Source of the DNA: Prochlorococcus sp. AG-347-J21
Lineage (GTDB): Bacteria; Cyanobacteriota; Cyanobacteriia; PCC-6307; Cyanobiaceae
Reading direction: 5' to 3'
DNA length: 64,000 nt
NCBI GenBank assembly: GCA_003281455.1
Contig: QCBX01000008.1
Coordinates: forward strand, 1 to 64,000
The notes beneath the pieces are model-generated. The model made no database searches. It had not been told where the DNA came from and was given only the letters and a program-made list of their open reading frames with translations. Made by a program: the position numbers and the translations under genes. Positions 1 to 64,000 of the stretch are shown here, in pieces (position 1 is the first letter of the stretch; every line of letters begins with the position of its first letter).

Positions 1-1
1 T

Positions 2-397
2 CAAAATATGAATCAACTCTCTAATTACCAGAATGTATTGAGTGATGTTAAGTGTTCACTTGATAATTTAATAAAGAATGCTGTAAAAAAAAATATATCT
101 GAAAGAAATATAATAGTGGATCCTGGAATTGGTTTTTCAAAGGATATAATTCACAATTTGGAAATCTTGAGAAACTTAGATGTACTTAAAAAATGGAATT
201 TACCAATTTTGATAGGTGCATCTAGGAAGAGATTTATAGGAGAAATTTTGAATGAGAAAAATCCCAAAGAAAGGGATATAGGAACACTTGCAATAAGTTG
301 TCTTTGTTCTCAATTTAATATTGACATTGTGAGAGTTCACAACGTCAAACTAAATTATCAAATCCTGAAAGTAGCTGATAGGATTTATAGAAAATAG
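2..397 (+). CDS. folP: Dihydropteroate synthase, C-terminal part (5' end lies outside window)
   Basis: Frame is open to the window edge; IIVDPGIGFSKDIIHNLEILRNL...PILIGASRKRFIG is the DHPS signature. Confidence 0.9.
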   Translation, partial: QNMNQLSNYQNVLSDVKCSLDNLIKNAVKKNISERNIIVDPGIGFSKDIIHNLEILRNLDVLKKWNLPILIGASRKRFIGEILNEKNPKERDIGTLAISCLCSQFNIDIVRVHNVKLNYQILKVADRIYRK

Positions 398-405
398 CAA
401 ATTTA

Positions 406-3400
406 TTATTCTTTAACTCCTTCTATTTTATCCTCTACCTCTTGGTATAGTTCTTTCAACTGTTCTATATTCTCATCTGAAGTTTCCCAATACCCCCTAC
501 CATTGACTTCTAGCAAAGTTCCAACAATTCTTCTGAAACTATTAGGATTAAGATCCATTAATCTTTTCCTCATCTCTTCGTCATTTATAAATGTTTCATT
601 AGTTTCTTCATATACAAAATTATCTACTTGGCCGCTTGTGGCACTCCAACCGAGAGTGTAATTAAGTCTGTTAGAAAGCTCTCTAACTCCTTCGTAGCCG
701 GATTTGAGCATACCTTCATACCACTTAGGATTTAAAAGTTTTGTTCTTGAGTCTAATCTGATAGTTTCTCCAAGTGTTCTAACTTGAGCATTAGAAGTGG
801 TTGTATCTGCTATGTAGCTACTTGGTTCTTTTCCATCATCTCTTAATGTCTTGATCAATTTTGTTGGATCCGAATCAAAATAATGACTAACATCTGTTAA
901 TGAAATCTCTGAAGAATCAAGGTTTTGAAATGTAACATCTGCTGTTTTCATTACTGACTCAAATACCTCTCTTTTTTGATTCATCTCTCCTGGATTATCA
1001 GCATTAAAAGCATATGTTTTTCGTGATAAATACATTTCTTGTAATTCATTTTCTTCCTCCCATGTTGAATTTTCTACGGCTAAATTAACATTTGAACTGT
1101 AACTTCCACTTGCATTAGAGAATACTCTCGCTGAAGCTTCTCTGATAGAAGTTCCTTCTTTTTCTGCTTGTTCAAGTGAATGTTTCCTTACAAAATTAGA
1201 TTCCAATGGTTCATCGGCTTCAGCTGCTAATTTGACTGCCTGATCTATTAATGCCATTTGATTGATAAATAGATCTCTAAATACTCCTGAACAATTAACT
1301 ACTACATCTATTCTTGGCCTACCTAATTCTTCTAAAGGAATTAGTTCTAGTTTGTTAATTCTTCCAACAGAATCTGGTTTTGGTTTTACCCCAACAAACC
1401 ATAAGATTTGTGCAAGTGATTCTCCGTAAGTTTTGATGTTATCAGTACCCCATAAAACACAAGCTATTGTTTCAGGCCAGGTTCCTTGCTCTTCCTTTTG
1501 TCTTTCAATTAATTTGTCAACAACAGACTTTGCTGCAGCTACTGCAGCTGTAGTTGGGATTGATTGAGGATCAAGTGCATGGATATTTTTACCACTGGGC
1601 AAAACACCTGGATTTCTTATTGGATCTCCTCCTGGTCCAGGTAAAACATAATTTCCATCTAGTGCTTTAATGAGGCTATCCATTTCTTTGTCTGCGCAGA
1701 CCTGTTCCAGACAGAAAAGTAAATAATCAAATAATTTATTTAATTCCTTCTGATTAACTTCATTAAATCCATTTAATCTGCAAACTCTTAGCCAAGGGGT
1801 AGGTAGATTTAGACCAAAAACTTTAAGTAAATCGAAAAGTTTGGAAAGAAGTGATTTTTCTAAATAAACTCTGCCATCAACAATTTTTAAAGAGTTGACC
1901 ATCGCAAAAATCGACTCTCTTGCTATCTTTATGATTTTTTCATTTAACTCGACAAATTTAAGATCACCTTTATTATTACCATCATAAATTTGTTCAATAG
2001 TTAGACCAATGGATTCAGCGAGTAATCCAGGAAGAGATCTTAATCCTTCTTGTTCTCTCTCTAAAGATGCAATATTTACAAGTGTTGCAACAGCTTCTTC
2101 TGCTGTTGGAGCTTCTCCAATAGTATGAAGACCGCAAGGTAACAATCTACTTTCAATTTCCATCAACTGTTTATAGACATTACCAACAAATAAATCTCTT
2201 TCATCGATTGATAGTTCTTCTACGTCTTTTGAAGGAAGCTCTACATCTTTGTCAAGGTTGCATTGTTTAGAAGTCTCAACTATTGCATTAACAATTTGAA
2301 TACCCCTGCTATTTTCTCTTAATTGTTGATATGAACCAACGAGCTCACTTAGTTCTTTAAGACCTTTGTAGAGTCCTGCATTTTCCGCTGGAGGAGTCAG
2401 ATAACTAATAGTTGAGGCATATCCTCTTCTCTTCGCAATTGTTGCTTCAGATGGATTATTCGCAGCATAGTAATACAAATTAGGCAATGATCCAATTAGA
2501 GAATCCGGATAGCAAGTTTCACTCATGCCCATCTGCTTCCCAGGCATAAATTCAAGTGAGCCGTGAGTACCAAAATGAAGAACAGCATCAGCACCCCAGA
2601 TTTTTTCTACATACGTATAGTAAGCAGCAAAACCATGATGAGGACTAGCACTTCTTGAATAAAGTAATCTCATGGGGTCACCTTCATAACCGAATGTAGG
2701 TTGAACTCCTATAAAAACATTTCCAAAATGTTTTCCATAGATAAGAAGGTTTTGTCCGTCACTATTAAGGTTCCCAGGAGGTTTACCCCAATTCTCTTCG
2801 AGTCTTTGTGAATATGGCGTGAACTCTTCGTATTCTTTTACTGACATTTTATGAGCAATATTTAACTCTGGAGAGCCATCCATCGCTTCAGGGTTGTTAA
2901 TTACTTTTTCCATTAATTCTTTTGAATTACTTGGAAGTTCATCTATTTGATATCCTTTCGATTTCATTTCAAGAAGTACTCTATAAATTGAACCAAAAAC
3001 ATTCAAGTATGCTGCCGTACCTACATTTCCTTTGTCTGGTGGAAAACTAAATACTGTTATGGCTAATTTTTTATCCTTTCTCTGTTTAACTCTTAAAGTT
3101 GACCATTTGATTGCTCTTTCAGCTATTACATCAACTCGATCTTGGAGGGTATGCGCCTTACCTGTAGCATCGTCACGACCTGAGAGAATAATAGGTTCAA
3201 TAGCACCATCAAGCTCTGGAATTGCAATTTGAAGTGCTACCTGAACAGGGTGTAAACCTAGATCACTATCTTCCCATTCTTTTGTGGTTTGGAAGACTAA
3301 TGGAAGTGCAACCATATAGGGTCTGTTTAACCTTTTTAGGGCTTCAATGGCTTTAGGATGATCTTGTCTCGCTGGCCCACCAACTAGTGCAAAACCTGTT

Positions 3401-4416
3401 AGAGATACAACTCCATCTACTATAGGTTGATCCTTATTTATGGAATCATAATAAAATTCATTAACTGGCTTAGAAAAATCTAGACCCCCACAGAAGATAG
3501 GTAGTACTCTCGCTCCTCTGTATTCCAATTCTTGAATAACAGCAACGTAATGAGCATCATCTCCCGTAACGATATGACTCCTTTGAAGCACTAATCCTAT
3601 TGTTGGAGTTTTGTCATCTTTAGGGTTTATATCTTTCCTATTATTTTCCCAATTTTGATATTCTTTAAGACTTTCAAACATGCAAGGAGCAAGAGGATGC
3701 CAAATTCCTAAATCTGGGAATGTTTCAGGGTCTTGAATTTTGAATTCTTCTATTTGATCTTTGATGATCTCTGATACAGCGTACTTTTCAGAAATCATTA
3801 ACAAGAAGTTTTTTAAGTTCTCAGTGGTACCACCTAACCAGTATTGAAAACTCAGAATAAATGTTCTAGCATCTTGAGCTTTTTCTACTGGTAGATATTT
3901 AAGTATTGAAGGTAATGTATTTAATAACTTCAACATTGAATCTTGGAAACTTGCACCATCAGATTCTTTTTTCTTTTTTATTAAATCTCCTATAATACTT
4001 TTTGATTGACCAAGTTGGGCCATACTAAATGAACCCAGCTTATTTAATCTCATTACCTCTGGCATGGAGGGGAAAACAATTGATGCTTTAAGTTTGTCTT
4101 TAAATGGAGATACTGCATCTACCACTTTTTGAGCAAGGTCTTCAATGAAAATTAGAGAAGCAACGAATATATCTGCATTAGCTATATCTTCTTTAAAATC
4201 TTCAAAATTACTATCATTCCTAAGTTCTTCGATAAGATAGCCGCTTAGGTCTATACCTATTGGCCCATCCATCTGATTTATCGACTTTGCAGCTTCCGTT
4301 AAGGAATTTTGGTATTGTGGCTCAAGGACAACATAAACTGCTTTTATTACAACTTTGTGTTTGTTATCCTCAACAGGAGATACTCTGCGGTTTGCTGAGC
4401 GGACCTGCGTAAACAT
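406..4416 (-). CDS. chlH: Magnesium chelatase subunit H
   Basis: 1336 aa; CobN/Mg-chelatase motifs ([44 protein letters not shown]-type). Confidence 0.95.
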
Positions 4417-4518
4417 TGATTTTCTTTAAGTATTTCTACCAGACTACGAATGAAAAGACGTTATTGTGTGCAATATAAATAGCGTGTAACAACCTTTAAA
4501 AAAAAAATTTTTAAAAAA

Positions 4519-5367
4519 ATGATTGAAAATTCTAAAAAACCTATACCAGTACTAGTATCCGGAGCTTTAGGCAGAATGGGTAGCGAAGTTGTTAATACTG
4601 TATTAAATTCAACAGAATGTGAACTTGTTGCAGCAATCGACATAAACGAAAAGAACAATGGCTCAAATATTTCTGAATTATTGAAGGTAAAAAATTGTGA
4701 TGTTTTTGTTTCAAATGATTTTGAGGGAACTTTATGTTCTATTAGTCAAAATTATAGAAATGAAAAAACCAAACCTGTGCTGGTTGATTTTACTCATCCT
4801 GATTCTGTATATGAAAATACTAGATCAGCTATTGCATATGGTGTATCACCAGTAGTAGGAACTACAGGTCTAAGCCCTTCGCAAATACAAGATTTGTCTG
4901 TTTTTGCTCAGAAAGCATCGGTTGGTTGTGCAATAATTCCTAATTTTTCAGTAGGTATGGTTCTTCTTCAGCAGGCGGCATCTGTAGCTGCAAGGTTTTA
5001 TGACAATATTGAATTAATAGAGATGCATCATAATCAAAAAGCTGATTCTCCAAGTGGGACGTGTATAAAAACTGCAGAAATGATTGAAGAATATCCAAAG
5101 AAATTTAATCAGAATTTAGTAAAAGAGTCTGAGTCATTGAAAGGTGTACGGGGTGGGCTTAGAGATTCAGGAATTAATATACATTCTGTACGATTACCAG
5201 GATTGCTCGCTCATCAGTTAGTAATTATGGGATCTCCAGGTGAAACTTACACAATTAAGCATGACACTATTGATAGAAAAGCCTATATGCCAGGGGTTTT
5301 ACAGGCTATTAAAAAAATTGGAAATTATGAAACTTTAGTTTACGGACTTGAAAAATTGATTTTTTAA
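4519..5367 (+). CDS. dapB: 4-hydroxy-tetrahydrodipicolinate reductase
   Basis: N-terminal [32 protein letters not shown] signature. Confidence 0.95.
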
Positions 5368-5368
5368 A

Positions 5369-6010
5369 ATGTTAATCCCAATTAATTCAAGTCAAATTTC
5401 AAAACTTATTCCTGCAGTTGGTACAGGAAGTCAATTTAAGTACGCTTTAGGGAATCCGAGAAAAATTCTTCAAAGAGTAATAGTTTCTTCAATTGGTGGA
5501 TTTATCACATTAATTATTAGTTCGACTGGAGATCAAACTAATAATTTCTGGTTATTCCTCTGTGTAGGTTTCTTTTTGTATATCATCTGGGGCCCAATTC
5601 TTGAATCAAGTAGAAAAAATTTGCAATTAAGAAAATATAAATTTTTTTCTATTTTTGATGGCTACATATCAGATATCTATAAAACAGAAAAAATTGAAAG
5701 TTCAAGAGAACAATCTAATAGGCAAGGTCGATTAGAAGTTATCGAAAACAAAAGGACTTGGTTAGTACTTGAATTAGAAGATGAAGATGGTTATTTAGAA
5801 AAATTAAGTTTTCCTATGGAAAATAAGCACAGTCAAATTAAGGTGGGTTCGAGTATTAGATGTTTAGTAACATCTGATAACCGTAATTTTGACAGAGATT
5901 TTTATTTGACCGATGCTTGGCTTCCTGAAATTAACTTATGGGTTGGAGAGTACCCTTATTTATTAAGACCAGCATTTGAGGAAATTTGCTATATTTATTT
6001 GAATAGATAG
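5369..6010 (+). CDS. Conserved cyanobacterial hypothetical protein with membrane segments
   Basis: 213 aa ORF directly after dapB; two hydrophobic segments. Confidence 0.75.
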   Translation: MLIPINSSQISKLIPAVGTGSQFKYALGNPRKILQRVIVSSIGGFITLIISSTGDQTNNFWLFLCVGFFLYIIWGPILESSRKNLQLRKYKFFSIFDGYISDIYKTEKIESSREQSNRQGRLEVIENKRTWLVLELEDEDGYLEKLSFPMENKHSQIKVGSSIRCLVTSDNRNFDRDFYLTDAWLPEINLWVGEYPYLLRPAFEEICYIYLNR

Positions 6011-6029
6011 TTGATGATTATATAATCTG

Positions 6030-7184
6030 ATGAAAAATAAATTCAATTTTAAAATTGTTGGATCAGGTCCCACTGGTTTATTACTTTCAATTGCACTTTC
6101 AAAATTTGATTGCAATATTTTTTTAACAGATTTATTAACAAAAGATAGATTAATTGATAAAGATAAAACTTATGCTATTACTCACTCAACAAGAAAAATC
6201 TTATCTAAATTCAGACTTTGGGAAAAATTAGAACCATTTTTATTTGGCTTTGATACCCTTTCAATTTCAGATAGCGTAACTTCTTCTTTGACCAGCTTAT
6301 CAATTTCTGACTTAGATGATGATATAAGTTCTGCTAAAAATATTGGCTGGGTAGTTAAACACTCCGATCTTATGAACGTATTTTTTCAAGAGATTGATAA
6401 TTATGAAAATATTTTTTTTGTGACGCCACAAAGATTGTTAAGTCAAAAAATATCATTTGATTATCAATTCTTTTCAACAGGCGCAAACTCACTTGATAAG
6501 AAATTGTTAGATTTTTTAAATATAAAAAAATCTTATAGCCAATCTTGTTTAACTTTTAAAGTTTCTCTTAGAGGTCATTGTGAAAAACGAGCTTATGAAA
6601 TTTTTAGAAAAGAAGGCCCACTCGCATTATTGCCTTTAGAAAAAAATTTATATCAAGTAATTTGGACATCTAGTACTTTAAAATCTATTGAAAGATTAAA
6701 TTCTGATAAGAATTTTTTGATGGATAATTTATCAACTATCTTGCCCGATGAATTTAAGTTAGATCAAATAATTGGTGAATTTAATATATTTCCTGTTTCA
6801 TTATCCTTGAATTTACCAGTTCTAAATTTAAAAAAATTTGTTTTTGTAGGTGATGCATTTCATACATTTCATCCTGTGGGTGGTCAAGGTCTAAATAGTT
6901 GTTGGAGAGACGTTAATACTATTTTTGATCTTTTCAATGAAAATATTCCAATTACTAAAATTCATTTGATTTTATTTAAATTTAAGTATCTTTCTAGCAG
7001 GATCCTAGATATTATTTTTACAATTTTTATAACGGACTCTTTGATATCAATTTTTGCAAATAGAAACCTTTTTTTATTACCATTAAGAAGACTTGCATTT
7101 TTACTTTTAAATAATTTTGTCTTTATAAGAAAATTAGTTCTTAACCAAATGACTAAATCTCTCATTTACTCAAGAATTAAATAA
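6030..7184 (+). CDS. FAD-dependent UbiH/Coq6-type hydroxylase
   Basis: IVGSGPTGLLLSIAL N-terminal dinucleotide motif; FVFVGDAFHTFHPVGGQGLNSCWRD FAD motif. Confidence 0.85.
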   Translation: MKNKFNFKIVGSGPTGLLLSIALSKFDCNIFLTDLLTKDRLIDKDKTYAITHSTRKILSKFRLWEKLEPFLFGFDTLSISDSVTSSLTSLSISDLDDDISSAKNIGWVVKHSDLMNVFFQEIDNYENIFFVTPQRLLSQKISFDYQFFSTGANSLDKKLLDFLNIKKSYSQSCLTFKVSLRGHCEKRAYEIFRKEGPLALLPLEKNLYQVIWTSSTLKSIERLNSDKNFLMDNLSTILPDEFKLDQIIGEFNIFPVSLSLNLPVLNLKKFVFVGDAFHTFHPVGGQGLNSCWRDVNTIFDLFNENIPITKIHLILFKFKYLSSRILDIIFTIFITDSLISIFANRNLFLLPLRRLAFLLLNNFVFIRKLVLNQMTKSLIYSRIK

Positions 7185-7189
7185 AACTT

Positions 7190-7387
7190 ATGAATAATTT
7201 CCTTTCTAGAGAGATGATAAATTTTTTGTCAGATGAAATAGGTTTAGATGAGTCATCTATAGAACTTGGTCTAAAATTATCTAAAAAAAATAACATTCCA
7301 TTACCAATCTCATTGTGGAGTTATGGATTGCTAACTATTAAAGAACTTGATAAGTTATATTCATTTTTATTTCAAAAAATGGAATAA
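7190..7387 (+). CDS. DUF2949-like small protein
   Basis: 65 aa; pattern FLSDEIGLDESSIELGL...LPISLWSYGLLTIKELDKL. Confidence 0.65.
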   Translation: MNNFLSREMINFLSDEIGLDESSIELGLKLSKKNNIPLPISLWSYGLLTIKELDKLYSFLFQKME

Positions 7388-7453
7388 TAATACTGTTATA
7401 ATTGAGTTATATTTTAATCAAGAAAAATTACAGTTTTTACTAAAGGAAATAAG

Positions 7454-7951
7454 ATATCAAGGCAATCTATCGAGAAGCTTGACTTATTATTATTAATCTT
7501 AGAAACAATTGATCTAAATGGTATGCATTCCCTTTATGCAATATCAAAAAGACTTAATTTAAATGAGGTTTTGCCAAATAAAGTTACTATTTGGAAATTG
7601 AGGAATAACAATCCATTGAGAAAATCTTATGTGAATAATAATATTAAACTAGAAGAATTTGATGCATTAATTAAAATCACCGTTGAATTGTCTAGATATT
7701 TGTATCCTTACATAAGAGAAATACTTCAATCTAAAGAAGATCTTGAAAAGAATTTAGTTATTTGGAATGATTTTAATAATAGATTTATCGAGTTGATTAA
7801 AGATAGATTTAATATAGATAGTATGAGAGTAAAAAAGCTTCTAAATCATACTGAGAATGATGAATTTATTATTAAGTCTTTGCTAACTTTATCCCTTTGT
7901 ATTTCAAATCAAGGTTCCCAAAAGTTAAAGAATTTTTTATTCGATTTTTAA
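7454..7951 (+). CDS. DUF3038-like protein; start codon uncertain (first ATG is at 7523)
   Basis: Frame open from 7418; SIEKLDLLLLILETIDLNGMHSLYAISKRLNLNE resembles DUF3038 N-terminus; lies immediately before a DUF4335-like gene. Confidence 0.7.
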   Translation: MSRQSIEKLDLLLLILETIDLNGMHSLYAISKRLNLNEVLPNKVTIWKLRNNNPLRKSYVNNNIKLEEFDALIKITVELSRYLYPYIREILQSKEDLEKNLVIWNDFNNRFIELIKDRFNIDSMRVKKLLNHTENDEFIIKSLLTLSLCISNQGSQKLKNFLFDF

Positions 7952-7952
7952 T

Positions 7953-8543
7953 ATGATTCAAAATAAATTATCATTTCATCAATCTTCGGTGAGTCTTGAA
8001 ATAATTGGATTGCCAGATTATTCAAATAATGAAAATAAAGATCAAATTTCAATAATTTCACAATGGAAATTAACCATAATTGATAAACCTCTTATTGAAG
8101 GCAAAATTGAACATTTAGGGCCTATTATGGACGCTTTTTATATTTATTCAAATCTTTTAATTAGTAACGAAATGCCAATATATGAGTCTAAATTAATTGA
8201 TATAAAAACTGACAATCTCAAAATACATAATATTGTTCTGAAAAGCTCTAAACCGAATGTAAAACCATTGACCTTAAAGATTGGTAATGCATTGTTATCT
8301 GATATCATAAATTGTTTTGATCAGTTAAATGAATCATCAAAAGTTAGAAAAATAGAAACTGGTGTATCTAAAAATTTTCCTAAAAAAGTAATATTTTGTT
8401 TTAATAACAAAGTTAAATTTTTCAATTTTATTATTCCGCCTTTTATTGCAATTTTCTCTTTAATTCTATTCTCCTCTACTTTTATTTATTTTTATAATCC
8501 TGTTGAAGATAAAGAAAAAAATATCCTTATAAATCCAAACTAA
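7953..8543 (+). CDS. DUF4335-like protein
   Basis: LSFHQSSVSLEIIGL...QWKLTIID...IEGKIEHLGPIMDAFYIYSNLLIS; C-terminal TM segment. Confidence 0.75.
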   Translation: MIQNKLSFHQSSVSLEIIGLPDYSNNENKDQISIISQWKLTIIDKPLIEGKIEHLGPIMDAFYIYSNLLISNEMPIYESKLIDIKTDNLKIHNIVLKSSKPNVKPLTLKIGNALLSDIINCFDQLNESSKVRKIETGVSKNFPKKVIFCFNNKVKFFNFIIPPFIAIFSLILFSSTFIYFYNPVEDKEKNILINPN

Positions 8544-8632
8544 AAACCCATTAGCATCCTTAATACAAACACGATAGTATAGGTTAATTTATTTTGTGAA
8601 TAATTACTAATTTATTCTTTGACCTTTGATGT

Positions 8633-9001
8633 ATGTCAGATTTAAAAATACCCAATTTGAATATGAATTCTAATAAGTATATTTTTAAAAAAAAATTAAG
8701 TTTAAGAAGAAAATCTAAGAGAAGACTATTAATTGAATCGGCTTTTATGTTTATTTTGAGTCTTTTTTTAGTTTATATAAATTATTTAATACCCAATAAA
8801 AATTTGCTTCTGCAAAATCTACCTAATAACCTAAATAAATCATTTTTATTAATTATTGATCTTTTTTCAAATCTCTATGAAATATTTTTAGTTCTCTTTA
8901 TCTTTATTTCAACAGTTATTACTTTGGTGTTACTATTTGGAACTTTTTTTAGAATATTTAGGATTGTCAAGAGAAAGACAAGACAAATAAGTTATAAATA
9001 A
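8633..9001 (+). CDS. Small hypothetical membrane protein
   Basis: 122 aa, two predicted TM helices and a basic N-terminus. Confidence 0.65.
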   Translation: MSDLKIPNLNMNSNKYIFKKKLSLRRKSKRRLLIESAFMFILSLFLVYINYLIPNKNLLLQNLPNNLNKSFLLIIDLFSNLYEIFLVLFIFISTVITLVLLFGTFFRIFRIVKRKTRQISYK

Positions 9002-9003
9002 TT

Positions 9004-9165
9004 TCAAATTGGTTGCATTAATCCACCGCTACCTGAATCTGAGTCATCATCATCATTTTCTGTTTCTTCTCCTAATAATGCGTATATGCCAAGTACGATT
9101 GATGACAAAATTATTGATAGGGGTAAAATTGCACTTTGGACTCCAATGTCTATATATTCACCCAT
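9004..9165 (-). CDS. Small hypothetical membrane protein (53 aa), not in the supplied ORF track
   Basis: MGEYIDIGVQSAILPLSIILSSIVLGIYALLGEETENDDDDSDSGSGGLMQPI; TM helix plus acidic tail. Confidence 0.6.
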   Translation of the reverse strand: MGEYIDIGVQSAILPLSIILSSIVLGIYALLGEETENDDDDSDSGSGGLMQPI

Positions 9166-9226
9166 GAATTTAAAAAAATTTTTTTAAACCTAACCGAAAT
9201 TAAACTATTTTGCGGATTTTATATAA

Positions 9227-12200
9227 TTATTTAATAATTTGCTCTTTTTTAATTAAAAAGTCTTTGTCAAAATTATTTATTTCTTTTGCAAATATTCTAA
9301 ACCAAAACATTAATTGATCTATTTGATTTTGAATTTCAGTAATTCCTAAACCCCTAATAGTTATTATTGAATATTGTTCGCCTTCATCAAAATCAAATTT
9401 GTTTTGAACACTACTTGGTAATGAATTTTGAAATAATTTATATGTAGATTTCTTTAATTTTGTTTCTATAAGAATGTTTGGTTTTTTGAGTTTAACTTTA
9501 TTAAAACCACATTTTTTTGCAAGTAACTTTAGTCTCATCAACATAATTAATGACTCAACAGCTTTGGGCAAGGTTCCATATCTGTTTACCCAGTCTGTGG
9601 CTAATTCAGTTAATTCATTATCATTTGAGCATTCAGTAGCAGACTTATAAGCTTCAAGCTTTTCTTCCCTGTTTAATATCCATGTTGCTGGTATAAATGC
9701 ATTTATTGGTAAATCTATTTGCGTATCGCTAACTTCTGGTATTTCTTGTCCACTTATCTCTGAGATAGCCTCGTGCAGCATTTCAATGTACAAATCATAC
9801 CCAATAGCATTTACCTTCCCACTTTGTTCTTCTCCTAGTAAACTTCCAACACCTCTTATTTCCATATCTTTCATGGCAAGTTGGTACCCACTTCCAAGTT
9901 CCGAAAAATCTTTTATAGCTCTCAATCTTTGCTTGGCTGAATCATTGATCTTATTTATATTTGGATAAAATAACCATGCATGAGCTTGAACTCCGCTTCT
10001 CCCCACCCTTCCTCTTAGTTGATAAAGTTGAGAAAGTCCAAATTTATGAGAATCTTCAATAATAATTGTATTTACTCTTGGGATGTCTAATCCACTTTCA
10101 ATTATGGTTGTACATATCATAAGATCTACTTCGCCGTTATTGAAGGCAATCATTGCATTTTCAAGATCCGTTTCGTTCATTTGTCCATGAGCAACAATAA
10201 ATTTCAAGTTAGGAAACATATTTTTTAATTTGTTTACAGCTTGATCAATATCAGAAATCCTTGGAACAACATAAAATATTTGACCTCCTCTATCAAGTTC
10301 TTGACTTATTGCGGTTCTTATTACGTCAATATCTATTTCAGATAAATATGTTTTTATTGATCTTCTAGAGGGAGGAGGTGTATTTAGTAAGCTCATTTGT
10401 CTTATTCCAGATAAACTCATATATAGAGTTCTTGGAATAGGAGTTGCAGAAAGTGTTAATACGTCTATATTGTTTTTAATTTTTTTAATTTTCTCCTTTT
10501 GTTTTACTCCAAATCTTTGTTCTTCATCTATAACGAGTAGACCTAAATTTTTTATTTCTATTTCTTTCCCCAAAATTTGGTGTGTTGCTACTACTAAATC
10601 AATCTTATTATTTTTTAAACCGGTATAAATTTCTTTTCTCTCATTAACAGTTTTGAATCTATTGAGTAATGAAACTTTTATTGGGTAAGGTGAAAATCTA
10701 TTATTTATTGTTCTCCAATGTTGCTGAGCTAGGATTGTAGTAGGAGCTAATAATATTACTTGCTTTCCTGATGTAATTGCCTTGAAAATAGCCCTTATAG
10801 CTACCTCTGTTTTACCAAAACCTACATCTCCACAAACCAGTCTATCCATTGGCTTGTCGCTTTCCATATCTGATTTTATTTCTTTTACTGCAGTAATTTG
10901 ATCTGGTGTTGGTTGGTAAGGGAATGATTCCTCTAGTTCATTTTGCCATGGACCATCTTCTGGATATATATGACCCGTAAGTTTCTCTCTCTTTGCATAA
11001 AGTTTTAAAATATCTATAGCAACTTTTTTGATTAGTTTCTTATTTTTCTCTTTTATTCTTTCCCATTCTGTTCCCCCTAATCTGTTTATTTTAGGTTTTA
11101 TTTTTCCGCTTGATCGGTATCTGTTAACGCTACCAAGTTGATCAGCGGCAACACTTATCTTCCCATCTTGATACTGAATAACTAAATAATCTCTTGAATC
11201 CCCAGTTATATTAATTTTTTCTATTTTTAAAAATTTACCTATTCCATGATTTTTATGAACTATAAAATCACCGGGACTAATCTTATTTACATTTATATTT
11301 GAATTGATACTTCTTTTTTTTCTTCTTATGAATACATTATTAAAAAGAGATTGTTGTGAAAATAATTCTTTATCTGTTATCAGGACAACCTTCCATATCG
11401 GAAGATAAAAACCCTCGATTTCATAATTGTTTTTATTTTTTAAAATTAAAGGAGTTGAATTGTTAATTGACTTTAATGCTTCATAAATATCATTAGGATT
11501 GTTTAAGAAGTTTGCATTACATTCGTGCTCAAAAAGTAAAGTCCTAGTTCTCAATGGCTGTGCTGATAATATCCATACTTTTTCATTATTTTTTATATTT
11601 TTATTTATATCATTGGATAATTTTCCTATATTTTTAGAGTATGAATTTAATCTTTTATCGTTTAATAAAAACCTATTATCAATATTGACTTTAGATTCAA
11701 ATTCATAAAATTTTATTAAATTAAAAATTTCTAGTGATTTTAATATTTCGTCAAAACTTAAATGCAAATTAGGTTTTGCCACTAAATTAATGTCATTTCT
11801 TTTAAGGTTTTCATTTAATTCATAAGCACAATTATCAAAATTACTTTCTGAATCTAGACACCAATTTTTCGCAAATTTTTTACAATCTTCTAATTCATCA
11901 ATAACAAGAATTGTTTCACTATTTAAAAAATCTATTATATTTGAGGGTTCTTTTTCAATTATTCCTAAATAACGATCAAGATTATTTTTATTTGTATCTT
12001 CTGAATTAAAAATACTGTTCTTAGATAAATTATTTAACTTATCTTTTATTAGCAAATCAAATCCAGCCTGTATTATTTCAATATTATTGATACTTTCAAA
12101 AGTTTTCTGTGAATTGGGATCATATTCTCTTATTTTTTCAATTACATTATCAAAAAATTCTAATCTTACAGGAAACTCATTATTGACAGGATAAATATCT

Positions 12201-12751
12201 ATTATTTCCCCTCTCCTGCTCCAGAATCCTTCTGTTGTAGTCACATTTTCTTTTTTATAACCCAGCAAAGTAAGTTTATTTGCTAATTCCTGAATCTCGA
12301 TTTGACCCCCTTTTTGCAAATCTAATTTATTTTCAATTAAGGAGTTTTTATTTATTAGATGAGGTTGTAATGATCTCTCTGTTGATATAACAATATTAAG
12401 TTCATTATTCTCTTTTTTTATCAATTTGGATAAAACAGTAAGCTGACTAAATTCAACCTCTTTGGATTTATTAATTGATGCGTATGGTAGATGTTCTGTT
12501 GGAGGATAATATAAAACTCCTTTATCATTTATACTTTCAAAATATCCAATCCATTTATAGGCAATTTCTACATTAGGACAAATTAATAATATATTTTTCC
12601 CCTCTTTTTTTGCGATGCTATCTATGATTATTGATTTTGCATATCTACTTGAACCAACAATATTCAATTCATTATTTTTTGAAATTCTTTTTATTAATTC
12701 AGAAGTAATTTTTGAGTTAGAAATATAATCAACTAAAGTATTTAAACTCAT
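9227..12751 (-). CDS. mfd: Transcription-repair coupling factor
   Basis: 1174 aa; [37 protein letters not shown]; helicase motifs and TRCF domain. Confidence 0.97.
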   Translation of the reverse strand: [1174 protein letters not shown]

Positions 12752-12825
12752 TTATAGCTATCAATCTTGATTACAAATATCCGATACATTATATTAGATT
12801 TTATACTGATTGTGAATAATATTTA

Positions 12826-13536
12826 ATGGATTCAGCAGCAATAAACTCTTTTATACCCACACTAGATCAGGTAGACAGTTGGTACGAAATCTTTACTCTT
12901 TTACCAATATTAATTGCTCTAGAATTATTATTATCAGCAGATAATGCTGTTGCACTAGCTTCTCTTACTAAATCTCTCGACACTTCAGAATTAAGGTCTA
13001 GAGCCTTAAATATTGGTATAACAATATCTTTATTATTTAGAATTATTCTGATCATATTATCTAATGTTCTTCTAAAGTTTATTCTTATTAGAGTTTTTGC
13101 CGGTTTTTATTTAATATACTTATTCTTCTCTAATGTTTTTTTAAATTCAGATATAGAAAATGCTGAAAATGGTACAGATAATAATGAAAATAATTTTAGG
13201 TTCTTAAAGGTTGTAGCGCTTCTCTCAATTACTGATTTTGCTTTTTCCATAGACAGTATTACTACTGCAGTAGCTATCAGTGATCAATACATATTAATTA
13301 TATTTGGAGCAGTTATTGGTGTATTAGCCTTAAGATTTACATCGGGGATTTTTCTAAAACTTCTGGATATATTTTCTAGATTAGAAACAGCCGGTTACGT
13401 AGCAATTTTAATTGTTGGGATTAAACTTTTACTAAATACTTTAATTAGAGAATCTATTCTTCCAGACTATTATTTTTATTTTTTGATTCTTTTTGCTTTC
13501 ATTTGGGGATTCTCTAAAAAAGAATCTAATACTTAA
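12826..13536 (+). CDS. TerC-family integral membrane protein
   Basis: ALELLLSADNAVALASL and ITDFAFSIDSITTAVAIS motifs. Confidence 0.85.
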   Translation: MDSAAINSFIPTLDQVDSWYEIFTLLPILIALELLLSADNAVALASLTKSLDTSELRSRALNIGITISLLFRIILIILSNVLLKFILIRVFAGFYLIYLFFSNVFLNSDIENAENGTDNNENNFRFLKVVALLSITDFAFSIDSITTAVAISDQYILIIFGAVIGVLALRFTSGIFLKLLDIFSRLETAGYVAILIVGIKLLLNTLIRESILPDYYFYFLILFAFIWGFSKKESNT

Positions 13537-14519
13537 TCTGAGAGATATTCACCTACTGATGGCTTTAACTGTTGTATCAATTGCATTTGGCTAGAAATGT
13601 TTTTGCCTTCAAGTTTTGCTTCTAACAAAATAATCGGATCAGTTTTAGTTGAAATTATTATTCCTTTATTTTCTATTACAGCAAGAATAATACCTGGTCT
13701 TGAATAATTGCTCATTAAAAGGTATTTTTCATGTTTAATATCATCACTACTCAAAATTTTAATTTTAAGTATTTTTAGGTTCTTACCTCTAAAAGTTGTA
13801 TTTGCTCGTGGGTATAATGCTTTTATTTTTTGAGAAATTTTAATTGCCTCATTACCCCAATCAACTTTAAAGTCTGATTTTTCAATCATTCTTGCGTAAG
13901 TGATTTCCTTCTCAAGGGTATTTTGTTTTGTTAATTGATGATTAGTATTTTTATTAATATTTTCTTCGATTAAAGATGTAGCATTTAAAAATAATTTTGC
14001 CGATAAAATACTAAGTTTTTCCGATAGTGTATTTAAATTATCGTCATTATCGATTTTAATTTTTTCTTCCAACAATATGTCGCCAGTATCTAGCCCCTCA
14101 TTCATTTTCATAATTCCTACACCAGTAAATTCATCCCCTTTTATTAGGGACCATTGAATTGGGGCGGCACCACGCCATCTTGGAAGTAATGAAGCATGTG
14201 CGTTCCAACAACCAAATTTTGGGATTTCCAATATCTCTTTGGGTAAAATTTTCCCGTAAGCTATAACAATAAATAAATCACAAGAAAGTGATTTAAGTTC
14301 ATTTATAAAATGTTTATTGTCCTTGATTTTTGCTGGAGTATAAATTTTTATAAATTCTTTCTCGGCAATACTTTTTACAGGCGAGGCTATTAATTTATTT
14401 CCCCTAGATCTCTTCTTGTCCGGTTGGCTAACTACTGCAATTACCTCGTGCTTAGATTTAATAAAAATATCTAGACTAGGAATCGAATATTCAGGTGTTC
14501 CCCAGAATATAATTCTCAC
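13533..14519 (-). CDS. fmt: Methionyl-tRNA formyltransferase
   Basis: RIIFWGTPEYSIPSL; NAHASLLPRWRGAAPIQWSLIKGD. Confidence 0.95.
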   Translation of the reverse strand: MRIIFWGTPEYSIPSLDIFIKSKHEVIAVVSQPDKKRSRGNKLIASPVKSIAEKEFIKIYTPAKIKDNKHFINELKSLSCDLFIVIAYGKILPKEILEIPKFGCWNAHASLLPRWRGAAPIQWSLIKGDEFTGVGIMKMNEGLDTGDILLEEKIKIDNDDNLNTLSEKLSILSAKLFLNATSLIEENINKNTNHQLTKQNTLEKEITYARMIEKSDFKVDWGNEAIKISQKIKALYPRANTTFRGKNLKILKIKILSSDDIKHEKYLLMSNYSRPGIILAVIENKGIIISTKTDPIILLEAKLEGKNISSQMQLIQQLKPSVGEYLSD

Positions 14520-15868
14520 GCGTCACCAGTTATTGATAATTCATCTACCCATATATGTGGAGAAATTCCAGTTGTCGTTACCTCCTGGCTTGATTCAATA
14601 TTTATTATATTTTTTAAAAGATATTTGATATCCCCTGCCACAGTGGCGGATTCTATTGAGATTTTTTTTCCGTTTTTATAGAGCCATCCATCAAATGGAA
14701 GAGAGAATGAACCTTGACTTGCTCTGACGCCTGCATGGATTGCATTTAATTCTTCGATATAAACAAATTCTCCCTCATAGATAGAGTGATCTAATGTTGT
14801 TTTTAGATCAGAGTTTTCCTCTGATTTCTCAACTACTATCCAATCAGGAGATACTGAAACTTTTGATCCTAGTCCAGCGTGGCCTGTGGGGATTGTTTTA
14901 AATATTCTTGCAGTTGATTCAGAATGTATAAAATTTTCAATTCTCCCTTTGTTAATCAGACATAGTCTTTTGGTTGGGGTTCCTTCTCCATCAAATGGTG
15001 TAGAAGAAATATTCTTTTCGTGAAGGCCATCATCATAAATATTAAGTGCTTCTGTAGATAGTTTCTCTCCGATTGAATTTATATTAGATAAGCTCACTCC
15101 ATCTATGATGCTTCTAGCATTAAACATTGAGCTAAAGGCGTTAATGATAGTTAAAAAAGACTCTGGTGAAAAACATATTAGATACTTATCAGTTTTAATA
15201 GATGCATAATTTAAATGAGAAATTGTTTTATTTGAAGCCTCTTTAATACACGACTCTATATCTATATCATCAGCTCCATATCCAAGTTTTACGGAACCTG
15301 AACTACGAGGCTTCTTGTTTTTCTCTTCTGCTCTTGCATATAAATATAGTGCTGCTTGACTTTTGGAATAACTTCGAAAGGCACCCTCACTATTTGCATA
15401 TACTCTCTCAAAGAAACTCTCAGATAAACCATTATATGGAACAGATTTTATGGATTCATGACTTTCTATTAGTTTTACTTCCGCTCCTCTTAAAAGTGTA
15501 AGTAATTTTTTTATTCCAACAGGATTTCTTTTTTTAACTTCCTTAACTTTAATAGGATCCTTCGCTAGTGGTGAAAATTCTGTGGTTTCATTCTTATTGC
15601 CGAAATCAGAAGCTATATTTGCTTGCTTAAGAGCATTTTTAATACCAGATTCACTAATATCACTTGTTGTAGTAATACCAACTAGATTAGATTGATTCCA
15701 AACTCTTATAGTTAAAATTTGCTTTTGTGATGCCTTAAGTTGTTTAGCCTCCCCTTTATCTACTTGCACAGAATAATCATTAGAAAAGCTTGCTCCATAA
15801 TCCCATTTTTTAAGATTTAGGAAATCTGCAGCTTTAGATATTTCAGTTGTAATTTCTTTTGAATTCAT
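14516..15868 (-). CDS. TldE/PmbA family protein
   Basis: 450 aa, adjacent to tldD; PmbA-like sequence. Confidence 0.85.
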   Translation of the reverse strand: MNSKEITTEISKAADFLNLKKWDYGASFSNDYSVQVDKGEAKQLKASQKQILTIRVWNQSNLVGITTTSDISESGIKNALKQANIASDFGNKNETTEFSPLAKDPIKVKEVKKRNPVGIKKLLTLLRGAEVKLIESHESIKSVPYNGLSESFFERVYANSEGAFRSYSKSQAALYLYARAEEKNKKPRSSGSVKLGYGADDIDIESCIKEASNKTISHLNYASIKTDKYLICFSPESFLTIINAFSSMFNARSIIDGVSLSNINSIGEKLSTEALNIYDDGLHEKNISSTPFDGEGTPTKRLCLINKGRIENFIHSESTARIFKTIPTGHAGLGSKVSVSPDWIVVEKSEENSDLKTTLDHSIYEGEFVYIEELNAIHAGVRASQGSFSLPFDGWLYKNGKKISIESATVAGDIKYLLKNIINIESSQEVTTTGISPHIWVDELSITGDA

Positions 15869-15871
15869 ATC

Positions 15872-17293
15872 CTATCTTCCGCCAACAGTGATTGAATCAA
15901 CCTTAATATGAGGTTGGCCAACAGTTACGTTGACACTGCCACTAATGGATCCACAGAATCCAGGAGCCAATTCGAGATCATTTCCGCACATTGATATTTT
16001 TGGCATAACTTCTTTAGCCTCACCGATCAATGTTGCTCCCTTTACTGGACTAGTTAATTTTCCATTTTTAATAAGATATCCTTCTTCTACCGCAAAATTA
16101 AATTGTCCTGTAGCACCTACACTGCCACCACCCATTGATTTGCAGTAAAGACCTTCACTGATACTATTGATTAAATCCTCTTTCGAGTGCTCACCTTTAG
16201 CTATATAAGTATTTCTCATTCTTGAAGCTGCAGCAAAAGAATAATTTTGTCTTCTTCCACTTCCTGTTCTTTTATGGCCAGTTCTTAATTCACCTGCCCT
16301 GTCGGATATGAATTTTTTTAAAATTCCATCTTTTATAAGAACTGATTTTTCTGGTTCCATACCTTCATCATCTACTGATAATGAACCGAAGGATCCTTCT
16401 GATATCCCTTCATCTATCGCTGTTACAGATTCATGTGCAATTTTTTCATTCAATTTATTCTTAAATGGTGTTGTTCCTCTCTCTATTTGAGTAGTTTCAA
16501 GTAAATGACCGCAGGCTTCATGGAATATAACGCCCCCAAATTTATTAGCTAATACAACAGGCATTTGTCCTGCATCAACATAATCTGCATACAACATGTT
16601 CATTGAACTTTCAAACACATCATTAGCTGCTTTTTCGTGATCCCATAATCTGAATTCATTAGGCATTCCTGACGATCCAAATCTTCTACTTCCACTAGAT
16701 CTATATTGGGCATCACTTGCAATTACGTTGAGTCCAACTGTTTGATGCAATCTAATATCTGAGACATAGGTTCCGTCACTGGAGGCTATAATTACTTCTT
16801 GAAGATTTCTTGAGTAACTTCCTTTTCTAGTTATTATTTTATTATTTTTTTTTAAAGACTTTGTGCTGACAAGTAGTTTTTCACTTATCTCAAGAATAGA
16901 TGGGACTTCATTAATCCATTTTTTCTTGGATAAACTATAGTCCCTATGTTTATTTAAACCGTTAAATACTTCTCTTTTGTTGTCTGTTATGTCTAACATC
17001 TCAATAGCCTGAGATATCGATCTCATCAAGCCATGCTTTGTTAAGTCATTTGTACTTACAAATCCATCTTTATTTCCCTTGAAGATTCTAATGCCAGCAC
17101 CCCTTCCAAATGAAGGACTTACACTTGTAATAAAATCTTCTTCAGCTAAAACGCTTGAGTTGTCAGTATTCTCTATAAATATTTCTACAAAATCAGCACC
17201 AAGTCCAATGCCGTAGAAAATAATTTCTTCTAATAAATCTTTATTGCAACCACCAAAAACGATTTCATTTGATTTGATTTGTGACGAAAGCAT
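15872..17293 (-). CDS. tldD: TldD family metalloprotease
   Basis: GVIFHEACGHLLETTQIERGTTPF zinc motif; MRNTYIAKGEH. Confidence 0.9.
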   Translation of the reverse strand: MLSSQIKSNEIVFGGCNKDLLEEIIFYGIGLGADFVEIFIENTDNSSVLAEEDFITSVSPSFGRGAGIRIFKGNKDGFVSTNDLTKHGLMRSISQAIEMLDITDNKREVFNGLNKHRDYSLSKKKWINEVPSILEISEKLLVSTKSLKKNNKIITRKGSYSRNLQEVIIASSDGTYVSDIRLHQTVGLNVIASDAQYRSSGSRRFGSSGMPNEFRLWDHEKAANDVFESSMNMLYADYVDAGQMPVVLANKFGGVIFHEACGHLLETTQIERGTTPFKNKLNEKIAHESVTAIDEGISEGSFGSLSVDDEGMEPEKSVLIKDGILKKFISDRAGELRTGHKRTGSGRRQNYSFAAASRMRNTYIAKGEHSKEDLINSISEGLYCKSMGGGSVGATGQFNFAVEEGYLIKNGKLTSPVKGATLIGEAKEVMPKISMCGNDLELAPGFCGSISGSVNVTVGQPHIKVDSITVGGR

Positions 17294-17324
17294 ATGAGTC
17301 TATATATCTTATGTGTATTAAAGA

Positions 17325-18497
17325 TTATCTAATAGAAGGTTGGAAATCTTTGCTATCAAGGGGTTTTAATAAGTATAGTCTTAATAACTGGTAACCGTTT
17401 GATAAATATTTAGGTAATTTTTTAAAAGTTTTAGATACTTTATTTGCATCACTGTTTGCAATATCGGAAAGAACCTTATTATTATCTACTATTTTATCTA
17501 ATCTTCCATAAAAAGATTTATCATAAACGTCCATTACTACAGGGAAAACTCTAGCTGCAGTTTCATTTGTTTTATTAATAACAAACTGGTCGTAATTTCT
17601 TGCATCTAAACCTAAAGAACTGTAGAAATCTTTTTTAATTCCTAAATCCCTTGCATACATAGTTGCAAATACAGCTAATAGAAAGAACCTAGACCATAAC
17701 TTGGATGTCAATGGAAGATTATTCAAAAAATATCTAAACCTATGGAAGTAGTCAAATAATGGGTGTGTAAAAGTAGAGCCGCCAATGGTAATTTTTTTGC
17801 TTAAAGATTTAACAGTACGTGGCTGTGCTTTCATTAATGCGTCAAAGAAATCCCCATGTCTATTTTCATCTTGACACCAATTTTCAAAGTAATTAAATAG
17901 TGGGAAAATTTTGCTATCAGGGTTCTTTTCGAGATGCCTATAAATTGCTATGTATCTCCAATAACCTATTTTTTCTGATAAATAAGTAGCGTAAAAAATA
18001 CTTCTTGGAGGGAAATAAGTGTAATCTTTATTGGCTGTTAAAAAACCTAAATCTAATTGAAGTCCAAAGTCACTCATTGATTTATTTAAAAAACCTGCAT
18101 GTCTTGCTTCATCTCTGGCCATATGAGCAAAACATTCAGCAAGCAGAGGGTTTTTGACTTTAATTCTCTTACTAAGTTCCTTATAAAGTAAAAAACCTGA
18201 AAATTCTGAAGTACAACTTCCCTCGAGAAAATCAACGAAAAGCTCTCTTGTCTCAGGATCTAATTTTTCTGCAGCGCCTTCAAATTCACTATTTCTTACA
18301 AAATGATGTCTATTGTAATCTTTCCTAAATTCCTCACATATAGCTTCCAATTCCTCCTCGTTTATTGATAAATCCATATTTTCCATGGCCTCAAAGTCTG
18401 TTGTATAGAATCTTGGGGACAAAATTGTTTCTTTTGCTGGGATCTTTCCATTATTAATATCTTTTTTATTTTTTGATTCAACAGTTGATTGAGCCAT
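17325..18497 (-). CDS. acsF: Mg-protoporphyrin IX monomethyl ester oxidative cyclase
   Basis: 390 aa diiron protein; [36 protein letters not shown]. Confidence 0.95.
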
Positions 18498-18578
18498 TTT
18501 ATTATTCGGTTTATTAATACTATTATTTACTATGATTTGTATTTTCGAGGGAAAAGTTAACTTGGTGTTATTGTTTTT

Positions 18579-19145
18579 CTAATTAACTCCTATTAACTTT
18601 TGCCCATTCAATCTTTGAAGTACTCTTGAAATAATTAATTTTAGGGTAATTCTTTTTTCGTCAATAAGAAATGATTCAATAATACTTGGTTTTTGATTAG
18701 GTTTTGATAAAGAAATACTTTTTAATGAACTAATGTCATCCTTCTCAAAGGATAACCAAAAGTTACATGTATCTTTAATTTCACAATTAATTACCCAACA
18801 TTTATCTCCAGCAATAGGTCTATTTGTGTTAGAGAGGTTAATATTGTTTATTTCTAATCCTCTTTGATTAATTTCCTCCGTAAGTGAGGGAATTAGGTGT
18901 ATGTTAATAAATTCTTGGAAAGGCTTTTTCTCTACTGGGAGTTCTTTTTTGGGTTTTGTTACAGGTGTTTCGGGAGTATTAATTTCATTTTTTATAACAA
19001 CTTTAGTAGCAGAATCACCATTATTTGTATCCATATTGATAACTTTTTCTGATTTAGGTCCTTTAATTTCCTCAGGGTTTGATTTAGTAGTGTTGTCAGA
19101 TATTTCTTTATTTATTTCGATATTTTTGTCTAAATTTTCTTCCAT
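18579..19145 (-). CDS. DUF2996-like protein
   Basis: C-terminal FINIHLIPSLTEEINQRGLE...CWVINCEI...FWLSFEKDDISSLKSISL. Confidence 0.7.
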   Translation of the reverse strand: MEENLDKNIEINKEISDNTTKSNPEEIKGPKSEKVINMDTNNGDSATKVVIKNEINTPETPVTKPKKELPVEKKPFQEFINIHLIPSLTEEINQRGLEINNINLSNTNRPIAGDKCWVINCEIKDTCNFWLSFEKDDISSLKSISLSKPNQKPSIIESFLIDEKRITLKLIISRVLQRLNGQKLIGVN

Positions 19146-19204
19146 AAAAAAAACTATTTATTTCATTATAAATTAAAAAAACATTTTTTAATTAATTTAT
19201 TTTT

Positions 19205-19651
19205 CTACCAATCATTATCAGCATTATCCCAGTCATCTTTTATATCTTGATTTGAATAACTTTGATCTTTTTTTAAATTATTATCATTCATATTTTTGAC
19301 TACTCTGTAATTAACAGAAATTGTTGGTTGAGTTTCTCTAATATCCCTTTGTGGCGGCATCTCAACATTTGGTTCCATTTCTTCCTCATTATTATTAGAT
19401 ACAAAATCATCTTCCACATTTTCGAAAGTATTTTTTCTGAAACTGGTATTAGTAATTGTGGTATTCAATAAAGTACTTATAAATAATCCAGAAAAAAATG
19501 AAATACTGATTAACTTACCTATACTTATTTCTTGGAAAGTCCATTTAAAATATCTAAATGAAGTCTTATGGTTATTATTTGTAAACAATAATGTTTGCAA
19601 AATTATTATTAAAAAAAGATTTAATAATAAAAACTTTTTCTTAAAAATCAT
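19205..19651 (-). CDS. Hypothetical protein, two N-terminal TM segments
   Basis: 148 aa ORF. Confidence 0.6.
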   Translation of the reverse strand: MIFKKKFLLLNLFLIIILQTLLFTNNNHKTSFRYFKWTFQEISIGKLISISFFSGLFISTLLNTTITNTSFRKNTFENVEDDFVSNNNEEEMEPNVEMPPQRDIRETQPTISVNYRVVKNMNDNNLKKDQSYSNQDIKDDWDNADNDW

Positions 19652-19707
19652 TCTAAAAAGTCATCTTGATTTTTTTTTATTTCCATATTATTTTTTAAAT
19701 AATTTAT

Positions 19708-21933
19708 TTAAGTTAATTCCAAATCAATTTGATATTTAAGAATATCAACTTTTATAATTTTAACTTCTATTTCATCACCAACTTTATATGATTTCTTAGA
19801 TTTCCTTCCGATTAATATATTTTGTCTAGATCTATATTCAAACCAATCATTATTTAGGGTGCTCACATGGACAAGTCCCTCTACATTTAGTTCTGATATC
19901 TCAACAAAAAAACCATAACTTTGTACTGATAGGATAAATCCACTGTAAATGTTGCCTAATAATTTTTCTGCCTTTCTTACTTTTTTTATACTTATCATAT
20001 TAGATTTATATTGATTCACTTTGTACTTATATTCATTAAGTTTATCTATTACAAACTGGTTTAATAATGTATCTATATTCCTTGAAATTGATGAATTAAA
20101 TATTTCCCAATTTACTAAATTCAATGAATTACTCTCTAATATATTTATCTCGTTAATATTATTTTTTTTTGATTTCTTACCATTTATTATCATATTAAAG
20201 ATACAATACTGATTGATAAGATGCGTGAATTCATATCCAGGAATTGTCCATGGAGAAATAAATTGTTTTTCTGATTCATCATCATCTACATTTTTAGTAA
20301 TAAGGCGTAGTTCATTTTCCTTAAATTCATTAATTAATAGTTTATGAAAGATTCTTTTTTTATTATCATTGCTGCCGCACATATTAATTAATTGACTAAA
20401 TGATAAATTTCCATCTTCATTTAGCTCAATATCATTATCGATAAATTCTGAATATTTGATGATTTCATTTGCATTAATGTAATCTAATCCCTCTGAGAGA
20501 TATCCTGCACTTTTTAAGCAAAATTGATTTGAATGTTTGAACCATATTAAGTTAGCTTCATGTAGTAGTGGAGAAATGAATGTTTGACAATCTTCCTTTT
20601 TTAATGGTTCAAAATATCCTTTTGAACATTCACCTGGATTGTGAATAAAGAATTCATCTAATTCTTCAATTTTATTTAGTGGATTAGGGATTTCAACCTT
20701 ACCTTCCAAAAGATGTTTTTGTCTGAATGAAGTTGCAATATCCAGTATTTTATCTAGATCTTCGATATGTTCCTTTATAGGTTTTAATAATCTCGAGGTT
20801 ATTCTCGTTTTACTTTTTCTTGAGATTAGCGCCTCAGTATGATCACTTCCCACAACAAGAGAGCACTTTACTAAAGTGAGGTGAAATGACCACGCAATTA
20901 TTTCATTATCGCTATTCAAATTTAAACAGAGGCTAATTGCTTCATTCTTTTCACCTAATTTAAATTTAGAGGCATTTCTTATAGCTTCACTAAGATAGTT
21001 TTGCCAATTATTCAATAAGGGTAATGATTCAAAGCCTTTAAAGAATATTCCTAAGGATTTTTTACTGTTAAAATCAATTCTTTCTGCAAGATTATTTGTA
21101 TGTATCCATAATTTAGTACTCATATTTTTCCCCTGCTCTATTTGAATCATTGGTAGCGTTGGAGAATTATCAGAATTCCAACTTTTGAACAGATAAGAGT
21201 TTTTATCTGTTAAGTCTATCCTTTCCCTTTTCTCAATCTTTTTGGATGCAATAAGATTTTCATTAATTAAATTCACGATATTGCTTTTTGATAAAACAAA
21301 ATCTGTATCTAATTCTTCATTTTCATTCAGTTGTAGTTCTTGTATCACGTGGCCTAATCCTTCATCTTGACCTATGGGAAATCTATCAATCTCAACTTTA
21401 ACTATATTTTTATCTTCAGGTTTGTAAGTGTATTTCTTATCCTCTTTGGGAAGTTTTATTTTAGATAGAATCCTATCATCTATTGGAATGGCATATATGT
21501 CATCATTTATTATTTCAACTTTAGAAAGAAGTATTTGATTTGATCTTTCGAGAATACAATCAACTATTCCCTCCGGAGATCTTCTCCTATATCCCTCTTT
21601 TATTATCCTTATTAAAACTTTATCTCCATTCCAAGCATAATTAAGAAGATTTTCTTTAATGTAAATATCTTCTTTGTTTTTTCCCCTTACTGCAAAGCAA
21701 TAACCTTTGCTACTACACCTAATTTTTGCGACAATATGATCATTATCTTTCCTGCAGGTATATATGTTGTCTGCATTTTTATTTATTATTTCAAGTTTTT
21801 CTAAGGCTGTTAAAGCAATATCTAATTTATCCTTATCAGATTTCTTAGTTATTTTTAAAGTTCTGCATAATTTTTTATATTCTAACCCCTCTGATTGATT
21901 AAGATTATCAATTATTGAAGAGGATGTGAACAT
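19708..21933 (-). CDS. RNase R/II (RNB) family protein with probably degenerate active site
   Basis: 741 aa; cold-shock-like region (AKIRCSSKGYCFAVRGKNKEDIYI), RNB-like middle, C-terminal S1 domain (GNIYSGFILSVQSYGFFVEI); canonical catalytic motifs not recognisable. Confidence 0.75.
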   Translation of the reverse strand: MFTSSSIIDNLNQSEGLEYKKLCRTLKITKKSDKDKLDIALTALEKLEIINKNADNIYTCRKDNDHIVAKIRCSSKGYCFAVRGKNKEDIYIKENLLNYAWNGDKVLIRIIKEGYRRRSPEGIVDCILERSNQILLSKVEIINDDIYAIPIDDRILSKIKLPKEDKKYTYKPEDKNIVKVEIDRFPIGQDEGLGHVIQELQLNENEELDTDFVLSKSNIVNLINENLIASKKIEKRERIDLTDKNSYLFKSWNSDNSPTLPMIQIEQGKNMSTKLWIHTNNLAERIDFNSKKSLGIFFKGFESLPLLNNWQNYLSEAIRNASKFKLGEKNEAISLCLNLNSDNEIIAWSFHLTLVKCSLVVGSDHTEALISRKSKTRITSRLLKPIKEHIEDLDKILDIATSFRQKHLLEGKVEIPNPLNKIEELDEFFIHNPGECSKGYFEPLKKEDCQTFISPLLHEANLIWFKHSNQFCLKSAGYLSEGLDYINANEIIKYSEFIDNDIELNEDGNLSFSQLINMCGSNDNKKRIFHKLLINEFKENELRLITKNVDDDESEKQFISPWTIPGYEFTHLINQYCIFNMIINGKKSKKNNINEINILESNSLNLVNWEIFNSSISRNIDTLLNQFVIDKLNEYKYKVNQYKSNMISIKKVRKAEKLLGNIYSGFILSVQSYGFFVEISELNVEGLVHVSTLNNDWFEYRSRQNILIGRKSKKSYKVGDEIEVKIIKVDILKYQIDLELT

Positions 21934-22004
21934 GGTTAAAAGGAATTATAAATACATTAATAATGTATTTACTCCATTATTACACCTTTTATCCAAGGTT
22001 AAAA

Positions 22005-22316
22005 CTAATTATTTTCTTTAACTTCTTTTTCTTCTTCATCGATAGTGAATGAGCTTATAAAAAGCCTAATGCCAATAATAAAAAATGTTATTGAGGCTAT
22101 TGATTTGAGGACTACTTCGGGTAAAAAACTTGAGAAAGAACCTCCCGTTAAAGCTCCTAGTAAACTAGCAAAAACTAGTGCAGAAGATGATCCTAAAAAA
22201 ACTGCTAATGGTTTCTTTGAAGTTCCGCTTATTGTTAATGTGGCTAGCTGGGTTTTGTCACCTAATTCAGCTATAAAAACTGTTAGAAATGTAGATAGTA
22301 GTAAACTTAAAACCAT
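22005..22316 (-). CDS. UPF0016/GDT1 family half-size membrane protein (candidate Mn exporter subunit)
   Basis: FIAELGDKTQLATL motif. Confidence 0.85.
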   Translation of the reverse strand: MVLSLLLSTFLTVFIAELGDKTQLATLTISGTSKKPLAVFLGSSSALVFASLLGALTGGSFSSFLPEVVLKSIASITFFIIGIRLFISSFTIDEEEKEVKENN

Positions 22317-22643
22317 TTATAAATAATTCTTGAGAGTATCGTAGGCTAGAAATATACTTATTATTATCATTAAAGCACCAGCAGACAAGTTAAATTTGCT
22401 TGGAGATATTTTCTTTGATAACCATTTGCCAATTAGGACTCCTACTACACTAGAGCTTATTAGAGCTAGAGAACTTCCAAGAAAAACAATTATTGGCTTT
22501 CCTGATTCAGCGGAAAGCATTAATGTAGCAATCTGGGTTTTATCGCCTAGTTCAGCAATAAAAATTGTTGTAAAAGTCGTTATAAATATAGATAGGAAAC
22601 TTTTTTCTAAATTATTTTCTTTTTTTTCAAATTTGATATTCAT
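22317..22643 (-). CDS. UPF0016/GDT1 family half-size membrane protein (candidate Mn exporter subunit)
   Basis: FIAELGDKTQIATL motif; abuts its paralogue. Confidence 0.85.
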   Translation of the reverse strand: MNIKFEKKENNLEKSFLSIFITTFTTIFIAELGDKTQIATLMLSAESGKPIIVFLGSSLALISSSVVGVLIGKWLSKKISPSKFNLSAGALMIIISIFLAYDTLKNYL

Positions 22644-22987
22644 TTTCCTGAAACAGCCATTTTAAAAGTTTTCATTTCTTTACTTTCGCATCCATAATTT
22701 GATGAAATATGTTGTTTGCAGCAATCTATTAGAAATTTATCACCAGATTTTAAATATCCTTTAAATGCTTTAGAAAATTCATTAACTCGGCAAAAGTGAG
22801 GCCTTGTTTCATAAATTAAGCATTTTTTATTGTTTCTGTCTAAATTTTTACACCAACCGTCTTTAGCCGTCATTGAATTTATCAATGCGATATCTTCTTT
22901 GTTGAGTTTATCAGCCAGATCGCTTCTTTCGTCCAAGTCGAATTTACAACAAGCTCCACAATTTTCTATACATATCCATGATTTCAT
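22640..22987 (-). CDS. YkgJ-family zinc/iron-chelating cysteine cluster protein
   Basis: CIENCGACCKFDL...GWCKNLDRNNKKCLIYETRPHFCR. Confidence 0.85.
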   Translation of the reverse strand: MKSWICIENCGACCKFDLDERSDLADKLNKEDIALINSMTAKDGWCKNLDRNNKKCLIYETRPHFCRVNEFSKAFKGYLKSGDKFLIDCCKQHISSNYGCESKEMKTFKMAVSGK

Positions 22988-23069
22988 AATTTAATTCAAT
23001 CTTGTAACGTATCAGTACAGTTCTATCATTTATTTGTAAAAATAGTATCACAAAACATATTCATTAATC

Positions 23070-23147
23070 ATGGCAACACTTATTCCTTTAGCTGTAGTTG
23101 CGCTAGCAGGACCAGCAATTATAGCTCTTGTATTTTACCGTAAATAA
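23070..23147 (+). CDS. psb30: Photosystem II protein Psb30/Ycf12 (25 aa), not in the supplied ORF track
   Basis: MATLIPLAVVALAGPAIIALVFYRK; LAGPA(V/I)I core typical of Ycf12. Confidence 0.7.
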   Translation: MATLIPLAVVALAGPAIIALVFYRK

Positions 23148-23159
23148 AAGAATTTCTTC

Positions 23160-23924
23160 TTGGTGACTTCTCTTGAGGGTGTTTATTGGGATTTAGATGG
23201 TACTATTGCAAATACTGAATTAGAGGCTCATTTACCTGCTTTTAATTATGCCTTTAGAGATCTTGGGATTAATTGGTATTGGGATTCAAATAAATATATA
23301 GAGCTTTTGAAAATAAATGGTGGTAAAAATAGGATCGCTTATTACTCTAAATCAAATAATGACGAATTTTCTGAAGATTTAATTATCAAAATTCATGAAA
23401 AAAAACAGGAACATTACTTAGAAATAATAAAAGAAAATTGTGTTGAATTTAAAACTGGTGTTTTTAGATTAATAAATGAATTACATAGAAAAAAAATAAG
23501 GCAATTTATTGTTACTTCAAGTTCAAGAAAACAAGTTGATCTAATTGTTAAATATCTTTTTAATGGCTTTAATCCTTTTGATTTCATTATTTCAAGTGAA
23601 GACGTTGAATTAAAGAAACCAAATCCATTACCTTATTTAAAGGCAATTCAATTAAGCGGAATAAACAAAAATAACTCAATTGTTTTCGAAGACTCAAATC
23701 CAGGATTGAAATCTTCCTTAGCAGCTAACTTACCCACAATTTTTGTTCCTTCTAATATCCCAATTGTTCTTGAGGAAAATATTAAATTAAATTGCATTTT
23801 AGACAGTCTTGGTGATGAGAATAATGTGGCAAATGTAATTAAAGGGCCTAAACTAAAAAAATCATATGTTGACTACAGTTTTCTAAGTGATTTTTTAGTC
23901 TCTTGTAATAATGCAAAAAACTAA
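23160..23924 (+). CDS. HAD-superfamily hydrolase, CbbY/beta-phosphoglucomutase-like (TTG or GTG start)
   Basis: GVYWDLDGTIANTE; VTSSS; FEDSNPGLKSSLAA. Confidence 0.85.
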   Translation: MVTSLEGVYWDLDGTIANTELEAHLPAFNYAFRDLGINWYWDSNKYIELLKINGGKNRIAYYSKSNNDEFSEDLIIKIHEKKQEHYLEIIKENCVEFKTGVFRLINELHRKKIRQFIVTSSSRKQVDLIVKYLFNGFNPFDFIISSEDVELKKPNPLPYLKAIQLSGINKNNSIVFEDSNPGLKSSLAANLPTIFVPSNIPIVLEENIKLNCILDSLGDENNVANVIKGPKLKKSYVDYSFLSDFLVSCNNAKN

Positions 23925-24237
23925 TTTTTCAAGAATTACCTACCAGTTAAATAATTTATTTTTTGGGTTTCTAAGTGATACTTGGAAGACAAAATCTATT
24001 GGTCTAATTTCTGTTTTGTCAGGTTATTTTTTATTTGCTAATTTTCTTACAAAATTTATATCTGAGGGTAAAAATGAGTTAATTATGGTTCCAATAATTA
24101 TCGTTATTATTGAAATTATTATAAGAATTAAGCCTTCCTCTAATTCAAAACTTTATTATATATGGACTGTAGTTGATAAATTAAGAATTGGTGCCATTTA
24201 TGCCGTTATTCTTGAGGCATTTAAATTAGGATCTTAA
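23911..24237 (+). CDS. DUF565/Ycf20-like membrane protein
   Basis: FLSDTWKTKSIGLISVLSGYFLFANF...VVDKLRIGAIYAVILEAFKLGS. Confidence 0.75.
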   Translation: MQKTNFSRITYQLNNLFFGFLSDTWKTKSIGLISVLSGYFLFANFLTKFISEGKNELIMVPIIIVIIEIIIRIKPSSNSKLYYIWTVVDKLRIGAIYAVILEAFKLGS

Positions 24238-24240
24238 AAG

Positions 24241-24414
24241 CTATTCTTCTTCTTCTTCTTCGTCAATAGGATAAACAAATCCTTGAGCTTTCCCAGTTAA
24301 AACTGATTTACCTAATGATATAGCTTTTTGAGCTGCTACTGCTGCTTTCCCTTTCCAGACAGCGTGCCTTTGGTTTCTTTTGCTCTTTGATTTTTTCTTC
24401 TTTGGTACAGCCAT
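24241..24414 (-). CDS. rpmF: 50S ribosomal protein L32 (57 aa), not in the supplied ORF track
   Basis: [57 protein letters not shown]. Confidence 0.95.
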
Positions 24415-24545
24415 TCTGTTTCTTTATTTCCATATATTAATATAACTCTTAACTGGTTATCTCCCAAACTTTTGAGTATATTTTGTTTAAATACGTCAAT
24501 TTTTTAAATAAGCATATATGCTTTATTAATCACTTATGAAGATTA

Positions 24546-26300
24546 GTGTTTAGATCAAAATTCTCATATTCAAATTCTAAATCAAGTTATTCGGATCTTT
24601 TAGAAGATATAGAGACGGGAAAAATAGAATCAATATTTTTTTATCCTAGACAAAGAGAAATTGATGTTCTGTACAAAAATGGCGATAAATTTAAAATACC
24701 TATTCTTTTCAACGATCAGTTAATTCTTGAAAAGGCTACTGAAAATAAAGTTGATCTAACTATTAATAATAGTAGAAAAGAAGCTTCAGCTGCTAATTCG
24801 TTCGCTTCAATAAGTCTTTTCCTGATTTTTGTATTAGCCATAGTCTTAATATTGAGGAGTACATCAAAATTGGCTTCCAGAGCCTTTGGTTTTACCAAAA
24901 ATCAAGCAAAATTTTTAACTATTGATGATGTAGAAACGAGATTTGATGATGTAGCTGGTGTTCCTGAAGCCGCTGAAGAATTAAAAGAGGTAATAACTTT
25001 CTTAAAGGAACCAAAAAAATTTGAAAATCTTGGAGCAAAAGTTCCTAAGGGAGTTCTTTTAATTGGCCCTCCGGGAACAGGTAAAACATTATTGGCTAAA
25101 GCAATTGCCGGTGAATCAGGAGTCCCTTTCCTTTCAATATCAGCATCAGAGTTTGTAGAACTTTTTGTTGGAGTTGGTGCAAGCCGAGTGCGGGATCTAT
25201 TCTCTAAGGCCAAGGAAAAATCTCCTTGTATAATTTTTATTGATGAAATTGATTCTATTGGTAGGCAAAGAGGTTCTGGGATCGGAGGTGGAAATGATGA
25301 AAGAGAACAAACCCTTAATCAGCTTTTAACTGAATTAGATGGTTTTGCTGATAATTCTGGCATTATTGTTTTGGCAGCAACAAATAGACCAGATATTTTG
25401 GATGCAGCATTATTAAGACCTGGAAGATTTGATAGAAAAATAGAAGTAATGCTTCCAGATTTAGATGGAAGAAAAAAAATTCTTTCAGTTCACTCACTTT
25501 CAAAACCACTCTCAAGCGAAGTTGACTTAGGATATTGGGCTTCTAGAACAGTTGGATTTTCAGGGGCAGATCTAGCAAATTTGATGAATGAGAGTGCTAT
25601 TCACTGCGCAAGGGATGACTCTAAATTAATCAGTGATATTCATATAGAAAATGCTCTTGATAAAATTACCATCGGCCTGAGAAGTTCGTTAACAACTTCT
25701 CCAAATATGAAGAAGATTATTGCTTATAACGAAGTAGGTAGAGCTATTGTATCTGCTGTAAGAAATGGAATTGAATCAGTTGATAAAATTACAATTTTAC
25801 CTAGATCTGGATCTCTAGGAGGATATACAAAAATATGCCCTGACGAAGATGTGATTTCTAGTGGCTTGATTTCAAAAAAATTATTATTTTCAAAAATAGA
25901 AATTGCTCTAGGTGGAAGAGCAGCAGAAACGATAGTTTTTGGAGAAAGTGAAATCACACAATGTTCCATAAACGATATTTCCTATGCGACAAACATCGTG
26001 AGAGAAATGGTTACAAAATATGGATTTTCAATTATTGGCCCAATTTCAATGAATTCAGATAATAATGAAATGCTTTTGGGAGATGGATTATTTAGAAGAA
26101 AGCCTTTAATAGCAGAAAATACTTCTTCCAAAATAGATAATGAAATAATAAAGATTTCTAGAATTTCATTAAATAATTCAATAAAAATATTGAAAAAAAA
26201 TAGAGTCTTATTAGATAAATTAGTTGATATACTTTTAAATCAAGAAACTATAGATAAAAAAGTTTTTAAATTAACAACTTCTAAATTGTTGAAAGTTTGA
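24546..26300 (+). CDS. FtsH-like AAA protein lacking the HEXXH zinc motif (GTG start)
   Basis: Walker A GPPGTGKT, Walker [35 protein letters not shown] intact; HEXXH position reads NEVGR. Confidence 0.9.
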
Positions 26301-26339
26301 TTTTATTGTTTTAAATTAAATAAAATATATATTATTTTC

Positions 26340-27092
26340 TTGATAATTAAAAAAAATAATACAAATTTATTCCTTGCGCTTTCATTTCTTCTTATTCTCC
26401 CATTTGTACAAAAACAATGGTTTAATTTGTATTTATTTGATATTAATAATTTCTCCTTTTATTCAATTCTTTACTATTTGAGCGGTACAATATGTCCATC
26501 TTTTATATGTTTAAACTCCTTAAAAAACTATACATACTATAATTTTAATAAGAATAAAATATATAGTAAAAATATCATTAAAGGTAAAAGATTATTAATT
26601 TTAGTAGCAATAAACTTGATATTTATCTCATACTTTATAGCTGATTATATATATATAAATTTTGATCTTATATTTAATTTATTTCTTGAAGAAATTAGTT
26701 TACCAAAACCGGGTTTTATTCAGTTAAGTACTTTCATCTTTCTAATTTCTATTTTGTTAATTTTTAAGAAATCTAAGATTTTATTAAAGAAATTAATTTT
26801 GGTAAATTTTATTTTTAATTCTTTTTATCTATGGCATCTTCAAATTAATAATATTAATGTTGATGATCAGTTTCATATTTATAGATATTTTGGATTAAAC
26901 GATTTAAATTTAATTAATATTTTTATCTTAGTCGTTATAGAAATTTCATTTTTTACGTGGTCTTACTTATCATATAAAACTAATTTAAGCGATTGGATCG
27001 TACACCAACCTCAAAAAGGGGATATTACCCCCTTTTTGAATATGTTTATTTTTTATTTTTTTATAATTATTTACTATTCAATACTTACTTAA
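26340..27092 (+). CDS. Hypothetical multi-pass membrane protein
   Basis: 250 aa with several hydrophobic segments. Confidence 0.6.
   Translation: MIIKKNNTNLFLALSFLLILPFVQKQWFNLYLFDINNFSFYSILYYLSGTICPSFICLNSLKNYTYYNFNKNKIYSKNIIKGKRLLILVAINLIFISYFIADYIYINFDLIFNLFLEEISLPKPGFIQLSTFIFLISILLIFKKSKILLKKLILVNFIFNSFYLWHLQINNINVDDQFHIYRYFGLNDLNLINIFILVVIEISFFTWSYLSYKTNLSDWIVHQPQKGDITPFLNMFIFYFFIIIYYSILT
27011..27039. terminator. Candidate bidirectional intrinsic terminator
   Basis: TCAAAAAGGGG-atattac-CCCCTTTTTGA, perfect 11-bp stem; sits just past the 3' end of the minus-strand peroxiredoxin gene. Confidence 0.7.
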
Positions 27093-27107
27093 AAGTTTCT
27101 AATTCTT

Positions 27108-27692
27108 CTATAGAGCGGCAAAATATTCCTTACTACCTTTGGGGTCCTCTAACATTGTTTTCTCCCCTGGGGTCCAGTTTGCTGGACATACTTCATCGGG
27201 GTTTGCTGCAACGTATTGATAACCTTGAAGAATCCTTAGTGTTTCATCAACATTTCTGCCTACAGGAGCCTTGTTAACCGTCATATGCATGACTACCCCT
27301 TCTGGATTGATAAGAAATAAACCTCTATCCGCTTCTCCATCATCATTAAGAACATTGTACGCCTGACAAATTTCTCTTTTTAAATCAGAAACTATCGGGT
27401 AGTTAATATCACCTATTCCACCTTCATTTCTTGGAGTTTGTATCCATGCTAAATGACAATGTTTGCTATCAACTGATACCCCAAGTATTTCAGTATTTAG
27501 TGCTGAGAAATCTTGATATCTATCACTAAATGCAGTAATTTCCGTTGGACATACAAATGTAAAATCTAGTGGGTAAAAGAATAAAACAACCCATTTACCT
27601 CTTAGACCTGAAAGTGTAATCTCCTTAAACTCTTGATCATATACTGCTGTAGCACTAAAGTCTGGTGCTTCTTGGCCAACTCTTAAGCTCAT
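27108..27692 (-). CDS. 2-Cys peroxiredoxin (AhpC/TSA)
   Basis: [34 protein letters not shown]. Confidence 0.95.
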
Positions 27693-27791
27693 GAAAAAAT
27701 TTGTCCTTTTTAAAATTATTTATGGTCTGAATGACCGTATTAACCATTATAATTTTATTAATAATGAATTAGCAAGTTTTTTTTAAATTCA

Positions 27792-27917
27792 ATGAAATGG
27801 CATTATTCTTTTACTAGGAAATTTACAATTTTGAATCATAATAAACTTTTAAAAAATCTCAAAAAAGAGTTAATTAAATATCCTATTAACAGGCTTGACA
27901 AAAAAAATTCTAATTAA
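27792..27917 (+). CDS. Possible very short ORF (41 aa)
   Basis: MKWHYSFTRKFTILNHNKLLKNLKKELIKYPINRLDKKNSN. Confidence 0.3.
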   Translation: MKWHYSFTRKFTILNHNKLLKNLKKELIKYPINRLDKKNSN

Positions 27918-27994
27918 AAGAAATTTAGTTTCATTTAAGATTCCTTTAAATTCAACTCTCTATAATTAGCATTATTCTTTTTAATATTTTTTTT

Positions 27995-28153
27995 ATGGCT
28001 AAATATATTGAAAGATTAAAAGATAAAGTTAAATTAAAAAAAATTGATTCTAATCAGCCAATTGGAGCTTGGATTTTCGTTATAATATTAAATATAGTGG
28101 GATTTGCGGGTTATTTTTACTTAAAAGTAAATCATATACAACTCGGTAGTTAA
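27995..28153 (+). CDS. Small hypothetical single-TM protein (52 aa)
   Basis: MAKYIERLKDKVKLKKIDSNQPIGAWIFVIILNIVGFAGYFYLKVNHIQLGS. Confidence 0.55.
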   Translation: MAKYIERLKDKVKLKKIDSNQPIGAWIFVIILNIVGFAGYFYLKVNHIQLGS

Positions 28154-28157
28154 AAAA

Positions 28158-28379
28158 TTATCTAATTTCCTTTTTAATTGAGCGGCAAAAATTTTTTAGT
28201 CTTTCATTTCTCGTTAAGTCAGGCAAAGTCCATATTGATTCTGTTTCGGGTAATGGATCTTTGCTCCATTCTTTGAATTCTTCCATTATTGATGCCTTAT
28301 TTAATTTTGATGTAGACTCTTTTCTTTTTTTTATATATTTTCTTATTACTGTTAGATTTGCCTCAATATATTCCCTCAT
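28158..28379 (-). CDS. Hypothetical protein (73 aa)
   Basis: ORF track; charged soluble sequence. Confidence 0.5.
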   Translation of the reverse strand: MREYIEANLTVIRKYIKKRKESTSKLNKASIMEEFKEWSKDPLPETESIWTLPDLTRNERLKNFCRSIKKEIR

Positions 28380-28441
28380 AATAATTAATTAGACTTACAT
28401 TAATTTATCATCCAGTACGTTCTGCTTTATAAAAAGATTAA

Positions 28442-28612
28442 TTAGACGTTTTGTACTGCTTGAAAAAGTCCAAACGAATAACCACCTATTAGAATCCAGC
28501 CAAGCACACTTGATATTATTGTAGATCTTCTATTGTGTCTCCTAATAGCTGATTCAATCATCTCATTAACTTCATCTCTATTAAGGAATTCTTTGTTAGA
28601 GCATTTTTTCAT
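28442..28612 (-). CDS. Small hypothetical single-TM protein (56 aa)
   Basis: MKKCSNKEFLNRDEVNEMIESAIRRHNRRSTIISSVLGWILIGGYSFGLFQAVQNV. Confidence 0.55.
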   Translation of the reverse strand: MKKCSNKEFLNRDEVNEMIESAIRRHNRRSTIISSVLGWILIGGYSFGLFQAVQNV

Positions 28613-28619
28613 TTTTTCA

Positions 28620-28636
28620 TTTTTTTTTTTTTTTTT
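28620..28636. repeat. Homopolymer tract T17 (+ strand)
   Basis: 17 consecutive T, read as A17 directly upstream of the minus-strand ORF 28442..28612. Confidence 0.9.
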
Positions 28637-28821
28637 ACGATAAACGAATTTATAAAAAAGTGAGCTTAAGATTTTTAATTACTAGCAGGAGTTTTATATT
28701 TGATGATTTTATAAATATTTCTTATTTAGTATTAAATATATTATGAAATTTTAAGAGTAATTTTTAAAATTTTAAGATAAAGTATTTGAATTGAAGGACC
28801 ATAATTTTTTCTAGACAAACA

Positions 28822-29016
28822 ATGAATATTAATGATAAATCTGTTTTGGAAATGCTTAATAAACTTATTGCTATTAATAGGCTAAATAAAACTCAAATTC
28901 TTCAAATGGTTAATTTAGTATCAATATCAAATGATATCAATGATTTAAAGGATAATTTGAAATGGGAGTCTCAATCATTTCGTCAAAATATTAAAACGAC
29001 TAAACTCATGGTTTGA
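28822..29016 (+). CDS. Hypothetical protein (64 aa)
   Basis: ORF track; MNINDKSVLEMLNKLIAINRLNKTQILQMVNLVSI. Confidence 0.45.
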   Translation: MNINDKSVLEMLNKLIAINRLNKTQILQMVNLVSISNDINDLKDNLKWESQSFRQNIKTTKLMV

Positions 29017-29103
29017 TAATTATGAATCCTTGAAATTTAAATAAGAGATAAATAATAATTAAATTAATTAATTAAGAGATTTATTAATAATTTACATGAG
29101 TTT

Positions 29104-29277
29104 TTATATTAAGTATTGATAATAATTTTTCTTATATGAAACTTCCTCTTGATTAATATAATTAATTGTTGTTTTCTTATCCTTGCCAAAGGATTTAATT
29201 AATACTGTAGATGTGATGATTATTATTAATAGGATTAGTAAGTCTCCAACTGTAATCCCTCTCTCCTTAATATTCAT
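29104..29277 (-). CDS. Small hypothetical single-TM protein (57 aa)
   Basis: MNIKERGITVGDLLILLIIIITSTVLIKSFGKDKKTTINYINQEEVSYKKNYYQYLI. Confidence 0.55.
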   Translation of the reverse strand: MNIKERGITVGDLLILLIIIITSTVLIKSFGKDKKTTINYINQEEVSYKKNYYQYLI

Positions 29278-29440
29278 AATAAAGAAAATAGTTTGCTTAA
29301 ATATAGCTTTTTTTTATTTAATAAAATAATATTTTTTACAAACAAGCTAAAAATACATATTAAGGAAATATAAAAAAAATATAAAAATATTAAGACTATA
29401 GTCTTTTGAATCATATAAAAAAAATAGATGAATTACTTAT

Positions 29441-29620
29441 ATGGAAGTCAAAAAAAAAATTAGTAGTTCTAACACTCCTGATTTTTTCTCTAAAGAGATG
29501 ATTATCACAAAAAAATCTCTTAACGAAAATCAACTCAAATTTACTTATCAAAAACAGTTAATCTCAGATCTAGATAACAAGCACAAAGAATGGTCAAAAT
29601 CTATTGATAGTAATTTTTAA
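29441..29620 (+). CDS. Small hypothetical protein (59 aa)
   Basis: MEVKKKISSSNTPDFFSKEMIITKKSLNENQLKFTYQKQLISDLDNKHKEWSKSIDSNF. Confidence 0.45.
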   Translation: MEVKKKISSSNTPDFFSKEMIITKKSLNENQLKFTYQKQLISDLDNKHKEWSKSIDSNF

Positions 29621-29769
29621 AAACCTTCGTTGATTATATTTAAAAGCTTATTTCTTTTATTTGTATTTTTCTTTTCCCAATCAAGTTTTACTTCATCATT
29701 AATTATAGGCTTGGCTTCATAAGCTAGATACCAAAGAATAAATCCGGCAGGAAAGATTAAAATATGCAT
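29617..29769 (-). CDS. Small hypothetical protein (50 aa)
   Basis: MHILIFPAGFILWYLAYEAKPIINDEVKLDWEKKNTNKRNKLLNIINEGF; divergent from the RHH gene. Confidence 0.5.
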   Translation of the reverse strand: MHILIFPAGFILWYLAYEAKPIINDEVKLDWEKKNTNKRNKLLNIINEGF

Positions 29770-29797
29770 AGCAGAAATAAGTTGACTTAAATCAAAT

Positions 29798-29834
29798 ATA
29801 GTGCAACACTTGTAATGTGCAAGTGTGACACTAT
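29798..29834. promoter_or_regulatory. Operator-like dyad upstream of the RHH gene
   Basis: atagtgcaacacttg-taatgtg-caagtgtgacactat: 15-bp arms matching 13/15, 7-nt spacer, 12 nt before ATG. Confidence 0.65.
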
Positions 29835-29846
29835 TTTTTTTTAATT

Positions 29847-30212
29847 ATGCCCTCTCCGAGGAAAAGAATTGGGTTTCTGCCTAGTGAAGAAGTTCATGAA
29901 ATTATTGAAAAATTGTGTACAGCTAATGAATTAAGTCAGTCAAAAGTCACAGGCTTATTGGTCGAAGAAGCATTGAGGTCTCGAGGAGCGTTAAAAGAAT
30001 CAATTTTTTCAAATAAAAATAATAGAGAAGATTTTATAAATTTTTCTTTTGAGCAAGAATCTGACTCTAGAAATAATAAATCTCCAGCTAATGGAGATAA
30101 TTATAAAGTTAATAAAAAAGCGTTATCTGACGATATCAAAATGATGCATGAATTTATTGAGTTTAAATATTTTAAGAAAGTTATGACGCGAAATAACAAT
30201 ATTTTTGAATAA
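29847..30212 (+). CDS. Ribbon-helix-helix (CopG-like) DNA-binding protein
   Basis: PRKRIGFLPSEEVHEIIEKLCTANELSQSKVTGLLVEEALRSRG. Confidence 0.7.
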   Translation: MPSPRKRIGFLPSEEVHEIIEKLCTANELSQSKVTGLLVEEALRSRGALKESIFSNKNNREDFINFSFEQESDSRNNKSPANGDNYKVNKKALSDDIKMMHEFIEFKYFKKVMTRNNNIFE

Positions 30213-30214
30213 AC

Positions 30215-30232
30215 AGTGTCACACTCTTAATG
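30215..30232. promoter_or_regulatory. Second operator-like site just after the RHH gene
   Basis: agtgtcacactcttaatg contains AGTGT-C-ACACT and resembles the upstream gtgcaacacttgtaatgt. Confidence 0.5.
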
Positions 30233-30350
30233 TTTTATAAAATTACTTTTTAATGGAATTTAGAAATTAATCAATAATAAATATTTCTGAAACTATTTCT
30301 AATCAACTTCTAAAAGAGGAATCCAAAAATAAATTGAATCTTTAAAATTC

Positions 30351-30391
30351 AGCGGACTAAATCCTCGTGGAGATATGAACCTTAGCCCGCT
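30351..30391 (+). other. Structured intergenic hairpin element, function unknown
   Basis: agcggactaa / ttagcccgct arms pair 9/10 around a 21-nt insert, followed by an A-run. Confidence 0.5.
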
Positions 30392-30482
30392 TTAAAAAAA
30401 TAGCAATAAATAAATAGAAATACAATAAATATGTAAAATTTACTTTTGATTTAAAATTGGAATATAAAAACTCTAAATATAA

Positions 30483-30602
30483 ATGGCAGTATACGAATTA
30501 AATGCAGTTACACAGGATCAAGTAGATGATCTTCTTGAATATCTTCAGCAAATAGATAAACTAAAAGAATTAATTATATGCCAATTTTTCTTGATAAGAT
30601 AG
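30483..30602 (+). CDS. Small hypothetical protein (39 aa)
   Basis: MAVYELNAVTQDQVDDLLEYLQQIDKLKELIICQFFLIR. Confidence 0.4.
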   Translation: MAVYELNAVTQDQVDDLLEYLQQIDKLKELIICQFFLIR

Positions 30603-30632
30603 TTAGAAAATATTTAGGAAAGTAGTTTATAA

Positions 30633-31022
30633 ATGAAACGCTTATTAACCCCACTATTATCTTTTCTTACTTTATCAAATGTTGTGCATAGCTCCCATTT
30701 GTATAATCAAAGAGAACTTATAGTCACTTCAGAAAGCAATAAGGACTCTATCGAGTTAGCAAAGTATCTTACTGATAATGGTGTAGTTAAATATTCAGCA
30801 TATTGGTGTCCTAATTGCCTTAATCAAAGTGAACTATTTGGTAAACAAGCTTATAAGGAGCTTAATGTAGTTGAATGTGCTAGAGATGGCATAAACAGTC
30901 AAACTCAATTATGCATTGATAAAAAAATCCAAGGGTTTCCGACATGGGAAATAAATGGAAAACTAATTTTAGGTGTACTTTCATTAAAAGAGTTATCTAA
31001 CTTAACTGGATTTAAGAAATAA
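30633..31022 (+). CDS. Thioredoxin-like protein related to the C-terminal domain of cyanobacterial VKOR fusions
   Basis: N-terminal signal-like segment; VKYSAYWCPNCLNQSELFGKQA...ECARDGINSQTQLCIDKKIQGFPTWEINGKLILG. Confidence 0.8.
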   Translation: MKRLLTPLLSFLTLSNVVHSSHLYNQRELIVTSESNKDSIELAKYLTDNGVVKYSAYWCPNCLNQSELFGKQAYKELNVVECARDGINSQTQLCIDKKIQGFPTWEINGKLILGVLSLKELSNLTGFKK

Positions 31023-31045
31023 GGCAAAATTATGAAGATCAAAGG

Positions 31046-31195
31046 TTAGATATTAAAGGTTATTTCATGAGTCCCTTCCATACAATCTCTGGCTGGATAA
31101 TTAATTATTTTTTTTGATATTAATCCAATAGTGATAGCAACTATAGCAATACCAAATAAAGCTCTTGATCTTTTGCTTGAGATGAGATATTTCAT
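31046..31195 (-). CDS. Small hypothetical single-TM protein (49 aa)
   Basis: MKYLISSKRSRALFGIAIVAITIGLISKKIINYPARDCMEGTHEITFNI. Confidence 0.5.
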   Translation of the reverse strand: MKYLISSKRSRALFGIAIVAITIGLISKKIINYPARDCMEGTHEITFNI

Positions 31196-31420
31196 AGAGT
31201 ATTTATAATTATCAAATAGTAGGTATTATAAGATTATTACGTGGTTTTTTCGTTTTTAAGATGAAAAAACAAGTGAACCTAATTCTATAATTTTTTAAAA
31301 TACTTTTAAATATAAGAATCATGAATCCTTAACTAATAAATTCTTATATTCCCTTCTCTCATGATTTTTGTTTGTATTTGACAGTCATTTTATAATAGAG
31401 ATGAGTCAAATTTTTTTTTT

Positions 31421-31552
31421 ATGAAAGATAAGGAATTTAACGTGACTCAAGGAATGTCTTTGCTACTTCTGAAGCCATTAAATTTACCCGCTAATTACGT
31501 ACTTAATCTCATAATTTACATAACTAACCCTAGCAACAATATTGGTTACTAA
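31421..31552 (+). CDS. Doubtful short ORF (43 aa)
   Basis: MKDKEFNVTQGMSLLLLKPLNLPANYVLNLIIYITNPSNNIGY. Confidence 0.25.
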   Translation: MKDKEFNVTQGMSLLLLKPLNLPANYVLNLIIYITNPSNNIGY

Positions 31553-31711
31553 GAATCTTCCCAAACTGGTTTGGTTCTTCTCCACCCTTTAGCTATTAAC
31601 TTTTTTTCATTCAATTCTAGCTTTATCAACTTTAAGTTCTTTTCTAGTTTTCATAAGAGTATGTTCTTCTACTAAAACTCCAAGAATTCTTACAGAGTAA
31701 TCAACATTCAT
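31549..31711 (-). pseudogene. Possible frameshifted small gene
   Basis: Frame 1: MNVDYSVRILGVLVEEHTLMKTRKELKVDKARIE-stop; overlapping frame continues LNEKKLIAKGWRRTKPVWEDS-stop. Confidence 0.45.
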
Positions 31712-31811
31712 TCAAAAATTTATCTTTATTTTTGTTTATTCTCTGAAAATCTTTTAACTCTTGAAAGATTCAAATTTATAAGCCAGAAATGTTCGGTCAA
31801 ACTTATATATT

Positions 31812-32099
31812 TTATGTTTTCTCAATCGGAGCCATTGTTAATCCTTTGCTGAAGAGTTGCTCATGATATAGCTCTGCCTGTTCAAGATTACCTCTCCATA
31901 CTTCAGCTGATCCTGTCTTATCAACCTTGATGGTTAGATCCCATGCTTTTTTTTCACTCATGTCTGGGATTATTTTCAGAAGACAATTTGCGACATGTTG
32001 AAAAGTATTAAAACTATCATCAAGAACTATTACTCTAACTTCTGGATATTTTACTCTAGATTTCTTTTGATCTAAGACCGTACTGAGTGAATTAAACAT
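31812..32099 (-). CDS. clpS: ClpS-family adaptor (ClpS2-like)
   Basis: VRVIVLDDSFNTFQHVANCLLKIIPDMSEKKAWDLTIKVDKTGSAEVWRGNLEQAELYHEQL. Confidence 0.8.
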   Translation of the reverse strand: MFNSLSTVLDQKKSRVKYPEVRVIVLDDSFNTFQHVANCLLKIIPDMSEKKAWDLTIKVDKTGSAEVWRGNLEQAELYHEQLFSKGLTMAPIEKT

Positions 32100-32167
32100 T
32101 ATCGTCTGTATAAGTATATGTTAATTATAAATTTTACCTAAGTTCTTCAATCGATAAGTATTGAAAA

Positions 32168-32241
<74 letters not shown>

Positions 32242-32270
32242 ATGGAAATATTGTAAGGCATTGGTTGTAC

Positions 32271-32753
32271 TTAATAAGCATTTTTAAAATTTATTTGTTT
32301 GTTGAACTCATAAATAGCAATTCCGCATGCTACAGAGAGGTTTAGACTCCTAACACCTTTTTGATCATTGTTCCCAGATTGTAAATTCGGCATAAAGATT
32401 GATATTAAAAAGTCACTTTTATCAATAATGCAATCTGGCAATCCTGAATCTTCTCTCCCAAATAGTAAAATATCATTTTTCTTAAATTTAAAATCCTTCA
32501 AATATATTCCATTTTTTTTACTAAAAGAAATTATTCTTTTTTTTGCTTTTGAAGCTAAAAATTTATCAAAATTCTCATAATTATTAACAGTAACTAGAGG
32601 CCAATAGTCTAATCCTGCTCTTTTCAAATATTTATCTTCTAGTTTAAAACCCAAGGGCTCTATAAGATTTAAAGGAATATTAAATGCAGCACATGTTCTG
32701 GCAATATTACCAGTATTTTGTGGGATTCTAGGTTCAAAAAGAGCGACTTCCAA
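32271..32753 (-). CDS. trmL: tRNA (cytidine(34)-2'-O)-methyltransferase, SPOUT family (TrmL-like)
   Basis: VALFEPRIPQNTGNIARTCAA; LLFGREDSGLP; RSLNLSVACGIAIYE. Confidence 0.9.
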   Translation of the reverse strand: MEVALFEPRIPQNTGNIARTCAAFNIPLNLIEPLGFKLEDKYLKRAGLDYWPLVTVNNYENFDKFLASKAKKRIISFSKKNGIYLKDFKFKKNDILLFGREDSGLPDCIIDKSDFLISIFMPNLQSGNNDQKGVRSLNLSVACGIAIYEFNKQINFKNAY

Positions 32754-32755
32754 TT

Positions 32756-33316
32756 TTAAGAAGGTATTTCAATGCTTATTTTATCTATTTTGATAGCTCT
32801 GCCATTTATTGTCAGCCAATTATCCTTTGATATTTTGGTGATTCTCTTTTGAAGCTCGCCGATTCTTTCAATATAAGTATTACCAACTTTATATTCAGAG
32901 ACAAGACTCCAACCTACTTGTTCTCCAACAATAAAAGTTATGCTTTTTCTTTTAATTAAGTGACCTATAAGTGAATTCATTTTAGTAGCCCATACATTAT
33001 TTTCCTTTTCAAGACTTTCCATAACGAATCCACCAATCGAATCTATTAATAATGGACCTTCGTCATGCCTCAATGTATTTAATAGATCTGTCGTTTCTAT
33101 TAATTTCCAATCTTTTGGCCTCCTTTTTCGATGTGAATCAATTTTATCTTGCCATTCTTTATCATCCAAATTCTTTTCAGATAAGGCTACATATGATAAA
33201 TTTTTTACCTTCTTTGCAAGATACTCTGCGAATTCACTTTTACCACTTTTTGTACCACCTGTAATAAAAATTATATGAGATGAATAATCACTAATACTTA
33301 AATCATTTGCATTCAT
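32756..33316 (-). CDS. cobU: Adenosylcobinamide kinase/adenosylcobinamide-phosphate guanylyltransferase
   Basis: IFITGGTKSGKSEFAE; DKIDSHRKRRPKDWKLIE. Confidence 0.9.
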   Translation of the reverse strand: MNANDLSISDYSSHIIFITGGTKSGKSEFAEYLAKKVKNLSYVALSEKNLDDKEWQDKIDSHRKRRPKDWKLIETTDLLNTLRHDEGPLLIDSIGGFVMESLEKENNVWATKMNSLIGHLIKRKSITFIVGEQVGWSLVSEYKVGNTYIERIGELQKRITKISKDNWLTINGRAIKIDKISIEIPS

Positions 33317-33326
33317 AAATTCTCTA

Positions 33327-33644
33327 TTATTTAGAGAAATACCACCATGTTGCTAAAGGAATAATTGTGGCGGCAATTAATAAACCAATAACTATATAAG
33401 TAGCAGTTGAACTCTCAGTATCTTTTGATCTCATAGTGTTAAAATTTGGATCAACTACAGGATTGTCAATAGATGAAGGCTGACTCTTTTCGTAATTTAC
33501 AGTAACCTTCTGTTGAGTAACACCAAAAAATTTATTAATACTACTTATTTCTTTTGCGAATGTAGTCGAGGGGGTAAGAATAAAAATTAAGCTAGAAACT
33601 ATAAGCGAAAGTATATATTTATTGAATTTAAGATTCATTTTCAA
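33327..33644 (-). CDS. Hypothetical secreted/membrane protein
   Basis: Signal-peptide-like N-terminus, C-terminal TM helix. Confidence 0.6.
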   Translation of the reverse strand: MKMNLKFNKYILSLIVSSLIFILTPSTTFAKEISSINKFFGVTQQKVTVNYEKSQPSSIDNPVVDPNFNTMRSKDTESSTATYIVIGLLIAATIIPLATWWYFSK

Positions 33645-33749
33645 AGGTTTTGGTTAATTATATATTAAAAACCATATGTTTGAGTAATTTTAAATGTACA
33701 AAATAATATTATAATTGCATTATTTAATTAGAAATAACATATTTAATAT

Positions 33750-34376
33750 ATGGGATTCAATGGGAAATCATTAATATTAATTGGTGCAATACTCTTTGTT
33801 TTTCAGATAGTAAATTTCATTTCAATAGAAACAATTACTCCTGAGCTTGAAAGAGCTCAAGTATTAGCAGCAATAGCTTCATTAATTATTATTTTGATAG
33901 GTTTTTTATTTAAACAATTCGAACCTTTAGCTGGTGAGAAAGCTGATTTAAAAGGAGAAAATAAATTTATCTTCGATAGAAACATGCCCGATGAAGTTAT
34001 TAATGAACTTGCATGGGGTTCTGAAGCAATATTAACTTCTACAGCAGCAGCAGTAATATTAATCCACAATGATGGCGCAAATATACTGAGAAGAGGAATC
34101 ACTTCAAGTAATGAATTTAATCCTGGAGAAACATGCCTGAGATCAATAAAAGATATGAAATTAATATCATTAGCAAATACAAAATTTTACCCAGGCAGAG
34201 ATGAATTTTTTAATTTTTGTGCAAATGTTCCCTCAGTTTTAATTGTTCCAATAAATAGAAAGGCTTTTATCTTGATAGGAGGTTGGAGTTCAAAATGCTT
34301 TACTAAGTCTGACGAAAAATGGATTAGTAATTGGTCTGTCAAAATTAATAATATTTTTTTAAAAAATGATATTTAA
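33750..34376 (+). CDS. Cofactor assembly of complex C subunit B (CCB) family protein
   Basis: N-terminal membrane region and ELAWGSEAILTSTAAAVILIHNDG...GGWSSKCFTKSDEKWI. Confidence 0.7.
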   Translation: MGFNGKSLILIGAILFVFQIVNFISIETITPELERAQVLAAIASLIIILIGFLFKQFEPLAGEKADLKGENKFIFDRNMPDEVINELAWGSEAILTSTAAAVILIHNDGANILRRGITSSNEFNPGETCLRSIKDMKLISLANTKFYPGRDEFFNFCANVPSVLIVPINRKAFILIGGWSSKCFTKSDEKWISNWSVKINNIFLKNDI

Positions 34377-34381
34377 AATAT

Positions 34382-35005
34382 TTAAAAGTAAATTATTGAA
34401 CGAACTCTTTTATCTTTTGCTTTAAAGGTTACGGATTCCGTTTTGAGATCATAGTAGGCATTTTCTGAGTTTATTTCATATTTATTCTTATTATTATCTT
34501 TAATGATGTATTTTACAGGATTAAAAAATTCAATTATTTGATCAGAACCTAACTTGGCTTTTTCTGAATATAAAATGATATTTTTATTTTCAAATCTTAT
34601 ATTTCCTTTTAATAGATAGTTAGTCTCGTCTATATTCCAGATAAAATTATCTGCATATAAGATTTCATCATCTTCATCAAGAGTTTTTAATTTTACATTA
34701 CCTATTAATTTAAGGAGTTTGTTGTTGTCTGATAATGTAGATTTATCAGAATTAATAATGTATTTAATATCTTTTCCGCTAAATACATTTATAGTTGTTT
34801 CTTTTAATTGGAATTTAAGGCCATTATTGTCGTAACTAGAATATGGACTCGTTATTGAATATATTTTATCTCCTGTCTTAGAGAAGATATTCATATCTAA
34901 ACTATCAATTCTTTGTATTATATTTTCTTCAATTAAATTAGGTGTACATCCAAAACTAAAAACTGAAAGAAAAATTATTAATCTATATATCTTATTCATA
35001 CTCAA
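34382..35005 (-). CDS. lptC: LptC-like LPS export periplasmic protein
   Basis: Lipoprotein-like N-terminus and repetitive beta pattern typical of LptC. Confidence 0.7.
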   Translation of the reverse strand: MSMNKIYRLIIFLSVFSFGCTPNLIEENIIQRIDSLDMNIFSKTGDKIYSITSPYSSYDNNGLKFQLKETTINVFSGKDIKYIINSDKSTLSDNNKLLKLIGNVKLKTLDEDDEILYADNFIWNIDETNYLLKGNIRFENKNIILYSEKAKLGSDQIIEFFNPVKYIIKDNNKNKYEINSENAYYDLKTESVTFKAKDKRVRSIIYF

Positions 35006-36527
35006 GTTTATTTATTATTGGAGAAGGTATTGGAAGCTTTGAATTACTGATTAATAGTCCCCATCTTAATTGTTCTTCCCAAGGAAGTTCTTCCTTATAT
35101 ATTGAACCAAGTTGTTTATTTATTTTTGAGGATAATTCTGGCAACAAAGGTAGTAATAATAATCCTATTATTCGAGTACTTTCTAAAACGTTGTAAATAA
35201 TTTCTTTAACAAGAGGCAAATTATCTTTCTCTTTTATTAACAACCATGGTTGATTATTGTTCAAATACAAATTTGTATTAATTGCCAGACTAAGCACCTC
35301 ATTAGCGGCCAAATCTAATTTGTATTTATCGAAGTTGTTAATATAATTTTCTACTGCTATTTTGGCAGAATTCTCTAATACATTTTCACTTGATATCTTT
35401 TCATTATTTGGCACTTTATTATCAAACCATTTTCTAGACATAGATGTTGTTCTATTTAGTAAATTACCAATTGTATTAGCCAAATCATTATTGATAATGT
35501 CAACAAATCTTTTATCTTGAAAATCTCCATCATTGCCTAGTGATATATCTTTGATTAGGTACCACCTCACAGGATCATTTCCATATTTAGAGAGTAAAAG
35601 GTCAGGATCGAGTACATTTCCCAAACTTTTACCCATCTTTTGACCTTCCCTTGTGAGAAAGCCATGTCCAAAAACTTTTTTGGGAACCTTCATACCAGCT
35701 GAAATAAGCATTGCAGGCCAATAGACAGCGTGAAACCTTAGTATATCTTTACCAATTAAATGAATATCAGCGGGCCATCCTCCTTTAATTGATTTTTCCA
35801 ATGAAATATTTGATGCGTCAGAACTAATAGCACTTACATAACCAAGTAAAGCATCAAACCATACGTAAAAAGTATGATTTTCGTATTTAGGTACAGGAAT
35901 TCCCCATGAGACATTTGTTCTTGATATTGAGAAATCCTTTAAACCTCTGGAAATAAAATTTACAATTTCATTCTTTCTTTCAATTGGCTCTATGAAGGAA
36001 GGTTCGTTGATTATTTTCTCGATTTGTTTTTGATATTTCGAAAGCCTAAAAAAGAGATTCTCTTCATTTTTCCATTCTAGATTTTTTTGATGTATGGGAC
36101 ACTTGTATGTTGATGAGTTTTCAGGATTATCTTTAAATTCTTCACAACCGACACAATACCAACCTTTTTGTACTCCCATATAGATATCATCTGATGCTTT
36201 TACTCTTTCATAAAATTCATTAACAACCAATTCATGATTTTTTGAGCTTGTTCTTATAAATTTATCAAAGGATATATTCCATTTTTTCCAATTATTATTA
36301 AAGACTTCTGAGATTTCATCACAATGTGATTTTGGTTCAATACCCTTTTCATTAGCTGTTCTTTGTATTTTTAAACCATGTTCATCAACACCAGTGATAA
36401 AAATAACATCTTCACCTGAAAGCCTTTTATACCTTGCTATTGAGTCACAAATTATTGTTGTATATACACTTCCTAAATGAGGTTTATCATTAACATAGTA
36501 TAAAGGTGTAGTAATGACAAAAGTCAT
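34992..36527 (-). CDS. metG: Methionyl-tRNA synthetase
   Basis: TTPLYYVNDKPHLGSVYT; KMGKSLGNVLDP. Confidence 0.97.
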   Translation of the reverse strand: MTFVITTPLYYVNDKPHLGSVYTTIICDSIARYKRLSGEDVIFITGVDEHGLKIQRTANEKGIEPKSHCDEISEVFNNNWKKWNISFDKFIRTSSKNHELVVNEFYERVKASDDIYMGVQKGWYCVGCEEFKDNPENSSTYKCPIHQKNLEWKNEENLFFRLSKYQKQIEKIINEPSFIEPIERKNEIVNFISRGLKDFSISRTNVSWGIPVPKYENHTFYVWFDALLGYVSAISSDASNISLEKSIKGGWPADIHLIGKDILRFHAVYWPAMLISAGMKVPKKVFGHGFLTREGQKMGKSLGNVLDPDLLLSKYGNDPVRWYLIKDISLGNDGDFQDKRFVDIINNDLANTIGNLLNRTTSMSRKWFDNKVPNNEKISSENVLENSAKIAVENYINNFDKYKLDLAANEVLSLAINTNLYLNNNQPWLLIKEKDNLPLVKEIIYNVLESTRIIGLLLLPLLPELSSKINKQLGSIYKEELPWEEQLRWGLLISNSKLPIPSPIINKLEYE

Positions 36528-36595
36528 AAAGCTTTTTTATTAATACTAACAGATTTTCTTTAAACTAATAACAACATATTATATTTATTATCTTA

Positions 36596-37780
36596 TTAAT
36601 AAATAAACTCTAAATGATTACTATCATTTATTATATATTTAACTTTATATATTTTATTACTATATAATTCTATTGATACAAAAAGAGTAATAAGTATTTC
36701 TAGTGAATAATCTGGAAAATAAACCAAAGCAATATTTTTTTTATGATTAATCCACTTAACGAATATTATTTTATAAAAAGCTTTTCTTTCATTCTTAAAA
36801 AATAATGTTAAAAACTTATATTTATCATTTTTAAATATATTGTTATTCTCTGATTGTCTATTTTTTGAATAGTCTATAATCTTAGAGACTGAATCTTTAC
36901 TTAGAACATCGTAATTATTAATTTTATTATAGACTTGCCTTTGTATAATTAAATCAAGATATCTTCGCAGTGGTGATGTGCATTGTACATACATTTTAAG
37001 GCCTAAGGATTCATGGATTCCTGGCTTAGTATTTATGTAACTTTTTCCCATATATTGTTTTAATATTATATATTTAATATCACTATCAATGTATCTATTA
37101 AGAATTTCAGATGGATTACAGTTTAATTTTTGAATCCTAAATGCAGCAGCTAAATTATATTTATCTAAAAATAAACTTGTTACATAACCCATTAATATCA
37201 TTGATTCTGCAACTATAATTTGTGATATTGTTTTCTCTAATTTAGTTAGTATAATCTTATCCTCATATAATTTAATTTTACTATTAGGACTTTCAAAAAT
37301 AATAGCTCCTTGTTTCTTTCTGAATTTAATACTTTTTTCTAATAAATTTTTAATCTCAATTAATTCTATTTCTTCTTTAGGTTCTATGTCTAATATTTCA
37401 TTTGCATCTTCATATGTTATTTGATATTTTGGTTTTATTATTGCTTCAGTTATTTCATATTTATTTATTGATCCATCGTCATTGAATTCTATTGCTGCAC
37501 TAATAGTTTCTGAAACTTTATTTTGAGCTAGATTTGCCTTTTCAAGAATATCTTTAGGCAGCATTGGGACATATTGATCAATTAAATATAAACTGCTATT
37601 TCTCTTTCTTGCATTTAAATCAATATTAGAATCATGCAAAAAGTGTTTGCATGGATTACTAATATGTATCCATAAAATTTTTTTATTTACTTCTTTTATT
37701 TCTAATGAAACAGCGTCATCAACCTCATGTGGATCATCAGAGTCAATAATATATGTTTTTAAATTAGTTAGATCTTTCAA
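36596..37780 (-). CDS. RNB-domain ribonuclease (minimal, 394 aa)
   Basis: IDSDDPHEVDDAVSLE and CTSPLRRYLDLIIQRQ catalytic motifs intact. Confidence 0.88.
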   Translation of the reverse strand: MKDLTNLKTYIIDSDDPHEVDDAVSLEIKEVNKKILWIHISNPCKHFLHDSNIDLNARKRNSSLYLIDQYVPMLPKDILEKANLAQNKVSETISAAIEFNDDGSINKYEITEAIIKPKYQITYEDANEILDIEPKEEIELIEIKNLLEKSIKFRKKQGAIIFESPNSKIKLYEDKIILTKLEKTISQIIVAESMILMGYVTSLFLDKYNLAAAFRIQKLNCNPSEILNRYIDSDIKYIILKQYMGKSYINTKPGIHESLGLKMYVQCTSPLRRYLDLIIQRQVYNKINNYDVLSKDSVSKIIDYSKNRQSENNNIFKNDKYKFLTLFFKNERKAFYKIIFVKWINHKKNIALVYFPDYSLEILITLFVSIELYSNKIYKVKYIINDSNHLEFIY

Positions 37781-37825
37781 ATATTTGAAATATTAATTAT
37801 AGTGCCAACTATATTAAATATGAAA

Positions 37826-38047
37826 TTATCCTTCAGGATTTACGAAGGGTAAAAGAGCTACAATTCTGGCTCTCTTTACAGCTAATGTAAGATCTCTTTG
37901 TTGCTTAGAGGTTAAACCTGTCATCCTTCTTGGTAGGATTTTGCCCCTCTCAGTTATGAATTTTTTTAGTAGTTCTACATCTTTATAGTCAATAGGATCT
38001 CCAGGTTTGATAGGTGATAATTGTTTTTTAAAAATTGAATTACTCAT
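37826..38047 (-). CDS. rpsR: 30S ribosomal protein S18
   Basis: [51 protein letters not shown]. Confidence 0.97.
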
Positions 38048-38064
38048 GATTTAATTTGATTTGA

Positions 38065-38259
38065 TTACTTAATTTCTTTGTGAATTGTCATTCTATTTAA
38101 ATGAGGATTAAACTTTTTTAGTTCTAATCTTTCAGTTGTATTTCTACGATTTTTTTCAGTAGTATATCTTGAGACACCATTTGATCTCTTAGGATCTGTG
38201 CTTGTCCTAGCTTCAGTACATTCCAGGGTTACTACAACTCTTGTCCCTTTTTTAGCCAT
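38065..38259 (-). CDS. rpmG: 50S ribosomal protein L33
   Basis: [55 protein letters not shown]-track start is upstream of the likely true start. Confidence 0.95.
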
Positions 38260-38360
38260 TTTAATTAATACTTTATTGTATAATTTTCTATTGTACATCT
38301 TCAACAAACTTTTTTGAAGATATACTCAATTCTATTATTATCATTGATTAAAAAATATAT

Positions 38361-40805
38361 ATGAAAGTTTCTCAAAATTGGTTGAATAATTTAGTAGAAA
38401 TTACTTCTACTCCTGATGATCTCTCTGAGAAATTGTCTATTGGTGGATTTGAGGTTGAATCATTAGAAGATTGTTCAAAAAATGTAAATGGTGTTGTTTT
38501 AGGTAAGGTATTATCTGTTTCAAAACACGAAGGATCTGACAAACTTTCAATTTGTAAAGTCGATATTGGTAATTCAAAGAATTTACAAATTATCTGTGGT
38601 GCGAACAATATTAAACCAAATATTTATGTTTATGTTGCTACTGTCGGCGCGAATTTAAATGCTGTTGATTTAACTATTAAAAGAAGTGAAATTAGAGGTG
38701 TCATTAGTGAAGGAATGATATGTTCACTACAGGAACTGGGTTTAGAAGACTCTAGCGAAGGGATAGAGATCATCAATGAAGATTTAGCCTTAAAACATGA
38801 ATTGGGCACTCCAGGTTCTGACTTGCTTCAATTAAATGATTATATATATGATTTAGCTATTACAGCTAATAGACCTGATGGAATGTCTGTTATAGGTATA
38901 GCTCGTGAAATTTCTGCCCTTTTAGAATCCACCTTAAATTTTCCAGAATTAAACCATAAATATAATATTCATTTACTTAAGGGAATTAAACTTTGTCCAG
39001 AGGCTATACAATCTAATTGCATTTATACAATAAGTTGCATTGATGGAGTAAATGGAGAGAAATTATCGCCAAATTGGCTTAAAGACCGTATAGAAAAATC
39101 AGGTATAAAATCTATAAACCTTCTAGTTGATTTGACTAATTATATTCTTTTAGAACAAGGTCAACCTTTGCATGCGTTTGATAAAGATAAACTATCAAAC
39201 TTAATTGGCAATGAAGTTTCTCCAGAAGATTTCTCTATTAGAAAAGGTAAGGATAACGAAAGCCTTATTTGCTTAGATGGTAAAAAATATGATTTAAATG
39301 ACAATATCACAGTTATTACTTGTTGTGATAAACCAGTAGCAATTGCAGGGGTGATAGGTGGTTTAGAGACTTCTGTTACTAATACTACCTCATCTATTTA
39401 CCTTGAAGGCGCTGTTTTTAATCCAGTTACTATAAGAAAATCTTCAAAGGCGGTTGGCATAAGAACAGAATCTAGCAGCAGGTATGAAAAAGGGATTTCA
39501 TCAAAAAATACAATAAGTGCAGTAACAAGGGCAATTAATCTTTTAGAAGAATATTTTTCTATTAATTCACCAATCATCAATACTTCCAATTTAATAAGTA
39601 ATGAGGATTTATTTATTAAACTACGGAGAAATCGAATACATAAAATTCTTGGCCCATTAATAATTAACGATCAATTTGAAAAAAGAAATTTATCTGATAA
39701 TGAAATAGTTGATAAATTAAAACTCATAGGTTGTACTTTAAAGAATAAGGAATATGGCTGGGATGTAGCAGTAATTCCTAATAGATCACATGATTTAATA
39801 AGAGAAATAGATTTAATTGAAGAAATAGCGAGATTAATAGGGTATGACAGATTTGACTTAAAACTTCCTAATCCAATTAAGCCTGGAAAATTGTCATCAG
39901 AACAGTTGGCATTGAGAAAAGTAAAAAATGGTTTTATAGAAAACGGTTTTAACGAGGTACTAAGCTACTCTCTTGTTCCTGAAGATAATGAAAAACTTAT
40001 AAAGATTTCTAATCCTTTGTTATTAGAAACAAGCTGTCTTAGAGATAATATCTGGAAAGAACATTTGGAGATAGTGAACCGTAATATAAAATCTGGACAA
40101 GCAAGTTGTTATATATTTGAAATTGGAAATGTTTTTCATAAAAAAACTGAGTTCATTCAAGAAGAAGTTCTGAATGGTGCAATTTATGGACATAGAAAAT
40201 TTGGAAAATGGATAAATTCGGGTAAGGATATTGATCTTAATTATTACGAGGCCAGAGGAAAGTTAAAGGAGGCTTTATCATCTTTGAACATAAAAATTGA
40301 GGATAAACCTACTGATTCAATTGATTTTCTTCATCCAGGAAGAACAGCGAAATTAGTTATTGAAGGGAAAGATGCAGGATATTTTGGTGAAATTCATCCT
40401 AAATTAACATTAGAAAAGAAGTCACTAAAAAAAGTTTACTTATTTAGTCTAAATGTTGCTAACCTCTTAAGTGCTAGTACAAGAAAAAATAAATGGATTC
40501 CAATATTTAAGCAATACCCAATTGTTCCAAAAATGGAAAGAGATATAAATTTTGTTTTCAATAAGAAATTTTTAATTAGTGAAATAACATCACAAATAAG
40601 AAAAACAGGAAAAAATCTTTTAGAGGATGTATATCTAATTGATGTTTTTGAAGATATAAAACTTGGGGATGACCAGGTAAGTTATACATTTAGATTATCT
40701 TATAGAGATGAAGATAAAACATTACTTGACTCAGACATTACATCAATACATTCAAATATCATTTCAAAAGTTGAGAAATGTTTTAATACAAAATTGAGAA
40801 ATTAG
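38361..40805 (+). CDS. pheT: Phenylalanyl-tRNA synthetase beta subunit
   Basis: MKVSQNWLNNLVEI; tRNA-binding domain; B5 and FDX-ACB domains. Confidence 0.97.
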   Translation: MKVSQNWLNNLVEITSTPDDLSEKLSIGGFEVESLEDCSKNVNGVVLGKVLSVSKHEGSDKLSICKVDIGNSKNLQIICGANNIKPNIYVYVATVGANLNAVDLTIKRSEIRGVISEGMICSLQELGLEDSSEGIEIINEDLALKHELGTPGSDLLQLNDYIYDLAITANRPDGMSVIGIAREISALLESTLNFPELNHKYNIHLLKGIKLCPEAIQSNCIYTISCIDGVNGEKLSPNWLKDRIEKSGIKSINLLVDLTNYILLEQGQPLHAFDKDKLSNLIGNEVSPEDFSIRKGKDNESLICLDGKKYDLNDNITVITCCDKPVAIAGVIGGLETSVTNTTSSIYLEGAVFNPVTIRKSSKAVGIRTESSSRYEKGISSKNTISAVTRAINLLEEYFSINSPIINTSNLISNEDLFIKLRRNRIHKILGPLIINDQFEKRNLSDNEIVDKLKLIGCTLKNKEYGWDVAVIPNRSHDLIREIDLIEEIARLIGYDRFDLKLPNPIKPGKLSSEQLALRKVKNGFIENGFNEVLSYSLVPEDNEKLIKISNPLLLETSCLRDNIWKEHLEIVNRNIKSGQASCYIFEIGNVFHKKTEFIQEEVLNGAIYGHRKFGKWINSGKDIDLNYYEARGKLKEALSSLNIKIEDKPTDSIDFLHPGRTAKLVIEGKDAGYFGEIHPKLTLEKKSLKKVYLFSLNVANLLSASTRKNKWIPIFKQYPIVPKMERDINFVFNKKFLISEITSQIRKTGKNLLEDVYLIDVFEDIKLGDDQVSYTFRLSYRDEDKTLLDSDITSIHSNIISKVEKCFNTKLRN

Positions 40806-40823
40806 CTGTATTATAAATCTAAT

Positions 40824-40860
40824 ATGAGACTTATTCTTAGTCTTATATAATTCCTATATA
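40824..40860. repeat. AGACT/AGTCT repeat, copy A (partial)
   Basis: atgagacttattcttagtcttatataattcctatata. Confidence 0.55.
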
Positions 40861-40909
40861 AGACAAATAATAATCCTATAAAACTGATTAATGTTGTATT
40901 ATAAATTAC

Positions 40910-41158
40910 ATGATGAATTTAATTTCTCTATTACTATCATCCGTACTTTGGGTCCAGGTTCCCCAGTGGTCAGACGATTGGTCTAAATGTTCCGTAGATG
41001 TACCTGATGCTTCATGTCATTGGTACATAGCTGCACCCGATAACACTTTTGGAGAAGGTTTTGATTGGGCTAGTGCCCCTTGGTTTGACGCAAATGGATT
41101 AAGTGATGTACCCAGCATTGATAAGCAAACTGCCATTCAAAAGCTTCAGTCTAAGTAG
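40910..41158 (+). CDS. Small secreted hypothetical protein (82 aa)
   Basis: Signal-like N-terminus; WSDDWSKCSVDVPDASCHWYIAAPDNTFGEGFDWASAPWFDANGL. Confidence 0.7.
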   Translation: MMNLISLLLSSVLWVQVPQWSDDWSKCSVDVPDASCHWYIAAPDNTFGEGFDWASAPWFDANGLSDVPSIDKQTAIQKLQSK

Positions 41159-41178
41159 TACTGTCTTTAAGGCAGTAC
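41157..41178. terminator. Hairpin at the end of the 82-aa gene
   Basis: gtactgtc-tttaa-ggcagtac stem-loop overlapping the stop codon; no clear T-run. Confidence 0.5.
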
Positions 41179-41351
41179 GGAAGCGCATAAATGGCCCTTG
41201 TAACAATACTTTCTAGCCCGTATTAATTTCTTGGACATTGAAAGGACATAATTTATTGATTTATTATTCAATTTTTAAATTTTCCCAGGCATTAAGCAGT
41301 TTGGACATGATTCATTAAAATCGATTAATTTATTTATCTTACTTATCTATT

Positions 41352-41402
41352 TTGAGACTATATAATAGACCAATAATAAGTCTTATTTAAGAAGTTCTAT
41401 AC
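41352..41402. repeat. AGACT/AGTCT repeat, copy B
   Basis: ttgagactatataatagaccaataataagtcttatttaagaagttctatac. Confidence 0.6.
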
Positions 41403-41531
41403 AGAGAAATTTTTATAATTTAAAAGTAAATTTTATCTTAATTATATTTATACATAATTTTTGTTTTCATAAATTTGAATAATAATAATAATTAATTAAA
41501 ATTAGAAATTATAAACTTAACAGTTATCTTA

Positions 41532-41583
41532 TATGAGACTATTAATTAGACTTATAATTAGTCTTATTTGAGAATTGCTATAC
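41532..41583. repeat. AGACT/AGTCT repeat, copy C
   Basis: atgagactattaattagacttataattagtcttatttgagaattgctatac. Confidence 0.6.
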
Positions 41584-42593
41584 TAATCTCTATATAGATT
41601 TTTTAGCAATTGATACGCTTCATTTAATTTTCTCATTTGATCTGTTGATCCTCCAGCATCTGGATGTGTCTCTAAGGCTATTGATTTATAGGCCTCCCTA
41701 ATTTTACGGAATGTATGAGCTGATCCTGCTGATGTTGATAAATTCAATAATTTAAGTGCTCCATGTACTGTCATTGTTGAGTCCAAAGTTTCAAATGAAT
41801 TTGATCTATTATTTCGCTTAAATCTACTTACAAACCTTCTCATAAGTGTTGGTATTCTATTTATCAGATCTGATGTAGCAAAAGGGTCTTCTAAAACGCC
41901 AATCATTAATAAAACAATTTCAAGGGATGGATTTTTCTTTATCCAAAATGGGCATAATTCTGACATTAATTTATTGGCTGCACTCCAAGTAAAGGGTAGA
42001 TTTTCAGTTCCATCAAGATTTGGCCATATATCCCTTTCAAACCAATCCATTGAAGCTTCTACTACATGGTCATTAGGAACTGATCCATATAAAGTTTTCC
42101 AATGACTAATTAACGCAATTCGACATTTTATTAATTCAGTTTCTTTGATTGTATTAATTTGAATATCATTAATATTCTCCTTTAATTTTTCACTATTAAT
42201 ACTTCTTCTTAGATTCTTTACTTTTTTTTCAACAAAATTGGGGAGGCTTATATTTGAGTTGGCTTTTTCTTTATATTGATTGTTATTTGTTGATCTTTTA
42301 TTCAAAGATATCTCATTAACTTCTTTTTTTACGTCTGATTTAATTAATACCAATGCAGTATCTTCATCAATATTTAAATTTTCATTATTATTCTTATCGT
42401 TAAAGTCTATTTCTTGCTGTTGGTTCTTAGGTAGTAAATCATCTTCTTGAAGAAGTTCTTTAAGTATCTTTTCTATTACAGGTCCTCTTGCTCTAAATCC
42501 CCACTCTTTTCGTAATTGATCAAACCTGGAAATTAGTTCCTCAGGTAAATCAATTGAAATTCTTTTTGTATTTGAATTTTCAGGAATATTCAA
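41583..42593 (-). CDS. RHH-domain and J-domain (DnaJ-like) fusion protein
   Basis: N-terminal RISIDLPEELISRFDQLRKEWGFRARGPVIEKILKELLQ; C-terminal IREAYKSIALETHPDAGGSTDQMRKLNEAYQLL. Confidence 0.8.
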   Translation of the reverse strand: MNIPENSNTKRISIDLPEELISRFDQLRKEWGFRARGPVIEKILKELLQEDDLLPKNQQQEIDFNDKNNNENLNIDEDTALVLIKSDVKKEVNEISLNKRSTNNNQYKEKANSNISLPNFVEKKVKNLRRSINSEKLKENINDIQINTIKETELIKCRIALISHWKTLYGSVPNDHVVEASMDWFERDIWPNLDGTENLPFTWSAANKLMSELCPFWIKKNPSLEIVLLMIGVLEDPFATSDLINRIPTLMRRFVSRFKRNNRSNSFETLDSTMTVHGALKLLNLSTSAGSAHTFRKIREAYKSIALETHPDAGGSTDQMRKLNEAYQLLKNLYRD

Positions 42594-42737
42594 TAATATT
42601 TTCTTGAAGAGTTTGGAATTTATTTAATTTTATTCAAAAAAAATTGAAAGTCCATAAGGAATATTGTTTTTAAATTAAAACCAATTTATTTTTATGTCAC
42701 AAGTCAATTAAGTATCTTTTTATAATGGATACAAAAA

Positions 42738-42917
42738 ATGTTTAATTGTTATTTCAAGTCATCTAAAGAAAAAAAGAGTTTTTATCAACACAAGAAATTA
42801 GAAATGCTCAATTATATTAAGGATTCACTTGAACGTAAAATTGCATCTGTAACAGCTTCCATAGAAGTTCTTGAAAGCCAAATAAGCAGGGATAAGGAAG
42901 TTGAGGTAACTAATTAG
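42738..42917 (+). CDS. Small hypothetical protein (59 aa), coiled-coil-like
   Basis: MFNCYFKSSKEKKSFYQHKKLEMLNYIKDSLERKIASVTASIEVLESQISRDKEVEVTN. Confidence 0.5.
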   Translation: MFNCYFKSSKEKKSFYQHKKLEMLNYIKDSLERKIASVTASIEVLESQISRDKEVEVTN

Positions 42918-42920
42918 TAT

Positions 42921-43751
42921 TCAAACAAAACTTTCTAGAAGTTTCTCAGGGCCAAATTTCTTTAAATAATTAATATTTGAATTTTCAGTTACTAGTAGAT
43001 ATCCTGCAAATCCTAAACCGTTAATACTGAAACCATGAATATAATCATTTTTTCTTTTTATAATAGCGATCCATTTATTAGTTATTAAAATATTGTGGGA
43101 ACATATCGGTTTCTTATCACTAATAGGATCCCCAAGTCCCAATTTCTTGCATAATTCTAAGTAAAACTCAAAAAGACATGATGGATTTTCTAAAAAATTA
43201 AATTTGGATACAATAATATTTTTTTTAAGCTTACTATCTAGATCTTGATATGAGTTCATCTCTAAAAACCACTTTTCTCTAGGGCATGATATCTCACCTT
43301 TAGATCTACGCAGAAGTTGAAAATGCCTGTGAGGTTGACTTGCTCCCGCAATTGGAGAACTATTGAAAAACCATAATCCACTAGTATCATTATTAACTTG
43401 TTGGATCGCTCTCCAATCTTTAATATCTAACCATCCATTTTGAGGTTTCCATTCACTTGTAATAAGTAAAATATGACCTTTTTGTACAGGGTACTTATTT
43501 AATATTAGTTGATGATTATCACCTATTTTATCAATTTCTAGTATCTTTTCCCAAGGACAAAACGGATTTTGCTTAGGACCATAAATTTTTTTTTTAATAA
43601 ATTTTGAAGTATCTAGTTTCCTAATTATGAAGTCGTCTTTTTCATATAAATCTCTTGTAATAATATCAGTTTTGAGAGGATATAAAGATTCATCATCAAT
43701 TGATAATCGAGTTTGTTCTAATGCTTTTTTCCAATATATTTCTAAACTCAT
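42921..43751 (-). CDS. ATP adenylyltransferase/Ap4A phosphorylase II-like
   Basis: NPFCPWEKIL...HLLLITSEW-type and SSPIAGASQPHRHFQLLRR HIT-like motif. Confidence 0.85.
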   Translation of the reverse strand: MSLEIYWKKALEQTRLSIDDESLYPLKTDIITRDLYEKDDFIIRKLDTSKFIKKKIYGPKQNPFCPWEKILEIDKIGDNHQLILNKYPVQKGHILLITSEWKPQNGWLDIKDWRAIQQVNNDTSGLWFFNSSPIAGASQPHRHFQLLRRSKGEISCPREKWFLEMNSYQDLDSKLKKNIIVSKFNFLENPSCLFEFYLELCKKLGLGDPISDKKPICSHNILITNKWIAIIKRKNDYIHGFSINGLGFAGYLLVTENSNINYLKKFGPEKLLESFV

Positions 43752-43799
43752 TTAAAAAAATTTATCATAACCATTTTAAAAAAAAAAATAAACTTGTAA

Positions 43800-44183
43800 T
43801 TACTTTTTATTAAATTGATATTCTTTCAATTTTTCAAGAGGTACTGATTCTAAGACTACAATATTAGTTGATTCTAATATGACTTTTGGTGCAAGACCGT
43901 CTAATAATGCTTGCTTCCACCTATCAAGACAAATACACCAATGATCACCATCCTTTAGTCCTGGGAAGGAATAAATAGGCATGGGAGTAATTAAATCATT
44001 ACCTTGTGATTTACTATATTTCAGGAAATTATCATCCATCACACAACATATAGAATGATTGCCTCCATCATTCTTGTCATAATTGCAAAATCCATCCCTG
44101 AACCACCCTGTCATAGGTGTGCAACTACAAATCTCAATTTTTTCGCCAAGCACATTTAACTGATTTTGATTATTTATGGTCAT
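43800..44183 (-). CDS. DUF2237 family protein
   Basis: LNVLGEKIEICSCTPMTGWFRDGFC...HSICCVMDDNFL...WCICLDRWKQAL. Confidence 0.85.
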   Translation of the reverse strand: MTINNQNQLNVLGEKIEICSCTPMTGWFRDGFCNYDKNDGGNHSICCVMDDNFLKYSKSQGNDLITPMPIYSFPGLKDGDHWCICLDRWKQALLDGLAPKVILESTNIVVLESVPLEKLKEYQFNKK

Positions 44184-44282
44184 AGATTTTTTTAATAATA
44201 ATAAAACACCAACATTTCTTTAAAAAAGGTTGACGAGTATGGGGGGTAAGGAGGTAATAATTCTAATAAGGTTTTTTTCATT

Positions 44283-44501
44283 ATGGATTGGGACTTTACT
44301 GAAAACATAGCATTTAAAGCTCTTTATGAAGCTTTTAAAGATAGTGATGAAACTTCTGCATTAGAATTTTTATCTAGTGAAGGCGCTTCATATTATCTTG
44401 AGTTAACACAGGACGCGGCGGGAGAGGGACTTGATTTAGGTGATAATGAAACGATGGAAGAACTTCAAGAAGAAATTATTGAATATTTAGAAAACAACTA
44501 A
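44283..44501 (+). CDS. Conserved small acidic hypothetical protein
   Basis: 72 aa ORF. Confidence 0.65.
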   Translation: MDWDFTENIAFKALYEAFKDSDETSALEFLSSEGASYYLELTQDAAGEGLDLGDNETMEELQEEIIEYLENN

Positions 44502-44510
44502 AGATTTAGA

Positions 44511-47500
44511 TTAAGCGCTGAAATATTTAGCTTTTGAGTGCAGTGAAATGATAGCTGTAGTACTTTGTTCTGGATGAAGTTGTTCAGATTCATCCATGGT
44601 CAAGCTTATTCTTTTAGTATCCAACAATGATAATTGTATTTTTGAATCAGATACTTTTGGACATGCAGGATAACCAAAAGAATATCTAGCTCCTCTATAT
44701 TTTTGAGCTAGTATTTCTCTATTTTTGTCTGGTTCTTCAGTCCTAAAACCACATTCAATACGAATTAATGCATGGACATACTCAGCTAGAGCTTCTGCTA
44801 ATTGCACTGTAAGTCCATGGAATAATAAATAATCGCTATATTTATCTTCTTTAAATAATTTTTGAGAATATTCACTAGCAATATCGCCCATCGTTACTGC
44901 CTGCATAGGAAATATATCTATCGGTTTATCCTTTTTCAAATCACAATAAAAATCAGCTATGCAAAAATTATTCCCAGATTTTTGTCTTGGGAAATTAAAT
45001 TCGGAAATTTTATTTAATGATTTATCATCAAATAAGAAAATACTATTATCTTTTCTACCGCATCTGAAATATCCATAAACTGCTTTGGGTGAAATAAGTT
45101 TTTTTTCTACAATTGTTTCTAACCATCTATCTAGCAATGGTTTAGCATATGAATCCAAATAGTTATTGTATTCATCTACGCTTTGGTTTTTTCCTTTTTT
45201 TATTTGCCATTGTCCGCTAAATAGAGCTTTTGTATCTAAATAAAAAATTAACTTATTTAAATCTATATCAACCTCGTTCAAGACTTTCGTTCCCAAGAAA
45301 GGGGATTGAATTGGTTCTTCCTCATTTATAAATTTAGATCTTATAAAATTTTCTTTTAAATTTAATTTAGAAGTCTCTATATCTATAGATATTGATTTTT
45401 TAACAGCTTGAGAGTTGGATTTTGATGAGGCTAAATTAATATTTATACCTTCATTGTTAATGAAACCCTCCGTATTTGACCAATTACCCTTTTTTTTATT
45501 ATCCATATATTCATTCATAAATTTAAGATCAGTGAACGCATCTTTTCCGTACAATATTTTCCCTTTATATATTTTGCTGCAGTCCTCATTTACAAATTTT
45601 GGGGTTAAGGCTGCGCCACCTAATATTACTGGTACACTAATATTTTCATTGTTAAATGCTTCTAAATTATCTTTCATAAAAGCAGTTGATTTAACAAGTA
45701 ATCCACTCATAGCGATGCAATCTGCTTTGTGCTTTTTTTGTGCATCTATAATTGCTGAAACATCTTGCTTTATTCCAAGATTTATTACGTCATAACCATT
45801 ATTTGTAAGTATTATATCTACTAAATTTTTTCCAATATCATGAACATCGCCTTTGACAGTTGCAATTAATAGTTTTCCATTTGATATGCTTTCATCTACA
45901 GTTTCCATATATGGTTCTAAGATTGAAACAGCAAATTTCATTGTTTCTGCTGATTGGAGTACAAATGGCAATTGCATTTGACCTGAACCAAATAAATCTC
46001 CTACAACTTTCATCCCATCAAGTAAAAAAGTATTAATTATTTCAAGAGGTTTATATTTTTTTAACGCTTTATTTAATTGATCCTCTAAACCTATTTTTTC
46101 TCCATCAATAATATGATTTTTTAGACTTTCTTCCAGAGTTAGATTTTTATTTTCTATAGATGCTTTTTTGAAATCTTGAATAGATAAATCTTGAAAAGCT
46201 TTTGTTAGTTCTACTAATGGATCATAAATACAAATATCATCTTCAAATTGTCTTTTGTCATATATCAAATCTAAGCAAAGCTTTTTAGTTTCTTTAGAAA
46301 TTTTTGATAATGGCAAAATTTTATTTGGTGCGATGATAGCAGAATCCAATCCTGCTTTAATGCATTCATCTAAAAATATTGAATTTAGATTAATTCTTGA
46401 TAATGGTGAAAGACCAAAACTAATGTTTGATATCCCCAGTATGATATGAATATCTGGGAAATTTTCACGAATTTTTGATATAGCAGTAATTGTTTCTTTA
46501 GCGTTTAATCTATCTTCTTCTATCCCAGTAGATATTGGCAGAGCTAATGGATCAAAAAATAGCTCATAATCTGACAAGCCACATTCTCTAGTTCTATTAA
46601 GCGCTCGTTTAACAATTTTATATTTTTTATCTGCATTCCTTGCCATTCCATCTTCATCAATAGTTCCTACAACAAGACCTGAACCATACCCTAAGGCTAA
46701 ATTTAGTACTTGATCAAATCTTTCATTGCCATCTTCGTAATTGGTTGAATTTATAATACATTTACCACCTGCTGACTTTAATCCACTTTCCATTTTGTCA
46801 GCATCTGTAGAGTCAATCATTAATGGCAAATTTATATTGGTGACTAGTCTTGAAGTTATTTCTTTCATATCTTTCACTCCGTCTCTCCCCACATAATCAA
46901 CATTCACATCAAGAACGTGTGCATTTTCTTTTTGTTGTTGCTTGGCAATTGAAACTAGTCCATCCCAATCGTCGTTATTTAATAACTCCCTTACCTTTTT
47001 AGATCCACTTGCATTTAATCTTTCTCCTACAATCAAGATAGAATTATCTTGTTTGTATGGTACAGAATTATATATTGATGATGCAGAAGGAATATAACCA
47101 CTTAAATTGTTATTACCAATTTTGTTAGACCTTTCGTTATAAGTAATATCATCGATTATTGAAGAAAGATATTTAATATGTTCAGGTGTTGTCCCACAAC
47201 ATCCACCTATTAATTGAACTTTAAAGTCATATATAAAATTCATTAACTGCATCTTCAATTCTATTGGCTTTAATCTGTAATGAGCAACACCACCAATATT
47301 TTCAGGAAGTCCTGCATTGGGAATACAGCTTATAGCGAAAGGAGAATTTTCAGATAAATATTTAATATGTTCTTTCATTTGTTCTGGACCAGTTGCACAA
47401 TTCAGTCCAAGGATATCTATGTTAAATGGTTCTAATATTGTTAATGCAGAGGCGATGTCAGATCCAACAAGCATAGTACCTGTTGTTTCCATTGTTATTG

Positions 47501-48077
47501 ATACCATTATAGGTATATCTATATTTTTACTATCAAGTACTTCTTTAGAAGCTAATAAGGCAGATTTAATTTGTAATACATCTTGACAAGTTTCAATTAA
47601 AAGAAGATCAACTCCTCCATCTGTAAGACCATATATTTGTTCTTTATATGATTGCTTTAATTCATCAAAATCTATATGCCCTAACGTGGGTAATTTAGTC
47701 GTTGGTCCAATTGAGCCAGCAACAAACCTTGGCTTATCTACTGATGCATATTTGGCAGCAGCCTTTTTGGCTATTAATGCAGCATTTTTATTTATCTCAT
47801 ATGCCTTATCCGCAATATCATATTCATCAAGAACTATTGATGAGGCTCCAAAAGTATTAGTTTCTATAACATGACAACCTGCTGCTAAGAATGAATTATG
47901 AACCTTTTCAACGACCTTTGGTGATGATAAAACAAGGTTTTCATTACAACCCTCTAATTCTTTTCCTCCAAAGTCCTCGGCAGTAAGATTTAAGTTCTGA
48001 AAAGATGTTCCAGTCCCCCCGTCAAAAATTATTAATGGCTTTTCATCTCTATTTAAATAGGTTCTGAAAGATTCCAT
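44511..48077 (-). CDS. metH: Cobalamin-dependent methionine synthase
   Basis: 1188 aa; GGCCGTTPEHI; GDVHDIGKNLVDIIL cobalamin motif; C-terminal activation domain. Confidence 0.97.
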   Translation of the reverse strand: MESFRTYLNRDEKPLIIFDGGTGTSFQNLNLTAEDFGGKELEGCNENLVLSSPKVVEKVHNSFLAAGCHVIETNTFGASSIVLDEYDIADKAYEINKNAALIAKKAAAKYASVDKPRFVAGSIGPTTKLPTLGHIDFDELKQSYKEQIYGLTDGGVDLLLIETCQDVLQIKSALLASKEVLDSKNIDIPIMVSITMETTGTMLVGSDIASALTILEPFNIDILGLNCATGPEQMKEHIKYLSENSPFAISCIPNAGLPENIGGVAHYRLKPIELKMQLMNFIYDFKVQLIGGCCGTTPEHIKYLSSIIDDITYNERSNKIGNNNLSGYIPSASSIYNSVPYKQDNSILIVGERLNASGSKKVRELLNNDDWDGLVSIAKQQQKENAHVLDVNVDYVGRDGVKDMKEITSRLVTNINLPLMIDSTDADKMESGLKSAGGKCIINSTNYEDGNERFDQVLNLALGYGSGLVVGTIDEDGMARNADKKYKIVKRALNRTRECGLSDYELFFDPLALPISTGIEEDRLNAKETITAISKIRENFPDIHIILGISNISFGLSPLSRINLNSIFLDECIKAGLDSAIIAPNKILPLSKISKETKKLCLDLIYDKRQFEDDICIYDPLVELTKAFQDLSIQDFKKASIENKNLTLEESLKNHIIDGEKIGLEDQLNKALKKYKPLEIINTFLLDGMKVVGDLFGSGQMQLPFVLQSAETMKFAVSILEPYMETVDESISNGKLLIATVKGDVHDIGKNLVDIILTNNGYDVINLGIKQDVSAIIDAQKKHKADCIAMSGLLVKSTAFMKDNLEAFNNENISVPVILGGAALTPKFVNEDCSKIYKGKILYGKDAFTDLKFMNEYMDNKKKGNWSNTEGFINNEGININLASSKSNSQAVKKSISIDIETSKLNLKENFIRSKFINEEEPIQSPFLGTKVLNEVDIDLNKLIFYLDTKALFSGQWQIKKGKNQSVDEYNNYLDSYAKPLLDRWLETIVEKKLISPKAVYGYFRCGRKDNSIFLFDDKSLNKISEFNFPRQKSGNNFCIADFYCDLKKDKPIDIFPMQAVTMGDIASEYSQKLFKEDKYSDYLLFHGLTVQLAEALAEYVHALIRIECGFRTEEPDKNREILAQKYRGARYSFGYPACPKVSDSKIQLSLLDTKRISLTMDESEQLHPEQSTTAIISLHSKAKYFSA

Positions 48078-48095
48078 TTTTAGGTAAAAATTAAT

Positions 48096-49016
48096 TTATT
48101 TTAGAGAAATTCTTGTTACCCAATTATCATAGTCTTGAGAACGACCTTCTGTTATTTCTATAAGCTTACTTTTTAATTTATTCATTATTGGTCTTTCTGC
48201 ATTTAATTCACTTGATTCAATTTTTTTAACTGGTGTAATTTTTGCTGCTGTACCAGTTAGAAAAACTTCATCTGCTATTAATAATTCTGTTTTATCAACA
48301 GGCCTTTCAATTACATTTATTCCAAAAGATTTTGCTAATTCAATTACACTAGCTCTAGTAATCCCCTCAAGGATATCTTGATCAACACCAGGAGTGATTA
48401 AGTCCCCATTTCTTACAATAAATAAATTCATACCACTAGCTTCGCTTACCTTACCACTTGAATTTAATAACAAAGCTTCATCAAAACCCGATAAACTAGC
48501 TTCTGTTTTAGCTAAAGAACTAGTAATATAAGCCCCACTTATTTTTCCTCTTAATGGGAGAGATCTATCTTCTTGTCTAGTCCAACTACTCATTCTACAA
48601 GAAACTCCATCTGGGGATAGATAATCTCCTAGTTCAATACAATACATAAAGAAATCTGTTTCAATATTGTGTAACCTAGGAGCTATACCTAAATCGCTTG
48701 TATATACGAATGGTCTAATATAAATAGGTTTTTCTGGCTTATTTCTTTTTATAACTTCCTCTAAGGCTTTAAAAATATATTCTTCAGAAATATCAGTTAA
48801 GAGTAATTTTGCACTTTGAGATAATCTTTTTATGTGTTTATCTGTTCTAAATAAAAGGAATTCTTCTTTATTTGTAGGGTTAGGTATCGCTCGCATTCCT
48901 CCAAATGCAGCAGTACCATAATGTAATGCATGAGTAGCTATTGATATTTTTGCTTCTTTAAATGGAATACATTTACCTTCGAACCAGGCGTATGGAAGAA
49001 ATTCATGCATATTCAA
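48096..49016 (-). CDS. ilvE: Branched-chain amino acid aminotransferase
   Basis: ALHYGTAAFGGMRAI; EASGMNLFIVRNGDLITPG; EVFLTGTAAKITPV. Confidence 0.93.
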   Translation of the reverse strand: MNMHEFLPYAWFEGKCIPFKEAKISIATHALHYGTAAFGGMRAIPNPTNKEEFLLFRTDKHIKRLSQSAKLLLTDISEEYIFKALEEVIKRNKPEKPIYIRPFVYTSDLGIAPRLHNIETDFFMYCIELGDYLSPDGVSCRMSSWTRQEDRSLPLRGKISGAYITSSLAKTEASLSGFDEALLLNSSGKVSEASGMNLFIVRNGDLITPGVDQDILEGITRASVIELAKSFGINVIERPVDKTELLIADEVFLTGTAAKITPVKKIESSELNAERPIMNKLKSKLIEITEGRSQDYDNWVTRISLK

Positions 49017-49082
49017 TTTATTTAATTAAGGTAAACTTGTTTTATCCTACTTACGTATTCTAAACCTTATTTATATATAAAA

Positions 49083-52000
49083 ATGCACAGGATATTAAAT
49101 ATAGCAGGAAATGAAAAGAATAAGGATGATTTAATTGAGCAACCAGCGGCAGATTTTATTTTTTTAACAAGTGTCAAAGCTGATTTAAATCTCATATCAA
49201 ACTTATTGTTAGAAAAGGAATTTGCTTCATTAAAGAATAATATAAGAGCTTTAGAAATTTCTAATTTAAATTCCTCAGCTCAAATAGATAATTATTTATT
49301 AAAAACAATTAATTATGCAAAAGTTGTCATACTAAGAATTTTTGGAGATAAAGGTACATGGAACTATGGAATTGAACAACTTTTAAATTGGCAAGCAGTC
49401 AATAAAAAAAGGAAGTTAGTAATCCTATCAGGTACCGTTGATCAGGAAGTTTCCTTAAGTGAAATAAGTAGTATAGATAAAAATATTGCATTAAATATTT
49501 CTAGATTACTAAGATCGGGAGGAATGGACAATTATAGAAAATTTCTTAATTGTTTAAATTATCTAAAGGAAAATGAAACATTAATTCCTGATGAGTTTTT
49601 GAATATTAGTTTTTATGCAGATCCTTATTTATATGATTGGAAAATTGAAAAAGGCGAAAAAATAGGAATAATATCCTATAAATCACTTTTTTTGGCTAAT
49701 GAAATTGAAGTAAACGAAAAACTTAACTTGCAGTTACGAAGATGCGGACTATCGCCTAAAACGTTATTTATTTCCACACTAAAAGATCATATTATTCAAA
49801 AGAAATTAATAGATATTTTTAAAAAGGAAGATATTAAATTAATAATTACCACAACTTCATTTTCTTCATCTCAAATCAAAAAAAACGAATTAATTGAAAA
49901 TTCTACAAATATTTTTACTTCTCTTAAAATTCCAATTTTACAGCTTCTCTCTTCAAATAGATCAAGAAAAAATTGGTTAAATTCCTCCATTGGAATGAAT
50001 TCATCTGATTTATTAATGCAAATAATTATTCCTGAATTTGATGGAAGGATTACTACCTGTCCTTCAGCATTTAAAGAAATAATTTCTGAAAAAAATACAC
50101 TCTACAGTGAAATAACCAGTTACAAAGCTGATCAAGTAGGTATTAAATGGATTTCAAGATTTGCAACAAATTATGTGAAACTTCAAAAACTTAATAATTT
50201 TGATAAAAAAATTTGCTTAATAATAAGTAATTATCCAGTAAAGAATGGAAGAATCGGTAATGGTGTTGGTCTTAATACACCATCTTCGATAATAAATATT
50301 CTTAACTGGTTAAAAGAAGAAGGTTATGATCTTGGATCTTGTAATTATCCTCAAGATTCTTCTGAATTAATGTCAATACTTATAAAAACTAGAACTAATG
50401 ATCTTGAATCTCAAAATAATAAACCATTAGATTACTTACCACTTAGTGAATATTTAAAATATTGGAATTATTTAGAATTTGAACCAAAAAATATTATTGT
50501 TAACCGTTGGGGCAAACCATCAGAAGCGATTGATCTAGATAATGAAGGCTTCTCAATAAATGGTATTAGATTTGGAAAAATAACATTATTGATTCAACCT
50601 CAACGAGGTTATGACGCTTTCACTGATAGAGATATTCATTCTCCCGATCTTCCACCTCCCCATAGATATTTAGCACAATATTTTTGGATTGATAAAGTTT
50701 TTAACGCAAATGCTATTTGCCATATTGGTAAACATGGGACTGTTGAATGGTTACCTGGCAAATCTATAGGTCTCAGTAATAAATGTTTTCCAAATATTAT
50801 TTGTCCAGCAATACCAAACATATATCCTTTTATCGTAAATGATCCTGGAGAAGGATCCCAAGCTAAAAGAAGAACTGCTGCAACAATTATTGATCATTTA
50901 ACCCCTCCTTTAGATAGGTCAGAATTATATGGAAAATATTCAAAATTAGAAAATTATTTAGACGAATATTTTGAAGCAAAATTATTAAATTCTAATCGGA
51001 TAGAAATTATAGAAAAATCCATTTTTGAATTAATTAAAAAAGATTTTAACGAAATCACTTTAAATAATAAAAATAATAAAATTGAAGAGATTGATTCTTT
51101 TCTTTGCAAAATTAAGGAATCTCAAATTAGGACAGGTTTGCATATTTTTGGTAATAGGCAGAATGACATTAATGAAATAAATTTATTCTTGTGTATCGCT
51201 AGAGTGCCAAATGCCAATCGAATTGGGATTGTTCAATACATAGCAAAACATTTAAAACTAGATTTGGATCCTTGGACAAATAAATATGATCAAAAGTTAA
51301 GTGAAAAGGATAAAAATATATTATTGACTTTTTCCAACAAAAACATTTTAAACCTTAGAATGGCCATTGATTTTTTGGAACAACAAGCAAAGTATTTAAT
51401 ATATTTGTTTTTTTACAAAAAGAATACCAATATAAAAAATCTAGAAAAAAATAAAAATCAGAAAATAATTGACTATTTCTTTAATGAAAAAAAACATATT
51501 AAGTATTTTTTATTATTAAAAAAAGAGATTCTATATCCAATCATTAATTCTTCATATAATGAGAAATTATCATTTATTAATTCATTAAATGGACAATATG
51601 TAAACAGTGGTCCATCTGGTGCCCCTACGAGAGGTAAAACTGAAGCTTTACCAACTGGTAAAAATTTCTTTTCAGTTGATTCGAGAGGATTGCCAACTGA
51701 ATCAGCATGGAGTGTTGGTTGTCAATCCGCTTCACAAATACTTGATTTATACAAACAAGATAATGGAGAAGATTTAAAAAATATAGCAATATCTGTATGG
51801 GCAACATCCACAATGAGAAATGGTGGTGAAGACATTTGTCAAATACTATATTTATTAGGCGTACAACCTATTTGGGATGGTCCTTCAAGAAGAGTAGTAG
51901 ATCTTGAAATCATTCCTTTATCTGTTCTCGAAAGACCAAGGGTTGATGTAACTTTAAGGATTTCGGGAATGTTTAGAGATGCATTTCCACAGTTAGTTAA

Positions 52001-52820
52001 ATTAACTTCTAAAGCAATAAATCTTGTTTCTAATCTTAATGAGGATGATAAATCTAACCCTCTTGCTGGGGCATCAAGGGATGGTGATTCAATTAATCGT
52101 ATATTTGGGTCAGCGCCAGGTTCATATGGAGCTGGTCTGCAAGAACTAATTTCTAATTCTAATTGGGAAAATATTGATGATTTTGGACAATCTTTTCTTA
52201 ATTGGAGTAAGTGGATTTATAATGATAATCTTGAACCTGTAGAGGATAAAAAATCATTAGAAAATGCTCTTAAAAATGTACAGTTAGTTGTTCATAACCA
52301 AGATAATAAGGAACATGATATTTTAGATTCTGATGATTATTATCAGTTTCAGGGTGGATTATCTTCAGCAGTAAAAAAATTGAGCGGTAAATTACCTGAA
52401 ATGTATCATGGTGATTTATCAAAATTTGGATTATCTAAAATTTCAAAATTACAAGATGAAATTAATAAAGTTGTTATATCAAGAATACTTAACCCTAAAT
52501 GGATAAATGGAATGAAGGATAATGGTTATAAAGGAGCGTTTGAATTTTCAGCTACACTAGATTACTTATATGCTTTTGATGCTTCTACTGAAGTAGTCTC
52601 AGATTGGTGTTATGAGGAAGTTTATAAATCATGGTTATGTGATCTAGATCTTAGGAATTTCTTTCTAGAGAATAATCCATGGGCTTTAAGAGATATTGCA
52701 CAAAGATTACTTGAAATTGTCAATAGAAAAATGTGGAATAATTGTTCATCAGATGTCATTGAAAATTTAAAGAACATAATTATTAATACTGATTCAATAA
52801 TTGAAAAAAACGAATTCTGA
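49083..52820 (+). CDS. cobN: Cobaltochelatase subunit CobN
   Basis: 1245 aa; HIGKHGTVEWLPGKSIGLS; GPSGAPTRGKTEALPTGKNFFSVDSRGLPTE. Confidence 0.93.
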   Translation: MHRILNIAGNEKNKDDLIEQPAADFIFLTSVKADLNLISNLLLEKEFASLKNNIRALEISNLNSSAQIDNYLLKTINYAKVVILRIFGDKGTWNYGIEQLLNWQAVNKKRKLVILSGTVDQEVSLSEISSIDKNIALNISRLLRSGGMDNYRKFLNCLNYLKENETLIPDEFLNISFYADPYLYDWKIEKGEKIGIISYKSLFLANEIEVNEKLNLQLRRCGLSPKTLFISTLKDHIIQKKLIDIFKKEDIKLIITTTSFSSSQIKKNELIENSTNIFTSLKIPILQLLSSNRSRKNWLNSSIGMNSSDLLMQIIIPEFDGRITTCPSAFKEIISEKNTLYSEITSYKADQVGIKWISRFATNYVKLQKLNNFDKKICLIISNYPVKNGRIGNGVGLNTPSSIINILNWLKEEGYDLGSCNYPQDSSELMSILIKTRTNDLESQNNKPLDYLPLSEYLKYWNYLEFEPKNIIVNRWGKPSEAIDLDNEGFSINGIRFGKITLLIQPQRGYDAFTDRDIHSPDLPPPHRYLAQYFWIDKVFNANAICHIGKHGTVEWLPGKSIGLSNKCFPNIICPAIPNIYPFIVNDPGEGSQAKRRTAATIIDHLTPPLDRSELYGKYSKLENYLDEYFEAKLLNSNRIEIIEKSIFELIKKDFNEITLNNKNNKIEEIDSFLCKIKESQIRTGLHIFGNRQNDINEINLFLCIARVPNANRIGIVQYIAKHLKLDLDPWTNKYDQKLSEKDKNILLTFSNKNILNLRMAIDFLEQQAKYLIYLFFYKKNTNIKNLEKNKNQKIIDYFFNEKKHIKYFLLLKKEILYPIINSSYNEKLSFINSLNGQYVNSGPSGAPTRGKTEALPTGKNFFSVDSRGLPTESAWSVGCQSASQILDLYKQDNGEDLKNIAISVWATSTMRNGGEDICQILYLLGVQPIWDGPSRRVVDLEIIPLSVLERPRVDVTLRISGMFRDAFPQLVKLTSKAINLVSNLNEDDKSNPLAGASRDGDSINRIFGSAPGSYGAGLQELISNSNWENIDDFGQSFLNWSKWIYNDNLEPVEDKKSLENALKNVQLVVHNQDNKEHDILDSDDYYQFQGGLSSAVKKLSGKLPEMYHGDLSKFGLSKISKLQDEINKVVISRILNPKWINGMKDNGYKGAFEFSATLDYLYAFDASTEVVSDWCYEEVYKSWLCDLDLRNFFLENNPWALRDIAQRLLEIVNRKMWNNCSSDVIENLKNIIINTDSIIEKNEF

Positions 52821-52821
52821 A

Positions 52822-53469
52822 TTATCTACCTAATAGCGAAAGTCCATGACTATCTGTTCCGCATGTTTTTAGCATTGAATATTTATCTGCTAATTTATCT
52901 ATTTCTGAACAAACAAATAAACTAGGATTCCATACTTCATTAAGTTCATAATCGTACCAAACCTCTATTCCATCAATACCTTGTATTTTGGCCTCTGGAA
53001 TTAATTTATAAAAGGGAATCCTGTATCTCGCTGGGTGTGCAAGAAATGATAAACCACCAGCTAAATTTATTGCATTAATAACTGATTTAATATTTAAATC
53101 ATTACCTATTGGAGACTCTCCAAGGATGTAAGGATTTAGGTATTTACTTTTTATATCTATTCCCAATCCAATTACATGTACTAAACATCCCAGAATCAAA
53201 CAATTAATTTCTATTCCCGTAATTAATGTAAAAGAATCTTTAGGATAACTTTTGAGTATATTATTTTTTTTTATATATTCATGAGCTTTAATTGTATGGT
53301 GATCGGTTATTGATAAAAATTTCAAGTTATTTTTATAAGCTTGTTCTAAAAGTTCATATGGTTCAAGACTTCCATCACTAAATTTTGTATGACAGTGAAA
53401 ATTAATATTTTTAGGACAACTATTTTTATTAATATTGGAGGTTAATTTTACTAAGTCTTCCCTATTCAT
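52822..53469 (-). CDS. PHP-domain metal-dependent phosphoesterase
   Basis: NFHCHTKFSDGSLEPYELLEQA; LSITDHHTIKAHEY; CGTDSHG. Confidence 0.88.
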   Translation of the reverse strand: MNREDLVKLTSNINKNSCPKNINFHCHTKFSDGSLEPYELLEQAYKNNLKFLSITDHHTIKAHEYIKKNNILKSYPKDSFTLITGIEINCLILGCLVHVIGLGIDIKSKYLNPYILGESPIGNDLNIKSVINAINLAGGLSFLAHPARYRIPFYKLIPEAKIQGIDGIEVWYDYELNEVWNPSLFVCSEIDKLADKYSMLKTCGTDSHGLSLLGR

Positions 53470-54028
53470 TACTTAATGAATTCTCATTTTTCTTTCTAAT
53501 CTTTGCATATAATTGTATTGAAGCCAACATGAGAATAATTAGTCCAACTACGCTCCATGTAGCAACACTAGTTGGAAAATTATTTTTAAAAATAACTAAA
53601 AGTACAATTATAAATAATAATAAAGTAGGCAATTCATTTAATAATCTAAGGTTTTTAGCTGAAATGGTTGAAGTACCATTTTGTAATGAATACATTATTT
53701 TGTAACAGTAAGAATGATAAATTACTAATCCTAAAACAAAAGAAATTTTAATTTGTAACCACTTCTCACTTAACCAACTTGGTTGCATAATAACCATGCA
53801 TATAGCCATACTTAAAGCTAATATCATCCCAGGTGTTGTGATTATATTCGCCAGCCTTTTTTCCATCAAGGTGTATTGTTTATTAAAGGCAATTTTTAAT
53901 TCATTATCCATATTTTTAGATTCTTCATGATATATGAAAAGTCTTACTAAATAAAAAAGGCCAGCAAACCAAACGATTACACCAATAATGTGAAGTGACT
54001 TAAACCAGAGATATGCTTCAGCTGCCAA
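53462..54028 (-). CDS. hemJ: HemJ-type protoporphyrinogen IX oxidase
   Basis: YLWFKSLHIIGVIVWFAGLFYLVRLFIYH; four-TM pattern. Confidence 0.85.
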   Translation of the reverse strand: MAAEAYLWFKSLHIIGVIVWFAGLFYLVRLFIYHEESKNMDNELKIAFNKQYTLMEKRLANIITTPGMILALSMAICMVIMQPSWLSEKWLQIKISFVLGLVIYHSYCYKIMYSLQNGTSTISAKNLRLLNELPTLLLFIIVLLVIFKNNFPTSVATWSVVGLIILMLASIQLYAKIRKKNENSLSNE

Positions 54029-54116
54029 ATTACTAGATTAATTTAAAAATATATATTTTTAATATAGTTATATTTAACAATATCAAGAAATCTATTTTTC
54101 AAAAATTAATTAATAT

Positions 54117-56075
54117 TTATAACTCGTTAAAATATTCATATATATCATTTACTGAATTTTTTCCAAGTCCTTTAACTTTTGATAAATCCTCTTTACTAGC
54201 TATTCTTATCGCGTCTATTGATTTAAAATGCTCAAGCAATTCTCTTATTCTTGATGGTCCTAATCCACTAATTTGGGACAATTGAGATCTATTCATTCTT
54301 TTAGATCTTTTGTCTCTATGAAAAGATAATGCAAATCTATGTGCTTCATCTCTTACCCTTCTTAATAGAAGAACTCCTTTTTGATTTTCGTCAGTATCAA
54401 GAGACTTAGTAAAGCCTGGAATAAATATTTCTTCTTGTTTTTTTGCTAATGAACATATAGTTACTTCTTCCTCAAGATTTAATTCTTTTAATGCTTTAAT
54501 AGCTGCATTTAACTGTCCTTTTCCTCCATCAATCATTATTAAATCAGGCCAGTCTGAAAGAATTTCATTGTCTAGTTTACTATTCGTTTTATCATTTAAT
54601 ATTGAAAAATCCCCTCCGTTTTCTTTAAATCTTGACCATTTTTTAAACCTTCTATGTATTACTTCATATATCGAAGCAAAATCATCACTATGCCCTAAAA
54701 CAACGTTTGGATCTTTAATTTTATATTTCCTATAATGCTGTTTAGAAGGAATCCCATCAATAAAAACGACTTGTGATGCTACAGGGTCACTACCTTGAAT
54801 ATGGCTTATATCATAACCTTCAATTCTTTTAGGTTGTTCGCTTAATTCAAGTATTTGGGCAAGATCTTCAATTGATGATTCATTATCTTGTATCCCATTA
54901 ATTATTCTATCTAATTCCAATTTCGCATTTTTTAAAACCATTTCTACAGTTTCATGTTTTTTATTTCTTTTTGGGATTAAGATTTTTACTTTCTTTTTTC
55001 TTAGATCCGTTAACCAATCCTCTATTGTTGCTTGTTTTGGCAGGTTATATTGAATAAGAATTTCTGATGGTATTTCTACAGCTTCAACATTCATATAATG
55101 CTCTTCTAATATCTTTTGTAGAATGAGATTTTCATCTTCATTATTTAATTTTTGACTATAGCCAATTCTCCCAATGAGCTTACCAGATCTCATTTGGAAA
55201 ATTTGTATACTAGCTACATTTTTGTCTGAAACTATTCCAAAGATATCTCTATTAATTGAAGAATCTGGTATTGATATTTTTTGTGATTCAGTTAATAATT
55301 TTAAACCTGAAATTTGGTCTCTTATTTTTGCTGCATTCTCATAATCTAAATCATTTGAAAATTGCAGCATTTTTTTTTGTAAAAATATTTCTAAGTCATC
55401 ATTTCTTCCCTGAAATATCATAGATACTTGTTTCATTATTTTTTTATAATCGTCAGATGATATAACTTCTTGGCAAACACCTGGACATCTTCCTATTGAA
55501 TAATTCAAACAAGTTCTATCTTTATAAACTGGCCTTGGTCTTTGTCTAAGTGGAAATATTTTTTTTATCGTAAATAGTGTTCTCCTTAATAATCCGACAT
55601 CAACATAAGGTCCATAATATCTATCTAAATTATTTCTATTTCTTCTTCTTCTTGTAATAAATATTCGAGGATATTTTTCACTCCAAGTTATACAAAGATA
55701 TGGATATTTCTTATCATCCTTTAAAAGAATATTAAAGTAAGGTTTGTTTGTTTTAATTAAATTTGATTCTAAATTTAATGCTTCATATTCGCTATCTGTT
55801 ACTATTATTTCTATTTCAGTTATTTGACGAACCATCAAACTTAATCTGGGCGTTAAATCTGAATAATTATTGAAATAACTACTTACTCTACTACGTAGTT
55901 TTTTAGATTTACCGATATAAAGTAAGTTACTATCAATATCTTTAAAAAGATAACAACCAGATGACTTTGGAATTTCGGATAATCTTGATTTTAATAACTT
56001 CTTATTATTAATTAATTTATATTCAATTTTAAAATTATATTTGTTATCTATTTTTTCGATAGAGGAATTACTCAT
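54117..56075 (-). CDS. uvrC: Excinuclease ABC subunit C
   Basis: GIY-YIG region SSGCYLFKDIDSNLLYIGKSKKLRSRVSSYF; EGYDISHIQGSDPVAS; C-terminal HhH. Confidence 0.97.
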   Translation of the reverse strand: MSNSSIEKIDNKYNFKIEYKLINNKKLLKSRLSEIPKSSGCYLFKDIDSNLLYIGKSKKLRSRVSSYFNNYSDLTPRLSLMVRQITEIEIIVTDSEYEALNLESNLIKTNKPYFNILLKDDKKYPYLCITWSEKYPRIFITRRRRNRNNLDRYYGPYVDVGLLRRTLFTIKKIFPLRQRPRPVYKDRTCLNYSIGRCPGVCQEVISSDDYKKIMKQVSMIFQGRNDDLEIFLQKKMLQFSNDLDYENAAKIRDQISGLKLLTESQKISIPDSSINRDIFGIVSDKNVASIQIFQMRSGKLIGRIGYSQKLNNEDENLILQKILEEHYMNVEAVEIPSEILIQYNLPKQATIEDWLTDLRKKKVKILIPKRNKKHETVEMVLKNAKLELDRIINGIQDNESSIEDLAQILELSEQPKRIEGYDISHIQGSDPVASQVVFIDGIPSKQHYRKYKIKDPNVVLGHSDDFASIYEVIHRRFKKWSRFKENGGDFSILNDKTNSKLDNEILSDWPDLIMIDGGKGQLNAAIKALKELNLEEEVTICSLAKKQEEIFIPGFTKSLDTDENQKGVLLLRRVRDEAHRFALSFHRDKRSKRMNRSQLSQISGLGPSRIRELLEHFKSIDAIRIASKEDLSKVKGLGKNSVNDIYEYFNEL

Positions 56076-56084
56076 TTATGATAA

Positions 56085-56573
56085 TTACCCTCCATAATTC
56101 CAGCCAGTTGAAGATAAATTTAGTGAGTCAACATCATTATTCAGATAAGCAGATTTAACCTCTCCTACAAAAACGGTATGGTCTCCATGCATAACACTTC
56201 CAACAACATTACATTCAACTCCACCAACACTATCAACTAAAATAGGCAATCCAAGCTCACCTAAATTAAATTCAACAGATTCAAATCTACCTCCTAATGC
56301 TTTTTGAGGTTTAAAGAAAACAGCAGCTAGATCCTTTTGATCACTTTTGAGCACATTTAATGAGAACTTATTGGTGGACTTTATTATTTCATGACTAGAA
56401 CCCTCTGCTCTAACAGCCATTACAACTAATGGTGGGGTGAAGGAACCTTGAGTCACCCAACTTGCAGTAAATCCATTCACTTCATTTTTATCTTCGTCTC
56501 TAACACCACAAATAAATAATCCGTGAGGTATTTTTCTTAATAAGATTTTTTTTGCTTCTAGATTTAATGTCAT
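56085..56573 (-). CDS. Flavin reductase-like domain protein
   Basis: HGLFICGVRDEDKNEVNGFTASWVTQGSFTPPLVVMAV. Confidence 0.85.
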   Translation of the reverse strand: MTLNLEAKKILLRKIPHGLFICGVRDEDKNEVNGFTASWVTQGSFTPPLVVMAVRAEGSSHEIIKSTNKFSLNVLKSDQKDLAAVFFKPQKALGGRFESVEFNLGELGLPILVDSVGGVECNVVGSVMHGDHTVFVGEVKSAYLNNDVDSLNLSSTGWNYGG

Positions 56574-56632
56574 AATTGATTTATCTAATAATCTTATTTT
56601 AACTAAATTTCTTATTCGATCATAATAAATTC

Positions 56633-57106
56633 ATGAAAATTCTTTATCCAGGTACTTTTGATCCTTTAACAAACGGGCATCTTGATTTAATAGAAAGGGC
56701 TGAAAAAATATTTGGCAATTTAGTAGTTGCTGTTTTAGAAAATACTTCTAAAACACCAACATTTAATCTTGAAAGAAGAATAATACAAATAAAAAATTCT
56801 CTTTCTCATTTACCTAATATTGAAGTTATTTCTTATTCAGGACTCACTGTGGATTGTGCAAATGATCTAAAAGCTAATCTTATTCTTAGAGGCTTAAGAG
56901 CAATGAGTGATTTTGAGTATGAACTTCAGATTGCTCATACAAATAAATCTCTTAATAATGATGTTGAAACTATATTTTTATCCACAAATACAAATTATAG
57001 TTTTCTTAGTAGTTCTTTAGTAAAAGAAGTTGCAAAATTTGGTGGTGAAATTAATCACATGGTACCTCCCTCAGTTGAGAGGGATTTAAAAGAATATTTT
57101 AAATAA
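56633..57106 (+). CDS. coaD: Phosphopantetheine adenylyltransferase
   Basis: [38 protein letters not shown]. Confidence 0.97.
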
Positions 57107-57114
57107 TATTTTTA

Positions 57115-58338
57115 TTAACAAGATTTCAAGTAATAAAGATCACGCAATAATTTATATGCTTTTTCTTTATCAATTTTATTAGAATTTTGGATAATACTTA
57201 TAATTATTGGCTTTTCATTTTTATATAAAAAGCCAGATAATGCAAAGACATTTGAAAGAGTTCCAGTTTTCCCAAAAAACTTTCCAGATAATTCACTATT
57301 TACAAATCTTTTAGCTAATGTTCCTCTTACTCCTGTAATTGAAAGTGTAGATTGATAAGCTTGAAAATTATTAGAATATCTCATTTTATCTAAAAACAAT
57401 ACAACTAACTTTGTTGTAATTCTATTTTTTCGAGACAATCCACTAGCATCTGCAAAGTAAGTCTTAGTTGCTGGGAGGCCTTTATTCTCAAGCCATCTTT
57501 TCAATTTTATATAGTCATTATCGTTCCATGTATTTGAGACATTTTTAAAGAGTGATTCAGCTGTAAAATTATGGCTTTCAGAATTCGTAAGAGTTAATAA
57601 TGAAAGAATTGGAGTTGAATATATTTTACTTATCTCTGTAATATCTTTTAAATAAAATATTTTTTCTGAATCAAAAAAATCTATATTTACTTTTGAATTA
57701 GGAAATTTACTTTTTAAATAGTTTTTAATAAAATTTCTTAAAGCATAAATATCTTCATATTTATTGTGATTACTTTCAATAGCTAGAGATGTAATTGGAG
57801 ATCCATATTCGTAAAGTTTATCAGTATTTGTCCAACCATTAGGCCAATATAATTTTGAATCAATTTCTACTATATTAAAGTTAATAATTTTATTTTCTTT
57901 AACATTTGAAATTAGTTCGATTATATTTGCATAATTCAGATCTGGATCACCTTGACCTTGCAAATAATAATCTTTTTTATTTTTTAATAAGGAAGTTTTT
58001 AAATTATTATTTAACTTATATTTACTTAAAACATAAGCTGATGAGAATAATTTTTGATTAGATGCTGGCAACCTTGGGACATCCTCATTGTAGGAACTTA
58101 TTATTTCCCCTTTATTATTAATAATTGATACACTAAAAGAATTATCAAGAGTTTGATTCAATAAAGCATCATAAGTTGGACATCTTTTATATTTAGTAAA
58201 TATTCCTGGGAAATTAAAATAAATATTATTTAAAATATTTATTTTTTGATTTACTAGTAAATATCTTATTAAGAAAGGAGATGTTACTAATACAAGAACA
58301 ATTAAAAAAAATGAATAAATTTTTTTTATCACTTTCAA
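57115..58338 (-). CDS. dacB: D-alanyl-D-alanine carboxypeptidase (PBP4, S13 family)
   Basis: LPASNQKLFSSAYVL (SxxK); GKFFGKTGTLSNVFALSGFL (KTG). Confidence 0.9.
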   Translation of the reverse strand: MKVIKKIYSFFLIVLVLVTSPFLIRYLLVNQKINILNNIYFNFPGIFTKYKRCPTYDALLNQTLDNSFSVSIINNKGEIISSYNEDVPRLPASNQKLFSSAYVLSKYKLNNNLKTSLLKNKKDYYLQGQGDPDLNYANIIELISNVKENKIINFNIVEIDSKLYWPNGWTNTDKLYEYGSPITSLAIESNHNKYEDIYALRNFIKNYLKSKFPNSKVNIDFFDSEKIFYLKDITEISKIYSTPILSLLTLTNSESHNFTAESLFKNVSNTWNDNDYIKLKRWLENKGLPATKTYFADASGLSRKNRITTKLVVLFLDKMRYSNNFQAYQSTLSITGVRGTLAKRFVNSELSGKFFGKTGTLSNVFALSGFLYKNEKPIIISIIQNSNKIDKEKAYKLLRDLYYLKSC

Positions 58339-58339
58339 T

Positions 58340-58966
58340 CTATAAATTTACAAAAATAGATTCATTGTCGGGTTTAATTTCAAATTCTTTTTTAAAAAAA
58401 TATCTTTTATTTTCTTCTTTGAATAGCAACCAGTTATTTGGATAAATATGCATAAGAGCAGCTTTATTTAAAGGCTGAAGAAAATAAATATTATTCCAAG
58501 TTTTGACAAAGTTTTTACGTCGCTCTCTAATAACACTTCCTATACCAATATTGGCATCTTCAAATTTTGGATTTAATGAATAATGCTTTCCTTTATAATT
58601 ATCAGACATTGGTTCAAATGAATCGAAATCATATGGCTGAGGTAGTATTGATATCATTGCACTATCAATATTATTTATATTATTTGATTCATTAAATGAT
58701 TTAAAAGTAAAGATTTTATCTTTGATATCTGGATAGTCTCTTTGAGCCAAAGCAACAGCACCTTGATCAGCATATGTTATGAATACATTATTATTTTTAG
58801 ATAATATCTTGTAGATAGTTATTCCAATTCTGTTAAACTTCAATCCTTCAAAATTAAATTCTATAGTAAATCTTTTATTTGAATCTAATAAACTTGGAAT
58901 AATTGCATCCTCCATATTCTTAAGAGATTCATTTAAATCCTTAGGTAGTATGTAATTCGTTTCCAT
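58340..58966 (-). CDS. DUF1995-like protein
   Basis: LPKDLNESLKNMEDAIIPSLLDSNKRFTIEFNFEGLKFNRIG...VFITYADQGAVALAQRDYPD. Confidence 0.75.
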   Translation of the reverse strand: METNYILPKDLNESLKNMEDAIIPSLLDSNKRFTIEFNFEGLKFNRIGITIYKILSKNNNVFITYADQGAVALAQRDYPDIKDKIFTFKSFNESNNINNIDSAMISILPQPYDFDSFEPMSDNYKGKHYSLNPKFEDANIGIGSVIRERRKNFVKTWNNIYFLQPLNKAALMHIYPNNWLLFKEENKRYFFKKEFEIKPDNESIFVNL

Positions 58967-60138
58967 TAAAATTTGTCAATACATATATGAATAAGTTCTA
59001 AAAATTTATCTATTTCTGACTTATTGTTTATTGAACCTAAAGTAACACGAATATTTGAATATAGTTCATCTTCTTTTAAACCAATATTTTTAAGTGTTGA
59101 GCTAGGTTTCCCAGATGAGCTTGAACAAGCACTTCCACTACTTATGGCTATTCTATTTTCTGACATGAAATTAACAATCTTATAGGCCCTTATAGGCTCA
59201 AAAACATTATTTAATAGTAGAAACGAGATATGATTGGGAAGCCTATGGTTAATACTTCCCGTAATCTTTATGTGATTATTATCCTTAATTTTTTGAAAAA
59301 AATAATTTTTAAGTTTATTAATATTATTAGAAGGAAATTCTGTTCTGTAATCATATAATTTTATTTTCCCCTTAATATTCTTTAGTGATTCATACATTCC
59401 AGCGATTAATGGCAAAGCTTGTGTACCTTGTCTAATTGAAAATTCCTGAGTAAGTGATATATCTTTATTTTTTAAAATTTGTCTAGACTTTTCTTTTGTT
59501 AAAAGGATGCCAATACCCTTTGGACCTCCAAATTTATGAGCAGATAAACTTAAAAAATCACATTTAAGATCTTTCCAACTGAATATTCCATTACTTAATA
59601 TTTGAGTTCCATCTAAATGAAACATTATATTTAATTCTTCACATTTGGTACCTATAAATTGAACAGGTTGTATTGTTCCAATTTCACTTTGTCCCCAAAT
59701 AATTGATACAAGTTTAGTTTCTTTAGTTAAAATTTTATCGATATTAGCAATATTTAAAATCCCATCATTTTTTACTGTCCATTCGTAAATATCCCAATTT
59801 TGTTTTCTTAGTTTATTAGCACAAATATTTGTTGCTTGATGTTCAACATTCGAAATAACAACTTTACCATTTTTAAAGGTCTCATAAATATTATTAAATA
59901 CAATATTTGTTGATTCCGAAGAACCAGATGTAAAAATTATATCCTCTGGATCTGCTTCAAATATATAAGCAATATTTGATCTAATTTTTTCAAGATATGT
60001 AGAACATTTTATTCCTAGCTCATATGTAGATGATGGGTTATGCCAATAATTCCTATAAGTTGAATTTATTATATTTAAAACATTCTCTGATAATGGAGTT
60101 GTGGATGCATTATCTAAATAGATAAAATTATTTTCCAT
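58966..60138 (-). CDS. Cysteine desulfurase (NifS/IscS-like)
   Basis: YLDNASTTPLSENVL; SLSAHKFGGPKGIGIL; ISSGSACSSSSGKPS. Confidence 0.93.
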   Translation of the reverse strand: MENNFIYLDNASTTPLSENVLNIINSTYRNYWHNPSSTYELGIKCSTYLEKIRSNIAYIFEADPEDIIFTSGSSESTNIVFNNIYETFKNGKVVISNVEHQATNICANKLRKQNWDIYEWTVKNDGILNIANIDKILTKETKLVSIIWGQSEIGTIQPVQFIGTKCEELNIMFHLDGTQILSNGIFSWKDLKCDFLSLSAHKFGGPKGIGILLTKEKSRQILKNKDISLTQEFSIRQGTQALPLIAGMYESLKNIKGKIKLYDYRTEFPSNNINKLKNYFFQKIKDNNHIKITGSINHRLPNHISFLLLNNVFEPIRAYKIVNFMSENRIAISSGSACSSSSGKPSSTLKNIGLKEDELYSNIRVTLGSINNKSEIDKFLELIHICIDKF

Positions 60139-60998
60139 TAATTTACTAACATTGATCCTGAGAAAACCTTTTTAGCATTACCGGTCATCATGACTTCGCA
60201 ATCGTCTTTTGACCAATCAATTTTAAGATTTCCTCCTGGTAAAGTTACTATGGTTTGTGAATTACAAAGGCCTAATTTATAGGCTGCTACATGAATAGCA
60301 CAAGCTCCTGTCCCACAGGCTAAGGTTGGACCTGCTCCTCTTTCCCATACTTTTACCTTGATATTATCTCTATTTAGGATTTGGCAAAAATGCACATTAG
60401 TTTTTTCTGGAAATAATTCATTATTTTCAAATTTTGGCCCAAGTGTAGAAAGAGCAATGGAATCTAAATCTTGTACAAAGAATATTAAATGAGGATTTCC
60501 CATCCCTACTGCATAACCTTTATTATTAAAATTTTCCTCAATAAATTCATGTAAAGGAATTGAATTGATTTTTTTTTCAATTGTTGTTGGAATATTTTGA
60601 CTTTCTAAAATTGGAACTCCCATTTTTACTGTAATTTCATCATTTATGTATTTTGCAATTTTTAAACCTGCTTTAGTCTCAATTTTATATTCTATATTTT
60701 TATTATTCATTGAATCATTTACGTGGAGATATTCAACTAAACACCTAATTCCGTTTCCGCACATTTGTGCTTCAGAACCATCAGAATTAAAGATTATCAT
60801 TTTTGCATAATTATCTTCTTTAGGTTCTTCTATAAAAATCACTCCATCTGCTCCAATACCAAATTGCCTGTTGCAAATTTGTTTTATATCAAATATTTTA
60901 TTTGTCTTGTAATTTTTATATAAATCATTTCCTCTAGAATCAATTACTACGAAATCATTTCCGTTACCTTGATATTTTTCAAAAGTTATATTTTTCAT
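60138..60998 (-). CDS. dapF: Diaminopimelate epimerase
   Basis: FEKYQGNGNDFVVID; NSDGSEAQMCGNGIRC; GPTLACGTGACA. Confidence 0.97.
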   Translation of the reverse strand: MKNITFEKYQGNGNDFVVIDSRGNDLYKNYKTNKIFDIKQICNRQFGIGADGVIFIEEPKEDNYAKMIIFNSDGSEAQMCGNGIRCLVEYLHVNDSMNNKNIEYKIETKAGLKIAKYINDEITVKMGVPILESQNIPTTIEKKINSIPLHEFIEENFNNKGYAVGMGNPHLIFFVQDLDSIALSTLGPKFENNELFPEKTNVHFCQILNRDNIKVKVWERGAGPTLACGTGACAIHVAAYKLGLCNSQTIVTLPGGNLKIDWSKDDCEVMMTGNAKKVFSGSMLVN

Positions 60999-61105
60999 TT
61001 GTAGGTAATATATTTTAAATTTTAATTATAAATTATTCCTTTTAACAATCTATTTCTATTTTATACAATGGATATTAAAATAATAATTTAACAAATAAAA
61101 ATTAA

Positions 61106-63676
61106 GTGATTTCTCCCGATAAACAATATGAGACTGATACCAATTTATATAATCCATCTAAAATAGAAAAAAAATGGCAGTCAATATGGACAGAAAACAA
61201 TTTATACAAAACCGAAGAATTAACTGAGAATAGCGATAAATTTTATGCCTTATCAATGTTTCCCTACCCTTCAGGTAATCTTCATATGGGGCATGTTAGG
61301 AATTATGTTATTACAGACTTAATAGCTCGGTTCCAAAGGTTTAAAGGAAAATCTGTTTTACATCCAATGGGTTGGGACGCTTTTGGTTTGCCTGCTGAGA
61401 ATGCAGCGATTGAAAGAGGAATTAGTCCAAGTGCCTGGACTAAAAAAAATATTTCTCATATGAAGTCACAATTAAAGCTTTTGGGACTATCAGTTGATTG
61501 GGATAGAGAATTTGCAACTTGTGATGAAAATTACTATGTTTGGACACAATATCTATTTTTAGAGTTATACAAGGCAGGTCTTGTATATCAAAAGGAATCT
61601 GAAGTTAATTGGGATCCTATAGATAATACAGTCTTAGCGAATGAACAAGTTGACTCAGATGGTAAATCTTGGAGATCTGGGGCACTAGTTGAAAAAAAAT
61701 TATTAAAGCAATGGTTTTTAAGGATTACTAATTATGCGGATGAATTATTAAAGGATTTAGAAAAATTAGATAACTGGCCAGAAAGAGTAAAAATAATGCA
61801 AGATAATTGGATTGGAAAGTCAATTGGTACAAATATTAATTTCAATATCAAAACCAATCCAGAAAAGAAAATAACTGTATTTACAACAAGGCCAGATACT
61901 TTATTTGGAGTTACTTATTTAGCAATTTCTGTTAATCATTCATTAATTAAAAATATTTCTGATCAAGAAACCATACAAGATATACAAAATCTTAAACAAT
62001 ATTTGAAAAATAATAAAAATAATGAACTTGAAAAAATTGGAATAAAAACTAGCTTAGTAGCCATAAATCCAGTTAATTCTGCACATATTCCTATTTGGGT
62101 GGCAAGTTATGTTCTTGATGAATATGGTACAGGCGCTGTTATGGGCGTGCCTGCTCATGATCTAAGAGACTTTGAATTTGCTAAGAAAAATAATATTGAT
62201 ATTAAACAGGTAATAATAAAGGATAAAAATGAACAAACTAAAGTGCTTGATGAAGCTTATGTGGAAAATGGACATCTTATTAATTCAAATCAATACAATG
62301 GTATAGCAAATACTATTGCTAAATTAAAAATTTCAGAGGAGGGCGTAAATAATGGATGGGCCGAAAATAAGATTCAATATCGTTTAAGAGATTGGCTAAT
62401 ATCTAGACAAAGATATTGGGGATGTCCGATTCCTATCGTTAATTGCAAAAAATGTGGATCTGTTCCTTTAAACCAATCTGAATTACCTGTTACATTACCA
62501 AAAGATATAGATATCTCGGCTAACAAGATTAATGCTTTAGGTGATAATAATAATTGGATAAATACAACATGTCCAAAATGTGGAATAGCGGCAAAAAAAG
62601 AAACTGATACTATGGACACTTTTATGTGTTCATCATGGTATTTTTTAAGATATCCATCTTCCAAATGTTCAAATAAGCCATTTGAAAAGGTTGAAATTAA
62701 TAAGTGGTTACCTGTAGATCAATATGTTGGGGGAGTAGAGCATGCAATATTGCATTTGTTATATGCAAGATTTTTCACTAAAGCTTTGCGGGATAATAAA
62801 CTATTTGAAATTGATGAACCTTTCAAAAAACTATTAACCCAAGGAATGGTTCAGGCAGCAGCCTATAAAAACAATAAAACTGGTAAATATGTTTCTCCTT
62901 CAGATATTACTGACCTATCAAATCCTAAAGATCCAATTGACAATTCTAAACTCGAAGTTCTTTTCGAGAAGATGTCTAAGTCAAAATATAATGGAATTGA
63001 CCCTGAATCAGTTATTAAAAAATATGGAGCAGATACAGCAAGAATGTTTATATTATTTAAAGCACCACCAGAAAAAGATTTGGAATGGGGAGATACAGAT
63101 GTTGAAGGACAATTTAGATTTTTAAGCAGGATTTGGAAGCTATATATAAATTGTGCAAAAGATATAAATAAAAATAGTAAATCCTATCTAGATAAGGAAA
63201 AATCTTTAATAAAGTCAATGAACATTGCTATAAAAGAAATTTCAAATGACATATTAAATAACCAATTTAATACTGCGATTTCAGAACTAATGAAGTTTTA
63301 TAATGCATTATCAAATTCAATTAATGACGTAAACAATAATTTAAAAATAGAAGCTTTAAAAACATTTTGTATATTGCTTGCTCCATTTGCACCTCATATT
63401 TCAGAAGAAATATGGCATCTTATTGGATTTAATAAATCTGTGCATATAGAAGACTGGCCTTCATTTAATGCCGAAGCACTAAAGGAAGATTCATATGAAC
63501 TTGTAATACAAGTTAATGGAAAAGTTAGAGACAAAGTAAATATTAATAATGATATGAATGAAAATCAAATTAAAGAATTTACTCTTAATAGACCTAACAT
63601 ATTAAAATGGACTCTAGATAAGGAAATAAGAAAAATAATTATTGTTAAAGGAAAAATTATGAATATTGTTGTTTAA
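61106..63676 (+). CDS. leuS: Leucyl-tRNA synthetase (GTG start)
   Basis: [32 protein letters not shown]. Confidence 0.97.
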
Positions 63677-64000
63677 GACTTTGTTTTTTGAATAACTAAT
63701 GAATTTGGATTTGACCAATCCCCCTTAACTAAATAATCATCGTTACCGAAGCACATTTCACGGAGTATGAAAAATATAGGTTCACTCACTGAATTATCAA
63801 ATAATGATGTTATGTCATTTATAGAATATTCTCCTCCTTCATCTAATAAATTACTTACTTTTTGTTGATACTCAATAATATTTGCGGCTGCTTTCTTTCC
63901 AGCTTCAACTCCTGGTTGATCATATGCATTTATATTTACTAATTCAGCGTAGAAAGATACAGCCCTCTCAAATAAAGCGATTAAGGCCCCTAGTGAAAAA
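63673..64000 (-). CDS. pgi: Glucose-6-phosphate isomerase, C-terminal part (truncated by window edge)
   Basis: Reverse-strand translation ...[34 protein letters not shown]...[26 protein letters not shown]. Confidence 0.9.

What the first reader, a model, noticed from the sequence alone, without database searches (positions are those of the whole stretch)
20221..21240. RNase R-like protein with an apparently dead RNB active site
The 741-aa protein (19708..21933) keeps a cold-shock-like N-terminus and a C-terminal S1 domain. Where RNB enzymes carry the Asp cluster (DxxDxDDA), it reads RIDLTDKNSYLFKSWNSDNSPTLPMIQIEQ (about 21100..21240). Where they carry TSPxRRYxD, it reads ISPWTIPGYEFTHLINQ (about 20221..20265). 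Both the metal-binding aspartates and the RR pair look lost, while the reading frame is intact over 2.2 kb. That suggests retention as a non-catalytic RNA-binding pseudoenzyme.
Basis: partly seen in the sequence, partly recalled or inferred. Interest (0 to 1): 0.72.

Follow-up and report, generated by a model that had tools for sequence, protein, structure and literature searches.

The report
Zam, a catalytically dead RNase R relative
The gene encodes Zam, a protein found in nearly all cyanobacteria that looks like an RNA-degrading enzyme but has lost every residue needed to cut RNA; this was already published for the family, although the marine picocyanobacterial version is further altered in a way not described in the papers I could read.

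Summary
The 741-aa frame is intact and has the domain order OB/CSD–CSD2–RNB–S1. Profile alignment puts K, P, L, P where RNase II/R has its four catalytic Asp; the TSPxRRYxD arginines and two substrate-site Tyr are also gone. The protein is Zam (Synechocystis sll1910, PCC 7002 A1543), described in 2022 as a cyanobacterial RNB protein with a degenerate active site and two redox-active CSD1 cysteines, C73 and C79. The window protein has cysteines at exactly 73 and 79. Zam is in 75/76 near-complete genomes of the family, forms one clade with other cyanobacterial Zam proteins, and is under purifying selection (dN/dS about 0.15).

Beyond the papers read: in all 81 sampled picocyanobacterial Zam proteins no catalytic Asp remains, and the site has become a new fixed pattern (W…P.LP) instead of drifting. 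The RNase II with intact catalytic motifs in the same window has shrunk to a bare RNB core.

Most likely mechanism: a non-catalytic, redox-switched RNA-binding or degradosome adaptor. Caveat: the Anabaena protein called Zam (Alr1240) is reported to degrade RNA. RNA binding was not shown here.

The parts
19708..21933 (-). zam: 741-aa RNase II/R-family protein without a catalytic site
   Evidence: ORF intact; Pfam OB_RNB, CSD2, RNB, S1; one clade with Zam proteins of 54 other sampled Cyanobacteriia sequences
21559..21738 (-). CSD1/OB_RNB domain (residues 66-125) with RCSSKGYCFA; Cys73 and Cys79 are the published redox pair
   Evidence: Cys at 73 and 79 in the window protein; CC in 132 of 143 Zam proteins; domain dN/dS 0.05; paper PMC9145284
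21304..21558 (-). CSD2 domain (residues 126-210, approximate)
   Evidence: Pfam CSD2 above cut-off, two stretches, best 87-131; boundary inferred from alignment to RNase R
20044..21222 (-). degenerate RNB domain (residues 238-630, approximate)
   Evidence: Pfam RNB 46.9 bits over 238-542; hhalign to intact RNB enzymes E 6e-31, collinear
21136..21222 (-). former Asp cluster (residues 238-266): DLTDKNSYLFKSWNSDNSPTLPMIQIE, now a picocyanobacteria-wide W252, P258, L260, P261 pattern
   Evidence: P 80/81, L 77/81, P 78/81 in family orthologues; 0 of 4 Asp in 81/81; column conservation
20203..20259 (-). former TSPxRRYxD motif (residues 559-577), replaced; N574 Q575 invariant in the family sample
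   Evidence: alignment; N and Q 100% in 48 family sequences
19711..19971 (-). C-terminal S1 domain (residues 655-741)
   Evidence: Pfam S1 48.4 bits; dN/dS 0.05
36596..37780 (-). the catalytically intact RNB protein of the same genome (RNase II type), reduced to a bare RNB core; the comparison partner, not part of zam
   Evidence: PF00773 183 bits, only domain found; motifs intact; second of two RNB proteins in this genome

Best explanation
This is the picocyanobacterial orthologue of Zam, a cyanobacterial branch of the RNase II/R family that no longer hydrolyses RNA. SHOWN HERE: the fold-defining domains are kept; the metal-binding Asp cluster, the arginines of TSPxRRYxD, and the residues aligned to the substrate-site Tyr253 and Tyr313 of RNase II are gone; the protein is conserved and under purifying selection, most strongly in CSD1 and S1; the redox cysteines C73/C79 are kept. 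KNOWN FROM PAPERS on relatives: in PCC 7002 both cysteines are needed in vivo, the deletion mutant makes less phycocyanin and has a changed PSI:PSII ratio; [quoted passage not shown] INFERRED: Zam acts as a non-catalytic adaptor that contacts RNA and/or RNase E through its OB and S1 domains, with the CSD1 dithiol/disulfide in the L12 loop reporting the photosynthetic redox state, so that RNA turnover follows light and redox. In picocyanobacteria the dead site has been rebuilt into a conserved hydrophobic P/L/P/W surface, which would suit a protein contact or structural plug rather than a vestige. Confidence: identity as Zam about 0.97, catalytically dead about 0.9, the adaptor mechanism as a whole about 0.5.
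For: Domains. Asp, Arg and Tyr columns lost: D201 K, D207 P, D209 L, D210 P, Y253 P, Y313 S, R500 Y in the window protein, 0/4 Asp in 81/81 family members. Collinear profile alignments to intact RNB enzymes. One Zam clade across Cyanobacteriia, SH-aLRT 98. C73/C79. dN/dS 0.155 overall, CSD1 0.050, S1 0.054, RNB 0.195; in the same five genomes 0.150 against 0.209 for the intact RNase II. Papers PMC9145284, PMC10989914, PMC10783494.
Against: The review PMC10989914 says Alr1240, which PMC9145284 calls Zam, degrades unstructured RNA in vitro; if Alr1240 is Zam, loss of the Asp cluster need not mean inactivity in that lineage. Purified PCC 7002 Zam bound no RNA in the assays tried, with an aggregation caveat. 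No reliable structure of the window protein could be made. No experiment on a picocyanobacterial Zam was found.
Confidence: 0.55

Rival explanations
1. Division of labour in trans: in streamlined picocyanobacteria the intact RNase II has lost its N-terminal CSD-like, winged-helix and HTH domains and is a bare RNB core, while Zam has lost catalysis but kept CSD1, CSD2 and S1. Zam would supply RNA binding or substrate delivery to that core.
For: Window RNase II has only an RNB match, and so do two orthologues from other small genomes; a full-length cyanobacterial RNase II has CSD_RNase_II, wH_RNase_II and HTH_RNase_II in addition. Across the family the frame is about 400-470 aa in small genomes and 600-740 aa in most larger ones; N-terminal residues before the active site are 13-64 against 274-306.
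Against: Zam lost its Asp cluster in large-genome cyanobacteria that keep a full-length RNase II, so the two losses did not arise together. No contact between the two proteins is known. Co-purification work in Anabaena found RNase E, not RNase II of the other type, as partner.
Confidence: 0.15
2. Zam is still an exoribonuclease that uses a rearranged or weaker active site.
For: Alr1240 is reported to degrade unstructured RNA (PMC10989914). A few Zam proteins outside picocyanobacteria keep 3 of 4 Asp (L056, L093, L137, L136) and TSPxRRYxD.
Against: In picocyanobacteria no Asp of the four is left in 81/81 and R500, Y253, Y313 are replaced too. No alternative acidic cluster stands out among the conserved RNB columns. 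Purified PCC 7002 Zam was inactive on RNase II substrates. Deletion of the other RNB gene is lethal in PCC 6803 and PCC 7002, so Zam does not stand in for it.
Confidence: 0.07
3. A decaying gene: the RNB domain drifts and the gene will be lost.
For: RNB is the least conserved domain (mean commonest-residue frequency 0.52 against 0.83 for CSD1) and branches are long (1.35 and 1.37 changes per column leading to the family and to the genus).
Against: Intact in 22/22 near-complete genomes of a genus known for streamlining; dN/dS 0.155, no higher than the intact RNase II; new fixed residues at the old catalytic columns.
Confidence: 0.03
4. Zam acts at the ribosome: its closest solved relative by profile is the RNase R seen bound to 30S subunits, and a dead version could bind 30S without degrading it.
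For: Best profile match in the PDB is RNase R of entries 8cdu/8cec, E 2.9e-66; the library holds a paper on RNase R-30S degradation intermediates (PMC10901742, listed).
Against: Similarity to an RNase R chain says nothing about the binding site; the contact residues were not tested.
Confidence: 0.1

Closest known systems
Zam (Synechocystis sll1910; PCC 7002 A1543), Thomas et al. 2022, PMC9145284
   Same: Two cold-shock domains, RNB and S1; degenerate RNB active site; cysteines at 73 and 79; one per genome beside an intact RNase II; one clade
   Different: In picocyanobacteria the TSPxRRYxD motif is also gone and the Asp columns carry a fixed P/L/P pattern with conserved Trp; most other Cyanobacteriia keep much of TSPxRRYxD. 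The paper's main text does not mention Prochlorococcus or marine Synechococcus.
RNase R / RNase II (E. coli rnr, rnb; B. subtilis RNase R)
   Same: Domain order and collinear RNB fold by profile
   Different: No catalytic Asp, no RR pair, scores 160 bits against the RNase R equivalog cut-off of 598
Yeast Ssd1 and other fungal RNase II-family pseudonucleases (PMC8934651, PMC8097288, listed)
   Same: RNB-family proteins that lost catalysis and were kept; Ssd1 is an RNA-binding protein
   Different: Separate origin in the Dis3/Dis3L2 branch; no redox cysteine pair is part of that story as far as I know. Only abstracts were read.
Alr1240 of Anabaena PCC 7120
   Same: Identified as Zam by PMC9145284; RNase E partner
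   Different: Reported as an active RNase II in the review PMC10989914; its sequence was not examined here and the primary paper is not held

Membership tests
Zam | Two CSD/OB domains, RNB, S1 | tested here: met
Zam | Cysteine pair C73/C79 in CSD1 | tested here: met
   Cys at 73 and 79, in RCSSKGYCFA
Zam | RNB active site lacking the four acidic metal ligands | tested here: met
   0 of 4
Zam | Groups in one clade with other cyanobacterial Zam, apart from the cyanobacterial RNase II | tested here: met
   SH-aLRT 98 quick tree; outgroup rows are long-branched
Zam | Reciprocal best hit with the named PCC 7002 or PCC 6803 gene | not tested
   No named genome could be fetched: the genome-contig scan failed
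Zam | Loss of the gene gives acetazolamide resistance and lower phycocyanin | not testable with these tools
   needs a mutant
RNase R/II exoribonuclease | RNB fold | tested here: met
   Pfam 46.9 bits; hhalign E 6e-31
RNase R/II exoribonuclease | Four catalytic Asp (DxxDxDD) | tested here: not met
   K, P, L, P
RNase R/II exoribonuclease | TSPxRRYxD with the catalytic Arg | tested here: not met
   Y at R500
RNase R/II exoribonuclease | NCBIfam TIGR02063 equivalog cut-off | tested here: not met
   160.1 against 597.85 bits
RNase R/II exoribonuclease | Measured 3'-5' hydrolysis | not testable with these tools
   needs purified protein

The most novel reading that the evidence does not exclude
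In picocyanobacteria Zam's dead active site has been rebuilt into a conserved non-catalytic surface (W252, P258, L260, P261, W276, E284, R285, W310, N574, Q575), a lineage-specific binding site for a protein or RNA. In the streamlined members it works together with an RNase II that has been stripped to its catalytic core, so that one ancestral enzyme layout is now divided between a nuclease without RNA-binding domains and RNA-binding domains without a nuclease.
Probability: 0.2. Interest if true: 0.6.

Novelty: already known. Interest (0 to 1): 0.33.

Why it matters
Many genome annotations call this gene a ribonuclease R, which is misleading for anyone modelling RNA decay in the most abundant photosynthetic cells in the sea. 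It also bears on an open conflict: Zam is described as a dead nuclease in one paper while the Anabaena protein identified as Zam is reported active. The picocyanobacterial form, with no catalytic residue left, is the cleanest case in which to separate scaffold function from nuclease function, and its conserved replacement site gives definite residues to mutate.

Tried and rejected
Displaced Asp cluster: looked for in MAFFT and profile-profile alignments, not found. Frameshift or assembly error: rejected, same state in 81 family sequences. Gene decay: rejected by dN/dS and fixed new residues. A Zam with all four Asp as a living ancestor: none in 143 sequences; four keep three, and these sit at or near the base of the tree as rooted on a distant, long-branched outgroup, so I draw no firm conclusion on the order of losses. 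Structure: single-sequence AlphaFold gave mean pLDDT 31, unusable, so no fold search was run; an alignment-based model was not attempted because loci from the genome search are not on that tool's list of accepted sources. Primary paper on Alr1240 not held.

Full report
OBSERVATION. The frame 19708..21933 (-) encodes 741 aa without interruption. Pfam reports OB_RNB, CSD2, RNB and S1, all above their cut-offs; RNB scores only 46.9 bits, against 183 for a second RNB protein at 36596..37780 (-) in the same window. The genome holds these two RNB proteins and no more. Against the NCBI RNase R model the window protein scores 160 bits where 598 are required.

ALIGNMENT. With E. coli RNase R and II taken from the K-12 genome, MAFFT aligns RIDLTDKNSYLFKSWNSDNSPTLPMIQIE to [28 protein letters not shown], and profile-profile alignment of 21 family sequences against 10 catalytically intact ones is collinear through the whole domain (E 6e-31) and gives the same register to within the short insert. 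In RNase II numbering the window protein has K at D201, P at D207, L at D209, P at D210, P at Y253, S at Y313 and Y at R500. The F358, E390 and E542 columns are poorly aligned even among the intact enzymes, so I draw nothing from them.

HOW GENERAL. Orthologues occur in 75 of 76 near-complete genomes of the window's family, 22 of 22 in its genus, and in the other Cyanobacteriia drawn, but not in the non-photosynthetic sister groups listed in the phylum draw. In 81 family sequences none has any of the four Asp. In 62 sequences from the rest of the class 44 have none, and the most is three of four, in four sequences. Outside the family the TSPxRRYxD motif is mostly kept in part. A tree of 113 sequences puts all Zam proteins in one clade (SH-aLRT 98), picocyanobacteria in one clade (100), with long branches of 1.35 to the family and 1.37 to the window's genus. 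The tree is a quick one and its outgroups are long.

CONSTRAINT. Over 34 sequences of the genus dN/dS is 0.155; 0.050 in CSD1, 0.054 in S1, 0.195 in RNB. In the same five genomes it is 0.150 for Zam and 0.209 for the catalytically intact RNase II. The old catalytic columns are not drifting in picocyanobacteria: P258, L260, P261, W252, W276, E284, R285, W310, N574 and Q575 are 88-100% fixed in the 48 sequences that represent the family, while the rest of the class has other or mixed letters there.

IDENTITY. A literature search led to Zam. Thomas et al. 2022 (PMC9145284) describe it as a cyanobacterial RNB clade with two cold-shock domains, RNB and S1, a degenerate active site, and redox-active C73 and C79 in CSD1, both needed in vivo. 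The window protein has RCSSKGYCFA with cysteines at exactly 73 and 79. The pair is CC in 132 of 143 sampled sequences; five picocyanobacteria have C73S, two have C79S, and one family of small-genome thermophile-like sequences (f19) has lost it, so 'invariant' is slightly too strong.

MECHANISM. What is shown: a conserved, constrained protein with RNA-binding-type domains and no catalytic residues. [quoted passage not shown] What is inferred: a non-catalytic, redox-controlled adaptor of RNA turnover. The conflict is real: the review PMC10989914 calls Alr1240 an RNase II active on unstructured RNA, while PMC9145284 argues no Zam is a nuclease. I could not check the Alr1240 sequence or the primary paper.

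NEIGHBOURHOOD. Upstream on the same strand lie two small GDT1-type cation antiporter genes; both were found next to zam in 48 of 48 family loci. Downstream lie a 148-aa LapA-like protein, a DUF2996 protein and acsF, the chlorophyll-synthesis cyclase. None of these neighbours was found by similarity in the 24 loci from outside the family, whose flanks were short.

THE OTHER RNB PROTEIN. The catalytically intact RNase II of the window keeps its motifs but has only about 13 residues before the active-site motif stretch, against 274-306 in full-length cyanobacterial RNase II, whose N-terminal part matches CSD_RNase_II, wH_RNase_II and HTH_RNase_II. Frames of about 400-470 aa are the rule in the small-genome picocyanobacteria and 600-740 aa in most of the larger ones. 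I did not test the correlation statistically.

VERDICT. Observation confirmed; interpretation right in substance and already published for the family. The lineage-specific replacement pattern and the stripped RNase II are the parts I did not find in the papers read; that is not a claim that nobody has reported them.

Noticed in passing
window 36596..37780 (-): RNase II with intact catalytic motifs but no N-terminal CSD-like, winged-helix or HTH domains; probable TTG start right after rpsR. The same short form appears in small-genome picocyanobacteria generally.
   Followed up: partly
window 22005..22643 (-): Two adjacent half-size GDT1/UPF0016 cation antiporter genes directly upstream of zam; the adjacency is kept in 48 of 48 family loci.
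   Followed up: partly
L056, L093, L137, L136 (genomes G134, G150, G291, G269): Zam proteins that keep three of the four catalytic Asp and TSPxRRYxD; candidates for residual nuclease activity.
   Followed up: no
L082, L148, L149, L142 (genomes G208, G304, G294, G312, family f19): Zam proteins that lack the C73/C79 pair and have a shortened active-site region, with very long branches.
   Followed up: no
genome G310 (family f48): A 99% complete, one-contig genome of the class with the intact RNase II but no Zam found.
   Followed up: no
genome G319 (family f15): A near-complete genome with Zam (L134) but no second RNB protein found in two searches; may be an assembly gap.
   Followed up: no
genome G250, C6:1830304-1830642 (+): A 177-aa frame matching only the C-terminal S1 part of Zam (45% over residues 632-738), about 3 kb from the full Zam.
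   Followed up: no
window 21558..21556 (-), Cys126: A third cysteine at the CSD1/CSD2 border is present in all 52 family sequences of one alignment and Leu or Val elsewhere; it could join the redox chemistry.
   Followed up: no
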